From positions 1 through 64,000 of the forward strand of contig JAPSLB010000002.1 in NCBI GenBank assembly GCA_031181145.1: a stretch of DNA of 64,000 nt, given 5' to 3'. The position numbers and the translations under genes were made by a program. Below, in pieces: positions 1 to 64,000 of this stretch (within the stretch, counting starts at the first letter, position 1; each line of letters opens with the position of its first letter). Source of the stretch: Microvirga sp. GTDB lineage: Bacteria > Pseudomonadota > Alphaproteobacteria > Rhizobiales > Beijerinckiaceae. The notes beneath the pieces are model-generated. The model saw only the letters and a list, made by a program, of their open reading frames with translations, searched no databases and was not told where the DNA came from.

Positions 1-53
1 CCCATGAGGCCGACCGGTGCGACAGCTTCTCCAGCCATTGAGAGCACCGCCAT
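1..53 (-). CDS. Start of a gene downstream of the NitT/TauT binding protein (partial, runs off window)
   Basis: An ATG overlaps the TAA stop of the upstream binding-protein gene (TAATG arrangement), and the frame stays open for 17 codons to the window edge. Such an overlap usually marks a translationally coupled next gene. In NitT/TauT/SsuABC-type operons the next gene is often the membrane permease, so a permease is the best guess, but too little sequence is visible to show any domain. Confidence 0.4.
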   Translation of the reverse strand, partial: MAVLSMAGEAVAPVGLM

Positions 54-1081
54 TACTTCGAACCCTTGTTCCAGGCGTCGACGAATTGGTTGGTGTACGC
101 GGCCTTCAGATCCGGCAGGGGGGCTTTAAGGACGCCGGACTCCACGGCGCTCTTATGCCATTGTTCCCAATGCTCCGGCGGCTGGTAGCCCCAGCCCTTC
201 GACGTGTCGAACGGCGTGATCCGGTCCTTGACCTGCTCGAACAAGGCATTCGACAGCTTGGCGTCCTCGCCTTCCTGCGGGTTCCCGGCCTTGGTGTGCT
301 GCAAAACCTTTTCCTTGTTCTCAGGCTTCAAGCCGAACTCCGTGGCCTGGACGAGGACACGGCCAAATTTCTCGATGGCCTGCGGGTTCTCGTCGATGAA
401 AGATTTCATCGCCGCATAGCCATTGCCGAAGTAGCTCAGATACTGCTCCGGGGTGATCTCCCGGAGATCGATTCCGCGCGTTTCCATGATCGCTGCATCG
501 CTGACGGCCGCCGCATAGGCTTTGATGTCTCCGCGGAGGAAAGCCGCCGCCGCAAGACCGCCGTCGCCCACGGGGAGGAATGTATAGTCCTTGCCCTCCT
601 CCATCTTCAGATCCGTCAGGATCGCGCGGGTGAAGCCGACCTCTGCGCCATCGGCCGTGCCGACGCCGATGACCGCGCCTTTGAGATCGGCCGGCGACTT
701 GATGTCGGATTTCTCAGGGACGACGACGCCGAAGACCGACTTCGCAAAGTGATTGTAGATGAAGACCACATCAACGCCGCGGGCGCGTGCTGCCAGGACC
801 GGAGCCGGACCGGGCTGGCCGATCTGCGCCTGACCCGCGGACATGGCCTGAAGAACCTGGGAGGATCCGTCCACGGCCTCGACCTGCACGTCGAGTCCTT
901 CCTTCTCGAACATCTTCTCGCCGAGAGCCACGTAGAGGGGGAAGTTGTTGACCGCAGACGGGTTCGGAAGAACCACTGTGATCTTCGTGGGCGAATTCTG
1001 CGCATTGGCGACACTCAGGGCCCAGGGGGCGAGCGCGAGCGTTACAGCTAGACCGAGAGCCTTACTGATCTTCATCGACAT
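53..1081 (-). CDS. NitT/TauT (SsuA-like) family ABC transporter substrate-binding protein
   Basis: Periplasmic binding protein of about 342 residues, probably capturing a small sulfonate, taurine, nitrate or thiamine-precursor-like ligand; the ligand cannot be read from sequence. It begins with a Sec signal peptide (a Lys followed by a hydrophobic stretch ending ANAQN). It then has the family pattern of an early ALGEKMFEKEGLDV segment, an SAGQAQIG segment and GAVIGVGTADG. The chosen ATG lies 5 nt after AGGAG; a second ATG two codons later is possible, and a longer TTG extension was rejected because it precedes both the Shine-Dalgarno and the signal peptide. The next gene overlaps its stop codon. 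It is divergent from the hydrolase gene at 1429, which may act on the imported compound (inference). Confidence 0.85.
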   Translation of the reverse strand: MSMKISKALGLAVTLALAPWALSVANAQNSPTKITVVLPNPSAVNNFPLYVALGEKMFEKEGLDVQVEAVDGSSQVLQAMSAGQAQIGQPGPAPVLAARARGVDVVFIYNHFAKSVFGVVVPEKSDIKSPADLKGAVIGVGTADGAEVGFTRAILTDLKMEEGKDYTFLPVGDGGLAAAAFLRGDIKAYAAAVSDAAIMETRGIDLREITPEQYLSYFGNGYAAMKSFIDENPQAIEKFGRVLVQATEFGLKPENKEKVLQHTKAGNPQEGEDAKLSNALFEQVKDRITPFDTSKGWGYQPPEHWEQWHKSAVESGVLKAPLPDLKAAYTNQFVDAWNKGSK

Positions 1082-1428
1082 TTCCTCTCCTGAATTCTGC
1101 TGCTCATTTGGCAGTGCCTGCGTTTGATGCGGCAATTGATGATGTACGAGACGCACCCGTCTGTCAAAAAAATGTATGATCTCCAGCAATAAAATTCTTC
1201 ATGATTACGCTGCGAACCCCCTGAAACGTCTTGCCATACCTCCAAAGGAGTAGAGGTTTATTTTGCACTGCAGGGAAAACTGCGCACAAGCGAAGCAAGC
1301 CCGTCGCATTCATAGACTAAAGATCAATCTTCCTTCGGCATCGAAAAATACATTTTGTCTGCACAATGCTGGAATCCTGGATATTGCCAATCGACGCCTC
1401 GACAGCAGGTGCAACTTGGGAGGAAGAG
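1082..1428. other. Divergent intergenic region, no gene seen
   Basis: About 350 bp between two divergently transcribed genes, more AT-rich than its surroundings. It must hold both promoters, but I could not assign a convincing -35/-10 pair. Open frames inside it are short and lack ribosome binding sites. Confidence 0.5.
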
Positions 1429-2130
1429 ATGACAGATACTGATCCGTGTGTGGTCGCGCCGCCGGCCCGCATTCTATTGCCGGTGAATGGTACGTCCGAA
1501 AAATTTCCGGTGCGCAGGATCTATTGCGTTGGTCGGAACTACGCCGCCCATGTCCGGGAAATGGGCGGACACGAGACACGCGACCCGCCGATCTTCTTCC
1601 AGAAACCGGCCGACAGCATTGTTCTCGACGGGACCGAGATTCCCTATCCGCCCATGACGCGTGATTATCACTACGAACTTGAGTTGGTCGTGGCGATCAG
1701 GAAAGGCGGCCGGGACATCCCGGCCTCCGACGCGCTCGATCATATCTACGGTTACGGCATCGGCCTCGACATGACGCGCCGCGACCTCCAATTGGACCTC
1801 GGCAAGAGCGGTCTGCCCTGGGAGGCAGGCAAAGCCTTCGACAATTCCTGCCCCTGTGGGCCCCTTCATCCCGTGGAGAAGGTCGGGCACGTCCTGGAAG
1901 GCTCCATCCGACTGACCGTAGATGGTGAGACCAGGCAGGATTCCGACCTGAAGCTGATGATCTGGAAGGTGCCGGAGATCATCGCCAACCTTTCCAAGTA
2001 CTTCATGCTGGAACCGGGCGACATCATACTGACCGGCACTCCGGCCGGCGTTGGGCCGGTCGTACCAGGAAACGAACTCGTGGGCTCGATCGACAAGCTG
2101 GGGACGTTGCGGGTGCGGATCGGCCATTAG
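1429..2130 (+). CDS. Fumarylacetoacetate hydrolase (FAH) family protein, fumarylpyruvate-hydrolase-like
   Basis: Soluble 233-residue metal-dependent hydrolase of the FAH superfamily, which cleaves C-C bonds in acylpyruvates or performs related reactions. The N-terminal YCVGRNYAAHVREMG segment, the FFQKPADS motif, the acidic YHYELELVV metal-binding region and the C-terminal GDIILTGTPAGVG motif are typical of fumarylpyruvate hydrolases of the gentisate/salicylate routes. The ATG follows GGAGGAAG by a few bases; an upstream in-frame ATG at 1366 has no such site. No other aromatic-degradation gene is visible, so the substrate is uncertain. Its divergent partner is an ABC binding protein. Confidence 0.85.
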   Translation: MTDTDPCVVAPPARILLPVNGTSEKFPVRRIYCVGRNYAAHVREMGGHETRDPPIFFQKPADSIVLDGTEIPYPPMTRDYHYELELVVAIRKGGRDIPASDALDHIYGYGIGLDMTRRDLQLDLGKSGLPWEAGKAFDNSCPCGPLHPVEKVGHVLEGSIRLTVDGETRQDSDLKLMIWKVPEIIANLSKYFMLEPGDIILTGTPAGVGPVVPGNELVGSIDKLGTLRVRIGH

Positions 2131-2160
2131 CCCATTCTCTTCGGTGCTGTCGCCGGGCAA

Positions 2161-2190
2161 GGGTCGGGAGGCCGACAGCCCCTCCGACCC
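2161..2190 (+). terminator. Hairpin downstream of the FAH-family gene
   Basis: GGGTCGG pairs with CCGACCC, with extra pairing inside, 30 nt after the stop codon. There is no T-tract, so this is a candidate transcript-end or stability hairpin rather than a textbook intrinsic terminator. Confidence 0.4.
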
Positions 2191-2512
2191 TCGCCTGCCG
2201 AAAATTCCGCAGCAGCATGAGCCTTGCCCGTTTCGCTGATGGGCGAAGCGGCTTTGCCTCACGTTGCGGACGTTGCGCTCCGAAACCATGAGGGCAAGCG
2301 ACTGATCTCAACGACCAAGATGCGTCAGCGACGATTACGCAGACGGGTTTTCCCGCCTGCGCCGGTTGGCACGCAACGGCATGGCGACCCTCAATGACAG
2401 CGCCATTGCGGTGACGCAGGAAGGTCGCCCTTCCCTACGCATCACGGCGGCGGTGTTCGACCGCTCCCGCGCGGGGACGTGACGCGTTTCAATCCTGCCG
2501 TGTGACACCGCC
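2191..2512. other. Intergenic region, nothing recognised
   Basis: About 320 bp between the FAH-family gene and the convergently oriented ABC exporter. No open frame with a credible start, no RNA gene and no repeat was recognised. Confidence 0.5.
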
Positions 2513-4330
2513 TCATTCCGCCGCGAGCTTCGTCGGCCTGCCGCCCGCGAAATCCAGTCCCTGATGTTCGCACAGGCGACGGTAGAGACCGCCTTTGCGA
2601 TAGAGGCTGTCATGGTTGCCCTCCTCCACGATCCGTCCCTTCTCGAACACGAGGATTCGGTCGAGACGACGCACGGTGGACAGACGGTGCGCGATGACGA
2701 TGGAGGTGCGCCCCACCATCAGCCGCTCCATCGCCTGTTGGATCTGCACCTCCAGCTCCGAGTCGAGAGCCGAGGTCGCCTCGTCCAGGATGAGGATCGG
2801 CGCGTCGGCGAGAAACGCCCGCGCGATGGCCACGCGCTGGCGCTCACCGCCAGAGAGTTTGACGCCGCGCTCGCCGACGAGAGTCGCATAGCCTTTCGGC
2901 AGGCTCGTGATGAAGTCGTGCGCATTGGCAAGCCGCGCCGCGTGTTCGATCTCCTCCATGCCCGCACCGGGCTTGGCATAGGCGATGTTCTCCGCAAGAG
3001 TGCGATGGAACAGGATAGGCTCCTGCTGCACGATCGCGATCTGCGAACGCAAGGACGCTTGCCGCACATCGGCGATGTTCTGCCCATCGACACGGATTTC
3101 GCCATCATTGACGTCATAAAGGCGCTGGATCAGCTTGACGAGCGTGGTCTTGCCTGAGCCTGAAGGCCCCACGAGACCCACGCGCTCGCCTGAGCGAATG
3201 GTAAGCGAGAGGTCACTGTAGAGCGGCGTATGGTGGCCCGCATAATGGAAAGTCACGCGGTCGAACTCCACCTCCCCATGCGTGATGCGGATCGCGCCCG
3301 CGCCGGGACGGTCAAGCACGCCGATCTTCTCGGCGGTGATCGCAACAAGTTCCTCCATGTCGTTCACGGAGCGGCGCAGATTATTGATGTGCATGCCCAC
3401 ATCGCGCAGGTAGCCGTGGATCACGAAGTAGGTGGTGAGCACATAAGCAAGATCCCCCGGCGTCGCCCGGTTGTTCCACCACAGCCAGATAGCCGTGCCG
3501 ATGATGGCGACCCGGATGCCGAGCAGCGCGATGAACTGCACCGTACCGCTGTTGGTCCCCCGCTGCCAGACACGGCGGGTGCGGCTCTGCCACTTGCCGA
3601 CGACACGCGTGAGGCGCGCGTCCTCCCGTGTCTCTGCGCCGAAGGCTTTCACCACCGGATTACAGCTCAGCGCATCCGCCAGCGTGCCGCCCATGCGCGT
3701 GTCCCAGTCATTCGCGAGCCGCGCCGCCGGAGCCACATAGCGCGTGGCCAGCAAACCCGTCATCACGATATAGGCCAGCGAACTCAGCCCGATCACGAGG
3801 CCCATGATGGGCCAGCGCAGGCCGAGCACGATCATGGAGCCCGCGAGCACGGTGAGCGAAGGCAACAACGCCAGGAGAAGCGTGTCATGCATGAGGTCGA
3901 GCGCCCACATGCCGCGCGTGATCTTGCGCACGGTGGAGCCCGCGAAGCTGTTGGCGTGCCAATCCGTGGAGAAGCGCTGCACCCGCGCGAAGGCATCTCG
4001 CGCCACGCGCCCCATGATGCGCAGGGTCAGCTCCACGATGCCGTAGAACGACAGATGCCGCATCACGATCGTGACGAGGCCGAGCCCCGTCATGATCGCG
4101 AAGGCGGCAAGGGCCGCGTTCAGGGCGTCCTCGCGGTTGCTGCCGCTCGCAGCGAGGGCATCCACCAGACGACCCGCGAATACCGGCATGAATACATCCG
4201 CAAGCGTGGAAATCATGATCGTGACGACCACGAGCGCCACATAGCGCGGCTCGTCGCGCCAGTGCTGGAAAGTGAATCTCAATACGTCGCGGGTCGCATC
4301 CCCGCGCTTGGTTTGCTTGGTCATGGACAT
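2513..4330 (-). CDS. ABC transporter, fused permease and ATP-binding protein (exporter type)
   Basis: Half-size exporter of about 605 residues in the inner membrane, MsbA/McjD-like. Residues 1-310 form the six-helix transmembrane domain and the rest is the nucleotide-binding domain. The latter has Walker A (GPSGSGKTT), a Q-loop (IVQQEPILF), the LSGGERQR signature, Walker B (LILDEATSALD) and the H-loop (IVIAHRLST). It should work as a homodimer exporting a lipid, peptide or drug; the substrate cannot be inferred. I start at the first of two ATGs (MSMTKQ). No good Shine-Dalgarno lies immediately upstream; an AGGAGAGG about 30 nt upstream is too far away, so the start is uncertain. It is a single-gene unit. 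Confidence 0.85.
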   Translation of the reverse strand: MSMTKQTKRGDATRDVLRFTFQHWRDEPRYVALVVVTIMISTLADVFMPVFAGRLVDALAASGSNREDALNAALAAFAIMTGLGLVTIVMRHLSFYGIVELTLRIMGRVARDAFARVQRFSTDWHANSFAGSTVRKITRGMWALDLMHDTLLLALLPSLTVLAGSMIVLGLRWPIMGLVIGLSSLAYIVMTGLLATRYVAPAARLANDWDTRMGGTLADALSCNPVVKAFGAETREDARLTRVVGKWQSRTRRVWQRGTNSGTVQFIALLGIRVAIIGTAIWLWWNNRATPGDLAYVLTTYFVIHGYLRDVGMHINNLRRSVNDMEELVAITAEKIGVLDRPGAGAIRITHGEVEFDRVTFHYAGHHTPLYSDLSLTIRSGERVGLVGPSGSGKTTLVKLIQRLYDVNDGEIRVDGQNIADVRQASLRSQIAIVQQEPILFHRTLAENIAYAKPGAGMEEIEHAARLANAHDFITSLPKGYATLVGERGVKLSGGERQRVAIARAFLADAPILILDEATSALDSELEVQIQQAMERLMVGRTSIVIAHRLSTVRRLDRILVFEKGRIVEEGNHDSLYRKGGLYRRLCEHQGLDFAGGRPTKLAAE

Positions 4331-5170
4331 GAACAGGCTGCGCCGAGGCGCACCTCTCCTGAAAACGTGCACAAGCAGCGCGAGAGGCCACAACAGGAGG
4401 CCGAGAGCTGCCCGATGTTCGGTGATGACGGGGATGAGCTTATGCGTGCGGGATCAGATGTCCCGCGGAACCGGACCTAGCGTCCGGGCGCGGGAGGAAT
4501 GTTCAGCAAGCGCTTCACAGCCATGCAGCCCTCCCTCTCTCGAAAACAAGCCGACGCGCAGGATAGTTCAGTTGCGTCAACTTGGCAACCGCATGATTGT
4601 TTTGCCGTGCCGTGACGATTTCATCCGGCGTCCGCGGGATAAAGAGCTTCTAGCGGAACGAGATGCGAAGCCCCGGCTCAATTGAGCTTCGGCTTCCAGG
4701 ATCGATCGAAAAGAAGCTGTCCACCCGCATGACCTTTCCGTTTTCTGCGGCACTCCGGACATGCGGCTTGCCTCCGCCCCCTTCCAGGAACGGACGCGGC
4801 TATCTCTTGACCTGCGGAATGCCAGAAGGGGATTATCTGGACGTCACCGTGGCCGCCCGGCCGAGCAGGATCATGAGTGCCGTCTGGATGGACCGGACCG
4901 CGGGCATCCCGGTTGGGCCATATTCGTGCTGGGCGGCCTCAGTTGGATCGCCATCGCATAGCTGCTGGCGGCGATCACTGGCCCTTTCGCGGCTGGAATT
5001 CGCAGAGTCCGTATGTGTATTTCAATGGGATCGCAACTGAGCGCATTCGGAGGGAATTGTGCGTGGCCTTGTGTCGTCGGTGCAAGGGGAATCTAACCTG
5101 CCTTCTCTTGTGGCCGCCTGATTCACCTCAGAATACTTGAAAACCTTTAGGCTTCGCATTGAGGACCAAG
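4331..5170. other. Long divergent intergenic region, no gene seen
   Basis: About 840 bp between the ABC exporter and the glycosyltransferase. Several open frames exist on both strands, but their translations are arginine/serine-rich and resemble no family, and none has a convincing ribosome binding site. No tRNA, repeat or insertion sequence was recognised. Confidence 0.5.
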
Positions 5171-6424
5171 ATGCGTGTAGCGATCCAGACTCTCGGAACG
5201 AGAGGCGACGTCCAACCCTACATCGCACTGGCTCGGGGGCTGAGCGAGCGCGGACACGATGTGCAGATCGCGGCTCCCGTCCAGTTCGAGGCGATGGTCG
5301 GCGGGCACGGCATCACTTTTGCACCGCTCCCAGGCGAGATCCTGGAGTTGATCGACAGGCCGGCAGGGAAAGCCGCGCTCGCGAGCAGTCGAGGCTTCGG
5401 GGCCGGGCTTAAGCTCCTCAAACATATGCGTCCGCTGATGCGCCCGCTGCTGGACGCGGAATGGGCCGCGGTCAGGACTTTCGCGCCGGATGTCATCGTC
5501 GGCCATCCCAAGTCGCTCGCGGCGCCCCACATGGCCGAAGCCCTCGGATGTCCTTACGTCCTGGCGTCGCCGTTGCCGGGCTTTACGCCGACCTCGGCCT
5601 TTCCGACCCCGCTGCTGCCGTTCGCGTCCTTGGGGCCATTCAACCGGATCAGCCACGCCCTGGCCACTTTGGGACCGGGGTTGCTGTTCGGGAAGCGGAT
5701 CCGCGAGTGGCGGAAGAAAGCGATTGGTGTGGATCGCCGCCGCTCTACTGCCAGTCTGCGCTCAGGTACGATCTATGCCTACAGTCCGAAGGTCGTTCCA
5801 GTTCCGCCCGACTGGGGCAGTGATGTCCTGGTCAGCGGATACTGGTTCCTCGACAGTGACGACTGGCAGCCCTCCGAGGGTCTTGCAGCCTTCCTTGAGG
5901 CCGGCGAGCCGCCAGTCTATGTCGGCTTCGGCAGCATGCCTGGATTGGATCCTCAGGGTCTGACATCAACCGTCGTCGAGGCCCTTGGAAGAACGGGCAA
6001 GCGCGGGCTCCTCGCAACAGGTGGCGGTGCGCTAGGGGCGGTAAGCACGCCTGCCAACGTCCATGTCATAGCCGGAGCGCCGCACGACAGGCTGTTTCCT
6101 CGGGTGGCGGCGACCATTCATCATGGCGGCGCGGGAACGACAGCGGCGGCGCTCCGCGCCGGCAGGCCCACGGTCGTGTGCCCGTTCTTCGGCGACCAGC
6201 CGTTCTGGGGCAGGCGCGTCGCGGAGCTCGGTGTGGGGCCGGATCCTCTCGACCCGAAGGCCCTGACCGTTGAGAGCCTCGCAGCTGCCATCATGGCGAT
6301 GGACGACCTGAACATGCGCAGTCGAGCGGCTGCCTTGGGTACTGCGATCCGGAAGGAGGACGGCGTCGCGGCCGCAGTCGACTTCATCGAGGGCATAGCA
6401 TCCGGGAAAACTGCCTTGCCCTGA
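5171..6424 (+). CDS. UGT-like (GT1) glycosyltransferase
   Basis: Soluble 417-residue GT-B glycosyltransferase, similar to bacterial sterol-glucosyltransferase/rhamnosyltransferase-type enzymes that put a sugar on a lipophilic acceptor. The N-terminal TLGTRGDVQPYIALARGL segment is diagnostic. The C-terminal donor-binding region contains VYVGFGSMPG, then HVIAGAPHDRLFPRVAATIHHGGAGTT, with the conserved HHGGAGTT loop for nucleotide-sugar phosphate, and PFFGDQPFWG. The ATG is preceded by GAGG at a good distance; a TTG four codons upstream was rejected. Monocistronic. The acceptor is unknown. Confidence 0.88.
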   Translation: MRVAIQTLGTRGDVQPYIALARGLSERGHDVQIAAPVQFEAMVGGHGITFAPLPGEILELIDRPAGKAALASSRGFGAGLKLLKHMRPLMRPLLDAEWAAVRTFAPDVIVGHPKSLAAPHMAEALGCPYVLASPLPGFTPTSAFPTPLLPFASLGPFNRISHALATLGPGLLFGKRIREWRKKAIGVDRRRSTASLRSGTIYAYSPKVVPVPPDWGSDVLVSGYWFLDSDDWQPSEGLAAFLEAGEPPVYVGFGSMPGLDPQGLTSTVVEALGRTGKRGLLATGGGALGAVSTPANVHVIAGAPHDRLFPRVAATIHHGGAGTTAAALRAGRPTVVCPFFGDQPFWGRRVAELGVGPDPLDPKALTVESLAAAIMAMDDLNMRSRAAALGTAIRKEDGVAAAVDFIEGIASGKTALP

Positions 6425-6687
6425 TTCACCTTGGTGTGCACGCGAGCAGGATCAGCGTATGTGTTTCGCAGAGCGGGGCCTGTGGAACCGTGGCAGATGC
6501 AAACTAGGCTGCCTCGGGTCACAATATTCTGCCAAAAATTAGTGATCTCGGGCCGTTTAAGTCAGGCATCCAGACTGCACGGCACAGGGAAGCCCCTGTT
6601 CCCACCGCGTCTCCGGACGAAACGGTTTGCCGGAATCCTGGCGCGCTGGAGCCGGGGCGGGTGCGTGCACGCTCGCTTTGACTTGCG

Positions 6688-7911
6688 TCACCAAGCGGCA
6701 ATGAGCGCACCGGCGACGGCGCTCAGGAGCACGACCAGCCATGGCGGCGTCTTCCACATGAACAGCAGCAGGAACGCGGACGCCGCCAGAGCGAAGTCGG
6801 CTGCCCCCAGGATCCCGGCCGTCCAGACAGGGTGATACAGAGCGGCCAGCAGCAAACCCACCACGGCGGCATTGACGCCCTTCAGAGCGGACTGCGCCAT
6901 CGGCCTGCGGCGCAGGTTCTCCCAGAACGGCAGGGTGCCAAGGACCAGCAGGAACGAAGGCGTGAAGACGGCGACAAGGCACAGGGCCGCCCCCGCCCAT
7001 CCGTTGGGCTGCGGATCCATGACGGCGCCGAGATAGGCTGCGAAGGTGAACAGCGGTCCTGGCACCGCCTGGGCCGCGCCGTAACCGGCCAGGAAGGAGT
7101 CGTTCGTCACCCAGCCCGGCGGCACGACCTCGGCCTGGAGCAGCGGCAGGACCACGTGGCCGCCGCCGAACACCAGCGAGCCGGCCCGGTAGAAGGCGTC
7201 GAACAGGGCGACGCCCTGGCTGCCCGTCGCAGCCGCCAGGAACGGCAGGCCGAGGAGCAGGACGAAGAACGCGAGGAGCGCGGTGAACCCAACCCTGCGG
7301 CTCACCGACAGGGAAAGCGCCGCGTGATCGGCAGGCGCCCCTCCCCTCAGGAGGGTCACGCCGACGAGGCCGCCGAGCGCGATGGCGCCGACCTGCCCCC
7401 AGGCCGAGGGGATGGCCAGGGTGATGGCGGCAGCGACCACCGCCAGGGTGGCACGCTCCCGGTCCGGCGTCAGGGACCGGGCCATGCCGAGCACGGCAAG
7501 CGCCACCACCGCCACGGCCGCCACCTTGAGGCCATGGAGCCATCCCGAGCCGAGCGCCTCTCCCAGCACGCCGATGCTGAAGGCAAACAGCACCAGGGCG
7601 ATGGCCGAGGGCAGCGTGAAGGCCGTCCAGGCGGACAACGCCCCGAGATAGCCCGCCCGGGACAGGCCGATGGCCATGCCGACCTGACTCGAGGCTGGCC
7701 CCGGCAAGAACTGGCACAGGGCCACGAGGTCGGCGTAGGCCCGCTCATCGAGCCAGCGGCGCCGGACGACGAACTCGTCACGGAAGTACCCGAGATGGGC
7801 GACCGGACCGCCGAAGGAGGTCAGGCCGAGCTTGAGAAAAGCCGCGAAAACCTCACCCGCATGACCATGGGGCGTCGCCGACACCGAACGGGAAGCCTCG
7901 TGCTTGCTCAT
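6688..7911 (-). CDS. chrA: Chromate transporter (ChrA, CHR family)
   Basis: Inner-membrane protein of 407 residues with two homologous CHR domains. The N-terminal copy shows FLKLGLTSFGGPVAHLGYF and an FLPGPASSQ loop, and the C-terminal copy shows LVFGGGHVVLPLL and QAVPGPLFTFAAYLG. Long-chain CHR proteins export chromate and confer chromate resistance, sometimes as a by-product of sulfate handling. Start chosen at MSKHEA; upstream in-frame sequence is Arg/Pro-rich and not conserved in style. No chrB regulator lies next to it. Confidence 0.9.
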   Translation of the reverse strand: MSKHEASRSVSATPHGHAGEVFAAFLKLGLTSFGGPVAHLGYFRDEFVVRRRWLDERAYADLVALCQFLPGPASSQVGMAIGLSRAGYLGALSAWTAFTLPSAIALVLFAFSIGVLGEALGSGWLHGLKVAAVAVVALAVLGMARSLTPDRERATLAVVAAAITLAIPSAWGQVGAIALGGLVGVTLLRGGAPADHAALSLSVSRRVGFTALLAFFVLLLGLPFLAAATGSQGVALFDAFYRAGSLVFGGGHVVLPLLQAEVVPPGWVTNDSFLAGYGAAQAVPGPLFTFAAYLGAVMDPQPNGWAGAALCLVAVFTPSFLLVLGTLPFWENLRRRPMAQSALKGVNAAVVGLLLAALYHPVWTAGILGAADFALAASAFLLLFMWKTPPWLVVLLSAVAGALIAAW

Positions 7912-8322
7912 GGTCAGCGCTTTCCGGCAGGTAAAAGGCCCGGCGGGAACGAGCCTCGCCGGTCGATGCGCGCAGCCCCTAGCAGGCACAGGCCAGCGCT
8001 TCGACTCTTCGATTGCCGTCCGGACCGCCCGGGATCGCAGGATGCAGGCTGTGGATCCGAATGGACCCGACGATAGGGTCCCGAGGCTTCATTCCACCGA
8101 AAATCCATGCTGCCTTGAGCCTTCACTTTCGAAACTCTTCACCGGGGTCCGGCGGTGAGGACCTGGGGCCGATTTTCAACCCGCCCGGAGTGAATTTCAC
8201 CGTGCCAGACGGGCGGCCGATTGCAACCCCTGCTCCGGGAATCGACAGGGTCGGCGAAGCCAGTCGCGATCCGCAGCGCCCATCATGGTAGGGTCGGTCT
8301 GCCGCAAGAGGAGTGAGCGACG
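7912..8322. other. Divergent intergenic region, no gene seen
   Basis: About 410 bp between chrA and the universal stress protein gene. It must hold two divergent promoters. I found no FixK/FNR-type site matching TTG(A/C)-N6-(T/G)CAA and no credible small gene. Confidence 0.45.
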
Positions 8323-9222
8323 ATGAGAACAATCCTGGTGGCGACCGACTTCTCGACGCGGTCCGATCGTGCCTTGCGCCGGGCCACTCTGCTCGCCCGC
8401 CACGTTTCCGCCCGCCTCGTCCTGATCCATGTCGTCGACGACGACCGGCCGGTGCGACTGGTGGAATCAGCCGAGCGCGAGGCCATGACCCTCCTCGCGG
8501 AGCTGGGCCGGACCATTCGGGAGATCGACGGTCTGGACTGCGATGCCAAGGTGATCCTCGGAGAACCGTTCCAGGGCCTCTCGGACGCCGCGGCGGAGTT
8601 CGATGCCGACCTTATGGTGATGGGGCCCTATCGGCGTCAGGTCCTGCGGGAGATCTTCATGGGAACGACCGTGGAACGGACGATCCGGCGCAGCCGCCGA
8701 CCGATCCTCATGGCCAACGGGGTTCCGACCCAGCCCCATCGTCGCCTCCTGGTCGCAACGGATTTCTCCGACGCCTCGCTTCATGCCGTCCGAACGGCCC
8801 GGGATCTGGGCCTCCTTGGCGACGCCGAAGTCGTTCTCCTGCACGCATTCGACACCCTCGCCCAGGATGCCACGCTGCGGGCCGCAATGACCCGAGAGCA
8901 GTTGAAGGACCAGCTTGCGGAGGAGGAAGCGCAGGCTGCGCAGGGAATGGTCGAGTTCATCGGGAAGGCTCGAATCAAGGCAAGTCGCACTATCGTGATG
9001 CCGGTCGAGGGATCGACCGGGCAGACCATTCGGGATTGCGCCCGGGCGAACCGCTCGGACCTCATTGTCCTGGGCACCCGAGGGCAATCGGGCCTCGGCA
9101 CGCTTCTCCTGGGCAGCGTTGCGGAAAGCGTCTTGCAGGACGCCGAGCTGGATGTCCTGATCGTTCCTTCGGACCTAGCTCCCGGTCAGGCGGAATCCTG
9201 CTCGACATTCCGTCCCGCCTGA
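8323..9222 (+). CDS. Tandem-domain universal stress protein (UspA family)
   Basis: Cytoplasmic 299-residue protein made of two Usp domains. The first begins RTILVATDFSTRSDRAL and carries LMVMGPYRRQ; the second begins RRLLVATDFSDAS and ends with the full ATP-binding signature LIVLGTRGQSGLGTLLLGSVAESVL (G-2x-G-9x-G-S type). Such proteins support survival under starvation, oxidative or low-oxygen stress. The ATG follows AGAGGAG. Its last 37 bases overlap the 3' end of the Kef-type antiporter gene on the other strand. Confidence 0.9.
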   Translation: MRTILVATDFSTRSDRALRRATLLARHVSARLVLIHVVDDDRPVRLVESAEREAMTLLAELGRTIREIDGLDCDAKVILGEPFQGLSDAAAEFDADLMVMGPYRRQVLREIFMGTTVERTIRRSRRPILMANGVPTQPHRRLLVATDFSDASLHAVRTARDLGLLGDAEVVLLHAFDTLAQDATLRAAMTREQLKDQLAEEEAQAAQGMVEFIGKARIKASRTIVMPVEGSTGQTIRDCARANRSDLIVLGTRGQSGLGTLLLGSVAESVLQDAELDVLIVPSDLAPGQAESCSTFRPA

Positions 9223-10967
9223 CAGTCAGGCGGAAGGATGGGCTTCCCGTCCGGAGCGGCAGGCGTGCCGTCGGCCGCACGGCTCACCACCATGTCTTCC
9301 GGCCAATCGCGGGGCGGGAAGCCCATGAGCTCGCCTGCCCGCACTGCGGCATCGGCATAAGGGGCCAGCACCAGATCGGCACCCGCGTGGAGGAGCCGCC
9401 GCGCATCGGCCTGGTCATGACTGCGGATGGCGATCCGTCCCTCGAAGCCCGCCTGTCGAAGGCCCTCCATGAGCACGACGCGGTTGTCGCCATGGACCAC
9501 GCTTGGGCCCAGCGGCGGGGACGTGGCGATGATCGCCCACCTGGATCCTGCCAGAGGCAGCGTCCCCGGGAATTCGGGATCGAGGGCGTCTCCGTAGGCT
9601 CCCGCATGTCCGCGCTTGCGCCACCGCTCCAGCGCCTCCGGATCGAAATCGACCCCGAGGACCCTGGCGCCGGCCGATTGCAGGATCTTGGCGATCTCCC
9701 GGCCGAACCGACCGAGACCGAACAGGATGACGTCGTAGGTCTCCTGGGTGGAGGGAAGCTCCTCGCGCTCCCGGTGAGGCTCCCGCAGCTCGGCCCAGCC
9801 GATGAAGGGCTCAACCAGGCTGTAGAGGGGCTGGGAGTACAGGATCATGTAGGTCGACAGGGTGATGGTCACGAGGCCGACCAGCGTGACCAGGCCGATC
9901 GACTCGGGCGAGGCATGGCCTAGCGAGATCCCCATCGCCATGAAGATTAGCGAGAATTCGCTGATCTGGGCGACGGTGAGGCCAGCGAAGAAGCCGGTCC
10001 GCTTGCGATAGCCCATATAGCCCATGATCGCCATGACGATCAGCGGGTTTCCGATCAGGACGAAGGCCGACAGGATGATGGCGGGCAGAACCTGATCGCC
10101 GAGCAGGCCGATGCGCAGGCCCGATCCCAGGCTGATGAAGAAGAACAGCAGCAGGAAGTCCCTGAGGCTGGCCAAGCGGGAGGCGATCGCCTCCCGGAAT
10201 GAGGTCGAGGCGAGCGATACTCCCGCGATCAGGCCGCCGAGTTCCTTGCCGAGGCCGATGAAGTCGCAGACCGCCGCGAACAGGACGGCCCAGGCCAGGG
10301 CGAACGTCACCAGGAGCTCGGGCATGCGGGTGATGTGGCGCAGCAACCGCTCCGCGCCGTAGCGCACGAACAGGGCGACCAGCGCGAGGAGAAGGAGACC
10401 GCTGAGGAAGGTGCCGCCGATCCCGAAACCTGCCGGACTCTCGCCGGTGCGGATGCCGACGGTGGAGAGGACGATCATCGCCAGGACGACGACGATGTCC
10501 TGGACGATGAGAAAACCGATGGCGATGCGGCCATGCAGGGACTCGACCTCGCGCTTGTCGGAGAGGAGCTTGACGATGATGATGGTGCTGGAGAACGTCA
10601 GCGCGACCGCGATATAGGCGCTCGCGACGGCATCGAAGCCGAGGGCGAGGCAGATGGCGAAGCCGACCACGGCCGTGAAGGCGACTTGCCCAAGGCCGGT
10701 GGCGAGCGCGACCGGACCTAAGGCTCGCACGATCTGGAGATCGAGCTTGAGCCCCACAAGGAAGAGAAGGACGGCGACGCCGATCTCGGCCAGCAGCCCC
10801 ACATGCTCGCTGCCCTGGACAAGGCCGAGGGCGTCGGGACCTGCCACGATCCCGGTTGCGATGAAGGCCACGATGAGCGGCTGGCGAAGCACCAGGCCCA
10901 GGACCCCCATTCCCGCAGCCAACGCAAGAATGGCGGCGGTTTCATTGAAGACCGAAATTCCTTCCAT
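9186..10967 (-). CDS. Kef-type K+/H+ antiporter (CPA2 family) with C-terminal TrkA-N domain
   Basis: Inner-membrane protein of 593 residues. About 12 hydrophobic helices (residues 5-400) form the Na+/H+-exchanger-like pore. A Rossmann TrkA-N/RCK domain follows (YDVILFGLGRFGREIA, with the GxGxxG nucleotide-binding loop, then VLGVDFDPEAL). The arrangement matches YbaL/KefB-type proteins, which let K+ out in exchange for protons during electrophilic or alkaline stress. Start chosen at MEGISVFNE; upstream in-frame residues are Arg/Pro-rich. No separate KefF/KefG ancillary protein is present. It is the last gene of a same-strand stress block. Confidence 0.88.
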   Translation of the reverse strand: MEGISVFNETAAILALAAGMGVLGLVLRQPLIVAFIATGIVAGPDALGLVQGSEHVGLLAEIGVAVLLFLVGLKLDLQIVRALGPVALATGLGQVAFTAVVGFAICLALGFDAVASAYIAVALTFSSTIIIVKLLSDKREVESLHGRIAIGFLIVQDIVVVLAMIVLSTVGIRTGESPAGFGIGGTFLSGLLLLALVALFVRYGAERLLRHITRMPELLVTFALAWAVLFAAVCDFIGLGKELGGLIAGVSLASTSFREAIASRLASLRDFLLLFFFISLGSGLRIGLLGDQVLPAIILSAFVLIGNPLIVMAIMGYMGYRKRTGFFAGLTVAQISEFSLIFMAMGISLGHASPESIGLVTLVGLVTITLSTYMILYSQPLYSLVEPFIGWAELREPHREREELPSTQETYDVILFGLGRFGREIAKILQSAGARVLGVDFDPEALERWRKRGHAGAYGDALDPEFPGTLPLAGSRWAIIATSPPLGPSVVHGDNRVVLMEGLRQAGFEGRIAIRSHDQADARRLLHAGADLVLAPYADAAVRAGELMGFPPRDWPEDMVVSRAADGTPAAPDGKPILPPDCQAGRNVEQDSA

Positions 10968-11127
10968 CGCATCTCGGCTCGTCAGTCGGGGCTCTGGGGA
11001 AGGAACGCGCAAGCCTCGCCACGGTTTGCCTGCGGTCTGCTTTGCGCGCGCCGGAGCTTCGCTTCAATCTACAGCAGTTTCCCGGTTCGGGCAGACCGCC
11101 TCCCGACGGGACCGCGCCAGGCTCGGA

Positions 11128-11253
11128 TCAGGGACCGGTCCACCATGCCAGAAACACGAAGGCTAGGCCGATTCCCGCCCCGACGACCGGCAGCCAGTAC
11201 CAGAAGAGATGTCCGCGATCCCTGTCGTCATCCCGTCTGTGGCGATCGCTCAT
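11128..11253 (-). CDS. 41-residue single-pass membrane peptide
   Basis: A very short gene with an excellent ribosome binding site (GAGGAGGGCGC before ATG). The N-terminus is highly charged (MSDRHRRDDDRDRG) and is followed by one hydrophobic helix (about residues 17-38, FWYWLPVVGAGIGLAFVFLA) and the tail WWTGP. The charge pattern predicts a cytoplasmic N-terminus. No function can be assigned; it sits between the lactate-permease-like gene and the Kef antiporter on the same strand and might assist either (inference). Confidence 0.7.
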   Translation of the reverse strand: MSDRHRRDDDRDRGHLFWYWLPVVGAGIGLAFVFLAWWTGP

Positions 11254-11468
11254 GCGCCCTCCTCTTCATGCGCGAAACCGGTGCAGGAACGACCGGGCAC
11301 ATCAGAAACGGTCCCGCTGCGCCGGTTCTTAAAAGTTCAAGGTGCCTGCCCCGCTCCGGTGAGACAACGCCGAAGAGGCGCTCGGCATCCTGACGCCCGC
11401 AAAGTCCCGTGCCGGGCGTAGGAAAGCCGCGGCCCCGCAGGGTGGCCCGGAGGGAAACCGGTCGCCGT

Positions 11469-12965
11469 TCATGGCCATGAGCTCAGAACCAGCACGAGGA
11501 GGCCGCCGGCCAGGGTATAGACCATGCAGGCCAGCACCGTCCTCGACAGGATCGCCCCCTCCTGTCCGTTCAGGCCGACGGTAGCGGCCCCTGCGATGAC
11601 GTTGTGAGGGCAGACGATGTTGCCCACCGCCGCGCCAAATCCCTGTGCCGCGACCATCGTCGTGAGCGGCAGGGCAAGAGCGCCTGCGGCGGCGGCCTGG
11701 AATTCAGTGAAGAGGATATTGGAAGCCGTAGCCGACCCGGTCACGAATGTGCCGAGAGCTCCCACCGCCGGCGCCAGGAGCGGCCACGCCGCCCCTGCCT
11801 CGCGGGCGGTTTCCGCCAACTCGTGGATCATCCGGGCATGCAGCATCAGACGGGACAGCGCGAGCATCGTCACGAGCGCGAACGTGACCGGAGCCAGCCG
11901 GAGAAGGGCCGCCCGGGAGGCTTCCCGTAGGTCCGTCAGACCGTGTCCCTGGGCGGCCCCGCCGGCCAGGAAGCCCAGCAGCAGGATGGATCCGGCGTGA
12001 TAAAGCGGCTGCATGCTGCCGCGGAACGTCCCGGACAGGGACCAGGCGATCTCGATGGAGCGGAGCTGCTCCGTCAGCCCAGGCAGCAGTCGGGTCGCGA
12101 GGATGAGAGCGAGAACGATGCCATACGGCATGCAGGCCTTCGTGACGATCCGCCAATCATGCGTGCCGGCCGGCCCGGCCTTCCGGCGAAGGACGAGGAC
12201 GAAGCAGGCCGCACCGATCAGGGCGCCCCCGAGCGTCGGGAGCTCCGGCCCCACCGTCAGCGCCAGTACGGTATAAGGAACGAGAAAGCACGCGGCTGCC
12301 GCGACGCCCCAGACCCATTGCCGGGCCATCGGCGGGCTCTCCCCGCACAGCCGGATGAGGAACAGCGCCAAGATGACGCCGAGAATGCCGTGAAGGAGAC
12401 CGGTGGCCCGCGCGATATCCGCGCCGCTCAAGGCCACGAGCGAGGTCTGGGCCAGGACAGGGGTTCCGATCGCCCCGAAGGACACGCCGGCGGCATGACC
12501 GATCAAGGCCAGCGCCACGGCCTTCACGGGGGCAAACCCAAGGCTGACCAGCAGGGGCGCCGCCAGTGCGACCGGAGTGCCGAACCCGGCGGCCCCCTCC
12601 ATGAACAGGCCGAAGAACCAGGCCACGAGAAGCGCCTGGATCCGCGGATCGTCGGATAGACCCGCAAGGCCTGCGCGGATCACGTCGAAGGCGCCGGACC
12701 GAACCTGAAGTTCGTAAATCGCAAGCGCGGGAAAGAGGATCCAGAGGATGGTGGCGGCCGTGAACAGCGCCTCGAGACTCGAACCCGCAAGCACGCCGCC
12801 CGCCCCGATGCCGGGGTGAGTTTCGGCGCTGATCCTGAAGATCGTCAGGGACAGGACAGTCGCCAGCCCCAGACCTGCCAAGCCAGCGCGCGCCGCAGGC
12901 CAGCTCCGCCCGATCATCAGGACCAGCACGAGAGCCAGAGGGAGGGCTGCTCCAACCGCCTTCAT
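11469..12965 (-). CDS. L-lactate permease (LctP/GlcA) family transporter
   Basis: Polytopic inner-membrane protein of about 498 residues. Family hallmarks are the region AWFFGLFMEGAAGFGTPVALAAPLL, then GHAAGVSFGAIGTPVLAQ, and a C-terminal GSATASNILF / CPHNVIAG segment. LctP proteins are proton symporters for lactate and glycolate. The ATG (MKAVGAALP) follows GGAGG by 12 nt; a GTG four codons earlier abuts the same site and is less likely. It begins 24 nt after the D-lactate dehydrogenase gene, implying one operon that makes and moves lactate. Confidence 0.85.
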   Translation of the reverse strand: MKAVGAALPLALVLVLMIGRSWPAARAGLAGLGLATVLSLTIFRISAETHPGIGAGGVLAGSSLEALFTAATILWILFPALAIYELQVRSGAFDVIRAGLAGLSDDPRIQALLVAWFFGLFMEGAAGFGTPVALAAPLLVSLGFAPVKAVALALIGHAAGVSFGAIGTPVLAQTSLVALSGADIARATGLLHGILGVILALFLIRLCGESPPMARQWVWGVAAAACFLVPYTVLALTVGPELPTLGGALIGAACFVLVLRRKAGPAGTHDWRIVTKACMPYGIVLALILATRLLPGLTEQLRSIEIAWSLSGTFRGSMQPLYHAGSILLLGFLAGGAAQGHGLTDLREASRAALLRLAPVTFALVTMLALSRLMLHARMIHELAETAREAGAAWPLLAPAVGALGTFVTGSATASNILFTEFQAAAAGALALPLTTMVAAQGFGAAVGNIVCPHNVIAGAATVGLNGQEGAILSRTVLACMVYTLAGGLLVLVLSSWP

Positions 12966-12989
12966 GTCACGCGCCACCCTCCGATGCCT

Positions 12990-13997
12990 TTACCGGGCGA
13001 TCTTTTCGATGGAGATTTCGTGGACGGTCTGCCCCGTGCGCTCGAACGCGGTGATGTTGCCGATTGTCGTCTCGGCAATGTTGGTCAGCGCCTCTTCGGT
13101 GAAGAAGGCCTGGTGGCCCGTGATCAGCACGTTCGGGAAGGTCAGAAGCCGCGCGAAGACGTCGTCGCCGATGAAGCGCTGCGACAAGTCCTCGAAGAAG
13201 AGATCCGCCTCCTCCTCATAGACGTCGAGACCAAGGTGTCCGATGGTGCCGTCCTTGAGCCCCTGCAGCACGGCTCTCGTGTCGATGACGGCCCCACGGC
13301 TCGTGTTGATCAGCATCACATTGTGCTTCATCCGCTGCAGGGACCGGGCATTGATGAGGTGCCGCGTGGCAGGCGTGAGGGGGCAATGCAGGGTGACGAT
13401 GTCGGAGAGCGAGAGCAACTCCTCCAGCGGCACGTACCGCACCCCCATCTCCGCACAGGCGGCATTGGGCTGCGGATCGTGCGCCAGTACCGTGCAGCCA
13501 AAGCCCGTGAGAATCCGGCACACCACCTCGCCGGTCCTGCCCGTCCCCACTACCCCTGCCGTCCTGCCGGCGATGTCAAAGCCGAGCAGGCCCTCGAGGG
13601 CGAAGTTTCCCTCCCTGACCCGGTTGTAGGCCCTGTGGATCTTGCGGTTCAGGGTGAGCATGAGAGCGATCGTGTGCTCGGCCACCGCATGGGGGGAATA
13701 AGCCGGAACCCGCGTCACGGTGATTCCCTGGTGCCTGGCAGCCTCCAGGTCGACGTTGTTGAACCCGGCGGCCCGCAAGGCGACGAGCCGGACTCCCTTG
13801 GAGGCCAGGCTGGCGAGAACGTCTCCGTTCACCTCGTCATTGACGAAAACGCACACCGCATCGGCGCCTTCCGCCAGGCTGGCGGTGTCGATCGAGAGGT
13901 GAGCCTCAAGATACGACAGCCGGTGCCCCGCCGCGGCGTTGGCAGCATCGAGGAAGCGGCGGTCATAGGGCTTTGTGCTGAAGACGGAGACATGCAT
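12990..13997 (-). CDS. ldhA: D-lactate dehydrogenase-like 2-hydroxyacid dehydrogenase
   Basis: Cytoplasmic NAD-dependent enzyme of 335 residues that would reduce pyruvate to D-lactate. Visible are the [16 protein letters not shown] nucleotide-binding loop, the substrate-binding Arg in [35 protein letters not shown], the catalytic Glu region [14 protein letters not shown], and the catalytic His in [14 protein letters not shown]. The [10 protein letters not shown] and [10 protein letters not shown] signatures are characteristic of fermentative LdhA rather than of phosphoglycerate or glyoxylate reductases. It lies 40 nt after a Usp gene and 24 nt before the lactate-permease gene, fitting a low-oxygen fermentation role. 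Confidence 0.88.
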
Positions 13998-14037
13998 CGG
14001 CGAGTTTCCTTCTGTCCGACCCTCGCGGGGACAAGCT

Positions 14038-14905
14038 CTAGTGGTGCAGGAAGAGGGGCGTCGGGCAGGCGTTCAGTACCTCCCTCGTGCAGGAGCCGAA
14101 GATTTCCTGGATGCCTCGGGTTCCGTAGGCTCCCATGACGACCATCTCCGGCCTGAGCGCCTTAGCCAATCCCAGGATCGTTTCGGCCGGAGTGCCCGCC
14201 TCGCGGTCGCTCAAGCCTACGGGATGCGCCTCGGCCGGCCCCGTGCCGCCTGAGCAGCGCACAGGCGCGGGTGGCCGTCTCCTCGGCCCGGCGAGACGAG
14301 GATTGGTCGAGGGTCACCACATGGGTCACGCGCCCCGCCGCGAGGCCGAGGAGCGCGAACATGTGTACCGCGCGGGAGGAAGCCGGGCTGCCGTCGAACG
14401 CAACCAGGACCGGGGCCTGCGAGGCGTCCTGCCCGGAATCGGGGACAGGATCGGGCACGAGCACGACAGGACGCGGCTCGCCGCGGATGATGCGGTCGAC
14501 ATATAGCGGCAGCTCATAGACCTCGCCACCCACGTCGAACATGCTGTGACGGCCCAGCACGATCAGATCGTGCGACGCGGCCTCGATCTCGATCACCTGG
14601 AGGGGGCTGCCGTCGACCTCGCGGGTCTCGAACGACGGAACGTCCGCCTTCTCCGCGCGGCCGCGGAAGTCATCGAGGACCGCGCCCACCCGTTCGGTCG
14701 CGCCCTCGAACTCCTTCAGGTCGAGGGCGGTCTTGTAGGCCATGCCGCCGAGCGGCACCGCCTCGGGCCGCTGGATCCAGGCCGAGTTGACGATACCGAG
14801 CCCCTCCACATGGGCCTGATGGAGGCGAGCCAGCTCCAGCCCCAGCCCGGCGGCCTCCAGGCTGGACGGGGAGCCGTCCAGGGCAATCAGGATACTGCGC
14901 AGCAT
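14038..14905 (-). pseudogene. Tandem-domain universal stress protein gene with a +1 frameshift
   Basis: The frame from ATG at 14905 (MLRSILIALDGSPSSLEAAG) encodes a first Usp domain and the start of a second (PVLVAFDGSPASSRAVHMFALL), then loses homology near codon 220. The remainder continues in another frame down to 14038 with a clear Usp C-terminus (LRPEMVVMGAYGTRGIQEIFGSCTREVL, ending LFLHH). Removing one base, most simply from the G4 run at 14239-14242, joins them into a coherent protein of about 288 residues. It is either a true inactivating mutation or a sequencing error. It sits 29 nt after the P-type ATPase gene and 40 nt before ldhA in an apparent operon. Confidence 0.8.
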
Positions 14906-14934
14906 GGTTCAGTCCTCCTTGGCGTTCATATGGG

Positions 14935-17694
14935 TCAGCGATGATAGAAAGCAGGCTTCCGGCGTCCCGCATAACCCCGGAGCCACTTCTCGCCCTCCAG
15001 GATGAACAGCAGGATCCCGCCCGTTGCCACCACGGCCATCCCGTCCGGGAGCGACACGGCCCGCGTCTGGAACAGCGCCTGCATGGGCGGAAGATAGGTG
15101 AAGGCGAGCTGCGCCAGGACGACCGCGCCGACGCCGATCAGGATGGGCCTTGTCCCCAGAACTCCCTTCCAGCTGATGGGCTTCGCATGCAGGAACCGGA
15201 CGCTGAAGAGATAGAAGATCTCCAGCACCACAAGCGTGTTCACGACGATCGTGCGGGCCTCCTCGATGGACAGACCGCGCCTGATCGCCCACTCGAACAT
15301 GCCGAAGGTGGCGATGACGAAGAGGACTGACACGAGGACGATCCGCCAGACCAGGAACCCGGACAGGATCGGCTCGTCCGGCCGACGCGGCGGATGGCGC
15401 ATCACGTCCGGTTCCGGCGGCTCGAAGGCGAGAATCAGCCCCAGGGTGGCGGCCGTGATCATGTTGATCCACAGAATCTGGACGGGCGTCATCGGCAGCG
15501 TCAGTCCCAGCAACATGGCGGCAATGACCGCAAGCGCCTCGCCACCATTCGTCGGTAGGGTCCAGCTGATCACCTTCTTGAGATTGTCGTAGACCGTCCG
15601 GCCCTCGTGCACGGCCGCGACGATGGAGGCGAAGTTGTCGTCGGCCAGCACCATCTCGGCGGCTTCCTTGGCGGCCTCGGTTCCCTTCCTGCCCATGGCG
15701 ACGCCGACATCGGCCTGCTTGAGCGAGGGGGCGTCGTTCACGCCATCGCCGGTCATCACCACCACCTCCCGGTCGGCCTGCAACGCCTGGACGATGCGCA
15801 GCTTGTGCTCGGGGCTAGTGCGCGCGAACACCGCCACATCGCGGACGGCCGATCGGAACTGTCCGTCGTCCATCGCATCGAGAGCCACGCCCGTCACCAC
15901 CGCCCCGTCGCTGCCCCTGATGCCCAGAGCGCCGGCGATGGCTCCTGCCGTGGCCGCATGGTCGCCGGTGATCATCTTGATCCTGATGCCCGCCGACTGG
16001 CATTCCCTGACCGCGGCCAGCGCCTCCTCGCGCGGCGGATCGATCAACCCGACCAGGCCCAGCATCGTCAGCCCGTTCTCGACATCCTCGAACCTCAGGG
16101 GATGGGAGGAAAGGTTCGGCAGTCGCCTTGCCGCGACCCCGAGGATGCGCTGTCCCTGACGGGCCGCCGCGTCCGCCTGGGTCATCCACCAGTCGGGATC
16201 GAGAGGCCGCTCCACCGACGAGGCACGCTCCCTGGCGCACATGGCGATCACCCTCTCCGGAGCGCCCTTCACGTAGAGAATGGCGCCGCCCTCGGGCGGG
16301 CGGTGCAAGGAAGCCATGAAGCGGTGCTGCGCGTCGAAGGGGATCTCGTCGACGCGGCCGAACCGACGCCTGAGCTCCTGCGGGTCCATGCCGGCCTTCA
16401 TCGCCAGCGAGACCAGGGCCGCCTCCATCGGATCGCCGTCCACGGCCCACCCCGCCGCCGTCCGACGCAGGCCGGCGTCGTTGCACAGGCACGCGCCGCG
16501 CACGATTTCCGTCAGGGCGGATTCACGGTCGATCGTGACGGCCGCCTTTCCGTCCCGGAGGAACTCGCCCTCGGGAGCATATCCGCTGCCCGTCACCTCG
16601 AAGAGCCCATCCGGCGTGACGATGGTTTGCGCCATCATCTCGTTGCGGGTGAGCGTCCCGGTCTTGTCCGAACAGATCACGGAGACGGATCCGAGCGTCT
16701 CCACGGCAGGCAGGCGCCGGACGATGGCGTTCCGTGCGGCCATTCGCTGGACACCGATGGCGAGCGTGATCGTCATCACGGCGGGCAGCCCCTCGGGAAT
16801 GGCCGCGACCGCCAGGCCGACCACCGCCATGAAGGCCACGCCCCACGAGGTTTTGTGGACCAGGACGGCGATGCCGAAGACCACTGCCGCTACGACGAGG
16901 ATCGCGCCTGTGAGCATGCGGGCGAACTGGTTCATCTGCCGGACGAGCGGCGTCGTGAGGGTCTCCACCTCTCCCAGCAGCGCGGTGACCCGGCCGATCT
17001 CGGTCCCGGTCCCGGTACCGATGACCACGCCCATCCCTTGCCCGGCCACGGCGAGACTGCCGGAAAAGGCCATGCAGGTCCGGTTGCCCAGCGGCGCATC
17101 CCGCGCGACCGGACCCGTCTCTTTCTCCACAGGCACGGACTCGCCCGTGAGAATGGCCTCGTCGATGCGCAGGCTCCGCGCCCGGAGAAGCCGCAAGTCG
17201 GCTGGCACCCGGTCCCCGGCCTCGAGCAGCACGATGTCGCCCGGGACGAGTTCCTCGGCTTTGACGGTCTGGCGCTGCCCGTCGCGCAGCACCGAGGCGT
17301 GAGCCGAGATCATGGCCCGGATGGCGTCCAGGGCCTGCTCGGCACGCCCTTCCTGGATGAACCCGATGGCCGCATTGATCATGACCACGAGCAGAATCAC
17401 CACCGTATCGACCCAGTGGCCCAGGAGCACGGTGACGGCCGCCGCTCCGAGAAGGACATAGATCAGGACGTTGTTGAACTGCGCGACGAAGCGGACGAGC
17501 GCACTGCGCCGCTCACCCTCAGGCATACGATTGTATCCATGCCGTTCAATCCGCCGCCGCACTTCGGCCGAACGCAGGCCATGGGAATCCGCATCGAAGG
17601 CCGCGAGCGTTGCCATGACGGATTCGGCATGCCAAGGCACGAAGCCGAACTGCCTTGTCTCATCGGCCTCGTCGTGCATGTTGACCTGATCCAT
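14935..17694 (-). CDS. Cation-transporting P-type ATPase (P2 type, calcium-pump-like)
   Basis: Inner-membrane pump of 919 residues using ATP to move cations. In order: a cation-ATPase N-terminal domain; TGES of the actuator domain (about residue 183); PEGLP in helix M4 (about 300); the phosphorylation motif DKTGTLT (about 343); TGDGVNDAPSLKQADVGVAMG; and a C-terminal helix bundle with ILWINMITA. PEGLP marks the Ca2+/Na+-type P2 group rather than heavy-metal P1B pumps; the exact ion is not determined. The start ATG (MDQVNMHDE) follows GAGG. It is flanked by Usp genes in one strand-wise block, a common stress-island arrangement in alphaproteobacteria. Confidence 0.9.
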   Translation of the reverse strand: MDQVNMHDEADETRQFGFVPWHAESVMATLAAFDADSHGLRSAEVRRRIERHGYNRMPEGERRSALVRFVAQFNNVLIYVLLGAAAVTVLLGHWVDTVVILLVVMINAAIGFIQEGRAEQALDAIRAMISAHASVLRDGQRQTVKAEELVPGDIVLLEAGDRVPADLRLLRARSLRIDEAILTGESVPVEKETGPVARDAPLGNRTCMAFSGSLAVAGQGMGVVIGTGTGTEIGRVTALLGEVETLTTPLVRQMNQFARMLTGAILVVAAVVFGIAVLVHKTSWGVAFMAVVGLAVAAIPEGLPAVMTITLAIGVQRMAARNAIVRRLPAVETLGSVSVICSDKTGTLTRNEMMAQTIVTPDGLFEVTGSGYAPEGEFLRDGKAAVTIDRESALTEIVRGACLCNDAGLRRTAAGWAVDGDPMEAALVSLAMKAGMDPQELRRRFGRVDEIPFDAQHRFMASLHRPPEGGAILYVKGAPERVIAMCARERASSVERPLDPDWWMTQADAAARQGQRILGVAARRLPNLSSHPLRFEDVENGLTMLGLVGLIDPPREEALAAVRECQSAGIRIKMITGDHAATAGAIAGALGIRGSDGAVVTGVALDAMDDGQFRSAVRDVAVFARTSPEHKLRIVQALQADREVVVMTGDGVNDAPSLKQADVGVAMGRKGTEAAKEAAEMVLADDNFASIVAAVHEGRTVYDNLKKVISWTLPTNGGEALAVIAAMLLGLTLPMTPVQILWINMITAATLGLILAFEPPEPDVMRHPPRRPDEPILSGFLVWRIVLVSVLFVIATFGMFEWAIRRGLSIEEARTIVVNTLVVLEIFYLFSVRFLHAKPISWKGVLGTRPILIGVGAVVLAQLAFTYLPPMQALFQTRAVSLPDGMAVVATGGILLFILEGEKWLRGYAGRRKPAFYHR

Positions 17695-17961
17695 GACAGC
17701 CTCGTCGTCTCTACGTTTGCACCGGATCGACCCGCAACCGGATCGGAGCCGAGGGTCCAGCCAAGGTGCGCGAACCATGGCCGCGATTCACGTCAGGATT
17801 GCGAGCTGCAGCTCGGTCGCCGTTTTCGGCGGTGCCCGCGAGACATGGGCGTGGGCGTGTCCCATGGTGTGATGCCCGCTGGGATTCACCCGGCCACCCC
17901 CGTCCTGGTGAGGTGCAGGAGGAGCGAGGAAATCCCGAACCTGCACGCTGGCTTCCTGACC

Positions 17962-18783
17962 TCAGTACGCCATGAACAGCGGCACGGGACTCTGCCTCAG
18001 AAGGGACTGGGTGACGCCGCCGAACACCATCTCGCGCAGCCGCGAGTGGACGTAGCCACCCATCACGATTATGTCGGCAAGGGTCAGCGTGGCATGGTTG
18101 CGCAGCGTCTCGGCCACGTCGCCCCTCAAGGCCGGAAGAGGCCGGACCTTCACATTGACGCCATGGCGGGTGAGATGCGGGGCGATGTCCGCGCCCGGGA
18201 CCGTGACGGGCAGGTCCTTTTCGCCCGTCACGGCCACTACTTCCACAGCTTCGGCGGCCTGCAGGAATGGCAGGGCGTCAGCCGCCGCCCGAGCCGCCCG
18301 GGCGCTGCCGTCCCATGCGAAGAGAATGCGGCGGGCCTGGAACGTATCCCACCCGGGCGGGACGACAAGGAGTGGGCGGCCGCTGCCCATCAGCAGGGCC
18401 CCGATCAGCTCCCGGTCCGGAACGAGGGCTTCCGGTTCGGCATCGACGATGGTGAGGTCATGCAGACGCGCCTGTGTACGGAACGCGACGGCCAGTTCCC
18501 GATAGCTGAGATGCTGGCTTACGGTGGAGCAGGCGACCCTCGCGGACGCAGCAGCGGCCTGGGCGAGAGCATGGAAGCGCTGGTTCTCGGCTTGCACGAG
18601 CCCGGCTGCGAAAGTGGCGATCCATTGATTCGTCAGCTGGAGTTTCACGGAAAACGTCTGGACGGTGACATGCGCGCCGGCCTGCTGTGCAAGAGATAGA
18701 CCATATCCCAATGCGGATGAGATCTCGTCGGGACCCGACTCCTTCGTCAGTCCGACCAGCACGTCCTCGATGTTCTGGACCAT
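17962..18783 (-). CDS. Tandem-domain universal stress protein (UspA family)
   Basis: Cytoplasmic 273-residue protein with two Usp-like halves. The first is divergent (MVQNIEDVLVGLTKES). The second has ILFAWDGSARAARAAADALPFL and ends ADIIVMGGYVHSRLREMVFGGVTQSLL, a normal Usp nucleotide-binding tail. An excellent AGGAGG lies 6 nt before the ATG. It is the first gene of the minus-strand block that continues with the P-type ATPase, a second Usp, ldhA and the lactate-permease gene. A FixK/FNR-like box lies 74 nt upstream of the start codon, so induction under low oxygen is likely (inference). Confidence 0.88.
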   Translation of the reverse strand: MVQNIEDVLVGLTKESGPDEISSALGYGLSLAQQAGAHVTVQTFSVKLQLTNQWIATFAAGLVQAENQRFHALAQAAAASARVACSTVSQHLSYRELAVAFRTQARLHDLTIVDAEPEALVPDRELIGALLMGSGRPLLVVPPGWDTFQARRILFAWDGSARAARAAADALPFLQAAEAVEVVAVTGEKDLPVTVPGADIAPHLTRHGVNVKVRPLPALRGDVAETLRNHATLTLADIIVMGGYVHSRLREMVFGGVTQSLLRQSPVPLFMAY

Positions 18784-18856
18784 GAATTCCTCCTGGATCC
18801 CGCTCTCGGACGACGGGACATGGGGAATTCACTAGACCGGATGTGGAAATGGCGCC

Positions 18857-18870
18857 TTGATCCATCGCAA
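18857..18870 (-). promoter_or_regulatory. FixK/FNR-type anaerobox upstream of the Usp-ATPase-ldhA block
   Basis: Read toward the gene the site is TTGCGATGGATCAA, which fits the alphaproteobacterial FixK/FNR consensus TTG(A/C)-N6-(T/G)CAA exactly. It lies 74 nt upstream of the Usp start codon, a distance that allows a classical activator position near -41 with a leader of about 35 nt. It was found by eye, and the motif is short enough to arise by chance. Confidence 0.55.
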
Positions 18871-18912
18871 AGCCCTGCCTGAGAAAGGTCCCGCTCCCGG
18901 GCTGCCTCCGGA

Positions 18913-19314
18913 TCAGGCTGCTGGAAGCAAAATTGCAACCAGGATCAGGATGATCCCGAGGAGGGATACAAGCCACACAAGGGATCTGATATAGGGAATG
19001 CCGAGAGCATAGAGTGGCAGATAGACGACGCGCGCCCAGAAGTAGAGCATCGCTCCCCACCAGGTCAGCGCTCCGGTCCGGCCCGCGATGTGCGCGATAA
19101 GGATAGCGGTCGCGGCGACGGGAAGCGTCTCGAAGAGGTTTTTCTGGGCCCTCTGGAGGCGTCCCGTGACCTTTCCGGTCGGCGGCCCCTCATCGTCTCG
19201 TGCGCTCGCATTGTAGCTCACGCCGGTCTCGCCTGTGCGCAAGGTCGCGGGGAGGAGGATCTGTACCAGAGCGAGGACAAGCGTCCAGGCGAGAAGAGTA
19301 AGCTCGGTTGTCAT
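18913..19314 (-). CDS. MAPEG-family membrane protein
   Basis: Integral membrane protein of about 133 residues with four predicted helices. It has the bacterial MAPEG signature: RLQRAQKNLFETLPVAATAIL after helix 1, then the aromatic ALTWWGAMLYFWARVVYLPLYALGIPYIR segment. MAPEG proteins include glutathione-dependent transferases and related eicosanoid-type enzymes; many bacterial members of this short type have no defined activity. Start placed at the ATG (MTTELTL); a GTG seven codons earlier is possible and neither has a clear ribosome binding site. Confidence 0.82.
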   Translation of the reverse strand: MTTELTLLAWTLVLALVQILLPATLRTGETGVSYNASARDDEGPPTGKVTGRLQRAQKNLFETLPVAATAILIAHIAGRTGALTWWGAMLYFWARVVYLPLYALGIPYIRSLVWLVSLLGIILILVAILLPAA

Positions 19315-19428
19315 GGTTGCCGCGAACTGCGTCACGTGGAAGGGGCATTATGGAGCGCGACAGAGGCCGGGCAATCGGCCGTTCCATCCGAGAGTTTTCC
19401 TTCGAGGTTTGAAGAGGGCCGCTCCGCC

Positions 19429-19674
19429 TCACTCCTCGGATTTGCCCGCGGCCTTGCGGAGGGCCGCATTGATGCGATCCTGCCACCCGGGGCCATCCTG
19501 CTGGAAGAACTCGAGCACCTCCTGGTCGATGCGCAACGTCACGACCTCCTTCACACCCGGGATGGCGGGCGCCTTGACGGGTCCCTCGACCGGCTTCGTC
19601 GTGACCTTCTTGAAGGCGGCCTCCGCAGCCTTCAGCGGATCGGACGGACGGCGTCCCCCTGGCGATCTCGACAT
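19429..19674 (-). CDS. BrnA-like antitoxin / ribbon-helix-helix protein (orphan)
   Basis: Small cytoplasmic 81-residue protein with a C-terminal motif EVVTLRIDQEVLEFFQ followed by GPGWQDRINAALR. This is the hallmark of BrnA-type antitoxins, a ribbon-helix-helix fold that binds DNA and the BrnT toxin. Start at MSRSPGG after AGAAGGGA; the TTG two codons earlier is ignored. No BrnT gene is found on either side, so it is an orphan that may act as a plain regulator. The N-terminal half is Lys/Pro-rich and probably unstructured. Confidence 0.75.
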   Translation of the reverse strand: MSRSPGGRRPSDPLKAAEAAFKKVTTKPVEGPVKAPAIPGVKEVVTLRIDQEVLEFFQQDGPGWQDRINAALRKAAGKSEE

Positions 19675-19921
19675 GTTCAATCCCTTCTCATCTGTGCCTG
19701 AGAAGCATCCTCTTACAGGCGCCGCCGCGCAATCAACTCCTGGGCGTCACGACCAAGAAATTTTCCGGAGGATGGTCTGCTCACGGTCCAGTGATGAACC
19801 TGGAACCCGCTCCGGGCGAAAAGTCCTCATCCTCCTGGCGGTCGACGAGGACACAAAATGGCCGCCGATGTCGTGGATGCCTCGTTCCCCGCAATATGTC
19901 AGGAATCGCACAGACCCGGCC

Positions 19922-20374
19922 ATGGGCATCATCACCGCCGCAATACTCCTCGTCATCGGCTACGTCGTCCTCACCAAGGTCATCGGCCTTGCCTTTCGGC
20001 TCGTCGTACCCGTCGTGCTGATCGCGATCCTCGCGGGTGCAGGTGTCTTCACGGACCTCCTGCCGAGTAGTCGTTCGGGCCCCTATCCTGCAGGTCGCGA
20101 TCAGCCTTACCGGCCTCATCCCGTGCCCGAAGACGGTAATCGTTTAGGGGACATCCGCCTTGGCGACATTGCCGATGCAGTTGTCGCAGCGGCCCAGTCC
20201 CTTCTGCGGGGCACCTTGGCCTTTCTGGACCGTGCTGCCGATCCCCGGGCATCTGAGCAATCGGCTCCCGACCCCGATTCCCGTCACCGGCCGCGGTTCC
20301 GGCACGACGAGGGAATGCCCGCTTACGATGACCCTCAATCATGGGGCCCTGACCGATCCGGGCGGACCTATTGA
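19922..20374 (+). CDS. Small membrane-anchored hypothetical protein
   Basis: About 150 residues. The N-terminus is strongly hydrophobic (residues 2-40, one long or two short helices ending AGAGVFTDLLPSS), followed by a polar, Pro/Arg/Asp-rich tail with a short amphipathic stretch (GDIADAVVAAAQSLLRGTLAFLDRAA). I do not recognise a family. The frame is open well upstream, so the start is uncertain: this ATG gives a clean membrane anchor, but no strong Shine-Dalgarno is visible. A strong hairpin follows the stop codon. Confidence 0.5.
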   Translation: MGIITAAILLVIGYVVLTKVIGLAFRLVVPVVLIAILAGAGVFTDLLPSSRSGPYPAGRDQPYRPHPVPEDGNRLGDIRLGDIADAVVAAAQSLLRGTLAFLDRAADPRASEQSAPDPDSRHRPRFRHDEGMPAYDDPQSWGPDRSGRTY

Positions 20375-20397
20375 GACGCGCCGACCTCCGGAACGAA

Positions 20398-20427
20398 GCA
20401 GGCCGCCGGGAATGCCCGGCGGCCTGC
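20398..20427. terminator. Bidirectional terminator-like hairpin
   Basis: A perfect 13-bp GC-rich stem (GCAGGCCGCCGGG paired with CCCGGCGGCCTGC) around a 4-nt loop lies between the convergent ends of the small membrane protein gene and proX. On the minus strand it is followed by TTCGTTCC, a weak T-rich tail. It probably ends both transcripts. Confidence 0.7.
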
Positions 20428-20461
20428 CATCGAGGATGCGATGATGCTAGCTTCGCGCCGC

Positions 20462-21349
20462 TTACGACGCCGATGTCATCTCGCCGGTCAGCCAGTACTT
20501 CACCCGTGCCGGATGCTCGCTGATGTAGTTCTCGACCGCCTTGTCGACCGACGACTCGTTGGCGTCCGACATGGCGGCCTGGAGCTCGTCCAACGGAAGA
20601 TGCATGCGCATCAGGAACTGGGCGACTTCGGGATAATCGCTCTGGAAGCCTTGCCGGGCGATGGCGTAGACGCGCTCGACACCACCAAGCGCATTCTTCG
20701 GATCGTCGAGGTAGCGCAGCTCGTATTTGCCGAACATCCAGTGAGGGCTCCAGCCCGTCACGACGATCCACTCGTTCCGGCGGATCGCGCGGTCCAAGGC
20801 GGACACCATGGCGGCATCGCTGGCCGTGGTGAGATCGTAGCCGCTCAGGTCATACGTCTTGAGGGCTTCCTTCGACAGACGGGTCAGCCCCGCCCCGGGG
20901 TCGATTCCCTGCACCTTGCCGCCGAGCTTTTCCTTCACCTCGGGCTTGGCGAGATCGGCGAGGGATGCCACCTGATCCTCCGGGACGTAGTTCGGGACGA
21001 CCCAACCGAGCTTCGCATCGGTGTAGAGCACTCCGAGAGGCACGACCTTGTTGCCCACGCGGTCCCAGTAATCCTTATGAGTCTCGGGCAACCAGGCCAT
21101 CATCATGGCGTCGATATCGCCCTTCGCGACGCCCTGGTATTGCGGCGCGATGTCGGTCTGAACGAGCTCGACCTTCTGGGAATAGTTGTCCTCGATGATC
21201 TTCTTGGCGAGCTTGGTGACGAACTCGGCGTCGGCCCAGGCGGTCCAGCCGATCTTCACCGGCTTCTTCTCCTCCTGTGCCTGCAGCGTGCCAGCAAGGC
21301 CTGTGGTCAGGGCCGCCGCGAGGGCGATCCGGGCGAAGGTCTTGAGCAT
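20462..21349 (-). CDS. proX: Glycine betaine/proline ABC transporter substrate-binding protein
   Basis: Periplasmic 295-residue OpuAC-family protein with a signal peptide (MLKTFARIALAAALTTGLAGTLQAQ cleaved near residue 25, shown here in two parts by its Lys start and AQ end). The mature part starts PVKIGWTAWADAEFVTKLAK and contains the family segments YQGVAKGDIDAMMMAWLP, GIDPGAGLT and VVTGWSPHWMF. Trp residues in these segments form the aromatic cage for quaternary amines. AGGAG precedes the ATG. It is the last gene of a ProV-ProW-ProX type operon for osmoprotectant uptake. Confidence 0.9.
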   Translation of the reverse strand: MLKTFARIALAAALTTGLAGTLQAQEEKKPVKIGWTAWADAEFVTKLAKKIIEDNYSQKVELVQTDIAPQYQGVAKGDIDAMMMAWLPETHKDYWDRVGNKVVPLGVLYTDAKLGWVVPNYVPEDQVASLADLAKPEVKEKLGGKVQGIDPGAGLTRLSKEALKTYDLSGYDLTTASDAAMVSALDRAIRRNEWIVVTGWSPHWMFGKYELRYLDDPKNALGGVERVYAIARQGFQSDYPEVAQFLMRMHLPLDELQAAMSDANESSVDKAVENYISEHPARVKYWLTGEMTSAS

Positions 21350-21415
21350 AGGGTTCTCCTTTCAGCTCTTGGGTTTTGATCGGGCGCCGGGCCGGGCTCC
21401 GGTCCGGCATCCGGG

Positions 21416-22330
21416 TCAGGCGCCTGCCTTGGCAGGCGCGGTCTCCAGGCCGGCGGTATCCGGCGCAGCCTTGGCACGCCGAAGCGCCCAGCGCGGGATC
21501 GGGAAGGCTGCCGGCCGTGAGAGGCTTTGCGTCAGACGGTCGAGGATGATGGCCAGGATGACGACTGCGAGTCCGCCCTCGAACCCGAGGCCCACATCGA
21601 GGCGCTGGATGCCCGTGAGCACCGTATTGCCCAGACCGCCAGCGCCGATCATCGAGGCGATCACCACCATCGACAGGCCGAGCATGATGGTCTGGTTCAC
21701 GCCCGCCATGATGGACGGCAGGGCCAGCGGGAACTGGACCTTGAACAGAAGCTGGCGATCCGTGCAGCCGAAGGCGAGACCGGCCTCAACGAACTCGCGA
21801 TTGACTTGCGTGAGTCCCAGCGCGGTCAGACGCACGACGGGCGGCATCGAGAAGATCACGGTCGCGATGGTGCCGGGCACCGCACCGAGACCAAAGAACA
21901 TCGCCGCCGGAATCAGATACACGAAAGCCGGCATCGTCTGCATCAGGTCGAGCAGGGGGCGCGTACCGGCGGCCAGCAAGGAGCTGCGCGCCATCGCGAT
22001 GCCGAGCGGAATGCCGAGCACGATCGCGATCGCCGTCGCCGCCATCACGAGAGCGAGCGTCTCGACCGTCTCCTTCCACAATCCCATTCCGACGATGAGG
22101 AGAAGGGCGGCGCCGGACAAGAGAGCGAACCTCCAGCCGACGCGCCAAAGCGCGACAAGCGAAACGACGGCAGTGAGCGCCCACGAGGGCAGCCACAGCA
22201 GAGCATCCTTGATGCCGTCGGCGAAGAAGCCGATCCCGTCCGCGATCGCATCGAGTGTCGGGGAGAAGTTGTCGAGCATGTACTCGACAACCGCGCTGGC
22301 GCCAGCGCCGATACTGATATCGAAATCCAT
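21416..22330 (-). CDS. proW: Glycine betaine/proline ABC transporter permease
   Basis: Inner-membrane permease of 304 residues with six to seven helices. The BPD_transp_1 region includes GIPLGIAMARS, PLLDLMQTMPAFVYLIPAAMFFGLGAVPG and the EAA-type coupling loop EAGLAFGCTDRQLLFKVQFPLALPSIMAGVNQTIM, followed by MIGAGGLG. This matches ProW/OpuAB. It starts 27 nt after proV and ends 66 nt before proX. Confidence 0.92.
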   Translation of the reverse strand: MDFDISIGAGASAVVEYMLDNFSPTLDAIADGIGFFADGIKDALLWLPSWALTAVVSLVALWRVGWRFALLSGAALLLIVGMGLWKETVETLALVMAATAIAIVLGIPLGIAMARSSLLAAGTRPLLDLMQTMPAFVYLIPAAMFFGLGAVPGTIATVIFSMPPVVRLTALGLTQVNREFVEAGLAFGCTDRQLLFKVQFPLALPSIMAGVNQTIMLGLSMVVIASMIGAGGLGNTVLTGIQRLDVGLGFEGGLAVVILAIILDRLTQSLSRPAAFPIPRWALRRAKAAPDTAGLETAPAKAGA

Positions 22331-22357
22331 AAGCGGTATCCTTTACGCGTCGGCGTC

Positions 22358-23599
22358 TCAGCCGGCGCGGTCGAGGGTCATGAGGAGGGAAGACTTGGAG
22401 ATTGCGCCGAGATAGCAGCCGCGCTCGTCCACCACCGGGACGGGCCAGCGGCTCTCCGCCACGCGTCCCATGACCTGTGACAGCGGCGTGTCGGCCTCGA
22501 TGGGATTCATGTCGGGAAGGAAAGCTCGCCGATACGGATCGTGCCCGCCCGCGCGCACCGCCTCCTTGAGCGAATCCGCGCTCACCATGCCCTGGTAGCG
22601 CTTGTCGCGTGCGATCACGATGGCGACGTCCCTGTCGTGCGCGCGCATGCGCTCGAGGGCGGCATTGACGCTGTGCCCGGTCCGCTCGATCAAGGTGACC
22701 TGAGTGTGACGGGCGATGTCGCCGGCACGGAAGACGTGGCTGACATCCACGTTCCGGAAGAACGAGCGGACGTAATCGTTCGCCGGATTCATGACGATGT
22801 CCTCCGGCGTGCCGACCTGCACCACGACGCCGTCCTGCATGATCGCGATCCTGTCGCCGATGCGCATGGCCTCGTCGAGGTCGTGACTGACGAAAACGAT
22901 GGTGCGGCTATGTTCCGATTGCAGCCGCAGGAGCTCGTCCTGCATCTCCGTGCGGATCAGCGGATCGAGAGCCGAGAAGGCCTCGTCCATGAGAAGAATC
23001 GTCGGCTCGTTGGCCAGCGCGCGGGCGAGGCCGACACGCTGCTTCATCCCGCCGGACAGCTCGTCCGGGCGGCTCGACGCGTAACGGTCGAGGCCGACGG
23101 CTTCGAGGGCCGTAAGTGCCTTCCTGTTGCGCTCCGCCTCGGGAACGCCCGCGATTTCCAGACCGAATGCGGTGTTGTCGAGAACCGTGCGGTTGGGCAG
23201 AAGCGCGAAACTCTGAAAGACCATGCTCATGTCGCGCCGACGCAGGGCGATCAAGTCGCGCTTGCTCATGCGGGTCACGTCCTGCCCATCGATCAGGATG
23301 GAGCCCATCGTCGGCTCGATCAGGCGATTGAGAAGGCGCAGCAGGGTCGATTTGCCGGAACCGGAAAGTCCCATCACCACGAAGATCTCGCCCTCGCGGA
23401 TGCCGAAGCTGGCGTCGTTGACGCCGATGGTGCAGCGGGTCTCCGCCTGAACGGCGTCCTTGCCCTGGCCTGCCTGGATCATTTGGACCGCGCGCGTGAC
23501 GTCCGAGCCGAAGAGCTTGAAGACATTGCGCAAAACGATCTTTTCAGCGGGAGTGCCAGCGCCAGCCTCGCCGCGCACGTTGCCGTCTTCGATAATCAT
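22358..23599 (-). CDS. proV: Glycine betaine/proline ABC transporter ATP-binding protein with CBS domains
   Basis: Cytoplasmic ATPase of about 413 residues. The ABC domain has Walker A (GLSGSGKST), FQSFALLPNRTV, the signature LSGGMKQRVGLARAL and Walker B (ILLMDEAFSALDPLIR). The C-terminal third holds a pair of CBS domains, which in ProV/OpuAA sense ionic strength or cyclic nucleotides and gate transport. The N-terminal KLFGSD segment is typical of ProV. Start at MIIEDGN, 5 nt after GGAG; a longer TTG extension overlaps the proposed promoter and was rejected. First gene of the operon. Confidence 0.92.
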   Translation of the reverse strand: MIIEDGNVRGEAGAGTPAEKIVLRNVFKLFGSDVTRAVQMIQAGQGKDAVQAETRCTIGVNDASFGIREGEIFVVMGLSGSGKSTLLRLLNRLIEPTMGSILIDGQDVTRMSKRDLIALRRRDMSMVFQSFALLPNRTVLDNTAFGLEIAGVPEAERNRKALTALEAVGLDRYASSRPDELSGGMKQRVGLARALANEPTILLMDEAFSALDPLIRTEMQDELLRLQSEHSRTIVFVSHDLDEAMRIGDRIAIMQDGVVVQVGTPEDIVMNPANDYVRSFFRNVDVSHVFRAGDIARHTQVTLIERTGHSVNAALERMRAHDRDVAIVIARDKRYQGMVSADSLKEAVRAGGHDPYRRAFLPDMNPIEADTPLSQVMGRVAESRWPVPVVDERGCYLGAISKSSLLMTLDRAG

Positions 23600-23626
23600 C
23601 AAAACTCCATTGCCCCCTGTCCTAAG

Positions 23627-23656
23627 ATTAAGGGAACCTCCGTTGCGTATTTTCAA
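23627..23656 (-). promoter_or_regulatory. Candidate sigma-70-type promoter for proVWX
   Basis: TTGAAA (23651-23656) and CTTAAT (23627-23632) are separated by 18 nt on the minus strand and would start transcription about 20 nt before the proV start codon. They match consensus at 5 of 6 and 4 of 6 positions. Confidence 0.4.
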
Positions 23657-24277
23657 TCAGGAAAATAGTTGAATGATCGAAAGCGATAACAAGAGCACAT
23701 CAGAACATGCACAACCTTGCTCGCCTTCAGCGAAGCGCTCAACGGATATCGTTGCCGTTATCGCTCTTTGTCTAAACCCATTGACACGAAAAGCCAACCC
23801 CTCGACACGAATTGGCTACATTTCTCGCTTAACCCGCGAGTACATCTGTTGCTGTCGCATCTATATTTTGTTTTTTGGCACAGCAGCTTAAGCGTTCGCC
23901 GAAGGCCCGCTCGAGGCCATGTCCACAGGGCTCCAGGAGAGCACCCTGCAGGACCGTCGAAGCGGCGTTCCGCTTCCTTCAGACCTGTCCGGCCGAAACG
24001 GTATCACGGTGAAACGGCGCAGGAATCCATGCGTCCGGTCGGAACGCGAATGCGTCGGATTCGCTCGCACGAAGGCAATGGCGCGCTGGGACGAAAGAAT
24101 GGCCGAAAGGCGAATCCGGCAGGATCGGCCGGCATGCCTCGCCGGCGAAGCGTGAGGACCTGGGGCAGGACGCTGCTGGACCTGCGGACCCGCCCGGGGC
24201 GAAGCGGAAAAGCGTGTCGTTCGGCGAACGAACGATGGACGCGGACGAATCTCGCCAGCCCGCGTCCGTGGATCGCG
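23657..24277. other. Intergenic region with an AT-rich part, no gene seen
   Basis: About 620 bp between proV and the 3' end of the DUF1445 gene. The first 240 bp are clearly more AT-rich than the rest of the window and contain a short direct repeat (CGACACGAA-like, near 23785 and 23809). Short open frames on the plus strand have no family resemblance. A loose 8-bp inverted repeat (GGACGCGG/CCGCGTCC, 24237-24267) just after the DUF1445 gene may end that operon. Confidence 0.4.
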
Positions 24278-25075
24278 TCAGATCACCGCGATCGAAGAAT
24301 TCAGAAGATCGGTGACGAGCATGTGACCCGGCGCATGCGTGATGCAGAACGCGGGGCGGACATTGGCGATCACCGATTGCGGCGTGACCCCGCAGGCCCA
24401 GAAGACCGGAATCTCCCCCTCGCGGATCTCGACGGCATCGCCATAATCGGGCTTGTTGATGTCGGCGATCCCGATCAGCGAAGGATCGCCCAGATGCACC
24501 GGAGCGCCGTGCACCGAGGGGAAGCGGGACGTCACCTGCACGGCCCGGATGGCGTCGGCAGCCTTCAGAGGACGCATGGACACGACCAGTGGTCCGGAGA
24601 ACGGCCCCGTCGCCACGGTCGGAACGTTCGTCCGGTACATGGGCACGTTGCAGCCCTGCTCGATGTGGCGCACCGGCAGACCGTCCGCCAGCATCGCTTC
24701 CTCGAACGAGAACGAGCAGCCGATCAGGAAGGCCACCAGCTTGTCGTTCCACAGGTCCCGGATATCGGTCGGCTCCGCCACCAGTTCGCCGTTGCGCCAC
24801 ACGCGGTAACGGGGAATATCGGTGCGGATGTCGATATCCTGGCCCAGCTCCGGCAGCGACGGGTCGCCCGCCTCGGAGACCGCGACGAGCGGACACGGTT
24901 TGGGGTTGCGCTGGCAGAAGCGCAGGAAGTCGTGCGCGAGTTCCTCCGGCAGGATGGCGAGATTAGCCTGAACGTGCCCGGGAGCGAGGTTCGCGGTCGG
25001 GCCGGTCAGGAGGCCCGCGCGAGCATCCAGGCGGGCTTTGTAGGCGACGCTGTTATCGATCTTTGCGGACATCAT
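24278..25075 (-). CDS. DUF1445 family putative hydro-lyase (YcsI / D-glutamate cyclase-like)
   Basis: Soluble 265-residue protein of the DUF1445 family. Family segments include [46 protein letters not shown], the strongly conserved [14 protein letters not shown], and the C-terminal [11 protein letters not shown] followed by [10 protein letters not shown]. The mammalian relative cyclises D-glutamate to 5-oxo-D-proline; bacterial members are annotated as putative hydro-lyases with no settled reaction. It is the last gene of the LysR/TRAP operon, 24 nt after the amidase gene. A pairing with an amidase and a TRAP importer suggests catabolism of an amide- or lactam-like acid (inference). Confidence 0.85.
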
Positions 25076-25099
25076 CCAATCCTTCTGCCGGTGCGCACG

Positions 25100-26455
25100 T
25101 TACGCCCGATCTTGCGAGCGCAGGGCTTCGATTGCCATGCCAATGGCAAGTATCCGGCGGTCGGATCCGGCAGCCCCTGCGATCATCAAACCAACGGGAG
25201 CTCCGCCGGGCTCGTGGCACGGAACGGACAAGGCGGCTCCGTCGAGGAAGTTGATCAGCGTGGGATTGCGAAGGATCAGGCCGTTCATGGCATAGTAGAC
25301 ATCGTCGTCCGCCCCGAGTTCTGCAATGGCGGGTGCGACAACCGGAACGGTCGGGAGAAGCAAGGCATCGTAGGATTCGATGCGCGCCTCCACCTTCTCT
25401 ATCCAGGCCCTGCGGGCCGCGAGCAGGTCGAGATAGTCGGCGGCGGATATGTCCTTGCCTCGCCGGATGCGCGAGACGACGCGCGGATCGTAGCGGTCCC
25501 CCGCGCGTTCAATCAGGTCCCGGTGCCAGGCCCAGGACTCCGCCGCCGTGAAGCCGCCTTTGGCGTTGATGGCAGCGAGTTCGGCGAATTCCGGCACGGC
25601 GATCTCGTCGATCCGAGCCCCCGCGGTCGAAAGCCTTGCGAGCGCAGCCTCGAAGGCGCGGGCCACGTCCTTGTCCATCCCCTCCAGCGCAACGGTCGTG
25701 GGCACGGCGAAGCGGAGCCTGCCGAGGTCGGCCGGACGCGGGAGCGGCCTCTCGTCGGCCGCCATGATCGCATCGAGAGCCGCGCAGCACGCCACCGAGG
25801 GAGCAATCGCACCGATGGAATCGAGACTGGGCGAGAGCGGCAGGACACCGTTCATCGGCACCCGCGCCGCGGTCGGCTTGAAGCCCACGAGGCCGCAGAG
25901 CGCAGCGGGAATGCGGACCGATCCGCCCGTGTCCGACCCGATCCCCGCCACGGCCATCCCGTCGGTCACCGATACGGCGGCGCCGGATGACGAGCCGCCC
26001 GGAATGCGTCCGGCCTCGCGGTCCCAGGGATTGCGCGGCACATCGTAGTGCGGATTGAGGCCGAGACCTGAATAAGCGAACTCGGTCATGTTGGTGCGGC
26101 CGACGATCACCGCGCCCGCTTCCCGCAGGCGCTTGACGACGACCGCATCCTCCGCAGCCGCCGGCTCTCCCTCGCGAGCGACGGATCCCGCCATCGTGAC
26201 CTCGCCCGCAACATCGAACAGGTCCTTGATCGACACCGGCACTCCGTCAACGGGCGAGCGGACGAGACCGGCCTTGCGCAGGGTGTCCGAGGCCTGAGCG
26301 GCGGCACGGGCCTGATCCGGATAGAGCCTCGTGAAGACACGCGCGCCCTCCCCGCCCGGGTCGACGGCGCGGCTCAGCGCCGCTTCCGTCAGGGTCAATG
26401 ACGTAGTGCGCCCTTCCGCGAGCGCCTGCTGCTGTTCGTTCACTGTCGAAGTCAT
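25100..26455 (-). CDS. Amidase (amidase-signature family)
   Basis: Cytoplasmic 451-residue hydrolase. The Ser-cisSer-Lys triad is visible: the Lys in PVSIKDLFD (about residue 77), the cis-Ser in PGGSSSGAAVSV (about residue 154) and the nucleophile in GSDTGGSVRIPAALCGLVG (about residue 178). It belongs with the AtzF/allophanate-hydrolase-like and GatA-like enzymes, but lacks their C-terminal extra domains and has no GatB/GatC nearby, so it is a catabolic amidase rather than a tRNA amidotransferase subunit. It lies 40 nt after the DUF2848 gene in the TRAP operon. Confidence 0.87.
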   Translation of the reverse strand: MTSTVNEQQQALAEGRTTSLTLTEAALSRAVDPGGEGARVFTRLYPDQARAAAQASDTLRKAGLVRSPVDGVPVSIKDLFDVAGEVTMAGSVAREGEPAAAEDAVVVKRLREAGAVIVGRTNMTEFAYSGLGLNPHYDVPRNPWDREAGRIPGGSSSGAAVSVTDGMAVAGIGSDTGGSVRIPAALCGLVGFKPTAARVPMNGVLPLSPSLDSIGAIAPSVACCAALDAIMAADERPLPRPADLGRLRFAVPTTVALEGMDKDVARAFEAALARLSTAGARIDEIAVPEFAELAAINAKGGFTAAESWAWHRDLIERAGDRYDPRVVSRIRRGKDISAADYLDLLAARRAWIEKVEARIESYDALLLPTVPVVAPAIAELGADDDVYYAMNGLILRNPTLINFLDGAALSVPCHEPGGAPVGLMIAGAAGSDRRILAIGMAIEALRSQDRA

Positions 26456-26495
26456 GTTGGGTCAACCATTACGGTGGGTTGCATCGGGTTCCGGA

Positions 26496-27179
26496 TCAGG
26501 CGACTTCCGGCAAGACCTCGATGTCATAGCTGTGGCTCAGGGTGCGTCCGCGACGCGGGTCGAACAGCTCCATGGTGAAGGATGGCGCAGGCCGAATTCC
26601 GCCCTTCGCTCCGACCGTTCCGCAGATCATGGCGATACCTTCGGGAAGAGTGTCCCCGCCGGCAAAGCCCGAGATGAGCTCCAGCGGCGGGCGGAGCGAG
26701 GCAAGCGTGCCCTCCTGATAGAGCACGCGCTCCCCGTTCTCCTCGATGTATGACCGGATGACGAGTTCGTCCCAGTATCCGGCCACGTCAGCGTAGAGCC
26801 ACGCCTCCGCGGCGACCGGCTTCGCGCAGACCTGCTTCGACAGGGCGACGCTGTGCGTCTCGAGCTTGCGGTCGGTGTGGTCGGAAGCGATGCTCACATA
26901 AAGCTCGCCGCCCGCCCGGAACACGAAGGTCTCCACTTCGCCCGAGCTCTGATCTCCCACGACCTGGATGCGAGAGGCCTGGGTCAGCTGGTTCTCCGCG
27001 ACGCGGTAGTAGAGAGGTACGGAGCTCGGCCGCGGCACGCCGATGGCGAACAGCTCCTCGATGTGGTGCTCGATGGCGTGCTGGTCACGCCCGGCCCATC
27101 CCGCCACGACGAGAGAGGAGACCTCCACATCGACCATGCGCAAGCCCGAGTGATCTTCTGTTCTGAAGGAAAGTTTCAT
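26496..27179 (-). CDS. DUF2848 family protein
   Basis: Soluble protein of 227 residues matching the uncharacterised DUF2848 family. Visible segments are SLVVAGWAGRDQHAIEHHIEELFAIGVPRPSSVPLYYRV, GELYVSIASDHTDRKLE, QVCAKPVAAEAWLYADV and AMICGTVGAKGGIRPAP. The C-terminal layout (FTMELFDPRRGRTLSHSYDIEVL) resembles the end of fumarylacetoacetase-fold proteins, so an FAH-like hydrolase or isomerase is possible (inference). The start is the ATG giving MKLSFRTED; a longer in-frame extension upstream overlaps dctM and is low-complexity. It is flanked by dctM and the amidase gene in one operon. Confidence 0.8.
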   Translation of the reverse strand: MKLSFRTEDHSGLRMVDVEVSSLVVAGWAGRDQHAIEHHIEELFAIGVPRPSSVPLYYRVAENQLTQASRIQVVGDQSSGEVETFVFRAGGELYVSIASDHTDRKLETHSVALSKQVCAKPVAAEAWLYADVAGYWDELVIRSYIEENGERVLYQEGTLASLRPPLELISGFAGGDTLPEGIAMICGTVGAKGGIRPAPSFTMELFDPRRGRTLSHSYDIEVLPEVA

Positions 27180-27220
27180 GATGAATCCACACGTTGAAAA
27201 TTTCGGGTGAAGGCGAATGC

Positions 27221-28504
27221 TCAGCTGAAGACGCTCGGGAGCCAGAGCGCAAGTTCCGGGAAGAACGCCAGCAGCGCGAGCAGGATGAACATCGACAGCA
27301 CGAAGGGCAGAGCCCCTGTGATGACGGCGCCCATCGACCCGCTCTTGCGCAGGCTTTGCACGACGAAGAGGTTGAGCCCAACCGGCGGCGTGATCAAGGC
27401 GGCCTCGACCAGAACGATGATGATGATGCCGAGCCAGATCGGATCGTAACCGAGAGCGAGCATGATCGGCGTGACGATCGGGATCGTCGTGATCATCATG
27501 GAGAGTGTCTCCATGAAGCAGCCGAGCACCAGATAGAAGATGACGATGATCAGCAGCATCCATCCTGGCGAAAGCCCCAGACCCGTGATCGAGCTGGTGA
27601 TCGCGTCGGTGAGGCCCGTGGCCGACATGATGAAGTTCAGGAAGGCGGCGCCGATCACGATCAGCATGATCATCGCCGTGGATCGCATCGTTCCCTCGAC
27701 CGCCTCGCGCAGCATCGTCAAGGTCAAACGGCGGGACCATGCCGCGAGGATCAGCGCGCCCAGCACGCCAAGAGCGGCAGCTTCCGTGGGCGTGGCGAGA
27801 CCGGCATAGATCGAGCCCACGACGAGGAAGAAAATTCCAAGCGGCGGCGCGAGATGAGCCAGGCTCTTCATGCGCTCGCCCCAGGTGGCCTGAATCTTGT
27901 GCCCGCCCCAGGACGGCTTCGCGACACAGCTCACCACGATCACCAGCATGAACAGGCCGGCCATCAGAATGCCCGGGATAATGCCGGCAAGGTAGAGTTT
28001 AGGCACGGACGAGTTGGTGAGAACGCCGTAGATCACGAGATTGATCGAAGGCGGAATGAGAATGCCGAGAGTTCCGCCCGCCGCGAGGCTGCCGAGAAAG
28101 AGCGGCTCGTTGTACCCATAGCGCTTGATCTGCGGGATCGCGACCGTGCCGACCGTCGCGGCGGTGGCGACGCTCGATCCGGAGGTTGCCGAGAACAGGG
28201 TGGACGCCCCGATATTCGCGTGCATCAGGCCGCCGGGCAGCCAGGAGAGCCATAGGCTCATGGCACCATACATCCGCTCGGCGAAGCCGGCCCGCAACAG
28301 AATCTCTCCGAGCAGGATGAACAGGGGCACCGCCACCATCAGGAATTCGTTATTCGTGCTCCACGACAGCTCGCCGATGGCCCGGGTCAGGGGCAACATG
28401 GAGTACAGCGGATCCAGGATCAGTCCGAGCACCCCGAGAGCGGCGCCGACGGGAATGCTCAGCCCGATAAGGACGAGCAGGAGGATCAGTGCAGTGGCAA
28501 CCAT
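27221..28504 (-). CDS. dctM: TRAP transporter large permease (DctM)
   Basis: Inner-membrane protein of 427 residues with about 12 helices, the ion-coupled transport subunit of a TRAP system. Diagnostic segments are NEFLMVAVPLFILLGEILLRAG, SGSSVATAATVGTVAIPQIKRYGY, GGTLGILIPPSINLVIYGVLTNSSVPKLYLAGIIPG, GLATPTEAAALGVLGAL and the C-terminal ALITPPVGLNLFVVQSL. It starts 6 nt after the end of dctQ. It imports an organic acid with Na+ using the DctP protein; the ligand is unknown. Confidence 0.93.
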   Translation of the reverse strand: MVATALILLLVLIGLSIPVGAALGVLGLILDPLYSMLPLTRAIGELSWSTNNEFLMVAVPLFILLGEILLRAGFAERMYGAMSLWLSWLPGGLMHANIGASTLFSATSGSSVATAATVGTVAIPQIKRYGYNEPLFLGSLAAGGTLGILIPPSINLVIYGVLTNSSVPKLYLAGIIPGILMAGLFMLVIVVSCVAKPSWGGHKIQATWGERMKSLAHLAPPLGIFFLVVGSIYAGLATPTEAAALGVLGALILAAWSRRLTLTMLREAVEGTMRSTAMIMLIVIGAAFLNFIMSATGLTDAITSSITGLGLSPGWMLLIIVIFYLVLGCFMETLSMMITTIPIVTPIMLALGYDPIWLGIIIIVLVEAALITPPVGLNLFVVQSLRKSGSMGAVITGALPFVLSMFILLALLAFFPELALWLPSVFS

Positions 28505-28510
28505 ATCGCT

Positions 28511-29122
28511 TTAACCCTTAACCATGCGCTCGCCCGCGGCGGCTTCTTCTTCGGCTTCCTCCTGAGTCGAGCGGACACCGGCGATCGCCTTGAGGTCATC
28601 AATTCTACCCGTGACCAGTGCCCACGAGGCCCGCACCAGCATGAGAGCCAAAACCAGGCACATCCAGATCAGGCCCAGCAGCCAAAGCCCCTGCGGAATG
28701 TAGAGCGGCGTCGCCAAAGGCGTGTTGGCAGCAGAATTCTGCACCCAGGAGGCGGCAACGACGTCGTAGGCATAGAAGGTCATTACGACCATGAAGATCC
28801 CGAGCGTCACGAGGGAGAGCCAATCCAGGACGGCCGATACGCGAACGGGCAGGTGTTGATAGAGCACGTCAACACGCACATTCGCGCGTTGGAGGGTCGC
28901 AAAGGCGAACGCCCAGGACGTGCTGATCGCGAAGGCGTAGCTCGACAACTCATCGGCGCCGCCGGTGCTGAAGCCGAAAAATTTCCGCACGATGACGTCG
29001 AAGGAGATCAGCAGCACGCTGCCGATCGTCAAAGCGCCGCCAAACCATACGGCCCAGCGCGACATGTGCTCGGCCGCGTTTAGCAGGCTGCCGAGAAGGG
29101 AAGGTCGTATGGTCGGTGCCAT
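28511..29122 (-). CDS. dctQ: TRAP transporter small permease (DctQ)
   Basis: Inner-membrane protein of 203 residues with four helices, the structural partner of DctM. The family pattern is visible in DVIVRKFFGFSTGGADELSSYAFAISTSWAFAFATLQRANVRVDVLYQHLP. The Glu in the DELSSY segment and the RANVRVDVL loop are conserved in DctQ proteins. The C-terminus is a charged tail (RSTQEEAEEEAAAGERMVKG) longer than usual. It is preceded by AAGGTGG and lies 111 nt after dctP, with a strong hairpin between. Confidence 0.9.
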   Translation of the reverse strand: MAPTIRPSLLGSLLNAAEHMSRWAVWFGGALTIGSVLLISFDVIVRKFFGFSTGGADELSSYAFAISTSWAFAFATLQRANVRVDVLYQHLPVRVSAVLDWLSLVTLGIFMVVMTFYAYDVVAASWVQNSAANTPLATPLYIPQGLWLLGLIWMCLVLALMLVRASWALVTGRIDDLKAIAGVRSTQEEAEEEAAAGERMVKG

Positions 29123-29191
29123 GATTCCACCTTTACCTGCACGTTGATCGCCGCCTCGAGCCAGAGGCTAACCGGCTCATAGGCAGGAACA

Positions 29192-29224
29192 GGCGCGCCG
29201 GATCTGCGGTAGATCCGGCGCGCC
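29192..29224 (-). terminator. Intercistronic hairpin between dctP and dctQ
   Basis: A perfect 14-bp stem (GGCGCGCCGGATCT and its complement) with a 5-nt loop starts 9 nt after the dctP stop codon. There is no T-tract. Such hairpins after a binding-protein gene protect its mRNA or partly block readthrough, so that the periplasmic protein exceeds the membrane subunits. Confidence 0.65.
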
Positions 29225-29233
29225 TCCGTCACA

Positions 29234-30283
29234 TTACTTGGAGACCGTGACGTTCAACGTCTTCCCGATCGTGTCGTTGAAGCTCTGCACGCATTCGGCC
29301 GAGCAGCGCGCTGCCCATTTCGGCAGGATGGATTCCTGCAGCGCCTTCTGAAGAAGGGCGCGATCGGCATCGCTCGGCTGAACCAGCTTCATCTTGCCCT
29401 TGACGGGCAGAGTGCAGGCATCCGAGCCCGTGTTGCAGTCGTAACCCTGCTGGGTCTGTTCGTCGGCAGCCTTCCAGATGTCGTCCATCAAAGTCTTGAT
29501 GTTCGTCTGGACGAACTCCTGCACCTTGGGGTCGAGCTTGTCCCAGGTCGCCTGGTTGACGGCGTGGATTTGCTGATTCCAGTTGATCGGGAGCGCGTAG
29601 AGGTGGGTCGAGACTTCGTACCACTTGGCCGAATAGCCCGAAAGCGAGCCGGTGATGGCGCAATCGACGACCTTGTTCTGCAGAGCCGGCACCACTTCGC
29701 CGAAGGCCATCGTCACGCTCGAACCACCAAAGGCCTCGACGAATTCGGCCTGGGTGCGGCTGCTGGTGCGAACCTTCTTGCCCTTGAGGTCGGCAAGGCC
29801 GTTCACCTCGGCGTTGCAGAACAGAACCTGCGCCGGATAGGTGGAGATGCCCAGGAGCTTGACCCGCGAGCCTTCCCCATAGAATTTCGCGTAGACCGGC
29901 TCGAAGGCTTCGGTGACCTGACGCGCCGTCTTTACGTCGGGCGCGAGGCCTGCGAGGTCGATTGCCTCGTTGATCGGATTGTCGCTGGCGAAGTAGGACA
30001 GCGTCGCCGTACCGAACGGGATGACGCCCTGCGACATCAGGCGGAGAATTTCAGGCCCTTTGAGGCCCATCTCGTTGAAACCCTTGATCTCTGCGGTAAC
30101 CTGCCCGTTCGAGCGCTCGGGGATCGTCTTCGTCCAGAACGGCTTCTCGAAGTCGTTATAAGCGGTGAGATTGCTGAGGCCTCCGACGATCTGAAGATGG
30201 GTCTTCGGCAGATCCTGAGCGAGCGCCGCACCAGAGAGGCTGAGCAGGGCTGCGGCTCCGACGGCATAAGCGAGTCTTTTCAT
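29234..30283 (-). CDS. dctP: TRAP transporter solute-binding protein (DctP family)
   Basis: Periplasmic 349-residue protein with a signal peptide ending GAALAQD. The DctP fold is shown by FGTATLSYFASDNPINEAID, the segment LADLKGKKVRTSSRTQAEFVEAFGGSSVTMAFGEVVPALQNKVVDCAITG (conserved Arg for carboxylate binding in KVRTSSR), and NQATWDKLDPKVQEFVQ. Four Cys residues near the C-terminus (YDCNTGSDAC and RCSAEC) could form disulfides, which is unusual for the family. AGAGGATG precedes the start. It lies 231 nt downstream of the LysR gene on the same strand. Confidence 0.9.
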   Translation of the reverse strand: MKRLAYAVGAAALLSLSGAALAQDLPKTHLQIVGGLSNLTAYNDFEKPFWTKTIPERSNGQVTAEIKGFNEMGLKGPEILRLMSQGVIPFGTATLSYFASDNPINEAIDLAGLAPDVKTARQVTEAFEPVYAKFYGEGSRVKLLGISTYPAQVLFCNAEVNGLADLKGKKVRTSSRTQAEFVEAFGGSSVTMAFGEVVPALQNKVVDCAITGSLSGYSAKWYEVSTHLYALPINWNQQIHAVNQATWDKLDPKVQEFVQTNIKTLMDDIWKAADEQTQQGYDCNTGSDACTLPVKGKMKLVQPSDADRALLQKALQESILPKWAARCSAECVQSFNDTIGKTLNVTVSK

Positions 30284-30503
30284 GGTGTGTCATCCTCTGG
30301 TTCAATATTGCTGCTGAGCGAAGACACATGCAGGTCGGACGAAGCGTCTCTATCCGTCTCCGACTTTCAGAGACGTCGGGCGATCACCGGGAAACCGGTG
30401 TCGCGCAATCGCGCTTCGCATTCTGAACCTAGCCGTCATTCCTCAGCCTGGCCACATTGCATCCTAGGAACCTTTGGCTTGTCTATTCGTATGTTTTGAT
30501 AGG

Positions 30504-30526
30504 GGGTATAAAATCTACTTATACCC
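30504..30526. promoter_or_regulatory. Perfect inverted repeat at the LysR 3' end, candidate LysR-type operator
   Basis: GGGTATAA and TTATACCC flank a 7-nt centre. The dyad contains a T-N11-A pattern (30509 and 30521), typical of LysR-regulator binding sites. It overlaps the LysR stop codon and lies about 220 nt upstream of dctP. A transcript-end hairpin is the alternative. Confidence 0.45.
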
Positions 30527-31429
30527 TCTTGGCGCCCTGCCCCCGGTACGCACGGCAACTTCCTGCGCGAGCATGGCAATCGACCGCATGGAACGACTTT
30601 CGAGGCCATCGATCCAGCTCGCGGTGAAACTCAGATCCGGCAGCGGATCGCTCTCCACATCGAGGATCTGCAGTTCGCCGGAAGCAAGCTCCCGGTCAAG
30701 GAACACCGGCGTGATCACGGCGGTTCCGATGCCGTCCAGGGCCATGCGCACAATCATCGAAACGGATGCGCTGCCGTACATCCGCGGCGTCCTCACCCCG
30801 GCACGCATGAGCATATCCCGCACCACACGGTAAGGGCTGCTGCTGGAGGGGTGCGTAATGATCGGCCTGCCGGCGATACGTTCCAGCGTAACGCGGTCGC
30901 CTCCGAGTTGCAGCATTGGGCTGGCTACCCACGAGAGCGAATAGGTGCAGAGCGGCAGGTTTTCGACGCGCTCCTCCAGGACAGGCCCCATCAGGAATGC
31001 GAGATCGATCTGCCGCGACATCAGATGGGAGCGAAGGACGGGCGTGCTGTCGACTTCGATCTCCAGAACGAGAGCCGGATAGGCGTTATGCACCTCCTCA
31101 ATGAAGGTTGACAGCCATGTCTGCACGATCGTTTCCGCAACGCCGATCCGGATCGTGCCGCTCATCACGTTCTGATCCTGTGCCGCCTTCACCATGTCGC
31201 GCCGAGCCTGCATCATGCGCTCGGCATGCGAGAGCATTTCCTGGCCCTTCGCGGTCAGCGTCACGCCGCGGACGTCCCGCTCGAACAAGCGCACCCCGAG
31301 CGCGGATTCCAGGGAGGCGATCCGTTGCGATACGGCCGGCTGTGTCGTCCCCAGCTTCTCCGATGCCGCCCTGAGACTGCCGAGCGCCGCCGCCCAGAAG
31401 AATGTTTCAATGTTTCTGAAATCGATCAT
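30515..31429 (-). CDS. LysR-family transcriptional regulator
   Basis: Cytoplasmic regulator of 304 residues. The N-terminal winged helix-turn-helix is IETFFWAAALGSLRAASEKLGTTQPAVSQRIASLESALGVRLFERD, followed by a linker helix and a periplasmic-binding-protein-like effector domain (IRIGVAETIVQTWLSTFIEEV onward). Start at MIDFRNIETFF; a longer extension is not typical for the family. It is encoded directly upstream of, and on the same strand as, the TRAP-DUF2848-amidase-DUF1445 genes, so it most likely controls them in response to the imported acid. Confidence 0.9.
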   Translation of the reverse strand: MIDFRNIETFFWAAALGSLRAASEKLGTTQPAVSQRIASLESALGVRLFERDVRGVTLTAKGQEMLSHAERMMQARRDMVKAAQDQNVMSGTIRIGVAETIVQTWLSTFIEEVHNAYPALVLEIEVDSTPVLRSHLMSRQIDLAFLMGPVLEERVENLPLCTYSLSWVASPMLQLGGDRVTLERIAGRPIITHPSSSSPYRVVRDMLMRAGVRTPRMYGSASVSMIVRMALDGIGTAVITPVFLDRELASGELQILDVESDPLPDLSFTASWIDGLESRSMRSIAMLAQEVAVRTGGRAPRGYK

Positions 31430-31567
31430 AAGCTGTTCGCTCGGCGAGGTGACGTTCCATCTCGCGAATAACATACCCGGAGTACCCGCGGGCTGCGATA
31501 GACCTGGTGCCACCTCAGGATGTGCGGTGATCGAGGCCTGATCTTTCTCCCGTGGGTCTGTCGCTCT

Positions 31568-32383
31568 TCAGGCTGACGGCCGAATCCCGGCACGATGCAG
31601 CAGGCGCCAGCGCCTTGCTGCGATCAACGACGCGTTCCACCCGATGCTGACACCCAGAGCCAGGATCAGCGACACGGCGGTTCCGAGCCGCACCGCGCAA
31701 AGGTGCAGCAGGCTCAGTGCGCCCACGAATCCGATCATGCCCGGTACCCCGTTGGCAACCACGGATGCCGCCGCGACGCCGCCCACCCTCGGATGCAGGA
31801 TCAGTGCCAGGCTCATCAGGACGACCGGGGCCAAAGCCGCTACGGCTGCGATCGACGGGCCAAGGGTTCTTCCCGCAACGACGGTCACACCAACCACGAT
31901 CATGACCAGGGCGGCCCTGAAGGGAATATCCCATGCCCGCTTTCTCGGAGACACCGGCATGGCCGACGCCGAGAACTTTCGCGCGAGCGGGATAGCCACA
32001 GCATAGACGGCCATGTTCAGCGTGAGGGCGCTGCCGAGGGACCACTGGCCTTTCAGAACGCCCCAGATCGCGATGGCCCAAACCGCCAAGGCGGAGCCGA
32101 CGCTCGCGAGAACTCCCAGCCTCTGTGCGACGGCGGCATAGACGAGCATATAGATCACTGTCGCCGCGGAAACCGTGAGGCCTGCCAGGGCGCTCGTCGC
32201 GATGAAATCGGAGTCATGATCGAGCGCCAGGAATGCATAGGCAGGACCAGCCGAGATGGGCAGCGTCGCGATCATGGCCCCCAGGAACGGGCCACTTCGC
32301 TCCACGACCAGCGAGGCTGCGACCACAATGGCAGCGCTGGTCAGCATCTTCATGACGAGCGGCATCCAGAAAGAGACGTCCAA
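31568..32383 (-). CDS. Polytopic membrane protein of unknown function
   Basis: Integral membrane protein of 271 residues with about eight to nine predicted helices and short loops (FWMPLVMKMLTSAAIVVAASLVVE, GAMIATLPISAGPAYAFLALDHD, ALAPVVLMSLALILHPRVGG). The repeated Gly/Ala-rich helices look like a small transporter, but I do not recognise the family. A TTG start follows a GAAGG by about 9 nt; an ATG six codons later (MPLVMKM) is the alternative. It lies between the LysR gene and the GGDEF-EAL gene, all on the same strand but with gaps, so no operon is implied. Confidence 0.7.
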   Translation of the reverse strand: MDVSFWMPLVMKMLTSAAIVVAASLVVERSGPFLGAMIATLPISAGPAYAFLALDHDSDFIATSALAGLTVSAATVIYMLVYAAVAQRLGVLASVGSALAVWAIAIWGVLKGQWSLGSALTLNMAVYAVAIPLARKFSASAMPVSPRKRAWDIPFRAALVMIVVGVTVVAGRTLGPSIAAVAALAPVVLMSLALILHPRVGGVAAASVVANGVPGMIGFVGALSLLHLCAVRLGTAVSLILALGVSIGWNASLIAARRWRLLHRAGIRPSA

Positions 32384-32749
32384 GACCTGAGACCTTCGAA
32401 TGAAATGCCCGAGAGCGGAAGCCCGTCTCGTCCGACCTCCGCGACCCCACGCGACATATCAGACTTTCTTCAGGCGGGATAAGATTCACATGATCATGCC
32501 GGCTGGAGACAGGAACTCGCGCCGCCGAAGCAAGATCATGGGCGCATTAACAAGTTCCCCGAGCTGAAGTCAAAGCCGCGCCTGCCCGTACCCGGCAGAT
32601 CGGACGAGCCCGTCTTGCTTATGCGGCTGGAGATCGGGCATGAGATCCTGCCAGCTCCGGTCGCGTCGTGTCGGGACGACGAATTCAAAGGCCGCAAAGG
32701 ATCAAGTGGGAACATCCCCCGCCTACTGGAAGCGGGAGAGATCGCTTCG
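32384..32749. other. Intergenic region, nothing recognised
   Basis: About 365 bp between the membrane protein gene and the 3' end of the GGDEF-EAL gene. Short frames on both strands lack recognisable content; no hairpin or repeat stands out. Confidence 0.4.
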
Positions 32750-35707
32750 CTATTTTCGCGAATGGAGTCCCCTGAACATATCATCGTCGCTCCAGCCCCG
32801 GATGAAGCCAGGCAATTCTGAGGCCGTGATCGGCTTCGAATAGAAAAAGCCCTGAGCATTGTGACATCCTAGGGCACCCAGGCGCTGCGCCTGGCCGGGA
32901 GTCTCGACACCCTCGGCCGTCACCGTCAGATTGAGGCTCTGGCCGAGCTTGATGACCGCAGCGATAATGGCGGCATCGTCCGCATCCTCCTCCAGGTCGC
33001 GAACAAAGCTCCGGTCGATCTTCACATGATTGACTGGAAACTGCTTGAGGTGGGTCAACGACCCGTATCCGGTTCCGAAATCATCAAGGGCGATTTGGAC
33101 GCCGGCCTCCGAAAGCTGCCGTAGGATCGTTCCGGCATCCGCAGCGGCCTTGCCCAACAGAACCGTCTCGGTGACTTCAATCTCCAGACGATGGGGCGGA
33201 ACTTCAGATGCTTCGAGAACACCGAGTATCTCACCGGCAAGATCGGAACGGCTGAACTCCGCCGACGAGATGTTGACCGCGATCGAACCGAAATCCACTC
33301 CGCTGTGGAGCCATTGTCGCATGTCGGCGGCGACCTTGGCGAGCGTCTGCTGGCCAAGGGCCGACCCCAAGTCCAGATCGTCGAAGACTGAGCCAAAGAC
33401 ATCGGGCAGGAGAACCCCCTTGCTCGGATGCAACCAGCGTGCGAGAGCCTCGAAGCCGACGATCTTCTGAGTGAGCAGATCGATCTTAGGCTGGTAATAG
33501 GGAACGAACTGTCCTTTCGAGAGCGCTTTACGCACATCCTGTCTGAGAGCAGCCTGCTGTTCGATTTGGCGCCCCATCTCGGGCGTGTAGACTGCGGCTC
33601 GATTTCGCCCCAGAGCCTTGGCGCGGTAGAGCGCGATATCTGCCGCTTTCATGAGTTCCACAAGGTCGGCAGAATGGTCAGGAAAAGCCGAGACGCCGAT
33701 GCTGGTTCGCGTGACGAGCTTTCTCCCTGCATAGAGAAACGGCTTGCGCAGTCGCTTGATGGCCCTTTCTGCGTATCGGATCGTGTGTTCGAGTCGCAGA
33801 GGCTCGACAAGGATGATGCCGAATTCGTCGCCCCCGAACCTAGCGACCGTGTCGCAGTCACGGGTTATGCTGCGCAGACGTGCCGCAACCTCGCGCAGAA
33901 CGGCATCACCTGCATCATGACCGAGTAGATCGTTCACGACTTTGAAATCGTCGAGGTCCAGCATGAGAAGGCTGACGCTTGTGTCGTTGCGCCGGGCCTG
34001 AGCAAGAGCCTCTTCCAGCCGCTGCTGGAAGAGTACGCGATTGGGGAGCCCAGTCAGGGGATCGTGATTGGCAGAACGCCAGATAGCGGCTTCGGCGGCC
34101 TTGCTCTCGCTAATGTCGAAAGCCACCCCGACGATACGTTGAGGGCTGCGCTTCTCGCCGCGAATTCCAAGCCATTGTACATGACCGTTCGGAAGGATCA
34201 GACGTCCGTCGATCCGACTTGATCCGCGCTCCTCGATTTCCCTGAAGAAGACTTCTTGCTTGTGCACGTCGTCTGGATGAGTGCGCTCGAGAAGGGCCTG
34301 CAGCGAGGTAGGCGAGTATCCGAGCAGTTCGATAGAATTCGCAGTGCTCGTGATCTCCTGTGTCGTAAGGTCCAACTCCCAGGCTGTCATGCGCGCAGCC
34401 TGAAGAGCGAGCCGTAGGCGCTCTTCGCTGGCGCGAAGTTGCTCCTCCGCCAGCTTGCGCTCGTGAATATCGGAAAGTCCTCCAACCCATTCTCGAATTG
34501 ACCCATCCGAATTCCTTATGGGAACGGCTCGAGTTTGCATCCATCGGTACTCTCCGTTCCTGTGCAGCACACGGCACTCGGCTTCGTAGACGTCCCCCGA
34601 TGCAGCTGCCTCCAGCCATGACCGCCTTATTCTGTCGGCATCCTCGGGATGAACGACATCCACGCTGCCGAGATCGGCAGCCTCACTTCGGGTTTGACCG
34701 GTGATTTCCTCCCACCCCTGCGTTTGCGTAATCCTGCCGTCTGCCGTAGCCACCCATAGGACGACAGCGCTGGCCTTCAGAAGGGCACGGTATTGCTCCT
34801 CGCTTCTTGCCAACGCCACCTCGGCGGCTTTGGCTGCGTGAGTATCCGTGCTTGTGCCGAACCAGCGCTCGATACGTCCCTGATCGTCGTAAATTGGCTT
34901 AGCCCGTGCCTGGACCCATCGGTATTCGCCCCCATGGTGAAGAAGGCGGTACTCGGCCTCGTACGCTTCCCCTGTTCCAATCGAGTGCTGCCATCTTGCC
35001 AGAACCCGCTGACGATCATCGGGGTGGGCCGCCTTGCTCCAGACATCTTCGGCAGATGCCATTGACGCAATGCCCGTGAATTCATGCCAACGAACGCTGT
35101 AATAACACTCGCTTCCATCGGCTCGGGCAGACCACACCATATGGGGTATGGCCTCGGCTATGTCTCGCCAGTGCTTCTCGCGTGCTGCAATCGTGCCATT
35201 CGCCTGCCTGAGTTCCAGGAGATGCGTTGCGCTCTTCGAAAGTCCCAGCAGGGCCTCCGCCTGCTCTGGCGTGAGCCCTTCAGGTCGTGGCTTCGTGTCA
35301 CAGATGCAGAGAGTGCCGAATGCCTCTCCTTCACTCGTCACCAGAGGTGCGCCAGCATAAAAGCGCAGATGAGGCGGACCAGCGACTCCGGGAAGATCGC
35401 TGAAGCGCATGTCCTGAGAGGCATCGGGGATGACGAGCAATCCCGCCTGACGGAGCGTGAAAGCGCAGATCGTGGCTTCGAGCGGCGCCCCCTCCATGGT
35501 GAGGCCGACACGGGACTTAAACCAAAGACGCCGCTCATCAAGAATGCCAATGGTCGCAACTGGTACCTGGCAAATCTGAGCGGCTGCCTTTGCAAGACCC
35601 TCGAAGGCCGCTTCCGGGCCGCTGCGAAATACACCCGAGCGTCGTCCCGCAGCAGTTCCATCGGCCTCACGAAGAGACGAGGCGCCCGTAGAGAAAGGCC
35701 GCAGCAT
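32750..35707 (-). CDS. GAF-PAS-PAS-PAS-GGDEF-EAL cyclic-di-GMP signalling protein
   Basis: Cytoplasmic protein of 985 residues with no membrane segment. Domains in order: GAF (about 30-165), three PAS/PAC modules (about 180-295, 305-420, 430-535), GGDEF (about 545-705) and EAL (about 725-975). The cyclase motif GGDEF is intact at 625-629 and is preceded by an RDCD product-inhibition site at 616-619. The phosphodiesterase domain keeps EAL (753-755), the Asn of AVNISS, the EVTE Glu, DD at 875-876, KIDRS and EGVET. Both making and breaking of cyclic-di-GMP are therefore possible, controlled by the PAS/GAF sensors. The ATG lacks a strong Shine-Dalgarno, suggesting low expression. Confidence 0.92.
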   Translation of the reverse strand: MLRPFSTGASSLREADGTAAGRRSGVFRSGPEAAFEGLAKAAAQICQVPVATIGILDERRLWFKSRVGLTMEGAPLEATICAFTLRQAGLLVIPDASQDMRFSDLPGVAGPPHLRFYAGAPLVTSEGEAFGTLCICDTKPRPEGLTPEQAEALLGLSKSATHLLELRQANGTIAAREKHWRDIAEAIPHMVWSARADGSECYYSVRWHEFTGIASMASAEDVWSKAAHPDDRQRVLARWQHSIGTGEAYEAEYRLLHHGGEYRWVQARAKPIYDDQGRIERWFGTSTDTHAAKAAEVALARSEEQYRALLKASAVVLWVATADGRITQTQGWEEITGQTRSEAADLGSVDVVHPEDADRIRRSWLEAAASGDVYEAECRVLHRNGEYRWMQTRAVPIRNSDGSIREWVGGLSDIHERKLAEEQLRASEERLRLALQAARMTAWELDLTTQEITSTANSIELLGYSPTSLQALLERTHPDDVHKQEVFFREIEERGSSRIDGRLILPNGHVQWLGIRGEKRSPQRIVGVAFDISESKAAEAAIWRSANHDPLTGLPNRVLFQQRLEEALAQARRNDTSVSLLMLDLDDFKVVNDLLGHDAGDAVLREVAARLRSITRDCDTVARFGGDEFGIILVEPLRLEHTIRYAERAIKRLRKPFLYAGRKLVTRTSIGVSAFPDHSADLVELMKAADIALYRAKALGRNRAAVYTPEMGRQIEQQAALRQDVRKALSKGQFVPYYQPKIDLLTQKIVGFEALARWLHPSKGVLLPDVFGSVFDDLDLGSALGQQTLAKVAADMRQWLHSGVDFGSIAVNISSAEFSRSDLAGEILGVLEASEVPPHRLEIEVTETVLLGKAAADAGTILRQLSEAGVQIALDDFGTGYGSLTHLKQFPVNHVKIDRSFVRDLEEDADDAAIIAAVIKLGQSLNLTVTAEGVETPGQAQRLGALGCHNAQGFFYSKPITASELPGFIRGWSDDDMFRGLHSRK

Positions 35708-36087
35708 GAGGATCGCACCCGTTAGGCAATGACATTACACGATCAACTGAGCACACAAGCACGAAAGATGGCCGTGCCCGCCGCAGTCGTTTTTGCATGT
35801 GAATATAAGCGGCCGACGATTGCCTAGAGCTGACGTTCGCTTAAGTGTCCCCGGAACGATGGGCTGCTTTTGCGTTCCAGGGTCTCATCTGAGGATCAGC
35901 CAAGACTCAGAGAGGAAGTCACGGGAGGTGTTGGACATCCGACGGCGACTGGAAGTGTTTATCTGTACAGAAACCTCGTGGCCCCCTGTCGTCTCGGCTC
36001 GCACGGGAGAGCGCCAAGCGCCGCTACACGTGATAGCCGGAGCTGCCGGCACGCCCTCTTGCGTCCTCGAACGCGCTGGATTGACCT
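35708..36087. other. Intergenic region at the edge of a gene-poor accessory stretch
   Basis: About 380 bp with no credible gene on either strand. It opens a 3.4-kb stretch of low coding density and mixed base composition. Confidence 0.4.
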
Positions 36088-36471
36088 CTAATCCAGCGCG
36101 ATCGCCTTGAGAGCACGACGAACAGCAATGCGTGCCGCATCGACATGCCCCGCGGCGAGCAGCTCCTCAACGATCCTGAGTGCCATGACCGCGTCCGGGC
36201 GCTGATTGTCTTCCTGGTTCGAGCAGGACCCGCGATGATCGCTCTCCGTTTCACCAATGACCTCATCCGTCTGTCCCAAGAGAAAGGCGGGACTGCACTT
36301 GAGGGCTGCAGCGAGGCTCGCAAGAGCCTGCTCAGACGGCGCATTGAGGCGGCCGGTTATAATATCCTGAATAAAGCCTGGACCCAAACCCGAGTCCAAT
36401 GATGCCTTCCGCCAGGAGATCTTGAGCACACCGATTCTTTCGCCGATGCGATGTCTGAGGATCTCATTCAC
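36088..36471 (-). CDS. XRE-family helix-turn-helix regulator
   Basis: Small regulator of 127 residues. The N-terminal domain (RIGERIGVLKISWRKASLDSGLGPGFIQDIITGRLNAPSEQALASLAAALKCSPAFLLG) is a lambda-repressor-like HTH similar to Cro/C1-type proteins, and the sequence after it is a polar linker plus a short helical tail (ALRIVEELLAAGHVDAARIAVRRALKAIAL). I start it at a GTG six nt after GGGAG rather than at the TTG eight codons earlier. No neighbouring toxin or phage gene is visible, so its target is unknown. Confidence 0.8.
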   Translation of the reverse strand: MNEILRHRIGERIGVLKISWRKASLDSGLGPGFIQDIITGRLNAPSEQALASLAAALKCSPAFLLGQTDEVIGETESDHRGSCSNQEDNQRPDAVMALRIVEELLAAGHVDAARIAVRRALKAIALD

Positions 36472-36713
36472 GCTCGTCTCCCTGAACCGTGACAATGCAA
36501 AAAGGCGAGGAGGCGGTACATCCGCGCACTCCTCGCCTACCTTTCGGCAACACCGATCATCGGCCCGTAATGGTTAATGGAACGTTAACTCTGTGCGATG
36601 AAAAGGAGGGTTCGGTTCTCTACAACGTCCTTTGGAACCGAGCCGCCGGCGATGGTGCACGGGCATCGGGTTGTATGGCGATGAAGGATACCCTTCATCA
36701 ACCCTTCGCCGTG

Positions 36714-36941
36714 TCAGTGGAGACAGGCGCTCAGAGGTATTGCGGCGAGGACGGTCCCCTGGGGACAGACGATGTGCAGCTGCCAGCCGGCCCAATCCTG
36801 GAACGGGTCTTCGGCTTCCCGGCGCAATTCGCTGATGGCCCGCAAAGCCGAGGCTTTGGCACCATCGAGATTTGGAACGTCGATACCCGTGTCATCCAGT
36901 ATCGTTTCAGCATCATTGACGAGATGAAAGAAGCAGCGCAT
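36714..36941 (-). CDS. DUF6894 family small protein
   Basis: Protein of 75 residues starting MRCFFHLVNDAETILDDTGIDVPNLDGAKASALRAISELRRE, the pattern of DUF6894, a family very common and multi-copy in Methylobacterium, Microvirga and Bradyrhizobium relatives. Function unknown. Start at the ATG of MRCFFH, with AGG close upstream; the frame is open further upstream but that part is low-complexity. It supports a Hyphomicrobiales host. Confidence 0.75.
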   Translation of the reverse strand: MRCFFHLVNDAETILDDTGIDVPNLDGAKASALRAISELRREAEDPFQDWAGWQLHIVCPQGTVLAAIPLSACLH

Positions 36942-37008
36942 CGACCTGTCCGAGAATTTTACGAGTGTAGCGCTGCCTGTAACAGTGGCCACCGGGAAGA
37001 GAAACGGA

Positions 37009-37449
37009 CTACTCGACCGCCCTTCCGGGCACATCGCAAGCGTCCCGTACGTCGAGAGGCTGGAGGCTCTCCAGGGATACCCATCCGATCGTAGGTCGGG
37101 GAAGAGGGACAAGATAGGCCTGGTCGGCTTCGATGCCTTCGATCCTACAGGGAACAGCCCTTTGATCGCCTGGGGGGCGATAAACGACCACCATGCCGAC
37201 TTGAAGCTGATCCTCTGAGAGGTTCCTGACTTGCGACGTTTTCTGCGACGGAGCAGCCTTCTCCATCGCTGCTGCGGAATCCTTCGCGGCTCTGAAGCGC
37301 TCGAGAGCAGCGATCGCCACGCGCGCCCTGTCCCTATACCGCTCGCCGACGGCTCTTAAGAGAGGACCGCTCGTGCGTCCCGGATACCAGGAGGAGCCGC
37401 CAACTTTTGCCAGTTCGCGGGCGACCGCCTCGACCTCGTCATCTGTCAT
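37009..37449 (-). CDS. Hypothetical protein
   Basis: Soluble protein of 146 residues. It has an N-terminal helical half (MTDDEVEAVARELAKVGG, then RYRDRARVAIAALERFRAAK) and a C-terminal beta-rich half (QLQVGMVVVYRPPGDQRAVPCRIEGIEADQAYLVPLPRPTIGWVSLESLQPL). The codon pattern and balanced composition look like a real gene, but I recognise no family. The first half resembles short segments seen in many alphaproteobacterial hypothetical proteins. Confidence 0.65.
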   Translation of the reverse strand: MTDDEVEAVARELAKVGGSSWYPGRTSGPLLRAVGERYRDRARVAIAALERFRAAKDSAAAMEKAAPSQKTSQVRNLSEDQLQVGMVVVYRPPGDQRAVPCRIEGIEADQAYLVPLPRPTIGWVSLESLQPLDVRDACDVPGRAVE

Positions 37450-37730
37450 CTGCTGTTACCCAATGCGACCGTTCCCGGAAAAATATTTCGTCCGATCATC
37501 GAGAAGGAGCTGATGTACCCCTCGCCTCTCAAAGAATGCAACGCAGTAGAAAAGTGCCATGAGGCGCTTTGAAGTGATCAACCGCGGGAAAATCTCGGCT
37601 ACCTCTTCAATGTAAGCTGTTAGCTTCCATATCCATATAATCCTTTTGGCTTAACCCGTACGGTTTGCGCAGACTGTTCCCTTGTTGTACTGCCCATGAA
37701 TCAGATACCGCTAAGCTCGCCGTAGGGGCA

Positions 37731-37970
37731 TCAGGGTATGGGGCCGCACACCGGAACGAACAGTAATCCGGGCGCGGCCCTCTCTTTTTCAGTCCTGCCT
37801 TCGAACCCGGCATCGCGGACGCGGCGACCGGTCAGCACCGCCAGCAAGCCCACGCAGCCGAGTATCGTGAGCGGCACAAGCACGAGCGGTCCGGCCAGGC
37901 ACCAGATCCCTACCAGGTACAAAAGTGCAAAGGAAGATCGAGTATCGCCTGCAGGGCTGGGCCCGACCAT
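37731..37970 (-). CDS. Possible small membrane protein
   Basis: A 79-residue frame with one strongly hydrophobic stretch (about residues 14-46, SFALLYLVGIWCLAGPLVLVPLTILGCVGLLAVLTGRRV) and a polar tail. It has no clear ribosome binding site and no recognised relatives. It lies just downstream of the truncated secretion-ABC gene on the same strand and may be a remnant. Confidence 0.35.
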   Translation of the reverse strand: MVGPSPAGDTRSSFALLYLVGIWCLAGPLVLVPLTILGCVGLLAVLTGRRVRDAGFEGRTEKERAAPGLLFVPVCGPIP

Positions 37971-38002
37971 GCTTCGCGCAATGTGCCGATAGCCGACAGG
38001 CG

Positions 38003-38404
38003 CTACGCATAGTAGCCGTTGCCATGGGTTTCCAGAGCCGAAAGAGGGGCGTTCAGCAGGCGCTCCATCGCTTGGCGATGGGCCTGAGCCTCAGACGTGG
38101 CCGCAACCCGGGCAAGGAGCCGCCCCCGAACATGTCTGACCAGCGCTTCCAGCCCAATAGCCGTGGCCACCGTCATCGCGAGCACGGTCAGTGTGCCGAC
38201 ACCCTTATTGGGAAGTATTCTGTCGTAGACCTGGAGCAACGCAGCCGGTAATGCCAACGTCAGGAGAGTAATCACCAGCGTCGCCTCAAGGACCAGAATG
38301 AGGAATGCAACGCCGTGGCGGCTGATCAAACTGGCGAATGGACGCGTCAGCCAAGGTGCCGTGGTGACAGGATGTGCTCCAGCATAACCGGTGAATTTAT
38401 CCAT
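38003..38404 (-). pseudogene. Truncated type I secretion ABC transporter (N-terminal fragment)
   Basis: A 133-residue frame whose translation matches the start of the membrane domain of type I secretion ABC proteins (PrtD/LapB-like). It has FASLISRHGVAFLILVLEATLVITLLTLALPAALLQVYDRILPNKGVGTLTVLAMTVATAIGLEALVRHVRGRLLARVAA, including the conserved QVYDRVLP-type motif. Complete proteins are 550-720 residues and carry an ATPase domain; here the frame stops after ETHGNGYYA and no ATPase part follows. It is therefore a decayed fragment or a recombination scar. Confidence 0.7.
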
Positions 38405-38461
38405 GGTACGACCATGTACCTTTCGGCCACGGGAATAGGATAAGCGAGCTTTTCAGGGGGG

Positions 38462-38543
38462 ATACCGGACTCTCACCGGTATGGCAGGTCGGCATCATGC
38501 CTTTGAATCTGCATCACCCTAAGGGAGCGATATCAATCTGCCA
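38462..38543 (-). repeat. Structured repeat element, copy 1 (possible RNA element)
   Basis: Shares the core TACCGG-N7-CCGGTATGGC, then CGGCATCATGC, with a second copy 530 bp away. The TACCGG/CCGGTA arms form a hairpin with a 7-nt loop; GGCAT-C-ATGCC is a small palindrome. TGGCAG at 38482-38487 is complementary to CTGCCA at 38538-38543, which would close an outer stem. On the minus strand the loop reads UGAGAGU, a T-loop-like sequence, and the element would be a leader about 60 nt upstream of the truncated secretion-ABC gene. Confidence 0.55.
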
Positions 38544-38825
38544 CAGATAGAATTGTTCTATACAGAGCAGCGTAAGCAGTATCGAATCGGAGTCAACGAT
38601 GTATTTGCCATGAGCCATAATTAAATCTTTGTAGAGTTAACAGAGTTCATGGAGGGAAAGAGAGCAGTTGTAGCCGCCCCATGAGGGATAACCTCTTACC
38701 TTTCGATGCGGAGACCAGGAGCAACTCTTTTGCGCCGCTCGGGAATGCGCGACGGTGTTGTCTTTGATACCGGGACAAGCTCGCAATCCGCGGGTCGCAA
38801 CAGCGCTGGCGAGGTTTCAGGAGAG

Positions 38826-38903
38826 TCAGTGAAGGACCCCTCCCAGCCACATCGCACCCGCAAGGCATGACAGGAGAGCGATCGAGAAGCCCGCGCCGGT
38901 CAT
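38826..38903 (-). CDS. Possible 25-residue membrane peptide
   Basis: A short frame reading MTGAGFSIALLSCLAGAMWL then GGVLH, almost entirely hydrophobic. GGAG is only 2 nt before the ATG, and its start overlaps the stop of a nine-codon frame (TGATG). It lies downstream of repeat copy 2 on the same strand. It could be a micropeptide, but such frames also occur by chance. Confidence 0.25.
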   Translation of the reverse strand: MTGAGFSIALLSCLAGAMWLGGVLH

Positions 38904-38990
38904 CACTCCGGGGGATAAGGGGCGACGCGCATTAGGGTGTCATCGTATCCGGGACCGGGGTCTTTCAGTATAAAATGGAGACTAGGGAAC

Positions 38991-39067
38991 GTACCGGGTT
39001 CGCACCGGTATGGCGGAGCGGCATCATGCGTCGAGCTATTGCTCTCCGCGCAACGTTCAGTCTGCCA
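38991..39067 (-). repeat. Structured repeat element, copy 2 (possible RNA element)
   Basis: Same layout as copy 1: TACCGG (38992-38997) and CCGGTA (39005-39010) around a 7-nt loop, GGCATCATGC at 39020-39029, and CTGCCA at 39062-39067 nearly complementary to TGGCGG at 39011-39016 (5 of 6). On the minus strand the loop reads UGCGAAC. The loop and spacer lengths differ in sequence between copies while the stems are kept, which suggests structure is what is conserved. Confidence 0.55.
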
Positions 39068-39194
39068 TCGCCATCGCAGCGTCTGTTTTCCCAGGGATCT
39101 CCGCCCGCGACAGCGAGTCATGACAGGCCTCTCCAGGCCACGTTCCTCCCTTTCGCGAGGATTAACGTCAGCGCATCCGGATTCTCGGGCAGAT

Positions 39195-39824
39195 CTAGGT
39201 TCGGGAGGTCTGCTTCGGCACCTGGGAATGGGGCGGGCCCGGCGATAGGGAAATGCGAGCACGCCCACTCGTGATGTCCGTGACCATCTGAACGATCTGC
39301 TGGGAGGCTGCCTCGGGGAGAGCGGCCGTGATGATCGCACCCGCTTCCGTGAAGCTTTCGTTCAGAACCTGAACCCCCTCGAAATTCGCGAGCCGAGCCT
39401 TGACCAGTGCGAGGTCGGAGAACGTCGTAATGACGGTCGCTTCCTGAACGATCCGGATCTCCACCAAGGACGCTGCGCGCAAGCAGGCCGCCGCGACCCC
39501 GCCATAAGCGCGCACAAGACCGCCGCTCCCGAGAAGGACGCCTCCGAACCACCGGCTCACGACCACCGCGACGTTTTCGACGCGAAGGCGGTCGATGGCC
39601 AACAGAATCGGCTTGCCGGCTGTGCCTCCTGGCTCTCCGTCATCACTGAACCGGAAGCTCTGCCCTACCCGCCAGGCCCAACAATTGTGATTGGCACCGC
39701 CATGGGAATGAGCGGCGATGAAGGCCTTTGCCGCCTGCTCGCTCGCAACCGGTCCGGCAGTTGCGAGAAACCGACTTTTCTTGATGACCTGCTCGAGGGA
39801 TGTGGTTCGTTCCAACGTGAACAT
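39195..39824 (-). CDS. yigZ: YigZ family protein (IMPACT / UPF0029)
   Basis: Cytoplasmic protein of 209 residues. The IMPACT N-terminal domain shows IKKSRFLATAGPV, HSHGGANHNCWAWRVG, RFSDDGEPGGTAGKPIL and VVVSRWFGGVLLGSGGLVRAYGGVA, all classic YigZ motifs. The C-terminal quarter is a DUF1949-type domain. YigZ is widespread but its biochemical role is unsettled (suggested links to translation or stringent response). Start at MFTLERT; upstream in-frame residues were rejected because the family begins here. Confidence 0.9.
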   Translation of the reverse strand: MFTLERTTSLEQVIKKSRFLATAGPVASEQAAKAFIAAHSHGGANHNCWAWRVGQSFRFSDDGEPGGTAGKPILLAIDRLRVENVAVVVSRWFGGVLLGSGGLVRAYGGVAAACLRAASLVEIRIVQEATVITTFSDLALVKARLANFEGVQVLNESFTEAGAIITAALPEAASQQIVQMVTDITSGRARISLSPGPPHSQVPKQTSRT

Positions 39825-40086
39825 GGGCCCACATAGCGCCCAAGCGGCTGTCCAAGCAACCGGCCCGGTCCCTTGGATCACGCCCCGCTCCCGGCGATCA
39901 TGTGGAGACGTCATGGCTCACACTCGACTCTCGGCGACTTTGTAGAACGGGAGCTCGATTTCCCCCACGGGCGTGGGTAAAGGCAGCTGATGGGGATCGA
40001 AGGAAGACTTCCGGCAGCCTATTCCCGTGCCGGTGTTGCCCGGTTACAAGTCTGTTGTTCACCCTTCGAAGTTTGGATCGTGCTCC

Positions 40087-41322
40087 ATGGCCGCAAGCGT
40101 TACCGATCGTTTTCTCCGTTACGTCGTTATCGACACCCAGTCCGATGCCGCATCCGCAACCCAGCCTTCGACCGAAAAGCAGAAGAACCTCGGCCGTCTG
40201 CTGGTCGATGAGCTCCTCGCGATCGGCATCTCCGACGCTCACCTCGACGAGCACGGCTACGTCTATGCGACCGTTCCGCCGAATACGGCCAAGCACAACG
40301 TTCCCGTCATCTGCTTCTGCGCACACATGGATACGGCACCGGACTTCAGCGGCACCGATGTCAAGCCGCAGATCGTAAGGAACTACCAGGGCGGCGACAT
40401 CCGGCTCCCGGGCGACCCGAGCCAGATCATCCGGGTTGCGGACCATCCCGTTCTGGAGAGCATGATCGGGCACGACATCATCACGTCCGACGGCACGACG
40501 CTTCTGGGCGCCGATGACAAGGCGGGAATCGCCGAGATCATGGCTGCGGCCGAGATCCTGATCAACAGCCCGGATATCCGGCACGGCACGATCCGCATTC
40601 TCTTCACAACCGACGAGGAGATCGGCCGAGGCGTCGACAAGGTCGACCTTGCCAAACTCGGCGCCGCCTTCGGCTACACCATGGACGGCGAGACGGCCGG
40701 CACGGTCGAGGACGAGACCTTCTCGGCCGATGCAGTCGAGATCGCCATCAAGGGCGTGGCGATCCATCCGGGGTTTGCCCACGGCAAGATGGAGAACGCC
40801 ATCCGGATCGCAGGCGCCATCATCGAACGCCTGCCGAAGGACATGGCACCCGAGACGACGAAGGAGCGCGACGGATTCATTCATCCGACCGGCGTGTCGG
40901 GCGTGATGGAGAAAGCCAACCTGAGCTTCATCATCCGTGACTTCACGGAGGACGGCTTGAAGGAGAAGGAGAAACTGCTGGAAAGGATCGTCCAGGAGGT
41001 CATGACAGCATACCCGGGCTCCAGCTACACCTTCACCGTCAGAGAGCAGTATCGCAACATGAAGCTCGTGCTCGACCAGCATCCGGAGGTCGTCGAATAT
41101 GCGTTGGAGGCGGTCGGACGGGCGGGCATGACGCCGGTGCGCGGCAGCATCCGCGGCGGCACGGACGGCTCACGTCTCTCCTTCATGGGGCTGCCCTGCG
41201 CCAACATCTTCGCCGGCGGCCACGCCTTTCATTCCCCGCTGGAGTTCGTCAGCAGCCAGGACATGGAAAAGGCGGTACAGACGATCATCGAGCTCGCCAA
41301 GCTCTGGGAGGAGCGCGCGTAA
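40087..41322 (+). CDS. pepT: Peptidase T (tripeptide aminopeptidase, M20 family)
   Basis: Cytoplasmic dizinc peptidase of 411 residues that removes the N-terminal residue of tripeptides. The metal site is complete: HMD in FCAHMDTAPD, the bridging Asp in LLGADDKAG, the catalytic Glu pair in TTDEEIGRG, the Asp in YTMDGE and the His in AGGHAFHSPLE. RGGTDGSRLSFMGLPCANIF is also characteristic. Start at the ATG MAASVTDRF, with GGA nine nt upstream; the family normally begins like this. Monocistronic, convergent with the RND efflux gene. Confidence 0.94.
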   Translation: MAASVTDRFLRYVVIDTQSDAASATQPSTEKQKNLGRLLVDELLAIGISDAHLDEHGYVYATVPPNTAKHNVPVICFCAHMDTAPDFSGTDVKPQIVRNYQGGDIRLPGDPSQIIRVADHPVLESMIGHDIITSDGTTLLGADDKAGIAEIMAAAEILINSPDIRHGTIRILFTTDEEIGRGVDKVDLAKLGAAFGYTMDGETAGTVEDETFSADAVEIAIKGVAIHPGFAHGKMENAIRIAGAIIERLPKDMAPETTKERDGFIHPTGVSGVMEKANLSFIIRDFTEDGLKEKEKLLERIVQEVMTAYPGSSYTFTVREQYRNMKLVLDQHPEVVEYALEAVGRAGMTPVRGSIRGGTDGSRLSFMGLPCANIFAGGHAFHSPLEFVSSQDMEKAVQTIIELAKLWEERA

Positions 41323-41427
41323 GCGTCTCGCCAGTGCAGGCAAGTCAAGCCGCCGCATTTGGAGTAAAAGCCCACCCTCGTGCGGATAGGAGCGCTGACG
41401 CGCCCTTTTCCGTCGATCCTTGCGAGG

Positions 41428-44400
41428 CTACTCAGCTGCCCGCAGTGCCGACGCAGCACGTCCTCCGGCTTGAGGCGCCAATGGTTTACGCCCCAAGCCC
41501 AGCCTCTCTGCCATATCCTCCAGCAGCGTCAGCGCGACCGGGACGACCACCAGGGTCAGCACGGTGGAACTGATCAGGCCGCCGATCACCGCATGAGCCA
41601 TGCCGGCGCGCTGCGCACCCCCCTCGCCCAGCCCCAGGGCCATCGGGATCATACCGAAGATCATCGCCAGCGTGGTCATCAGGATTGGCCGCAGGCGCAC
41701 CTCTGCCGCCTGCAGGATCGCCGCGGACCGCTCCATCCCACCCTTGCGGGCTTGATTGACGAAGTCGACCAGCAGGATCGCGTTCTTCACGACGAGCCCC
41801 ATGAGCATGATGAAGCCGATGGCGGACATCATGTTCAGTGTGGAGCCCCATGCCAGCAGCCCCAGGAACACGCCGATGAGCGACAGCGGCAGGGATGCCA
41901 TGATCGCCAACGGCTGAAGGAAGCTGCCGAACTGCGACGCCAGGATGATATAGATGAAGATCACGGCCAGGAGCAGAGCCGAGCCCGCATAGCCGGAGGT
42001 CTCCTCGATGTTCTTCGCCGAGCCGCCGGACACGAACTGATAGCCTGCGGGCAGCTTCACCCCCTTCAGCGCAGCGCCGACCTCCCGCGTCACATCGCCG
42101 GCGGCACGGCCGCTGACATTCGCGGTGATCTGCACCTCGCGGGAGAGATCGCGGCGGTTGATCTGGGACGGACCGACGCCCGGCTCCAGCTTCGCCACCT
42201 CGCGCAAAGCCACCATGCGCGGTGTGCCATCCTCATTCGTCAGCCTGCTGGCGAGGTAGAGGCGCGACAGGTCCTCCCGCGATTCACGGCCAGTCTCGGG
42301 AAGGCGCACGTTCACGTCGTAGTTCTCGCCATTGGGCGCACGGTAGCTCGAGGCGTCCTCGCCTGAGAGCAGGGGGCGAAGGGTGTCGGACACCTGTTGC
42401 AGGCTGATCCCGAGGTCGCTCGCCAGCTCGCGGTCGAGACTGACCGCGATGGTCGGGCGAGCCGCCTTGAGGCTCGACTCCATGTCGGCCACGCCGGGCA
42501 CCTTGGCCATGATCGCGACAGTGTCTTGCGCGATCCGGGCTAGCTCATCCAGGTTCGGGCCCTGAATCGAGACCTGCACCGGCTTGCCATCGCCGACGCC
42601 GGGCAGACTGACCGCAAGGTCGATGCCCGGAATGACCTTGAGGCGCTCACGCATCAGATCGACCAGCTGCGTTGCCGAACGCGTCCGCTCCTCGATCGGC
42701 TTGAGGGTGATCGCCACGCTCGCCTCGTTCTTGCCGGCAGCCTGGCCGCTGTTGATCGTCGTGTAGGTGAAGTCGACTTCCGGAAACTCCTTGATGGCGG
42801 CTTCCGCCTGGCGGGCCTTTGTCTCCGTGTAATCCAGGGAAGAGCCGACCGGGGCCGTCACCTTCACGGTCATCTCGCCCATATCGGCGGTCGGAACGAA
42901 CTCGACGCCGATCAGCGGCACAAGCGCGAAACTGCCCACGAAGATTCCGATGGATGCTGCCATCACGACCCAGCGCCGACGCAGACTGAAACGCAGCAGC
43001 GGGCGGTATACGGCCAGGATTCCCGCCGTAAAGCTGTCGGAAAGGCTCGCGACCCACCCGAAGAAGCCGCGCGGCTTCCGGCCGATCGACGGATCGTGCC
43101 AGACACTCGACAGCATCGGATCGAGCGTGAACGAGACGAACAACGAGATCAGCACCGCGATGGAGACGGTGATGCCGAACTGGTAGAAGAATTTGCCGAT
43201 GATGCCGCCCATGAAAGCCACGGGCGCGAACACGGCCACGATGGTGAGCGTTGTGGCCATTACGGCAAGGCCGATCTCCTGCGTACCTTTTAGAGCCGCC
43301 TCGAAATGGCTGGCGCCCATCTCAAGATGACGGGCGATGTTCTCGCGAACGACGATGGCATCGTCGATCAGGATACCAATCGAGAGCGAGAGCGCCATCA
43401 AGGTCATCGTATTCAGGGTGAAGCCCATGAAGGCGAGCGCCGCAAAGGTTCCGATCACCGAGATCGGCAGAGTGAGGCCGGTGATCACCGTCGAGCGCCA
43501 CGAGTGGAGGAACAGGAAGACGATGGCGACTGTCAGGGCCGCGCCCTCGAGCATGGTATGCCTGACATTCTCGACGGAGCTGCGGATGCCCTTCGACGAG
43601 TCCTTCACGACGGATAGTTCGACGTCGGACGGCAGGGTGCCCTTGAGTTCCTCGAGCGCCCGGAACACGCCGTCGGCCACTTCAATCGTGTTGGCGCCCT
43701 GCACCTTCACCACGTCCACCGCGAGAGCGGGTTTCCCATTGTAAAGCGCGAGGTTCGTCTTTTCCTCCTGGCCGTCGATCACGTCGGCTACTTCCGACAG
43801 ACGGACAGGTGAGCCGCCGCGCTGGGCGACGATGAAGTTTCCGATCTCGCGCGGCTCCTTGACCGAGCCCTCGATCTGCACGACTTTATCCTCGCGTCCG
43901 CGGGTCACGTTGCCGGCTGGCAGATCTTGATTTTCGGAGCGGATCGTCGCCACCACCTGATCCACGCCGATGGCGAGCGCCTGCATGCGGTCGGGCTTCA
44001 GTCGCACCTCGACCTGACGCTTCACGCCGCCGACGATGGTGGCGCTGCCCACACCACGGACGGTCTGGATGCGCTTGAGGACGATCTCGTCGGCAAGCGA
44101 CGTCAGCTCGCGCAGAGACAGCAAGGGCGCCTCCACCGCGATCGATACGATAGGTGCGCTGTCCGGATCGAAGCGGGTGACGGTCGGGTCGTCAACCTCG
44201 TCGCGCAACTGACCGCGAATGCCAGCTACCTTCTCGCGCACGTCCTGCACGGCGACGGCCGCAGGGGTATCGAGAGTGAACTGCGCGATCACGATGGAGC
44301 GCCCCTCGATCGAGCGCGACGTAAGCGTGTCCAGGCCGCTGATCGTGTTGATGGCGTCCTCGATCCTTCGCGTGACATCGCTTTCCACCGCCTCCGGCGA

Positions 44401-44562
44401 GGCGCCCGGATAGGAGGCGGTCACCACCACGGTGGGAATGTCCACGTCGGGGAATTGATCCACGCCGAGGCGCTGATAGGAGAACAACCCAACCACGAGG
44501 AGCGCTACCATCATCATGGTGGCGAAGACCGGGTTGTTGATGCTGATCCGTGTCAAAAACAT
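41428..44562 (-). CDS. RND efflux transporter, inner-membrane subunit (AcrB/HAE-1-like)
   Basis: Proton-driven drug exporter of 1044 residues, normally a trimer. Visible features: the N-terminal [62 protein letters not shown] pattern, the helix 4 Asp pair in the [23 protein letters not shown] segment, and the second-half homologue [23 protein letters not shown]. The ATG lies one nt after the stop of the adaptor gene, implying coupling. It forms a tripartite pump with the adaptor; no outer-membrane channel gene is nearby, so a TolC-like protein encoded elsewhere must serve. Confidence 0.93.
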
Positions 44563-44563
44563 C

Positions 44564-45676
44564 TCAACGACCGTCGATGCTGACCGGAGTGCCCGGCTCA
44601 AGAGTGATGGATGGGGCGCTCACGATGGTGTCGCCCGCTGCAAGGCCTGAGGCCACGGCGACCAGATTGGCCGTGGCGTCCTGCGAGACCTCGATCGGCT
44701 GCCGGGAAATTGTCTCACCGTCGATCTTGAGGACGTATCTGTGGCTCGGGTCGCCGCGCACCGCCTCCGGCGGAATCGCGACGACATCCTCTACCTCCCG
44801 GACGACGATGTCGCCCGTGGCGAACATGCCACCGCGCAGAATCTGGTCGCCGTTCTCGACCTGGATATAGACCGGGATGGAGCGAGAGCCCGCCTTGGTG
44901 GTGGGGTTGATGCGTTCGATCAGACCGTTGAACTCGCGCCCCTCGAGGCCGGGCACGCGGAAGAGCGCCTTCTGCCCGACCGCTACGAGCGCGATCTCAT
45001 TCGTCGGCACGGGCGCCTCGATCTCGAGACGCGAAAGTTTGACGATGACGATGAGCTTCCCGTCCACCGGAACCTTGTCGCCGGGATTGACCGCCCGCTC
45101 GGACACGAAACCGTCCATGGGGGCTCTGACGACAGCATCTTCGAGCGACTTGCGGGCCAGATCGACCTGCGCCTGCATGGCCCGTACGCTCGCCTGCGCG
45201 GTACGATAGGCACTCTCGACCTCATCCACCGTGGCCTGCGCGGCATATCCCTTCTGCTGCAAGCTGAGCTTCATCGAACGGTTCTTCTCCGCCAGCGCGA
45301 GCTGGGCCTTGGAGGATTCGAGGTTCGCCACGCGCTCGTCCAGACGGGAGGTCAGGTCCTCGGTGTCGAGGCGCACGAGAACGTCACCTTTTTTCACCGG
45401 CTGCCCCTCCTGTACCAGAACCTCCGACACTTTCGCGGCAACCTCGGACTTCAATGTCGTCTGGTCGATGGGGCGCAGAGTTCCGGCAAGAGGGACGGTG
45501 AAGCGCAGATCCGTTCTGCGCACGGCGAAGGTCTCGCTCGCGGCAAGCTCCGTTACAACAGGCGCGCTGGGCTTCATCACGGCCTGGGCGGTATCGCCCT
45601 TCATGTAGCGTGCGCCCCCAGTTCCAAGGGCAGCGACGCCGATCACGGCAAGCGCGACAGTGACTTTCTTGTTCAC
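44564..45676 (-). CDS. RND efflux periplasmic adaptor (AcrA/HlyD-like)
   Basis: Periplasmic membrane-fusion protein of 370 residues anchored by an N-terminal helix (KKVTVALAVIGVAALGTGG). It has the biotinyl-lipoyl halves (LKSEVAAKVSEVLVQEGQPVKKGDVLVRLD and APMDGFVSERAVNPGDKV), a coiled-coil hairpin (SRLDERVANLESSKAQLALAEKN) and a beta-barrel domain. The start is a GTG two nt after the stop of the PadR gene, with AGGGGC upstream; a longer in-frame extension overlaps padR and is arginine/glycine-rich. It links the RND pump to an outer-membrane channel. Confidence 0.9.
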   Translation of the reverse strand: MNKKVTVALAVIGVAALGTGGARYMKGDTAQAVMKPSAPVVTELAASETFAVRRTDLRFTVPLAGTLRPIDQTTLKSEVAAKVSEVLVQEGQPVKKGDVLVRLDTEDLTSRLDERVANLESSKAQLALAEKNRSMKLSLQQKGYAAQATVDEVESAYRTAQASVRAMQAQVDLARKSLEDAVVRAPMDGFVSERAVNPGDKVPVDGKLIVIVKLSRLEIEAPVPTNEIALVAVGQKALFRVPGLEGREFNGLIERINPTTKAGSRSIPVYIQVENGDQILRGGMFATGDIVVREVEDVVAIPPEAVRGDPSHRYVLKIDGETISRQPIEVSQDATANLVAVASGLAAGDTIVSAPSITLEPGTPVSIDGR

Positions 45677-45678
45677 GG

Positions 45679-46275
45679 CTATTGCCCCTGCAACAGGTTC
45701 GACCCGACAGGGCTGTCGGGTGATTTCTTCTCTTGACTGGCCTCGTTGCGGCCGAGCTCGTCCAGGAAGCCCGGGACGTTCTTGCGCAGGAATGCGAGTT
45801 CCGCGCTGGCCAGCTCCATCCCCATGCGCACCAGGAATCGATGCCCCGGACGGCACGCACTGGCTGAAGCTTCCAGCTCGGTTGTGATCTGCTCAAGCTC
45901 CGCGATCCGATGAGCAAGAATGTCGCGCAGTTTCGTCGGAGGAAGCAGATCGGCGAACATCAGCAACGTGACAAGCTCAGAGCGGATCTTGTGCCGCCCC
46001 TCCGAGGCCCTGAGCGAAACGACCAAGGCATCCCGCCCCCGCTCGAGCAGGGTGTAGACGGTCTTGTTGGGTCGCCCTTCCTGAACGACGATCTGTGCCG
46101 AAACGAAGCCTTCCTTCTCGAGGAGCTTCAAAGCAGCGTAGATCCCGCTGGGCGCAACGTCCATGAAGCGTGAGAAGACCTCCTCGACGCGCTTCTTGAT
46201 CTCGTAGCCGGAAGCATCGCCCATCGACAGGACAGCCAGGCAGAGTGTCTTTGTGTCCAAACTGGAATACTCCAT
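45679..46275 (-). CDS. PadR-family transcriptional regulator
   Basis: Cytoplasmic repressor of 198 residues. The PadR winged helix is clear: TKTLCLAVLSMGDASGYEIKKRVEEVFSRFMDVAPSGIYAALKLLEKEGFV followed by the wing QEGRPNKTVYTLLERGRDAL, and a long C-terminal helical dimerisation region. It is the first gene of a PadR-adaptor-RND operon with only 2 nt between it and the adaptor gene, so it most likely autoregulates and controls the pump in response to toxic phenolics or drugs. Confidence 0.9.
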   Translation of the reverse strand: MEYSSLDTKTLCLAVLSMGDASGYEIKKRVEEVFSRFMDVAPSGIYAALKLLEKEGFVSAQIVVQEGRPNKTVYTLLERGRDALVVSLRASEGRHKIRSELVTLLMFADLLPPTKLRDILAHRIAELEQITTELEASASACRPGHRFLVRMGMELASAELAFLRKNVPGFLDELGRNEASQEKKSPDSPVGSNLLQGQ

Positions 46276-46392
46276 TCTGGACTATGATGTAAGAAGCCCG
46301 CCTGGATCCGTCAATGCCGCGTAACGAAATGGGAGCGTACACCCTCGTCAGCCGCCTCGGCACCTAGCTTGGCTTTATTGCTTGGGCGCGGT

Positions 46393-46917
46393 TCAGTCCC
46401 GCAAGGAGATATAGGATCGGATCGCCCATTCCTCGATGGGGGTGTGCTGCGAAGAGGCAACGATGCAAACTCGGTCGAAACGCACGCCCATGCCCATCAT
46501 CCTTCTCTGCAGGACTGCAACCGCCCGGGATTTGTCGGAGCTCTCCTGTACACCATAGGCCAAGGAAATGTGGGGTACGAAGGTTTCGATGCTTCCCACC
46601 CCAAATCCCTCCACCGCCTTTATCTTCATCGCCTTGAGAGGCGCGACGACGGGGAAACGGGCATAGAGCGAACGGTAATAGAGCGGGCTTCCTTCGACCG
46701 TCTCCACGCCAGCCTCGAAGGAAGCCGCGCCTTCCGCCACTCGCGCCAAAAGCGGCTCCAACTCCTCGCAAGTTCTCGGCATATCCTCAACGAGCGTCAG
46801 ATGGGGCTGGAAAACCGGGCTGCCGAAGCGCCTCGCCAGATCCTGGACGACCTCCGAAAACCGCCTCTCATGCTCGGCGCAGGGCATCAGCCAAATGGAA
46901 TGGTAGTTGGTCCTCAT
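46393..46917 (-). CDS. 2H phosphoesterase (2'-5' RNA ligase / cyclic phosphodiesterase family)
   Basis: Cytoplasmic protein of 174 residues with both His-x-Thr/Ser-x motifs of the 2H superfamily: HLTL in FQPHLTLVEDM (about residues 39-42) and HISL in FVPHISLAYG (about residues 114-117). Family members open cyclic phosphodiesters or ligate RNA ends. AGAGGAG precedes the ATG. It starts 35 nt after the LacI gene and closes an ABC-transporter operon, suggesting it works on a cyclic or phosphodiester compound that is imported (inference). Confidence 0.82.
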   Translation of the reverse strand: MRTNYHSIWLMPCAEHERRFSEVVQDLARRFGSPVFQPHLTLVEDMPRTCEELEPLLARVAEGAASFEAGVETVEGSPLYYRSLYARFPVVAPLKAMKIKAVEGFGVGSIETFVPHISLAYGVQESSDKSRAVAVLQRRMMGMGVRFDRVCIVASSQHTPIEEWAIRSYISLRD

Positions 46918-46952
46918 GTTGCTCCTCTACAAAGCAGAGCGGTGCCTCAACT

Positions 46953-47987
46953 TCAGCCTTTGAGCGGCCGGACGCTCCCTCGATACACCAGCGGCACCTG
47001 GAGCACGGACACGATGGGAGGAGCCTTCGGATCGGCCTGCCGTTGATCCAGAATCCTGATGGTCTCGGCAGCCAGCACCTCTTCATCCTGATGAAAGGTG
47101 GTCAGGCGATAGGCGCCCCACCGGGTTTGTGGAATCCCGTCGAAACCGATGACCGACAGGTTCTCTGGGATCGACAGGTTCAGCACGTCCCGCGCATAAT
47201 CCATCAGCCCCAGGGCCATGAGATCGTTGACGCAGAAGACCGCCTCGACGGGATCTCCTGCTCCCAGGAGCAATGATGCGGCCGTCTGCCCTCCGTCGTA
47301 ATCAGTGTAAGCTGCTCTCTGCACCTTGACCTCGATGCCGTGCCTTCGAGCCGCCGTGACGAAGGCCTCCTCCCGCTCGATAAGATTGGGGCTGCCGACG
47401 GTGGATGTGACGAAACCGAGTCTCGTCAGGCCTCTTGCAAGAAACACTTCGACCGCAACCTGCGCCGCACGGGCATTGTCGATCCGAATGTGGTCGGGAC
47501 CATGCTCCGTCCGCCCCACCACAATGAGGGGTTGACCGTTGCGCTGCGCCAACTCGACAATCGACGAAGAGGGCATGCCCGACAGAACGATCGTCGCCTC
47601 CGCCCTGTAGCGCAGGAGCGTCGAATGGGCGGCGCTCACCTGCTCCTCTCCAGGGCCCGTCGGAATGAGCACGGGAACGCTCCCCCGTTCCACCAGATGC
47701 CGAGACAGCGCCGCGATCTGGAGCGTCCGGAAGGGGCTGGCCGGATCGGAGGCGACGAGGCCGACGAGGCGGCTGCGATTTGCAAGGAGCCCCCGCGCCA
47801 GATCGTTGACCTGATAGCCCAGCTCGGCGGCGGCCTGCATCACCTTCTTGCGGGTTCCGGGCGCGATGCTCGCTCCCGGCGTGAAGGCACGTGAGACTGC
47901 CGAGCGGGAAACGCCCGCGCGTTCCGCCACCATATGGGCGCTGATGTAGCCCGGCCCAGTCTCAGGCTCTGCGTCAGTCTCCTGCAT
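46953..47987 (-). CDS. LacI-family transcriptional regulator
   Basis: Cytoplasmic regulator of 344 residues. The N-terminal HTH reads ISAHMVAERAGVSRSAVSRAFTPGASIAPGTRKKVMQAAAELGYQVNDLARGL, and the rest is a sugar-binding-protein-like effector domain (LVGLVASDPASPF, GFDGIPQTRWGAYRLTTF). It starts 7 nt downstream of the second permease gene and is co-transcribed with the ABC transporter genes. It probably represses the operon until the imported compound or its product binds. Confidence 0.9.
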   Translation of the reverse strand: MQETDAEPETGPGYISAHMVAERAGVSRSAVSRAFTPGASIAPGTRKKVMQAAAELGYQVNDLARGLLANRSRLVGLVASDPASPFRTLQIAALSRHLVERGSVPVLIPTGPGEEQVSAAHSTLLRYRAEATIVLSGMPSSSIVELAQRNGQPLIVVGRTEHGPDHIRIDNARAAQVAVEVFLARGLTRLGFVTSTVGSPNLIEREEAFVTAARRHGIEVKVQRAAYTDYDGGQTAASLLLGAGDPVEAVFCVNDLMALGLMDYARDVLNLSIPENLSVIGFDGIPQTRWGAYRLTTFHQDEEVLAAETIRILDQRQADPKAPPIVSVLQVPLVYRGSVRPLKG

Positions 47988-47994
47988 GATCCAC

Positions 47995-48807
47995 TCAGTG
48001 CCCGACTTTGGAAAGAACGTCCGAGCGAAGGAAACGCTCGACGACGAACATAAAGGCGATGGATGGGACCAGCAGGATCAGCGCCGTGATTGACGCGATC
48101 TGATAATTGCCGCCTGCCCCCGCCGTGTAAAGCAGAAGCGGCAGGGTCGTCACATCGGGTGCGCCGACGAAGTAGGTTCCCGTGAACTCGTCCAGGGACT
48201 CCAGGAACACGAAGATGGCGCTCGCCAGAAGCCCCGGCGCCGCAATCGGCAACGTCACGTCCCAGAATCCACGCAGGGCGCTTGCCCCCATGGAACGGGC
48301 AGCCTCTTCCAGTTCCCTGTCGATGGCGGAGAAAGCCGCGGTCGCGATCCATACGGCATAGACAAGTCCATGGGTCACATGAACGAGAACCACGCCGAGT
48401 ATCGTTCCATTGAGGCCGTACTGATAGAATATACGCGCAATATTGACGTAGACCGGCAGGTTCGGGAATGCCTGCGGGATAAGCAGCGCGAGCAGGATCA
48501 GGCCGCGGAACGGCAGGCGAAGGCGTGCCAGAGCGTAGCCCGCGGGAATAGCGAGTCCGAGCGACAGGATCACAGTAAGGGTGGCGATGAAAACGCTCGT
48601 TCCCAACGAGGACATTGCATTGCCGCGAGGCGAGAATACGTTTGCCCAGAAGGAGAACCCATACTTCAGCGGCAAGACATGCGGGAAATACCAGCGCTCA
48701 GTCACTGTCCAGAGAAGAAGGTTGGCCAGAGGACCGAAGATGACGAAGGCCAGGATCCCGAGCGCGATCCCACGGGGAATCCATTTCCAGTCGAAGCGGG
48801 CACTCAT
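47995..48807 (-). CDS. ABC transporter permease (second)
   Basis: Inner-membrane protein of 270 residues with six helices, of the ferric-iron/polyamine/2-aminoethylphosphonate-type (PotC-like) group. The coupling loop is EEAARSMGASALRGFWDVTLPIAAPGLLASAIFVFLESLDEFTGTYFVG. The first codons overlap the stop of the first permease (ATGA overlap), so the two are translated together. Confidence 0.9.
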   Translation of the reverse strand: MSARFDWKWIPRGIALGILAFVIFGPLANLLLWTVTERWYFPHVLPLKYGFSFWANVFSPRGNAMSSLGTSVFIATLTVILSLGLAIPAGYALARLRLPFRGLILLALLIPQAFPNLPVYVNIARIFYQYGLNGTILGVVLVHVTHGLVYAVWIATAAFSAIDRELEEAARSMGASALRGFWDVTLPIAAPGLLASAIFVFLESLDEFTGTYFVGAPDVTTLPLLLYTAGAGGNYQIASITALILLVPSIAFMFVVERFLRSDVLSKVGH

Positions 48808-49628
48808 CGGCTATGCTCCCTCATGGTCTGGCGCAGATAAACCCAGGCCACCGCGCTGGTCATCAGCAGAGAGATCAGACCGAGAGCGTTGGCCACACCG
48901 TAATCCCTGTAGGCATTGATGCGAAACGCCATGTTGGCTGTGATCATGGTGGGAGACTGGGCATTGATCATGAGCGGGACCGACAGCACCGACATCATGG
49001 TCACGAAGCTGAGAATAAGGCCGACGAGAAGCGTCGTGCGGACCTGGGGCAGCACGATTTCGATGAGGATCCGCAGGCGATTGGCACCGAGGTTGCGCGC
49101 GGCCTCGATGGTGCTGCGGTCGATGGACGCCATGGCTCCGGAGAGAAGGAGCGCGACGAATGGTGTCTGCTTCCAGACGAAAGCGATGACGATGCCCCTC
49201 CAATCGAGAAAGGACACGGCCGACAGGGGCGTCATCAGCCCCAATTCGATGAAGATGTTGTTCATCAAGCCGTTCTTGGCCAGGAATGTCCGCAGGATCT
49301 GGCCGACGACGATGAACGGAATGAACAGGGGCCAGCGGTAAATCCAACGCAGGATCGCGACGGCACGCGGGTTGGAGCCGAGCGTGAGATAGCCGCCGAT
49401 CATGATGGAGAAAAGGCCGATCAGGGCGGACGACATCAGCACGATGGTGAGCGTGAACAACATATCGCGGCTGTAGAGCTCGAAGGCCTTCGTGAAGTTT
49501 CCAAGACTGAATGCTCCACCGACGTCGAACGCGCCCGTAATGGAACTGACGAGAGGCACAATGAAAAGAAGGACGACGATCGCCAGCGCCGGCGCGACGA
49601 GCAGAAATCCTATCAAATGAATCGGCAT
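48804..49628 (-). CDS. ABC transporter permease (first)
   Basis: Inner-membrane protein of 274 residues, PotB-like, with six helices. It begins MPIHLIGFLLVAPALAIVVLLFIVPLV, and the coupling loop is IEAARNLGANRLRILIEIVLPQVRTTLLVGLILSFVTMMSVLSVPLMI. The frame is open upstream through the intercistronic hairpin, but only this ATG gives a normal first helix; its Shine-Dalgarno (GGGGGC) is about 14 nt away. It pairs with the next permease to form the membrane channel. Confidence 0.88.
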   Translation of the reverse strand: MPIHLIGFLLVAPALAIVVLLFIVPLVSSITGAFDVGGAFSLGNFTKAFELYSRDMLFTLTIVLMSSALIGLFSIMIGGYLTLGSNPRAVAILRWIYRWPLFIPFIVVGQILRTFLAKNGLMNNIFIELGLMTPLSAVSFLDWRGIVIAFVWKQTPFVALLLSGAMASIDRSTIEAARNLGANRLRILIEIVLPQVRTTLLVGLILSFVTMMSVLSVPLMINAQSPTMITANMAFRINAYRDYGVANALGLISLLMTSAVAWVYLRQTMREHSR

Positions 49629-49695
49629 GGCAAATCGTCTGCCCCCTGCTTTCAGGCTATCTGCATGGATTGTGCGAAACGCACCGGCAGAGTCG

Positions 49696-49724
49696 GGCTG
49701 GGGAAGCTCTTCGCTTCCCCAGCC
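49696..49724 (-). terminator. Intercistronic hairpin after the binding-protein gene
   Basis: A perfect 12-bp stem (GGCTGGGGAAGC with its complement) and 5-nt loop begins 10 nt after the binding-protein stop. It has no T-tract. It likely stabilises the binding-protein mRNA or reduces readthrough into the permease genes. Confidence 0.65.
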
Positions 49725-49734
49725 ATGAACAACC

Positions 49735-50874
49735 TTAGTTTCCGACCTGGCGTTCATAGGCTTCCAGAATAGCGCTGTTGTACGGAGCAATCGGGAACGG
49801 CTTGCCGTACTTGGCCAGTTCCTCAGGCGAGATATCCGTAAAGAGCTTTTCCCAGGTCTCCTTGTCGAGGTTTGCCTGGACGTGCTGAGCATCGATGCCC
49901 GGATACCAGTTGAACCGCTCGACGATCCCCTCCGCCTGCACTTTCGGACTCGTTGCGAGAGCCACGAATTTCTCGGCGAGTTCCTTGTTCGCACTTTTCG
50001 CCGGAATTACGTAGTGCATCGGTTGACCGGGCATGCCGGGAGAAGGCAGGACGAGCTTCATCTCGGGCGGGAGCTGACCGTTGGCCTTCCAGGAATAGAA
50101 CATGTCGACCCACACCGGGCCGACGGCGATCTCCCCGCGGCTGAGCATGTCCAGCGTGCCGGCGTTGCCCGGGGTGAGCGTAGCGTTGCGAGTGAACTCC
50201 TTCAGAGACGCAAAGGCCTTGTCCCAGTTTTTGGCCTCGTTGGGATCGAAGGGTCCGTTCATGAGCTTCTGCGCATCGCCCTCGCCATAGGCATAGATCC
50301 ATCCCATGACGAAGCTGACGCCCGAGGCTCCGCCCTTGATGCCGTTATAGCCGAATTGCTTGGGGTTCTTCTTCGCGAACTCCACGATCTCATCATAGCT
50401 TTTCGGTGGATTGGGAACCAGGGCCGGGTTGTAGGCCAGGGCTGTCTGGCTGTTGAACATGGGCATGACATAGCCGTCCACGTTCGTCCCGAGGGCAATC
50501 TTGGCGTTCTCGCGTGTCACGAGAGAACCAGTCGGAATCTTGCTGCGATAGGCTTCGAGGAACCTCTGCTCGACCATGGGCCCGACGAATTTCTCGTGAA
50601 CCACGGCAACGTCGGCGTCCCACTTCTCGACACCGGCCTTGTCCTGAGCCTCGAAACGCTCGAGGATCTTCTGCGACCCGGCATCGCCCGGACCGGTTCC
50701 GACCACGCGAACCTTCGTGCCTGGGTTCCCCTTCTCGAAAAGCGGCCCGAGATACTCGTTCACATAGTCGACCATGTTCTTGTCGCCGGCTGTGAGAACG
50801 GTAAGCTCCGCTGCAGAAAGCGGTGTGCAGAATATGCCTGCCGCCAGCGTGGAAGCGATCAGTTTAGTCTTCAT
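49735..50874 (-). CDS. ABC transporter substrate-binding protein (extracellular solute-binding family 1)
   Basis: Periplasmic 379-residue protein with a signal peptide (MKTKLIAS, hydrophobic core, cleaved after PLSA). Mature segments include ELTVLTAGDKNMVDYVNEYLGPLFEK, VRVVGTGPGDAGSQKILERFEAQ and ALAYNPALVPNPPKSYDEIVEFAKKN, as in ferric-iron/AEP/polyamine binding proteins. No Tyr-rich iron-binding site is obvious, so a phosphonate- or sugar-phosphate-like ligand is as likely. AAGGAG lies 8 nt before the ATG. It is encoded between the ATPase and permease genes. Confidence 0.88.
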   Translation of the reverse strand: MKTKLIASTLAAGIFCTPLSAAELTVLTAGDKNMVDYVNEYLGPLFEKGNPGTKVRVVGTGPGDAGSQKILERFEAQDKAGVEKWDADVAVVHEKFVGPMVEQRFLEAYRSKIPTGSLVTRENAKIALGTNVDGYVMPMFNSQTALAYNPALVPNPPKSYDEIVEFAKKNPKQFGYNGIKGGASGVSFVMGWIYAYGEGDAQKLMNGPFDPNEAKNWDKAFASLKEFTRNATLTPGNAGTLDMLSRGEIAVGPVWVDMFYSWKANGQLPPEMKLVLPSPGMPGQPMHYVIPAKSANKELAEKFVALATSPKVQAEGIVERFNWYPGIDAQHVQANLDKETWEKLFTDISPEELAKYGKPFPIAPYNSAILEAYERQVGN

Positions 50875-50938
50875 GTCAGTTCTCCTTGGGCCACCACCGG
50901 TGCCCATGCATCTTTGCCGGCGGTTGAAATCTGCCGGT

Positions 50939-52018
50939 CTATTGTTTTGGGAATAGGAAGAGCGCCTCTTCCGGGATCCGGATCGAGACGCGCCTGCCGA
51001 TTTCAAAACTGCGAGGAGAATCGACGATCACGTGCGCCGGACCGACAGCGATCACATGACGCCAGAGGCCGCCGGGATAACTCGTCTGCTCAACGACGCC
51101 GCTCAAACGCAGGGATCCGTCGCCCTGTACGGATAAGATCGCCCCTCCCGCATCGCTCAACTCAACAGACTCACCACGGAACCGGGCGTTCAACGGGCCG
51201 GAAAGCGTTCGCCCGCGCGCGGAGGCGACGGCGGCCGAGTTGAATGATCCGGCGGCAATCTCGACCCGATCGCCTTTCGTTACCGCCGAGAGTTCAATGA
51301 GATTTTCCGCTCCCATGAAAGCCGCCACGAAATCGGAAGCGGGACGATTGTACACGTCCTCGGGCGTGCCGACCTGCGCGATCTCGCCGTTATTGAGGAT
51401 GACGATCCGGTCCGCCATCACCATAGCTTCCTCACGGTCATGCGTGACGTGCACCGCTGTGATCCCGAGGCGCCGCTGAAGCGCGGTAATTTCATGACGC
51501 ACCGTCAAGCGTATCCGCGCATCGAGATTCGACAGCGGCTCATCGAGCAGAAGGATGTCGGGCTGGATCGCGAGCGCCCGTCCTAACGCCACGCGCTGAC
51601 GCTGCCCGCCGGACAGGTTTGCGGGCTTTCGCGCGCCGAGAGCGTCCAAGCCTAGCAGCCTTTTGATTTCGGTGACCCGCGCCTCGATCGTGGCTTTTGG
51701 CATCCTGCGGAGCTTCAGCCCGTACCCGATATTCTGATCGACCGTCATATGGGGCCAGAGCGCATACGACTGGAAAACGAGGGCCATTCCCCGCTTGTCG
51801 GGGGGAAGCCCGGTGACATCGCGCCCGTTGACGCGGATGGCGCCGGAAGCCGGGGTATTGAAGCCTGCAATGCTGCGCAAAAGTGTCGTCTTCCCGCAAC
51901 CGGAAGAACCAAGGAGAGCCACGAACTCCCCCTTCTCTACGGCGAGATTCACCCCTTTCAGGACTTCATTTTGACCATAGAGAACACGGGCATTCACGAC
52001 TTCGAGAAAGGCGTTCAA
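50939..52018 (-). CDS. ABC transporter ATP-binding protein (PotA-like)
   Basis: Cytoplasmic ATPase of 359 residues. Walker A is GSSGCGKTT, followed by FQSYALWPHMTV, the signature LSGGQRQRVALGRALA and Walker B (ILLLDEPLSNLDARIR). After the ATPase domain comes a TOBE domain (about residues 270-355). I place the start at a TTG (MNAFLEVVNARVL) because AGAGGGGG lies 8 nt upstream, while ATGs further upstream have no ribosome binding site and add an unconserved tail. First gene of the six-gene operon. Confidence 0.9.
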   Translation of the reverse strand: MNAFLEVVNARVLYGQNEVLKGVNLAVEKGEFVALLGSSGCGKTTLLRSIAGFNTPASGAIRVNGRDVTGLPPDKRGMALVFQSYALWPHMTVDQNIGYGLKLRRMPKATIEARVTEIKRLLGLDALGARKPANLSGGQRQRVALGRALAIQPDILLLDEPLSNLDARIRLTVRHEITALQRRLGITAVHVTHDREEAMVMADRIVILNNGEIAQVGTPEDVYNRPASDFVAAFMGAENLIELSAVTKGDRVEIAAGSFNSAAVASARGRTLSGPLNARFRGESVELSDAGGAILSVQGDGSLRLSGVVEQTSYPGGLWRHVIAVGPAHVIVDSPRSFEIGRRVSIRIPEEALFLFPKQ

Positions 52019-52767
52019 CGATATCCCCCTCTGGCTGAGGCCGCCTCGGCCTTTGTTGCACAGGCGTGCAAGAATTATGCTCCGCTCCATAAGCAACACT
52101 CAAGTGGGTGTAGACGAAGGTCTGATACACTTTTGTGACAGCGATCTCTGACGTTGGGGGTTGCGCAGCCTCAATGCGCATTGATGAGCCACAAACCGCT
52201 CCGACTACGTCGCCTAAGCACGGCTGTTGTCTCAGCTTCCTGAGCCGCCCAGCCGTACGCTCGTCGAGAATTTCGAGACAGCTGTTCTTTGCCTCGGCCC
52301 TGAGGCTTCAGCCCTCTCGCCTCTGGCCTCCGCCGATCACGTCTTCCTTGTCCCTGCCTGAAGCTCCGAGGCGAGGCGGACATGCCTTTGAAAGGCTATG
52401 CACCCATGGTTGCCTATAGCCTCGGCGCCCAGCCCGCCATCGATACAACATATCGTCAAGCACGCAAGAAGCCTTTCATTTCGCCGCTATCGAGTCGAGA
52501 ATCTGCAACTTTTTGCGGCCTCGCTTGTTGAAGGGCAGTCAAGTTGTCCTTCGTCCGCCTGCACTGAAATGCACTTGCTCAGTCCAACCATGACGGACAG
52601 TGAGGAATCGCAGCGGCCGGACCACATGACCGCATCGGTAACGAGCCCGGGAGGTTGCAGAGTGGAAGTGGTGCGCCCGCGCCCTAACTGCTTCCCGGGC
52701 CGCATCACCACACCTCGTCGGCATTCCGACGACCGTTCTTAACTTCGTTTGAGGGGAGCACGGGCTC
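52019..52767. other. Long divergent intergenic region, no gene seen
   Basis: About 750 bp between the ABC operon (minus) and the arabinan-type operon (plus). Open frames on both strands give Arg/Ser/Pro-rich translations without family resemblance. It should hold the promoters of both operons. Confidence 0.5.
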
Positions 52768-54318
52768 TTGGCGCAATTCGAATCCAAGCCGCAGATCTTG
52801 CACCGCACAGCCCAACGCGCCCGATATGGTGAACCGATCGAGAGCCCGTACGAGGATTCGGACGAACGCTGGACAACCATCGAGGTCGATACACCGGCCC
52901 ACGCGGAAGCCCGTCCGCTCGTGGTCGATCTCGACGGGACTCTGATTGCGTCGGATCTCCTGATCGAGACTGCTTTTTCCGAACTGGGTCGGCGTCCGCA
53001 TTCCCTGATCGAGTTGCTGAGAGTTCTCGCGCGCGGCAAGGCGGCTCTCAAGCACCGGCTCGCGGAGCCTGTCGATTTCGATCCTGGCACCCTCCCCTAC
53101 GATCCGGCAGTCCTCGCCGCCATCAAACAAGCGCGCGCCGACGGGCGACCAGTCTATCTGGCCTCCGCCAGCCATGAGAAGCTGGTCGGCAGGGTTGCCG
53201 GACATCTCGGCCTTTTTGCCGGATGGTTCGCCTCCAACGAAACCACAAATCTCGCCGCCGAGATAAAGGCGGCCCAGCTTGTCGAAGCTTTCGGAGAGGG
53301 CGGCTTCGACTATATCGGCAACGACGCGGCCGACCTGCCGGTCTGGGAGAAAGCCGCACGAACCTTCGCCATCCGAGCTCCGGCCCGGGTCCGGAGGCAA
53401 CTTGCTTTGAAGCGGACCGAAATCGAGCACCTTCCGTGCTCGCGCCCCGACTGGCGAACGTGGGCCAGGATGTTCAGAGTCCACCAATACGCCAAGAACG
53501 CCCTGATTTTCGTCCCGCTGCTGACCTCCCATCTTTTCACGATGGAGGCGCTGACCCAGGCCCTTTTGGCCTTCGTTGCCTTCTCGCTGTGTGCCTCCAG
53601 CATCTACATTCTCAACGATCTCGTGGATCTGCAGGACGACCGCCGGCACCGCAGCAAGTGCAATCGCCCTCTGGCCTGTGGCGCCATTCCGCTGATGCAC
53701 GGCGTCGTCGCGATCCCGATCCTGTTCCTGAGCGCCGTTGCAATCGCATCGATGCTCTCATTTGCGTTTCTTGGTGTCCTGCTCGGCTACTTTGCCTTGA
53801 CGACGGCCTATTCCTTCGCCCTCAAGCGCATGATGATCGTCGACGTGATCACGCTCGCAGGGCTCTATTCGGTGCGAGTGATCGGCGGCGCCGTGGCAAC
53901 AGGGATCATGGTCTCGGAATGGCTCCTGGCCTTCTGCATGATGATCTTCATGTCGCTCGCGCTGATCAAGCGCTATATCGAGCTGGCGGCCCGCCGCGAC
54001 GCCAACCTGCCCGACCCGACCAGCCGGGATTACAAGAACAGCGATCTCGAGATCGTCGCCGCCCTTGCGGCGGGAGCAGGCTTCAATGCGGTGACGATCT
54101 TCACTCTGTACATCTCCAGCGATGCCGTTAACGAACTCTATACGCACCCGCAGATCCTTTGGCTGGTTGGGCCACTGCTGATGTATTGGATCGCACGCGC
54201 CCTGATGCTGGCCAGTCGCCGCCTCATGGACGACGATCCTGTGGTGTTCGCGATCAAGGACAAAGTCAGCCTGGTCACGGCCGGTGCGGTGGCCCTCCTC
54301 GTCCTTGCGGCCATTTGA
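52768..54318 (+). CDS. HAD phosphatase-UbiA prenyltransferase fusion (decaprenyl-phosphate phosphoribosyltransferase-like)
   Basis: Protein of 516 residues with two parts. Residues 45-215 are a HAD phosphatase domain with motif I DLDGT (54-58), a Ser motif (LASASHE) and motif IV YIGNDAADLP. Residues 225-516 are a UbiA membrane domain with NDLVDLQDD (283-291), KxNRP after it, and the second motif YSFALKRMMIVDVITLAGLYSVRVIGG. That UbiA pattern matches Rv3806c/NoeC-type enzymes that join phosphoribose to polyprenyl phosphate. The fused HAD could remove the 5-phosphate (inference). The start is a TTG nine nt after GAGGGGAG; no ATG lies near. First gene of the operon. Confidence 0.88.
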   Translation: MAQFESKPQILHRTAQRARYGEPIESPYEDSDERWTTIEVDTPAHAEARPLVVDLDGTLIASDLLIETAFSELGRRPHSLIELLRVLARGKAALKHRLAEPVDFDPGTLPYDPAVLAAIKQARADGRPVYLASASHEKLVGRVAGHLGLFAGWFASNETTNLAAEIKAAQLVEAFGEGGFDYIGNDAADLPVWEKAARTFAIRAPARVRRQLALKRTEIEHLPCSRPDWRTWARMFRVHQYAKNALIFVPLLTSHLFTMEALTQALLAFVAFSLCASSIYILNDLVDLQDDRRHRSKCNRPLACGAIPLMHGVVAIPILFLSAVAIASMLSFAFLGVLLGYFALTTAYSFALKRMMIVDVITLAGLYSVRVIGGAVATGIMVSEWLLAFCMMIFMSLALIKRYIELAARRDANLPDPTSRDYKNSDLEIVAALAAGAGFNAVTIFTLYISSDAVNELYTHPQILWLVGPLLMYWIARALMLASRRLMDDDPVVFAIKDKVSLVTAGAVALLVLAAI

Positions 54319-54338
54319 GCATGTCGCGGAGGCAGAAC

Positions 54339-54779
54339 TTGGACAACATGGGCTCCATCCGCCGGACCGGCTCACCCGCTCCGGCAATGTTCATCCGGTA
54401 CGTGCTGTTTGCCGTTCTTGCGACGCTGGCGAACCTGCTCACCCAGGAGGCGAGCATCCGCCTCGTTCCAGGAGCGCCTTTGAGCTTCTCCATCCTCATG
54501 GGCACCGCTGCCGGCTTCATCCTCAAATATGCACTGGACAAAAAATGGGTGTTCGAGGACACCTATAGCGGCCACCGGCAGGAATTGCACAAGATCGGGC
54601 TTTACGGCGCCTTCAGCGTCCTGACCACGCTGGTCTTCTGGGGCTTCGAGATCGCCTTCTGGACGATTTGGCAGACCGATGTCGCCAAGTATACCGGTGC
54701 CGTGCTGGGCCTTGCCATCGGCTATGCCGCCAAGTTCCTGCTCGATCGGAATTTCGTGTTCAAGGAGCGTCAGGCATGA
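54339..54779 (+). CDS. GtrA-family membrane protein
   Basis: Inner-membrane protein of about 146 residues with four helices (MFIRYVLFAVLATLANLLTQEASI, LSFSILMGTAAGFILKYALDKKWVF, GAFSVLTTLVFWGFEIAF, GLAIGYAAKFLLDRNFVF). The K(Y)xLDKKWVF and FLLDRNFVF repeats are GtrA hallmarks. The family moves or presents polyprenyl-linked sugars; the mycobacterial relative Rv3789 is encoded beside dprE1. I start at a TTG after GGAGG (54328-54332); ATG at 54321 or 54348 are alternatives. Its stop overlaps the next gene. Confidence 0.82.
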   Translation: MDNMGSIRRTGSPAPAMFIRYVLFAVLATLANLLTQEASIRLVPGAPLSFSILMGTAAGFILKYALDKKWVFEDTYSGHRQELHKIGLYGAFSVLTTLVFWGFEIAFWTIWQTDVAKYTGAVLGLAIGYAAKFLLDRNFVFKERQA

Positions 54780-56110
54780 CGGAGCTCTCCGGGTGGGGAC
54801 GCTACCCTTGGCATCCGTCAGATGTCCTGTCCCCCTCATCCCCCCCCGCAGTACCGCCTCTCATGACCTCACATACAGGTCTGGTGGCACGCGGGAACGG
54901 GCGTGCCTACGGCGATGCCGCCATCGGAGAGCGGGTGACGCTCGTCACCCGGCGGCTCGACCGTATCCGCGCCTTCGACCATGCGACGGGCCGGGTTCGC
55001 GTGGAGGCGGGCCTGCTTCTCGCGGACCTCCTGGACGTGATGGTGCCGAAGGGGTTCTTCCCCCCCGTGGTGCCGGGCACGAAGTTCGTCACCATCGGCG
55101 GGATGATCGCCTCGGACGTGCACGGCAAGAACCACCACCGGGACGGCGGCTTTGGCGACCACGTGGAGTCCTTGACCCTCGCCTTGCCTGATGGCGGTAT
55201 CGCCGAATGCTCTTCGGCGGAGAACAGCGATCTCTTCCGCGCCACGATCGGCGGAATGGGGCTGACGGGAACGATCCTCGAAGCTACCTTTCGCCTGAGG
55301 CCCGTCGAAACCGGATGGATGCGCCAGCAGACGATCGTCGCGTCCTGTCTCGACGAGGCGCTCGAGGGGCTGCGGGCCAGCAGCGACGCCACCTACTCGG
55401 TGGCATGGATCGATTGCCTGGCCAAAGGCCCATCCCTCGGCCGCTCTCTGATTTATGTCGCGGAGCACGCCACGCTCCGGGATCTGGACGCCCTGCGGCC
55501 TGGAGCAAAAGCCTTTTTCCCGTCGCGCTCGGGGCGGCTTTCGATTCCGCTTGACCTCCCGCCTTTTGCCCTCAACCGGCACTCTGTGGCCGCGTTCAAC
55601 GAGATGTACTTCCGGGTCGGGGCGATGAAGGCCGGATATCCCTTTCTCGTGCACTGGAATCCATACTTCTTCCCGCTCGACGGCATCGGCGACTGGAACC
55701 GCATCTATGGCCGCAGAGGCTTCCTCCAGTACCAGTGCGTCATCCCGACGGCTCATGCGGGACCCGCCCTGAGCGGCCTGCTCGACCGGATCTCACAGCG
55801 GGGCCTTGCCTCCTTCCTGGCCGTTCTCAAGCAGATGGGCCCAAGCCATGGCGATCTGTCCTTTCCGATGGAGGGCTTCACCCTCGCTCTCGACCTGCCC
55901 GTGAGCGAGGGCGTCTTCCCGCTGCTCGACGATCTCGACAGGATAGTGGTCGAAGCCGGGGGGCGGCTCTATCTCGCCAAGGATGCGCGACAATCGCCTT
56001 CTACTTTCGAAGCCGGCTACTCGGGATTGCCTCGGTTCCGCGACCTGCGGCGGGCGATCGGAGCAACCGGCCGGATCTCCTCCCGCTTATCTGCACGACT
56101 TGGAATCTGA
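54776..56110 (+). CDS. DprE1-like FAD-dependent oxidase (decaprenylphosphoryl-ribose 2'-oxidase family)
   Basis: Flavoprotein of 444 residues with an FAD-binding type 4 domain (RGNGRAYGDAAIGE, PGTKFVTIGGMIASDVHGKNHH, FGDHVESLTLALPDGG). In the mycobacterial pathway this enzyme oxidises the 2'-OH of polyprenylphosphoryl ribose to a keto intermediate. His-116 in HGKNHH, position 371 and Lys-402 in AKDAR keep the spacing of mycobacterial His-132, Cys-387 and Lys-418. Position 371 is Ala, not Cys. ATG overlaps the GtrA stop (ATGA) and AAGGAG is upstream. It pairs with the next gene for epimerisation to arabinose. Confidence 0.88.
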   Translation: MTELSGWGRYPWHPSDVLSPSSPPAVPPLMTSHTGLVARGNGRAYGDAAIGERVTLVTRRLDRIRAFDHATGRVRVEAGLLLADLLDVMVPKGFFPPVVPGTKFVTIGGMIASDVHGKNHHRDGGFGDHVESLTLALPDGGIAECSSAENSDLFRATIGGMGLTGTILEATFRLRPVETGWMRQQTIVASCLDEALEGLRASSDATYSVAWIDCLAKGPSLGRSLIYVAEHATLRDLDALRPGAKAFFPSRSGRLSIPLDLPPFALNRHSVAAFNEMYFRVGAMKAGYPFLVHWNPYFFPLDGIGDWNRIYGRRGFLQYQCVIPTAHAGPALSGLLDRISQRGLASFLAVLKQMGPSHGDLSFPMEGFTLALDLPVSEGVFPLLDDLDRIVVEAGGRLYLAKDARQSPSTFEAGYSGLPRFRDLRRAIGATGRISSRLSARLGI

Positions 56111-56853
56111 TGAACGCATCTCGAACCCTCCTTCTCGTCGGCGGCACGTCGGACATCGGACGCGCCACCGCGCTCTGCTATGCGCAGGCCGGCTGGCGCG
56201 TGCTGCTAGCGGCGCGCCGAGAGGATGACGCAAAGCGCAACGCCGACGACATCGCGGTCCGGACCGGCGCTGAAGTCACCGTCCACCGGCTCGATATTCT
56301 CGAGACGAGCCGCTTTCAGACGTTCGTCGACGGGCTCCCGCAACTCCCCGATACGGTAGTGTGCGTGGTCGGCGAGCTCGGCGACCAGCAGCGGGGACAG
56401 ACGGATCTCTCCCACGCAACGCAGATCCTGCGCACCAATTTCGAAGGCCCCGCCCTACTGCTCGGGGCGTTCGCGGAACGCTTTCTCGAACGCGGCTCAG
56501 GCACCATCGTCGGTGTGAGCTCGGTGGCGGGCGACCGTGGGCGCGGCTCGAACTATCTGTATGGGGCTGCCAAAGCCGGATTTACGGCTTTCCTGTCGGG
56601 ACTGCGCAACCGCCTTGCTCCGGCGGGACTGCGCGTCGTCACGGTCAAGCCCGGTTTCGTGCGCACGCAGATGACCGCCGGGATGAAACTTCCTCCCGTT
56701 CTTACGGCAGAGGCCGAGGAAGTCGGTCGGAGAATCTTCACGGCCGCCGAGAACAGGAAGAGCGATGTCATTTACGTGCGACCGGTCTGGCGACCTGTGA
56801 TGATGATCATAGACTCTATTCCCGAACGCATCTTCAAACGCCTTCGCCTCTAG
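56110..56853 (+). CDS. DprE2-like short-chain reductase (decaprenylphosphoryl-2-keto-ribose reductase family)
   Basis: Cytoplasmic SDR protein of 247 residues. The nucleotide site is LLLVGGTSDIGRATA (residues 7-21) and the catalytic residues are Ser-137/138 and Tyr-151 with Lys-155 (SSVAGDRGRGSNYLYGAAKAG). The GGTSDIG form and the C-terminal YVRPVWRPVMMIIDSIPERIFKRLRL tail resemble DprE2. It would reduce the DprE1 keto product to the arabinose form. Its ATG overlaps the DprE1 stop codon (TGATG), and it ends 18 nt before the first membrane paralogue. Confidence 0.87.
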   Translation: MNASRTLLLVGGTSDIGRATALCYAQAGWRVLLAARREDDAKRNADDIAVRTGAEVTVHRLDILETSRFQTFVDGLPQLPDTVVCVVGELGDQQRGQTDLSHATQILRTNFEGPALLLGAFAERFLERGSGTIVGVSSVAGDRGRGSNYLYGAAKAGFTAFLSGLRNRLAPAGLRVVTVKPGFVRTQMTAGMKLPPVLTAEAEEVGRRIFTAAENRKSDVIYVRPVWRPVMMIIDSIPERIFKRLRL

Positions 56854-56871
56854 ACTTCGGGAGAGCCGCCG

Positions 56872-58488
56872 ATGATCGCTTTGTCGGATCGCCGCATACC
56901 CGTTGGGGCCTTCCTCCTCGTAGTGGCAGCAACCTGCGCCCTCCTCCTTTCCCTTCCGGGTCAAACCGTCACGACGCGCTACCTGACCGATCTCCTTCTC
57001 ATTCTCGATGGGGCCTATCGCGTCACCGCGGGCCAAATTCCGAACCAGGATTTTCACACCCCGCTGGGTCCGTTGGCTTACTATCTTCCTGCCGCCGGAT
57101 ATGTTCTCTCTGGCAGCTTGGGCAGCGCCATGCCGGCCGCCATGGCCCTCGTCACACTGGCGCTGTCGATACCGATGCTGCACGTGCTGGGCTCGCGGCT
57201 GCACCCTTTCATCGCGCTTCTGCTCGGGGTGTTCCTGTTGATGATTCTCGCCGTCCCCATCAATCTGGGCGAGGGTATTACGGCGCTGACCTTCGCCAAG
57301 TTCTACAATCGGATCGGATGGGCGGCTTTGGGCACTCTGCTCGTCATGTACCTGCGCCCACGGCAGTTGCGCGGGAGGCAGGATCTTCTGGACATTCTCT
57401 GTGCCGCGGCCCTGACCCTGGCGATGCTCTATACCAAGCTCACCTATGGCATCGTAGCCGTTTCCTTCCTCGTGTTCATGCTGACCGATCGACAGCAGAG
57501 ACGCTGGGTGCTTCCTGCTCTCGGGCTGATCGTCGTCTCCTGCCTGGCAATCGAGATCATCTGGCAATCGTCGCTGTTCTATCTCAACGATTTGTGGTTG
57601 GCTCTCGACGTCGGAGGGCGCCTGCGCGGCACATGGGGGCAGATCGCGGACCACATCCTGGTCAACATGACCGATTACGTCCTGCTCGGCCTGTTCGCGA
57701 GCCTTTCGCTCAGCCGAACCCGCAGTGTTCGCGAGGGGTTCTTTTATCTCTTCTGCGCCGTCACAGGATTTCTCATCGTCAACCAGAATTTCCAGGCTTG
57801 GGGCATCATCGCTCTTCATGCGGCGGCAGCGGTGGCGGCAGAAACCATTCTACGGCAGGAGGAGAAAATCGAACCGGATGCCCGGGCAGGAGCATGGTCC
57901 ACATCAACCGGCACCCGGCTGCTCTTCGTGGCGCTCGTTCTACCGACCATCGTGCATTGCTCCGCCGCATTGGGATTGCATATGATCTCGGCGAGCACAC
58001 GGGCCGGCCAATCCCTTGACCTGCCTCATCTCGAACGGATCCGCCTTGCCAACCTGTGGACATGGGGCGATTACGGTACGGCCAATCGATATCTCACCGC
58101 CTTGCGCGACGGTGTGGAGGCTCTTTCCGAGATCGGCCTGGACGGCAGAAAAGTCCTCGCCCTCGACAGGAGCAACCCCTTTCCCATGATTCTCGGCGCG
58201 CCCCCGCCCAGCGGCGATCTGCCTTGGCTGCAATGGGAACGTACGCTCAATGCTGCCGCCTTCATTCCCGCCGAGACCCTGCTGGCGGAGGCCGATGTGG
58301 TGATGGAGCCCAGGTTCCCTGACAGGAGCTTCACCGAGAATTCAGAGCTCTCGGGTCTGAGCGCACTATACGGCTCATACATCGCCAGCCACTTCGAGAA
58401 CGTGCGTGAGACGGATCATTGGAGAATCCGCCGCCGTCGTCTGGGAGCCGAGCCAAAGGTCGGCATGAATTCTGCGGATCCCTCATGA
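56872..58488 (+). CDS. Polytopic membrane protein, tandem paralogue 1 (candidate GT-C glycosyltransferase)
   Basis: Inner-membrane protein of 538 residues with about ten to eleven helices in the first 380 residues and a soluble C-terminal domain. A conserved block after helix 1, TDLLLILDGAYRVTAGQIPNQDFHTPLGPLAYYLPA, places an Asp-Phe-His-Thr motif in the first outer loop, as GT-C enzymes do with their catalytic acid. A second block, FAKFYNRIGWAALG, is shared with the next two genes. The C-terminal part carries LQWERTLN. I infer a transferase using the polyprenyl-phosphate sugar made by the upstream genes; no family match could be confirmed. GGGAG precedes the ATG. Confidence 0.8.
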   Translation: MIALSDRRIPVGAFLLVVAATCALLLSLPGQTVTTRYLTDLLLILDGAYRVTAGQIPNQDFHTPLGPLAYYLPAAGYVLSGSLGSAMPAAMALVTLALSIPMLHVLGSRLHPFIALLLGVFLLMILAVPINLGEGITALTFAKFYNRIGWAALGTLLVMYLRPRQLRGRQDLLDILCAAALTLAMLYTKLTYGIVAVSFLVFMLTDRQQRRWVLPALGLIVVSCLAIEIIWQSSLFYLNDLWLALDVGGRLRGTWGQIADHILVNMTDYVLLGLFASLSLSRTRSVREGFFYLFCAVTGFLIVNQNFQAWGIIALHAAAAVAAETILRQEEKIEPDARAGAWSTSTGTRLLFVALVLPTIVHCSAALGLHMISASTRAGQSLDLPHLERIRLANLWTWGDYGTANRYLTALRDGVEALSEIGLDGRKVLALDRSNPFPMILGAPPPSGDLPWLQWERTLNAAAFIPAETLLAEADVVMEPRFPDRSFTENSELSGLSALYGSYIASHFENVRETDHWRIRRRRLGAEPKVGMNSADPS

Positions 58489-60110
58489 ACACGCAACCGG
58501 ACGGGATGCGGTCGTCGGCAGGAGCCGTTCTGGTTGGCGCAGCTCTTTTTGCATGTCTCCTGGCAGGTCCAGGCCTGACGATTACCACATCCTATGTGAA
58601 CGACCTTTTCATTTTCCTTGACGGCGCTCACAGGATCGCGTGGGGACAGATCCCGAACCGGGATTTTCATACGGCTCTTGGCCCCCTTTCCTTCTACATT
58701 CCTGCGCTCGGCTACTGGATTTCCGGCACCCTGGGTGGAGCCATGCCGTACGGCATGGCCGTGGTCACGCTCTTCCTGGCTTTCCCCATAGCGTATGTGA
58801 TCGGATCGCGCCTGCAGCCGGTCATCGGCGTTCCTTACGGGCTCTTCTTGCTTCTTGTCCTGGCCGTGCCTGCGAATCTCGGCGAAAGCGTCACGGCGCT
58901 GTCCTTTGCCATGTTCTACAATCGGATCGGGTGGGCCGCCCTGGGCGCTCTTCTCATCATGTACCTGCGGCCGATACGGCCGATACGATGGCAGAACACC
59001 TTCGACGCCCTTTGCGCGACAGTGCTGATCGCGGTGATGCTCTATACGAAGATCACCTATGGTCTCGTGGCGCTCGCTTTTCTGGTCTTCCTGCTGCTCG
59101 ATGCGCGGCAGCGCCGGTGGGTTGCATCCGCACTTGCTTTGACGCTTGTGGGCGGTCTTGTCGTCGAGACTTTCTGGCAATCCACGTCAGCCTATTTCGA
59201 GGATCTCGCTCTGACGGGTCGAGTGAGTGGATCACGAGGCATCGTCGATCTGACTTCGGCCCTCCTCCGGCACTTGGCGGATCTTTGTCTCCTCGCCATT
59301 TTCGCGTTTCTCGTGCTCTGGCGGACCCGCAGACTGCAGGACCTTCTGTTCTTCGGGTTCTGCACGCTTCCCGGCCTCGTTATCCAAAGCCAGAACTCTC
59401 AGCCTTGGGGCGTTCTGACGATCCATGCCGGCGCGGCCGTTGGGGCGCAGATGCTCTTGCGATCGTCGGCAAACCCTTCTCTCCGCAGCGAGAAACTCCC
59501 GCCATTCGGCTCAGGAGCCCCTCTCCTGCTCATGGCGCTGATCCTGCCGACGCTTCTCCACTGCCTCATGACTCTGGGATTTCATACTACCTTGGCCCTC
59601 TCGCGCTCAGGTCAGGCATTCGATCTGCCCCGGTTCGGAGAGATTCGGCTCATTGCGCCATGGCTGTCGAGTGAAAGAACGATGATGCACACGTATCTCG
59701 CAAGCATAGAGGAGGGTGCCCGTGTCCTGGAAAGCCTTCCGGAGAAGCCCAGGAAGGTGTCTGTTCTGGACTTCTCGAACCCCTTCTCGGCGGGGCTCGA
59801 TCTTCCACCTCCGCGCGGCGACAGCGCCTGGCTCCACTGGGGGCGCAACGTCAATGATGTTCATTTCATCCATCCGGGGAAACTGCTTGCCAATGTGGAA
59901 ATACTGATGCTTCCCAAATGGGGCATCAACAACATCCCGTTGAGAACCCTGTATCAGACCTACATCGACGTGACCTTCGAACGGATCCATGATGACGACG
60001 ATTGGACCGTCTACCGCCGCAAGAACCAGGAAGTTGCCGCCAAGGCCCCATCCCCGGGGAACACGAGTCCCGCTTCACGGTTGAGGCTGGGGGGTGGAAC
60101 TCGACCATGA
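58485..60110 (+). CDS. Polytopic membrane protein, tandem paralogue 2 (candidate GT-C glycosyltransferase)
   Basis: Inner-membrane protein of 541 residues, clearly homologous to its neighbours. It shares VNDLFIFLDGAHRIAWGQIPNRDFHTALGPLSFYIPALGYW, GESVTALSFAMFYNRIGWAALGALLIMYLRP and MLYTKITYGLVALAFLVFLLLDARQRRW. The C-terminal outer domain has SVLDFSNPFSAGL, WLHWGRNVND and ILMLPKWGI. The start overlaps the stop of paralogue 1 by four bases (ATGA), and a longer in-frame extension was rejected. Role as in paralogue 1, inferred. Confidence 0.82.
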   Translation: MNTQPDGMRSSAGAVLVGAALFACLLAGPGLTITTSYVNDLFIFLDGAHRIAWGQIPNRDFHTALGPLSFYIPALGYWISGTLGGAMPYGMAVVTLFLAFPIAYVIGSRLQPVIGVPYGLFLLLVLAVPANLGESVTALSFAMFYNRIGWAALGALLIMYLRPIRPIRWQNTFDALCATVLIAVMLYTKITYGLVALAFLVFLLLDARQRRWVASALALTLVGGLVVETFWQSTSAYFEDLALTGRVSGSRGIVDLTSALLRHLADLCLLAIFAFLVLWRTRRLQDLLFFGFCTLPGLVIQSQNSQPWGVLTIHAGAAVGAQMLLRSSANPSLRSEKLPPFGSGAPLLLMALILPTLLHCLMTLGFHTTLALSRSGQAFDLPRFGEIRLIAPWLSSERTMMHTYLASIEEGARVLESLPEKPRKVSVLDFSNPFSAGLDLPPPRGDSAWLHWGRNVNDVHFIHPGKLLANVEILMLPKWGINNIPLRTLYQTYIDVTFERIHDDDDWTVYRRKNQEVAAKAPSPGNTSPASRLRLGGGTRP

Positions 60111-61735
60111 CGGTTTGGACGCAACGCCCAGCACATGTCGCGCTGCTGGTCATTATCGTGGCTGCACTCTGCGCCCTCATGCTCGCATGGCCGGGCCAGA
60201 CGGTCACGACCAAATATGTCAACGATCTCTTCATCTTTCTCGATGGCGTTCACCGCATCGACTCGGGCCAGATCCCGAACCGGGACTTTCATACCGCTCT
60301 AGGCCCCCTCGTCTATTATGCCCCTGCCCTGGGATATTGGCTGACCGGCACGTTCGGCGGAGCTATGCCGGTCGGAATGGCGCTGATCGTTGCAGCCCTG
60401 GCAGTGCCGGCATCCCATGTCCTCAGCTCGCGCTTGCGGCCGGCGCTCGCCATTCCTCTTGGCATCTACCTCATCCTGGTGGCCGCCGTGCCCATCAATC
60501 TGGGCGAGAGTATCAGTGCCCTCTCCTTTGCGATGTTCTACAACCGCATCGGCTGGGCTGCCCTCGGTCTCCTGCTGGTGATGCATCTTCGCCCGGAGCA
60601 TTCCGGACGGCTCCAGCACGGGCTCGACGCCATATGTGCAGCCTTCCTGATCATCCTGATGCTCTATATCAAGATCAGTTACGGAATCGTCGGCATCGGC
60701 TTTCTGATCCTTCTGCTCCTCGATGCCCGTCAGCGTCTCTGGTCCATGAGCGCGCTCGGCCTCATCGCAATCGGCTGCATCTTCGTCGAGCTCTTCTGGG
60801 GTGGGACGAAGGCACACATTGCCGACCTTCTCCTCGCAGGAGAGGTCAGCGGCAGCCTGAAGCCTGTCGACCAGATCGCGCAGCTTCTCCTCAGGAACCT
60901 TCCCGAGTTCACCCTCTTCCTCCTCTTTGCTGGCCTGGCTCTCTGGCGCACCAGGAGCGTCCGTGATCTCCTGTTCTTCGGCTTTAGCGCCGGATCGGGA
61001 TTTCTGCTGATCCTGCAGAACTTTCAAAATTCGGGCATCGTCACCCTGATGGCGGCCGCCGCTGTGGCGGTGGAGCTCATGGCGCGCAGCGACCGGCCGG
61101 CTTCCGAAGTCCGGCGCAGGTCCCTGACGGCTGGCGCGCAGCTTCTGCTTTTCGCCCTCTTGTTGCCGGGAAGCCTTCAACATGCGGCGGCCCTCGGGCT
61201 GCATACAGGGTTGGCAAGCCTGGAACGCGGGCAAGCCGCACCGTTGCCGAAATTCGGAGAGGTCAGGCTCGTCCAGCTCTGGAACGACGGAAACTACCCT
61301 GCATTCAGCCGCTATTTCGCCAGCATCGCAGACGGCGCGCGTGCTTTGTCCGTTCTGGAGCAGGAAACGGATCACGTGCTCGTTCTGGATTTCGTCGGCC
61401 CCTTCTCCGCGGGCCTTGGCCTTGAAGCTCCAACCGGAGACAGCACCTGGCATCACTGGGGCCGCACGGTCAACGAGCACAGCTTCCTTCCGGCCGAGAC
61501 GCTGTTTCATGATGTGCGAATCGTCATGGAGCCGAAATGGCCTATCGACGGCGCAACGACCGCGGGTCTCAAAGCGATCTACGCTGAACACATCAATGAT
61601 CATTTCGAGCTTGCGGGAGAAACCGCCGACTGGCGGGTCTATGTCTTGCGTGCTCCGCCAGCCGAAACAGTCAGTCGCTCAAACGATTCGGACCGCGACG
61701 GCGAGGAGGACGAGATCCTCCCGAGCGGCGGCTAG
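60107..61735 (+). CDS. Polytopic membrane protein, tandem paralogue 3 (candidate GT-C glycosyltransferase)
   Basis: Inner-membrane protein of 542 residues, closest to paralogue 2: VNDLFIFLDGVHRIDSGQIPNRDFHTALGPLVYYAPALGYWLTG, GESISALSFAMFYNRIGWAALG, LLLLDARQRLW, and in the C-terminal domain VLDFVGPFSAGLGLEAPTGDSTWHHWGRTVNE and VMEPKWPID. The start overlaps the stop of paralogue 2 by four bases. It is the last gene of the operon; its stop codon lies three bases from the stop of the convergent GT87-like gene, leaving no room for a normal terminator. Confidence 0.82.
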   Translation: MTVWTQRPAHVALLVIIVAALCALMLAWPGQTVTTKYVNDLFIFLDGVHRIDSGQIPNRDFHTALGPLVYYAPALGYWLTGTFGGAMPVGMALIVAALAVPASHVLSSRLRPALAIPLGIYLILVAAVPINLGESISALSFAMFYNRIGWAALGLLLVMHLRPEHSGRLQHGLDAICAAFLIILMLYIKISYGIVGIGFLILLLLDARQRLWSMSALGLIAIGCIFVELFWGGTKAHIADLLLAGEVSGSLKPVDQIAQLLLRNLPEFTLFLLFAGLALWRTRSVRDLLFFGFSAGSGFLLILQNFQNSGIVTLMAAAAVAVELMARSDRPASEVRRRSLTAGAQLLLFALLLPGSLQHAAALGLHTGLASLERGQAAPLPKFGEVRLVQLWNDGNYPAFSRYFASIADGARALSVLEQETDHVLVLDFVGPFSAGLGLEAPTGDSTWHHWGRTVNEHSFLPAETLFHDVRIVMEPKWPIDGATTAGLKAIYAEHINDHFELAGETADWRVYVLRAPPAETVSRSNDSDRDGEEDEILPSGG

Positions 61736-61738
61736 AAT

Positions 61739-62911
61739 TCACTTCCAGGATGCTCGATGAACCCGGCCCATGCGGAACGTTGAAACACTCACAGGCGAGA
61801 TCTCGTTCCGCCGACGCACCTCCGCCACGGCAAGGATGGCGAGACAAAGTACCATGGCCCAACCATAGATCGAGCCGATGGTGAGCTGGATCCAAGCGGG
61901 CTTCGTGAACTGGGCAATGACAAAGGGAACTGGCACGATGAGCAGCAGGGCAACGAGGCGCATCCCAGGTTTGTGCCAGTAGCTCAGGAAGACCGGTAGA
62001 AGAAATAGAGTGTAGTGGATCCAGCCCAGTGGCGAGGCGAGAAGCGACGCAACCAGGGCAATGGCACTCACGGCCATGGCATTCGGCCGACGCCAGAAGG
62101 CCCATGCAGCCAGAAACACGAGAAGCGCAAGACTGGCCATCACTCCGAGAAGCGGTACGCCGGCGCGAGCCGCGAAACCTGCAAAGGAGGTGTTGGTGAG
62201 GAAGAACGCTCGCTCCTTGTCGGAGGCGATCAGCTCGAACCATTGCCGGTAGACATCGAGGCCATAAATGAACAGCGGGATGGTACTGATGACGACAGCC
62301 GTGGCCAACGCCGCAAACGCCGGCCGCCAATAGCCCGAAAGAAGCAGCAGAACCGGCCATACAAGGAAATTCGGTTTCATCGAGACTAGAAGCCCGATGA
62401 GGATTCCGGCAACCCAAACCCCTCCGCGCTCGAGAAGAAGCCATCCAGCAATGGCCGTGAAGGCGAGCGGCAGGTAGATCTGCCCCAGAAAAAGAGTATC
62501 CCAGAACCCGGCGAGGGCAAAAGCCCATATGGCCATGATCGGAGCCTGGGGGCTCCGGAAGCGCCATGCAAGGAGGAGAACGGCAGCAATGTAGAATGCG
62601 ATCGAGACCCAACGCCAGGTTTCGAAGGCTGCGCGCGGATCCGGAGCATCAAGGAGCTGGAACAGAAGCGCCGAGATGGGCGGGTTGAGATTGGGGTTCC
62701 AGGATTCGAAGCCTGGCAGTTTCACATGCAATGTCAGTGGATAGACGCCGTAAGGATTCAATCCTTCAGCCGCGGCTCGGCCGGAAGCGACGAACGAACC
62801 AAAATCCCATAGGCCTCTATCATGAGCGATGCGTGGGAATTCCGCCATGATCGCAAGAAACGACAGAACCAGCACAACGAGATTGACGATCCAGCGCGTC
62901 GATGCCGCCAT
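61739..62911 (-). CDS. DUF2029 / GT87-like membrane glycosyltransferase
   Basis: Inner-membrane protein of 390 residues with about ten helices. Family segments are WDFGSFVASGRAAAEGLNPYGVY (Asp early in the first outer loop), SWNPNLNPPISALLFQLL, FALAGFWDTLFLGQIYLPL, GILIGLLVSMKPNFLVWPVLLLL and LLASPLGWIHYTLFLLPVFLSYW. This is the DUF2029 (GT87) pattern, which includes polyprenol-phosphate-mannose-dependent transferases such as PimE. Start at MAASTRW. It is convergent with the arabinan-type operon and may add another sugar to the same polymer (inference). Confidence 0.82.
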   Translation of the reverse strand: MAASTRWIVNLVVLVLSFLAIMAEFPRIAHDRGLWDFGSFVASGRAAAEGLNPYGVYPLTLHVKLPGFESWNPNLNPPISALLFQLLDAPDPRAAFETWRWVSIAFYIAAVLLLAWRFRSPQAPIMAIWAFALAGFWDTLFLGQIYLPLAFTAIAGWLLLERGGVWVAGILIGLLVSMKPNFLVWPVLLLLSGYWRPAFAALATAVVISTIPLFIYGLDVYRQWFELIASDKERAFFLTNTSFAGFAARAGVPLLGVMASLALLVFLAAWAFWRRPNAMAVSAIALVASLLASPLGWIHYTLFLLPVFLSYWHKPGMRLVALLLIVPVPFVIAQFTKPAWIQLTIGSIYGWAMVLCLAILAVAEVRRRNEISPVSVSTFRMGRVHRASWK

Positions 62912-63096
62912 CTGCAATATCCCAACCGATCGAAGCTTGAGTTTAGGCAGAGAAGAACTAGGGCATCGTTCAGTCGAGCACAGCCCCTCGCGAACGTCCA
63001 TCCGCGGCGAACTTGGAACCGCTGACTCTGCAACGAGGTTTACGCATGAGCCAAGCCATTCTGCTTGGTTTTGGTAAAACGAGGTTCTGTCCGCCG

Positions 63097-64000
63097 ATGG
63101 CAAACAATCCGGCAGCTCAGCAGAGTTCGTCCCGATCTCCCTCAGCGCTTGCAACAATGGCCGCTATCGTAGTCGGCTGGGCGCTGGTCAGGCTTGTGGC
63201 GGGGGGCGGACGCCATCATGCACCCGCCTCGGCAGCCCACCGGGTTCGGCACCCCGGCCAGACCTCGCCGCAGGGGGATACCGGGTTCACCGAGAAGCAG
63301 CATGCCGACCCGAACGCGGCGGCAGCCGAGGGAGGCCGTGGGCGCGAAGCCGACAATCCCACGGAAATTCCGGCAAAGGGCTGGAAGGACGTTCTCTGGC
63401 GGACCTACGAGGAATTCAACAAGGACCGGGTTATGTCGGTAGCCGCTGGCGTTACCTATTATGCCCTGCTCGCCGTCTTTCCTGCCATCGCAGCGCTCGT
63501 TTCCATCTACGGTCTCTTCGCCGATCCCGCCACGATCCAGGATCACCTCAACGCCATGTCCGGCATCCTTCCGGGTGGCGCATTGCAAGTTATCGGCGAA
63601 CAGGTGCAGCGCATTGCCTCGCAGGGAGGCGGTGCACTCGGATTCGGCTTCATCTTCGGCCTCGTTATATCCCTGTGGAGTGCCAATGCCGGAATGAAAG
63701 CGGTGTTCGACGCCCTCAACATCGTCAATGACGAGGAGGAAAAGCGCAGTTTCCTGCGCCTGAATCTGACCTCCCTCACCTTTACCTTGGGCGCCATACT
63801 GTTCATCATCGTGGCCCTTGGCGGCATCGTCGTCCTTCCGATCCTCCTGAACTTCATCGGCATGGGCGGAAGCATGGAATGGCTGCTGTCTCTCATGCGC
63901 TGGCCCGTCCTCCTCATCGGGGTCACTTTCGGCCTGTCGCTGATTTACCGTTTCGGGCCGAGCCGGGACAAAGCCGAATGGCGCTGGGTGACGCCGGGCG
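63097..64000 (+). CDS. YihY/virulence factor BrkB family membrane protein (partial, runs off window)
   Basis: The first 301 residues of a YihY/UPF0761-family protein are visible. After a polar, poorly conserved N-terminus with one hydrophobic stretch (MAAIVVGWALVRLVAGGG), the YihY domain begins WRTYEEFNKDRVMSVAAGVTYYALLAVFPAIAALVSIYGLF. It continues with ALGFGFIFGLVISLWSANAGMKAVFDALNIVNDEEEKRSF and a long membrane helix region. The once-used name RNase BN is incorrect for the family; its role is unknown. An in-frame ATG at 63046 with GAGG upstream is an alternative start. Divergent from the GT87-like gene. Confidence 0.85.
   Translation, partial: MANNPAAQQSSSRSPSALATMAAIVVGWALVRLVAGGGRHHAPASAAHRVRHPGQTSPQGDTGFTEKQHADPNAAAAEGGRGREADNPTEIPAKGWKDVLWRTYEEFNKDRVMSVAAGVTYYALLAVFPAIAALVSIYGLFADPATIQDHLNAMSGILPGGALQVIGEQVQRIASQGGGALGFGFIFGLVISLWSANAGMKAVFDALNIVNDEEEKRSFLRLNLTSLTFTLGAILFIIVALGGIVVLPILLNFIGMGGSMEWLLSLMRWPVLLIGVTFGLSLIYRFGPSRDKAEWRWVTPG

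Follow-up and report, generated by a model that had tools for sequence, protein, structure and literature searches.

Donor Genes Upstream of the Triplet

What do three consecutive, mutually similar membrane proteins do when their genes stand directly behind a gene set for an arabinofuranose donor? The question is raised by the window analyzed here, i.e., the whole stretch of 64,000 nucleotides from a Microvirga sp. contig (JAPSLB010000002.1), and our answer is that the three proteins, named A, B and C, probably attach D-arabinofuranose to a surface or periplasmic glycan.

Four genes on the plus strand precede the triplet. The first one is a HAD phosphatase-UbiA fusion at 52768..54318, of uncertain start codon, which scored 62 bits for UbiA and 35.6 bits for HAD in Pfam, and 652 bits against NF006088. 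It aligned with the decaprenyl-phosphate phosphoribosyltransferase 8j8j (E-value = 2.1e-25), including the NDxxDxxxD motif, and on these matches it is predicted to be a polyprenyl-phosphate phosphoribosyl synthase with a 5'-phosphatase. Next comes a GtrA-family protein at 54387..54779 (ATG at 54387, TGA at 54777; PF04138, 39.9 bits; NF037976, 157 bits), a predicted flippase for the lipid-linked pentose, whose gene overlaps that of a DprE1-like FAD oxidase at 54776..56110. The oxidase scored 402 bits against NF053785, below the cut-off of 500, and aligned over nearly its full length with the DprE1 structure 4aut (E-value = 8.2e-83). Finally, a DprE2-like SDR reductase with an ATG at 56110 (56110..56853) scored 356 bits against NF005489 (cut-off 267) and 186 bits against NF053786 (DprE2), below the cut-off of 250. 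Pfam and NCBIfam matches agree with the order UbiA-GtrA-DprE1-DprE2, the last three of which the first-pass annotation had read ahead of A, B and C, and the window contains the predicted donor set for polyprenyl-phosphate-Araf, namely a UbiA-type synthase, a phosphatase and homologues of DprE1 and DprE2.

Three Paralogous Membrane Proteins

Proteins A (56872..58488, 538 aa), B (58485..60110, 541 aa, ATG at 58485) and C (60107..61735, 542 aa) are encoded on the plus strand, with ATGA overlaps at both the A/B and the B/C junction. Pairwise BLASTP showed 46% identity between A and B over 518 aa (E-value = 6e-144), 47% between A and C over 519 aa (E-value = 3e-151) and 52% between B and C over 501 aa (E-value = 6e-159), a likeness far above chance level, and the three are paralogs. 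The first motif reads PNQDFHT in A but PNRDFHT in the other two, while FYNRIGWAALG is shared by all three. ORFs, identities and motifs thus agree with their earlier description as consecutive paralogs of about 540 residues with common motifs.

The family gave no Pfam, NCBIfam or PDB sequence profile match above cut-off, and no phage family showed sequence homology to it above cut-off; A has a sub-threshold Pfam match to DUF6529 (17.3 bits, cut-off 23.3). For profile comparison and phylogeny we used an alignment of 112 rows (A3), with three window rows and family rows, 26 of 135 family rows being omitted as truncated or near copies. Searched against all PDB chains, among them the solved GT-Cs AftA, AftB, AftD and Emb, the A3 profile returned no hit at E ≤ 10. 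By detectable homology, A, B and C would therefore lie outside the Emb, AftA, AftB and AftD sequence families.

Predicted Fold and Active Site

AlphaFold models were made for A and C (pLDDT of 92.9 and 93.9, respectively). Foldseek matched both to GT-C enzymes only, with AftA at the top in each case (4/4 PDB matches at E ≤ 0.001 for A and 7/7 for C), in line with the GT-C fold that had been proposed for them, and the best matches include AftA, ArnT, AftB, AftD and PglB. The query-normalised TM-scores against known GT-Cs are modest (0.44-0.50 for A, 0.36-0.46 for C), the rmsd across the PDB matches at E ≤ 0.001 is 8.5-16 Å, and a BFVD fold search returned nothing at E ≤ 0.001. The soluble C-terminal domain noted in the first-pass annotation is visible beyond the last membrane helix in both models. 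A fold match of this kind cannot tell which sugar is transferred. It does bear on the idea that A, B and C serve this pathway in transport or as membrane proteins of the polymerase/ligase type, with no transferase role, for which one could cite the empty profile searches and a marginal Wzy_C match in one of 75 members (E-value = 0.015). With both models pointing to GT-C enzymes, and with no other transferase candidate recognised within the conserved cassette region of loci devoid of a GT87 gene, we regard this explanation as very improbable.

Each GT-C appears to have about 11 membrane helices; lysine plus arginine were more abundant in the loops assigned as cytoplasmic than in those assigned as periplasmic in 112/112 rows, the topology being assigned by hand. 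The Asp of PN(Q/R)DFHT, D60 (codons 57049-57051 in A, 58662-58664 in B and 60284-60286 in C), had been suspected at the active site, and it is indeed invariant (112/112 rows), but the catalytic Asp is more likely to be D40 (codons 56989-56991, 58602-58604 and 60224-60226). In the models, D40 marks the tip of juxtamembrane helix 1 (residues 38-52), which follows TM1, and this is the place of the essential Asp in GT-CA enzymes (PMC12041299). Position 40 is D in 103 rows of A3, E in 7 and Q in 2. All clade B and C rows (see below) have D, and the nine E/Q rows are clade-A proteins of other genera, so that A may differ mechanistically or be inactive there.

Distribution and Linkage to Donor Genes

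The family is also present in Rhizobium, Pseudorhizobium, Devosia, Paracoccus and roseobacters, and is partly plasmid-borne. Loci were collected with two peptide patterns, and divergent members are consequently under-sampled. Setting aside the distant L099-L101 and L102, which has no family ORF, 67 loci were reduced to 63, and the 57 with at least 4.3 kb upstream were the basis of the donor-gene counts, with a heavy share from Microvirga (17), Rhizobium (10) and Tateyamaria (6). Donor genes were scored anywhere within the fetched locus; L069 has them on the opposite strand. All four were found in 52 of the 57 close loci, and 15 of the 18 groups (genera or MAGs) have at least one such locus, whereas the baseline for DprE1 is 52 of 385 sampled genomes of the class. 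Among same-genus genomes, a DprE1 match was obtained for 9/9 family-positive vs. 3/16 family-negative genomes (Fisher p = 1.1e-4, uncorrected for kinship). The anticipated co-occurrence with DprE1 and UbiA is supported by both counts. A family frequent in genomes devoid of DprE1, which had been named as evidence against the proposal, was not encountered among close relatives; the distant relatives (32-34% identity), on the other hand, had no DprE1 match in the two genomes checked, both MAGs, indicating that the wider superfamily is not arabinose-specific.

Five of the 57 close loci have no local DprE1/DprE2, and one of these has no UbiA either. Among the other four, L073 keeps UbiA and a GtrA match of just 29 residues, L087 has UbiA and GtrA along with a DprE2-like stretch of 102 residues, and L086 and L097 have UbiA with no GtrA, DprE1 or DprE2 match in the locus. 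Such loci would suit a scheme in which A, B and C are pentofuranosyltransferases, some of them moving ribofuranose or another pentofuranose, and DprE1/DprE2 merely widen the donor pool; so would the tighter linkage to UbiA (56/57) than to DprE1 (52/57), and the use of Ribf and Xylf donors by GT136 (PMC11127046). We consider it quite unlikely: a DprE1 homologue (43-52% identity) is found elsewhere in the genome for 5/5 loci without a local one, three of them (L086, L087 and L097) stem from MAGs, so that faulty assembly could account for the local loss, and the DprE1/DprE2 genes of the window are placed directly between donor genes and transferases.

Age and Order of the Triplet

A quick LG+G4 tree of A3 was calculated, in which 20 of 109 inner branches stayed open and 9 rows drew long-branch warnings. 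By SH-aLRT, clade A with its 26 rows has a support of 100 and clade B with 36 rows one of 95; the C side as a whole (50 rows) reached 93, and the main clade within it (32 rows) 98. A, B and C of the window fall in clades A, B and C, respectively. In three-gene loci, the first genes belong to clade A (23/23), the second to clade B (24/24) and the third to the C side (23/23), 21 of the latter in the main C clade; the other two, from L088 and L092, join the distant rows and those of single-gene roseobacter loci, still on the C side. Two proteins with the BLAST label A were placed elsewhere, L061:1167 in clade B and that of L100 among distant rows. Since positions 1, 2 and 3 fall in separate tree groups, the A-B-C triplet is ancient and ordered. 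The lineage-specific duplication in place put forward in the first-pass annotation does not hold: recent duplication is ruled out by the split of positions across families, and the set is shared by several alphaproteobacterial families and plasmids.

Another possibility is that transferase activity is limited to B and C, with A acting as their partner or as a scaffold subunit. Two-copy Rhizobium loci retain B and C with A missing, the longest end branch (1.19) belongs to the clade-A protein of L092, and the substitutions of D40 are confined to clade A. Nevertheless, D40 is retained in A of the window and in the aligned A proteins from Microvirga, and a Glu could still serve as base, so we judge a scaffold role for A unlikely.

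Proposed Function

Taken with the donor genes, these data make it fairly probable that A, B and C are periplasmic GT-Cs using polyprenyl-phosphate beta-D-arabinofuranose made by the upstream enzymes, each forming a different linkage. UbiA would transfer ribose-5-phosphate from PRPP to the lipid, the fused HAD domain would strip the phosphate, DprE1/DprE2 would epimerise the lipid-linked pentose at C2 and GtrA would flip the resulting lipid-linked arabinofuranose. In each GT-C, helix 1 would be followed by a loop that contains two juxtamembrane helices and carries the catalytic D40, and the periplasmic C-terminal domain may bind the acceptor. As A, B and C are separate old lineages in several host families, each probably serves a different Araf position or acceptor. 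If right, a GT-C family devoid of Pfam, NCBIfam or solved-structure profiles joins the few D-arabinofuranose enzymes, ordered arabinofuranosyltransferase sets exist beyond mycobacteria, and a D-Araf glycan is to be expected in nodulating rhizobia and their relatives.

Convergent with C lies a GT87-family protein (61739..62911, minus strand; PF09594, 89.7 bits), the sole PF09594 match among eight proteins scanned, which leaves A, B and C outside GT87. GT87 is a polyprenyl-phosphate-sugar-dependent GT-C family to which AftC belongs. Of the 60 close family loci that extend at least 1.3 kb downstream, 34 contain a homologue. Sequence kinship was not detected between the GT87 profile and that of the A/B/C family (hhalign probability of 0.3%). 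It is a candidate fourth GT-C of the cassette and may make a fourth linkage. A broader scheme, possible but doubtful, is a mobile alphaproteobacterial cassette in which A, B, C and the GT87 protein add Araf stepwise in different linkages, yielding a short D-arabinan. Such a glycan would be periplasmic or surface-located, in the roseobacter branch possibly the osmoregulated periplasmic glucan, and the cassette would parallel the mycobacterial arabinan cluster with another GT-C family, having been transferred among genera as a unit.

Comparison with Known Systems

In mycobacteria, a GtrA-like gene, DprE1 and DprE2 are followed by a run of GT-Cs. The cassette probably mirrors this arrangement, by analogy of gene order, with enzymes of another sequence family. 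It shares the donor chemistry of the mycobacterial arabinan machinery (UbiA/Rv3806c, Rv3789, DprE1, DprE2, AftA, EmbA/B/C, AftB, AftC, AftD), whose AftA is the leading fold match of both models, but A, B and C have about half the Emb length, the HAD phosphatase is fused to UbiA, unlike in mycobacteria, and the AftA_N profile found no match in the window genome.

A characterised precedent for pairing HAD-UbiA with a GT-C is found in Citrobacter youngae O1/O2, whose three-component system for pentofuranose glycosylation (ORF12, a GT136, with ORF14 and ORF15) comprises a HAD-UbiA synthase, a lipid-linked pentofuranose, a separate flippase and a periplasmic GT-C (PMC11127046). The first three features would be common to the cassette. 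In architecture, A, B and C, as predicted periplasmic GT-Cs, resemble GT136, which has 11 membrane helices, one domain inserted behind helix 1 and another, periplasmic one at the C-terminus. The two systems differ in the flippase (GtrA vs. MATE-type), in epimerisation (DprE1/DprE2 vs. an SDR epimerase), in the number of transferases (three paralogous GT-Cs plus GT87 vs. one GT-C) and in the C-terminal domain (mixed alpha/beta in the C model vs. a beta-rich CBM).

Clues to the Acceptor

Concerning the acceptor, an inositol-phosphate-synthase/GT4 cluster outside the window had no significant linkage to the family (7/9 vs. 4/10, p = 0.17), and the cyclic-glucan family PF06165 was absent from 19/19 same-genus genomes. 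MdoG was found in all 19 same-genus genomes searched, family-positive and family-negative alike, and is thus uninformative there. Of the 67 loci, 15 are roseobacter-type, and in 13 of these, all but L069 and L087, an MdoG/OpgG homologue adjoins the family gene (identified by titles, one MdoG being Pfam-typed). The remaining 52 loci have none beside it, which offers a lead to a periplasmic glucan as acceptor in roseobacters.

Tandem paralogs and their predicted fold

The three membrane proteins A, B and C are encoded on the forward strand at 56872-58488, 58485-60110 and 60107-61735, with ATGA overlaps at the A/B and B/C junctions. Pairwise comparison gave 46-52% identity among them and all carry the PN(Q/R)DFHT and FYNRIGWAALG motifs cited in the first-pass annotation. 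Neither these proteins nor 75 aligned family members yielded any match above cut-off in Pfam and NCBIfam. Searching the window genome (4.56 Mb, 93 contigs) with A recovered A, B and C and no fourth family copy. Protein C is 86% identical to its counterpart in Microvirga makkahensis and 84% identical to that in M. pakistanensis, the two nearest named loci, and the host is accordingly treated as Microvirga-like.

A GT-C fold had been proposed from the sequence, and the predicted structures agree. The AlphaFold models of C (112-row alignment, pLDDT 93.9, pTM 0.91) and A (75 rows, pLDDT 92.9, pTM 0.92) matched exclusively GT-C structures at E ≤ 0.001, namely 7/7 for C (AftA twice, AftB, ArnT twice, PglB and DPY19) and 4/4 for A (AftA twice, ArnT twice). 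Query-normalised TM-scores were 0.36-0.50 with an rmsd of 8.5-16 Å, and the likeness to GT-C enzymes is therefore at the level of the fold. The family profile had zero matches at E ≤ 10 among all PDB sequences.

Juxtamembrane helix 1 of GT-CA enzymes is described as bearing an essential Asp at its tip (PMC12041299). In both models, a helix spanning residues 38-52 starts beside D40, immediately after TM1. Position 40 is Asp in 103 of the 112 rows, Glu in seven and Gln in two, the nine non-Asp rows all being first-position (clade A) proteins and none from Microvirga. The first-pass annotation had asked whether the Asp of PN(Q/R)DFHT (D60) is near the active site; it is invariant (112/112), but D40, at the helix tip, is the more likely catalytic residue, while D60 lies in the loop behind helix 38-52 and may contribute to the donor or acceptor pocket. 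R50, R109, R147 and D174 are invariant as well. A hand-assigned 11-helix topology obeyed the positive-inside rule in 112/112 rows (C-terminal domain excluded). Under this topology, of 45 positions conserved in ≥93% of rows, 29 are periplasmic, a count on which the greater length of the periplasmic segments also bears, with 14 in membrane helices and two in cytoplasmic loops. Conserved positions are densest in the first loop (14/55).

Order of the copies

In a 112-row tree, which was a quick build with uncertain long branches, the first genes of three-gene loci fell in clade A (23/23), the second in clade B (24/24) and the third on the C side (23/23, 21 of them in the main C clade). Two-gene Rhizobium loci consist of B and C, and the single-gene roseobacter proteins lie on the C side. 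Duplication in place, as suggested earlier, was not borne out, as positions one, two and three sort into separate tree groups. This points to an old triplication with the order kept, which argues for a division of labour among A, B and C.

Linkage to donor genes and distribution

Upstream of A lie a HAD-UbiA fusion (52768-54318; domain and PDB matches), GtrA (54387-54779), a DprE1-like oxidase (54776-56110; NCBIfam and PDB matches) and, directly 5' of A, a DprE2-like reductase (56110-56853; NCBIfam match). The UbiA part can be aligned to the solved decaprenyl-phosphate phosphoribosyltransferase 8j8j and retains the NDxxDxxxD motif, whose residues in C. youngae ORF15 have been probed by mutagenesis (PMC11127046). 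The oxidase matched DprE1 in PDB (E-value = 8.2e-83); both the DprE1-like and DprE2-like proteins scored under the NCBIfam family cut-offs and are therefore regarded as homologues, not as certified equivalogs.

A scan of genome contigs gave 67 family loci, with hosts including Microvirga, Rhizobium, Neorhizobium, Pseudorhizobium, Devosia, Paracoccus, Tateyamaria, Roseobacter and Yoonia, and 32 plasmid records carry the family (30 from Rhizobium). In four annotated records, UbiA, GtrA, an FAD oxidoreductase and an SDR precede between one and three "hypothetical proteins". Upstream sequence of 4.3 kb or more was available for 57 of the 63 close loci; UbiA was found in 56 of these, GtrA in 53, DprE1 in 52, DprE2 in 52 and all four in 52; all four occur at least once in 15/18 genus or MAG groups. 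The genomes of the loci lacking DprE1 (L073, L081, L086, L087 and L097) all have a homologue elsewhere (43-52% identity). L073 retains UbiA and the transferase with only a short GtrA match, and L087 retains both with only a short DprE2 match, a pattern comparable to the loss of an epimerase by which two C. youngae serotypes differ (PMC11127046). Across 25 same-genus genomes including the window's, DprE1 was matched in 9/9 with the family and 3/16 without it (Fisher p 1.1e-4, uncorrected for kinship).

The co-occurrence with DprE1 seen for the close loci does not extend to the distant L099 and L100 (32-34% identity, both MAGs), whose genomes gave no DprE1 match; arabinose specificity is therefore proposed for the close family alone. 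L099 has a GtrA gene nearby, and its neighbours, judged by eye, resemble nucleotide-sugar genes.

In a sample of 385 genomes from the class, family matches were confined to the window genome and two others, with distant relatives (24-29% identity), against 52 with a DprE1 homologue (E ≤ 1e-30); the donor module is thus the more widespread, with the family as one infrequent partner. One genome (G017) lacks the family and has a DprE1 homologue (68%) accompanied by GtrA, DprE2 and UbiA; a GT87 gene and an unclassified ORF of 544 aa are close by. Relatives of about 600 aa (L134 and L135, 24-29% identity), from two genomes of another alphaproteobacterial family, retain D40 and D60 with Ala at position 46; no donor-gene matches surround them in the 17 kb fetched.

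Of published systems, the C. youngae pentofuranose pathway comes closest; its authors note the existence of Araf systems that have DprE1/E2 homologues and of systems using multiple GT-Cs (PMC11127046). A word search of its main text found no mention of Rhizobium, Paracoccus, Bradyrhizobium or Azorhizobium. Among the matches listed, titles and abstract openings described no family like A/B/C, although the supplement of PMC11127046 could include members.

Neighboring transferases and candidate acceptor

The GT87 gene at 61739-62911 (reverse strand) is convergent with C and lies outside 56872-61735. Of the close loci, 60 extend 1.3 kb or more downstream, and 34 of these have a homologue, from Microvirga, Rhizobium, Neorhizobium, Pseudorhizobium, Devosia, Paracoccus and three MAGs; L088 and L092 have theirs upstream. 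This neighbour is conserved across several genera (mean column identity 66%, 24 rows), and its product is a candidate fourth transferase of the cassette. Past the window end (L107:3349-15275), the contig carries five GT4-like transferases, two epimerases, a myo-inositol-1-phosphate synthase and a nucleotidyltransferase. In 11 Microvirga loci, related GT4-like genes are found close to the cassette; association of this GT4/inositol cluster with family presence was not significant.

An MdoG/OpgG homologue, one of them typed by Pfam, is the next downstream gene region in 13/15 roseobacter-type loci, about 50-720 bases from the family gene, and is absent from the other 52 loci. Osmoregulated periplasmic glucan is therefore a candidate acceptor in the roseobacter-type loci. 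The MdoG/OpgG gene is on the same strand as the family gene in three (L070; L073:10080-13483, followed by a GT2-like gene; L079:10029-11543) and convergent in ten, and the MdoG proteins differ with the arrangement in their identity to that of L079, 79-81% in one against only 36-39% in the other. MdoG is present in 19/19 same-genus genomes searched and therefore gives no acceptor signal for the window. Sulfotransferase and arylsulfotransferase genes lie near one roseobacter family gene (L069:4869-7696) and are annotated near that of a Tateyamaria plasmid as well, while a TMEM260-like GT-C and an AsmA-family gene are each recurrent in 13 roseobacter loci.
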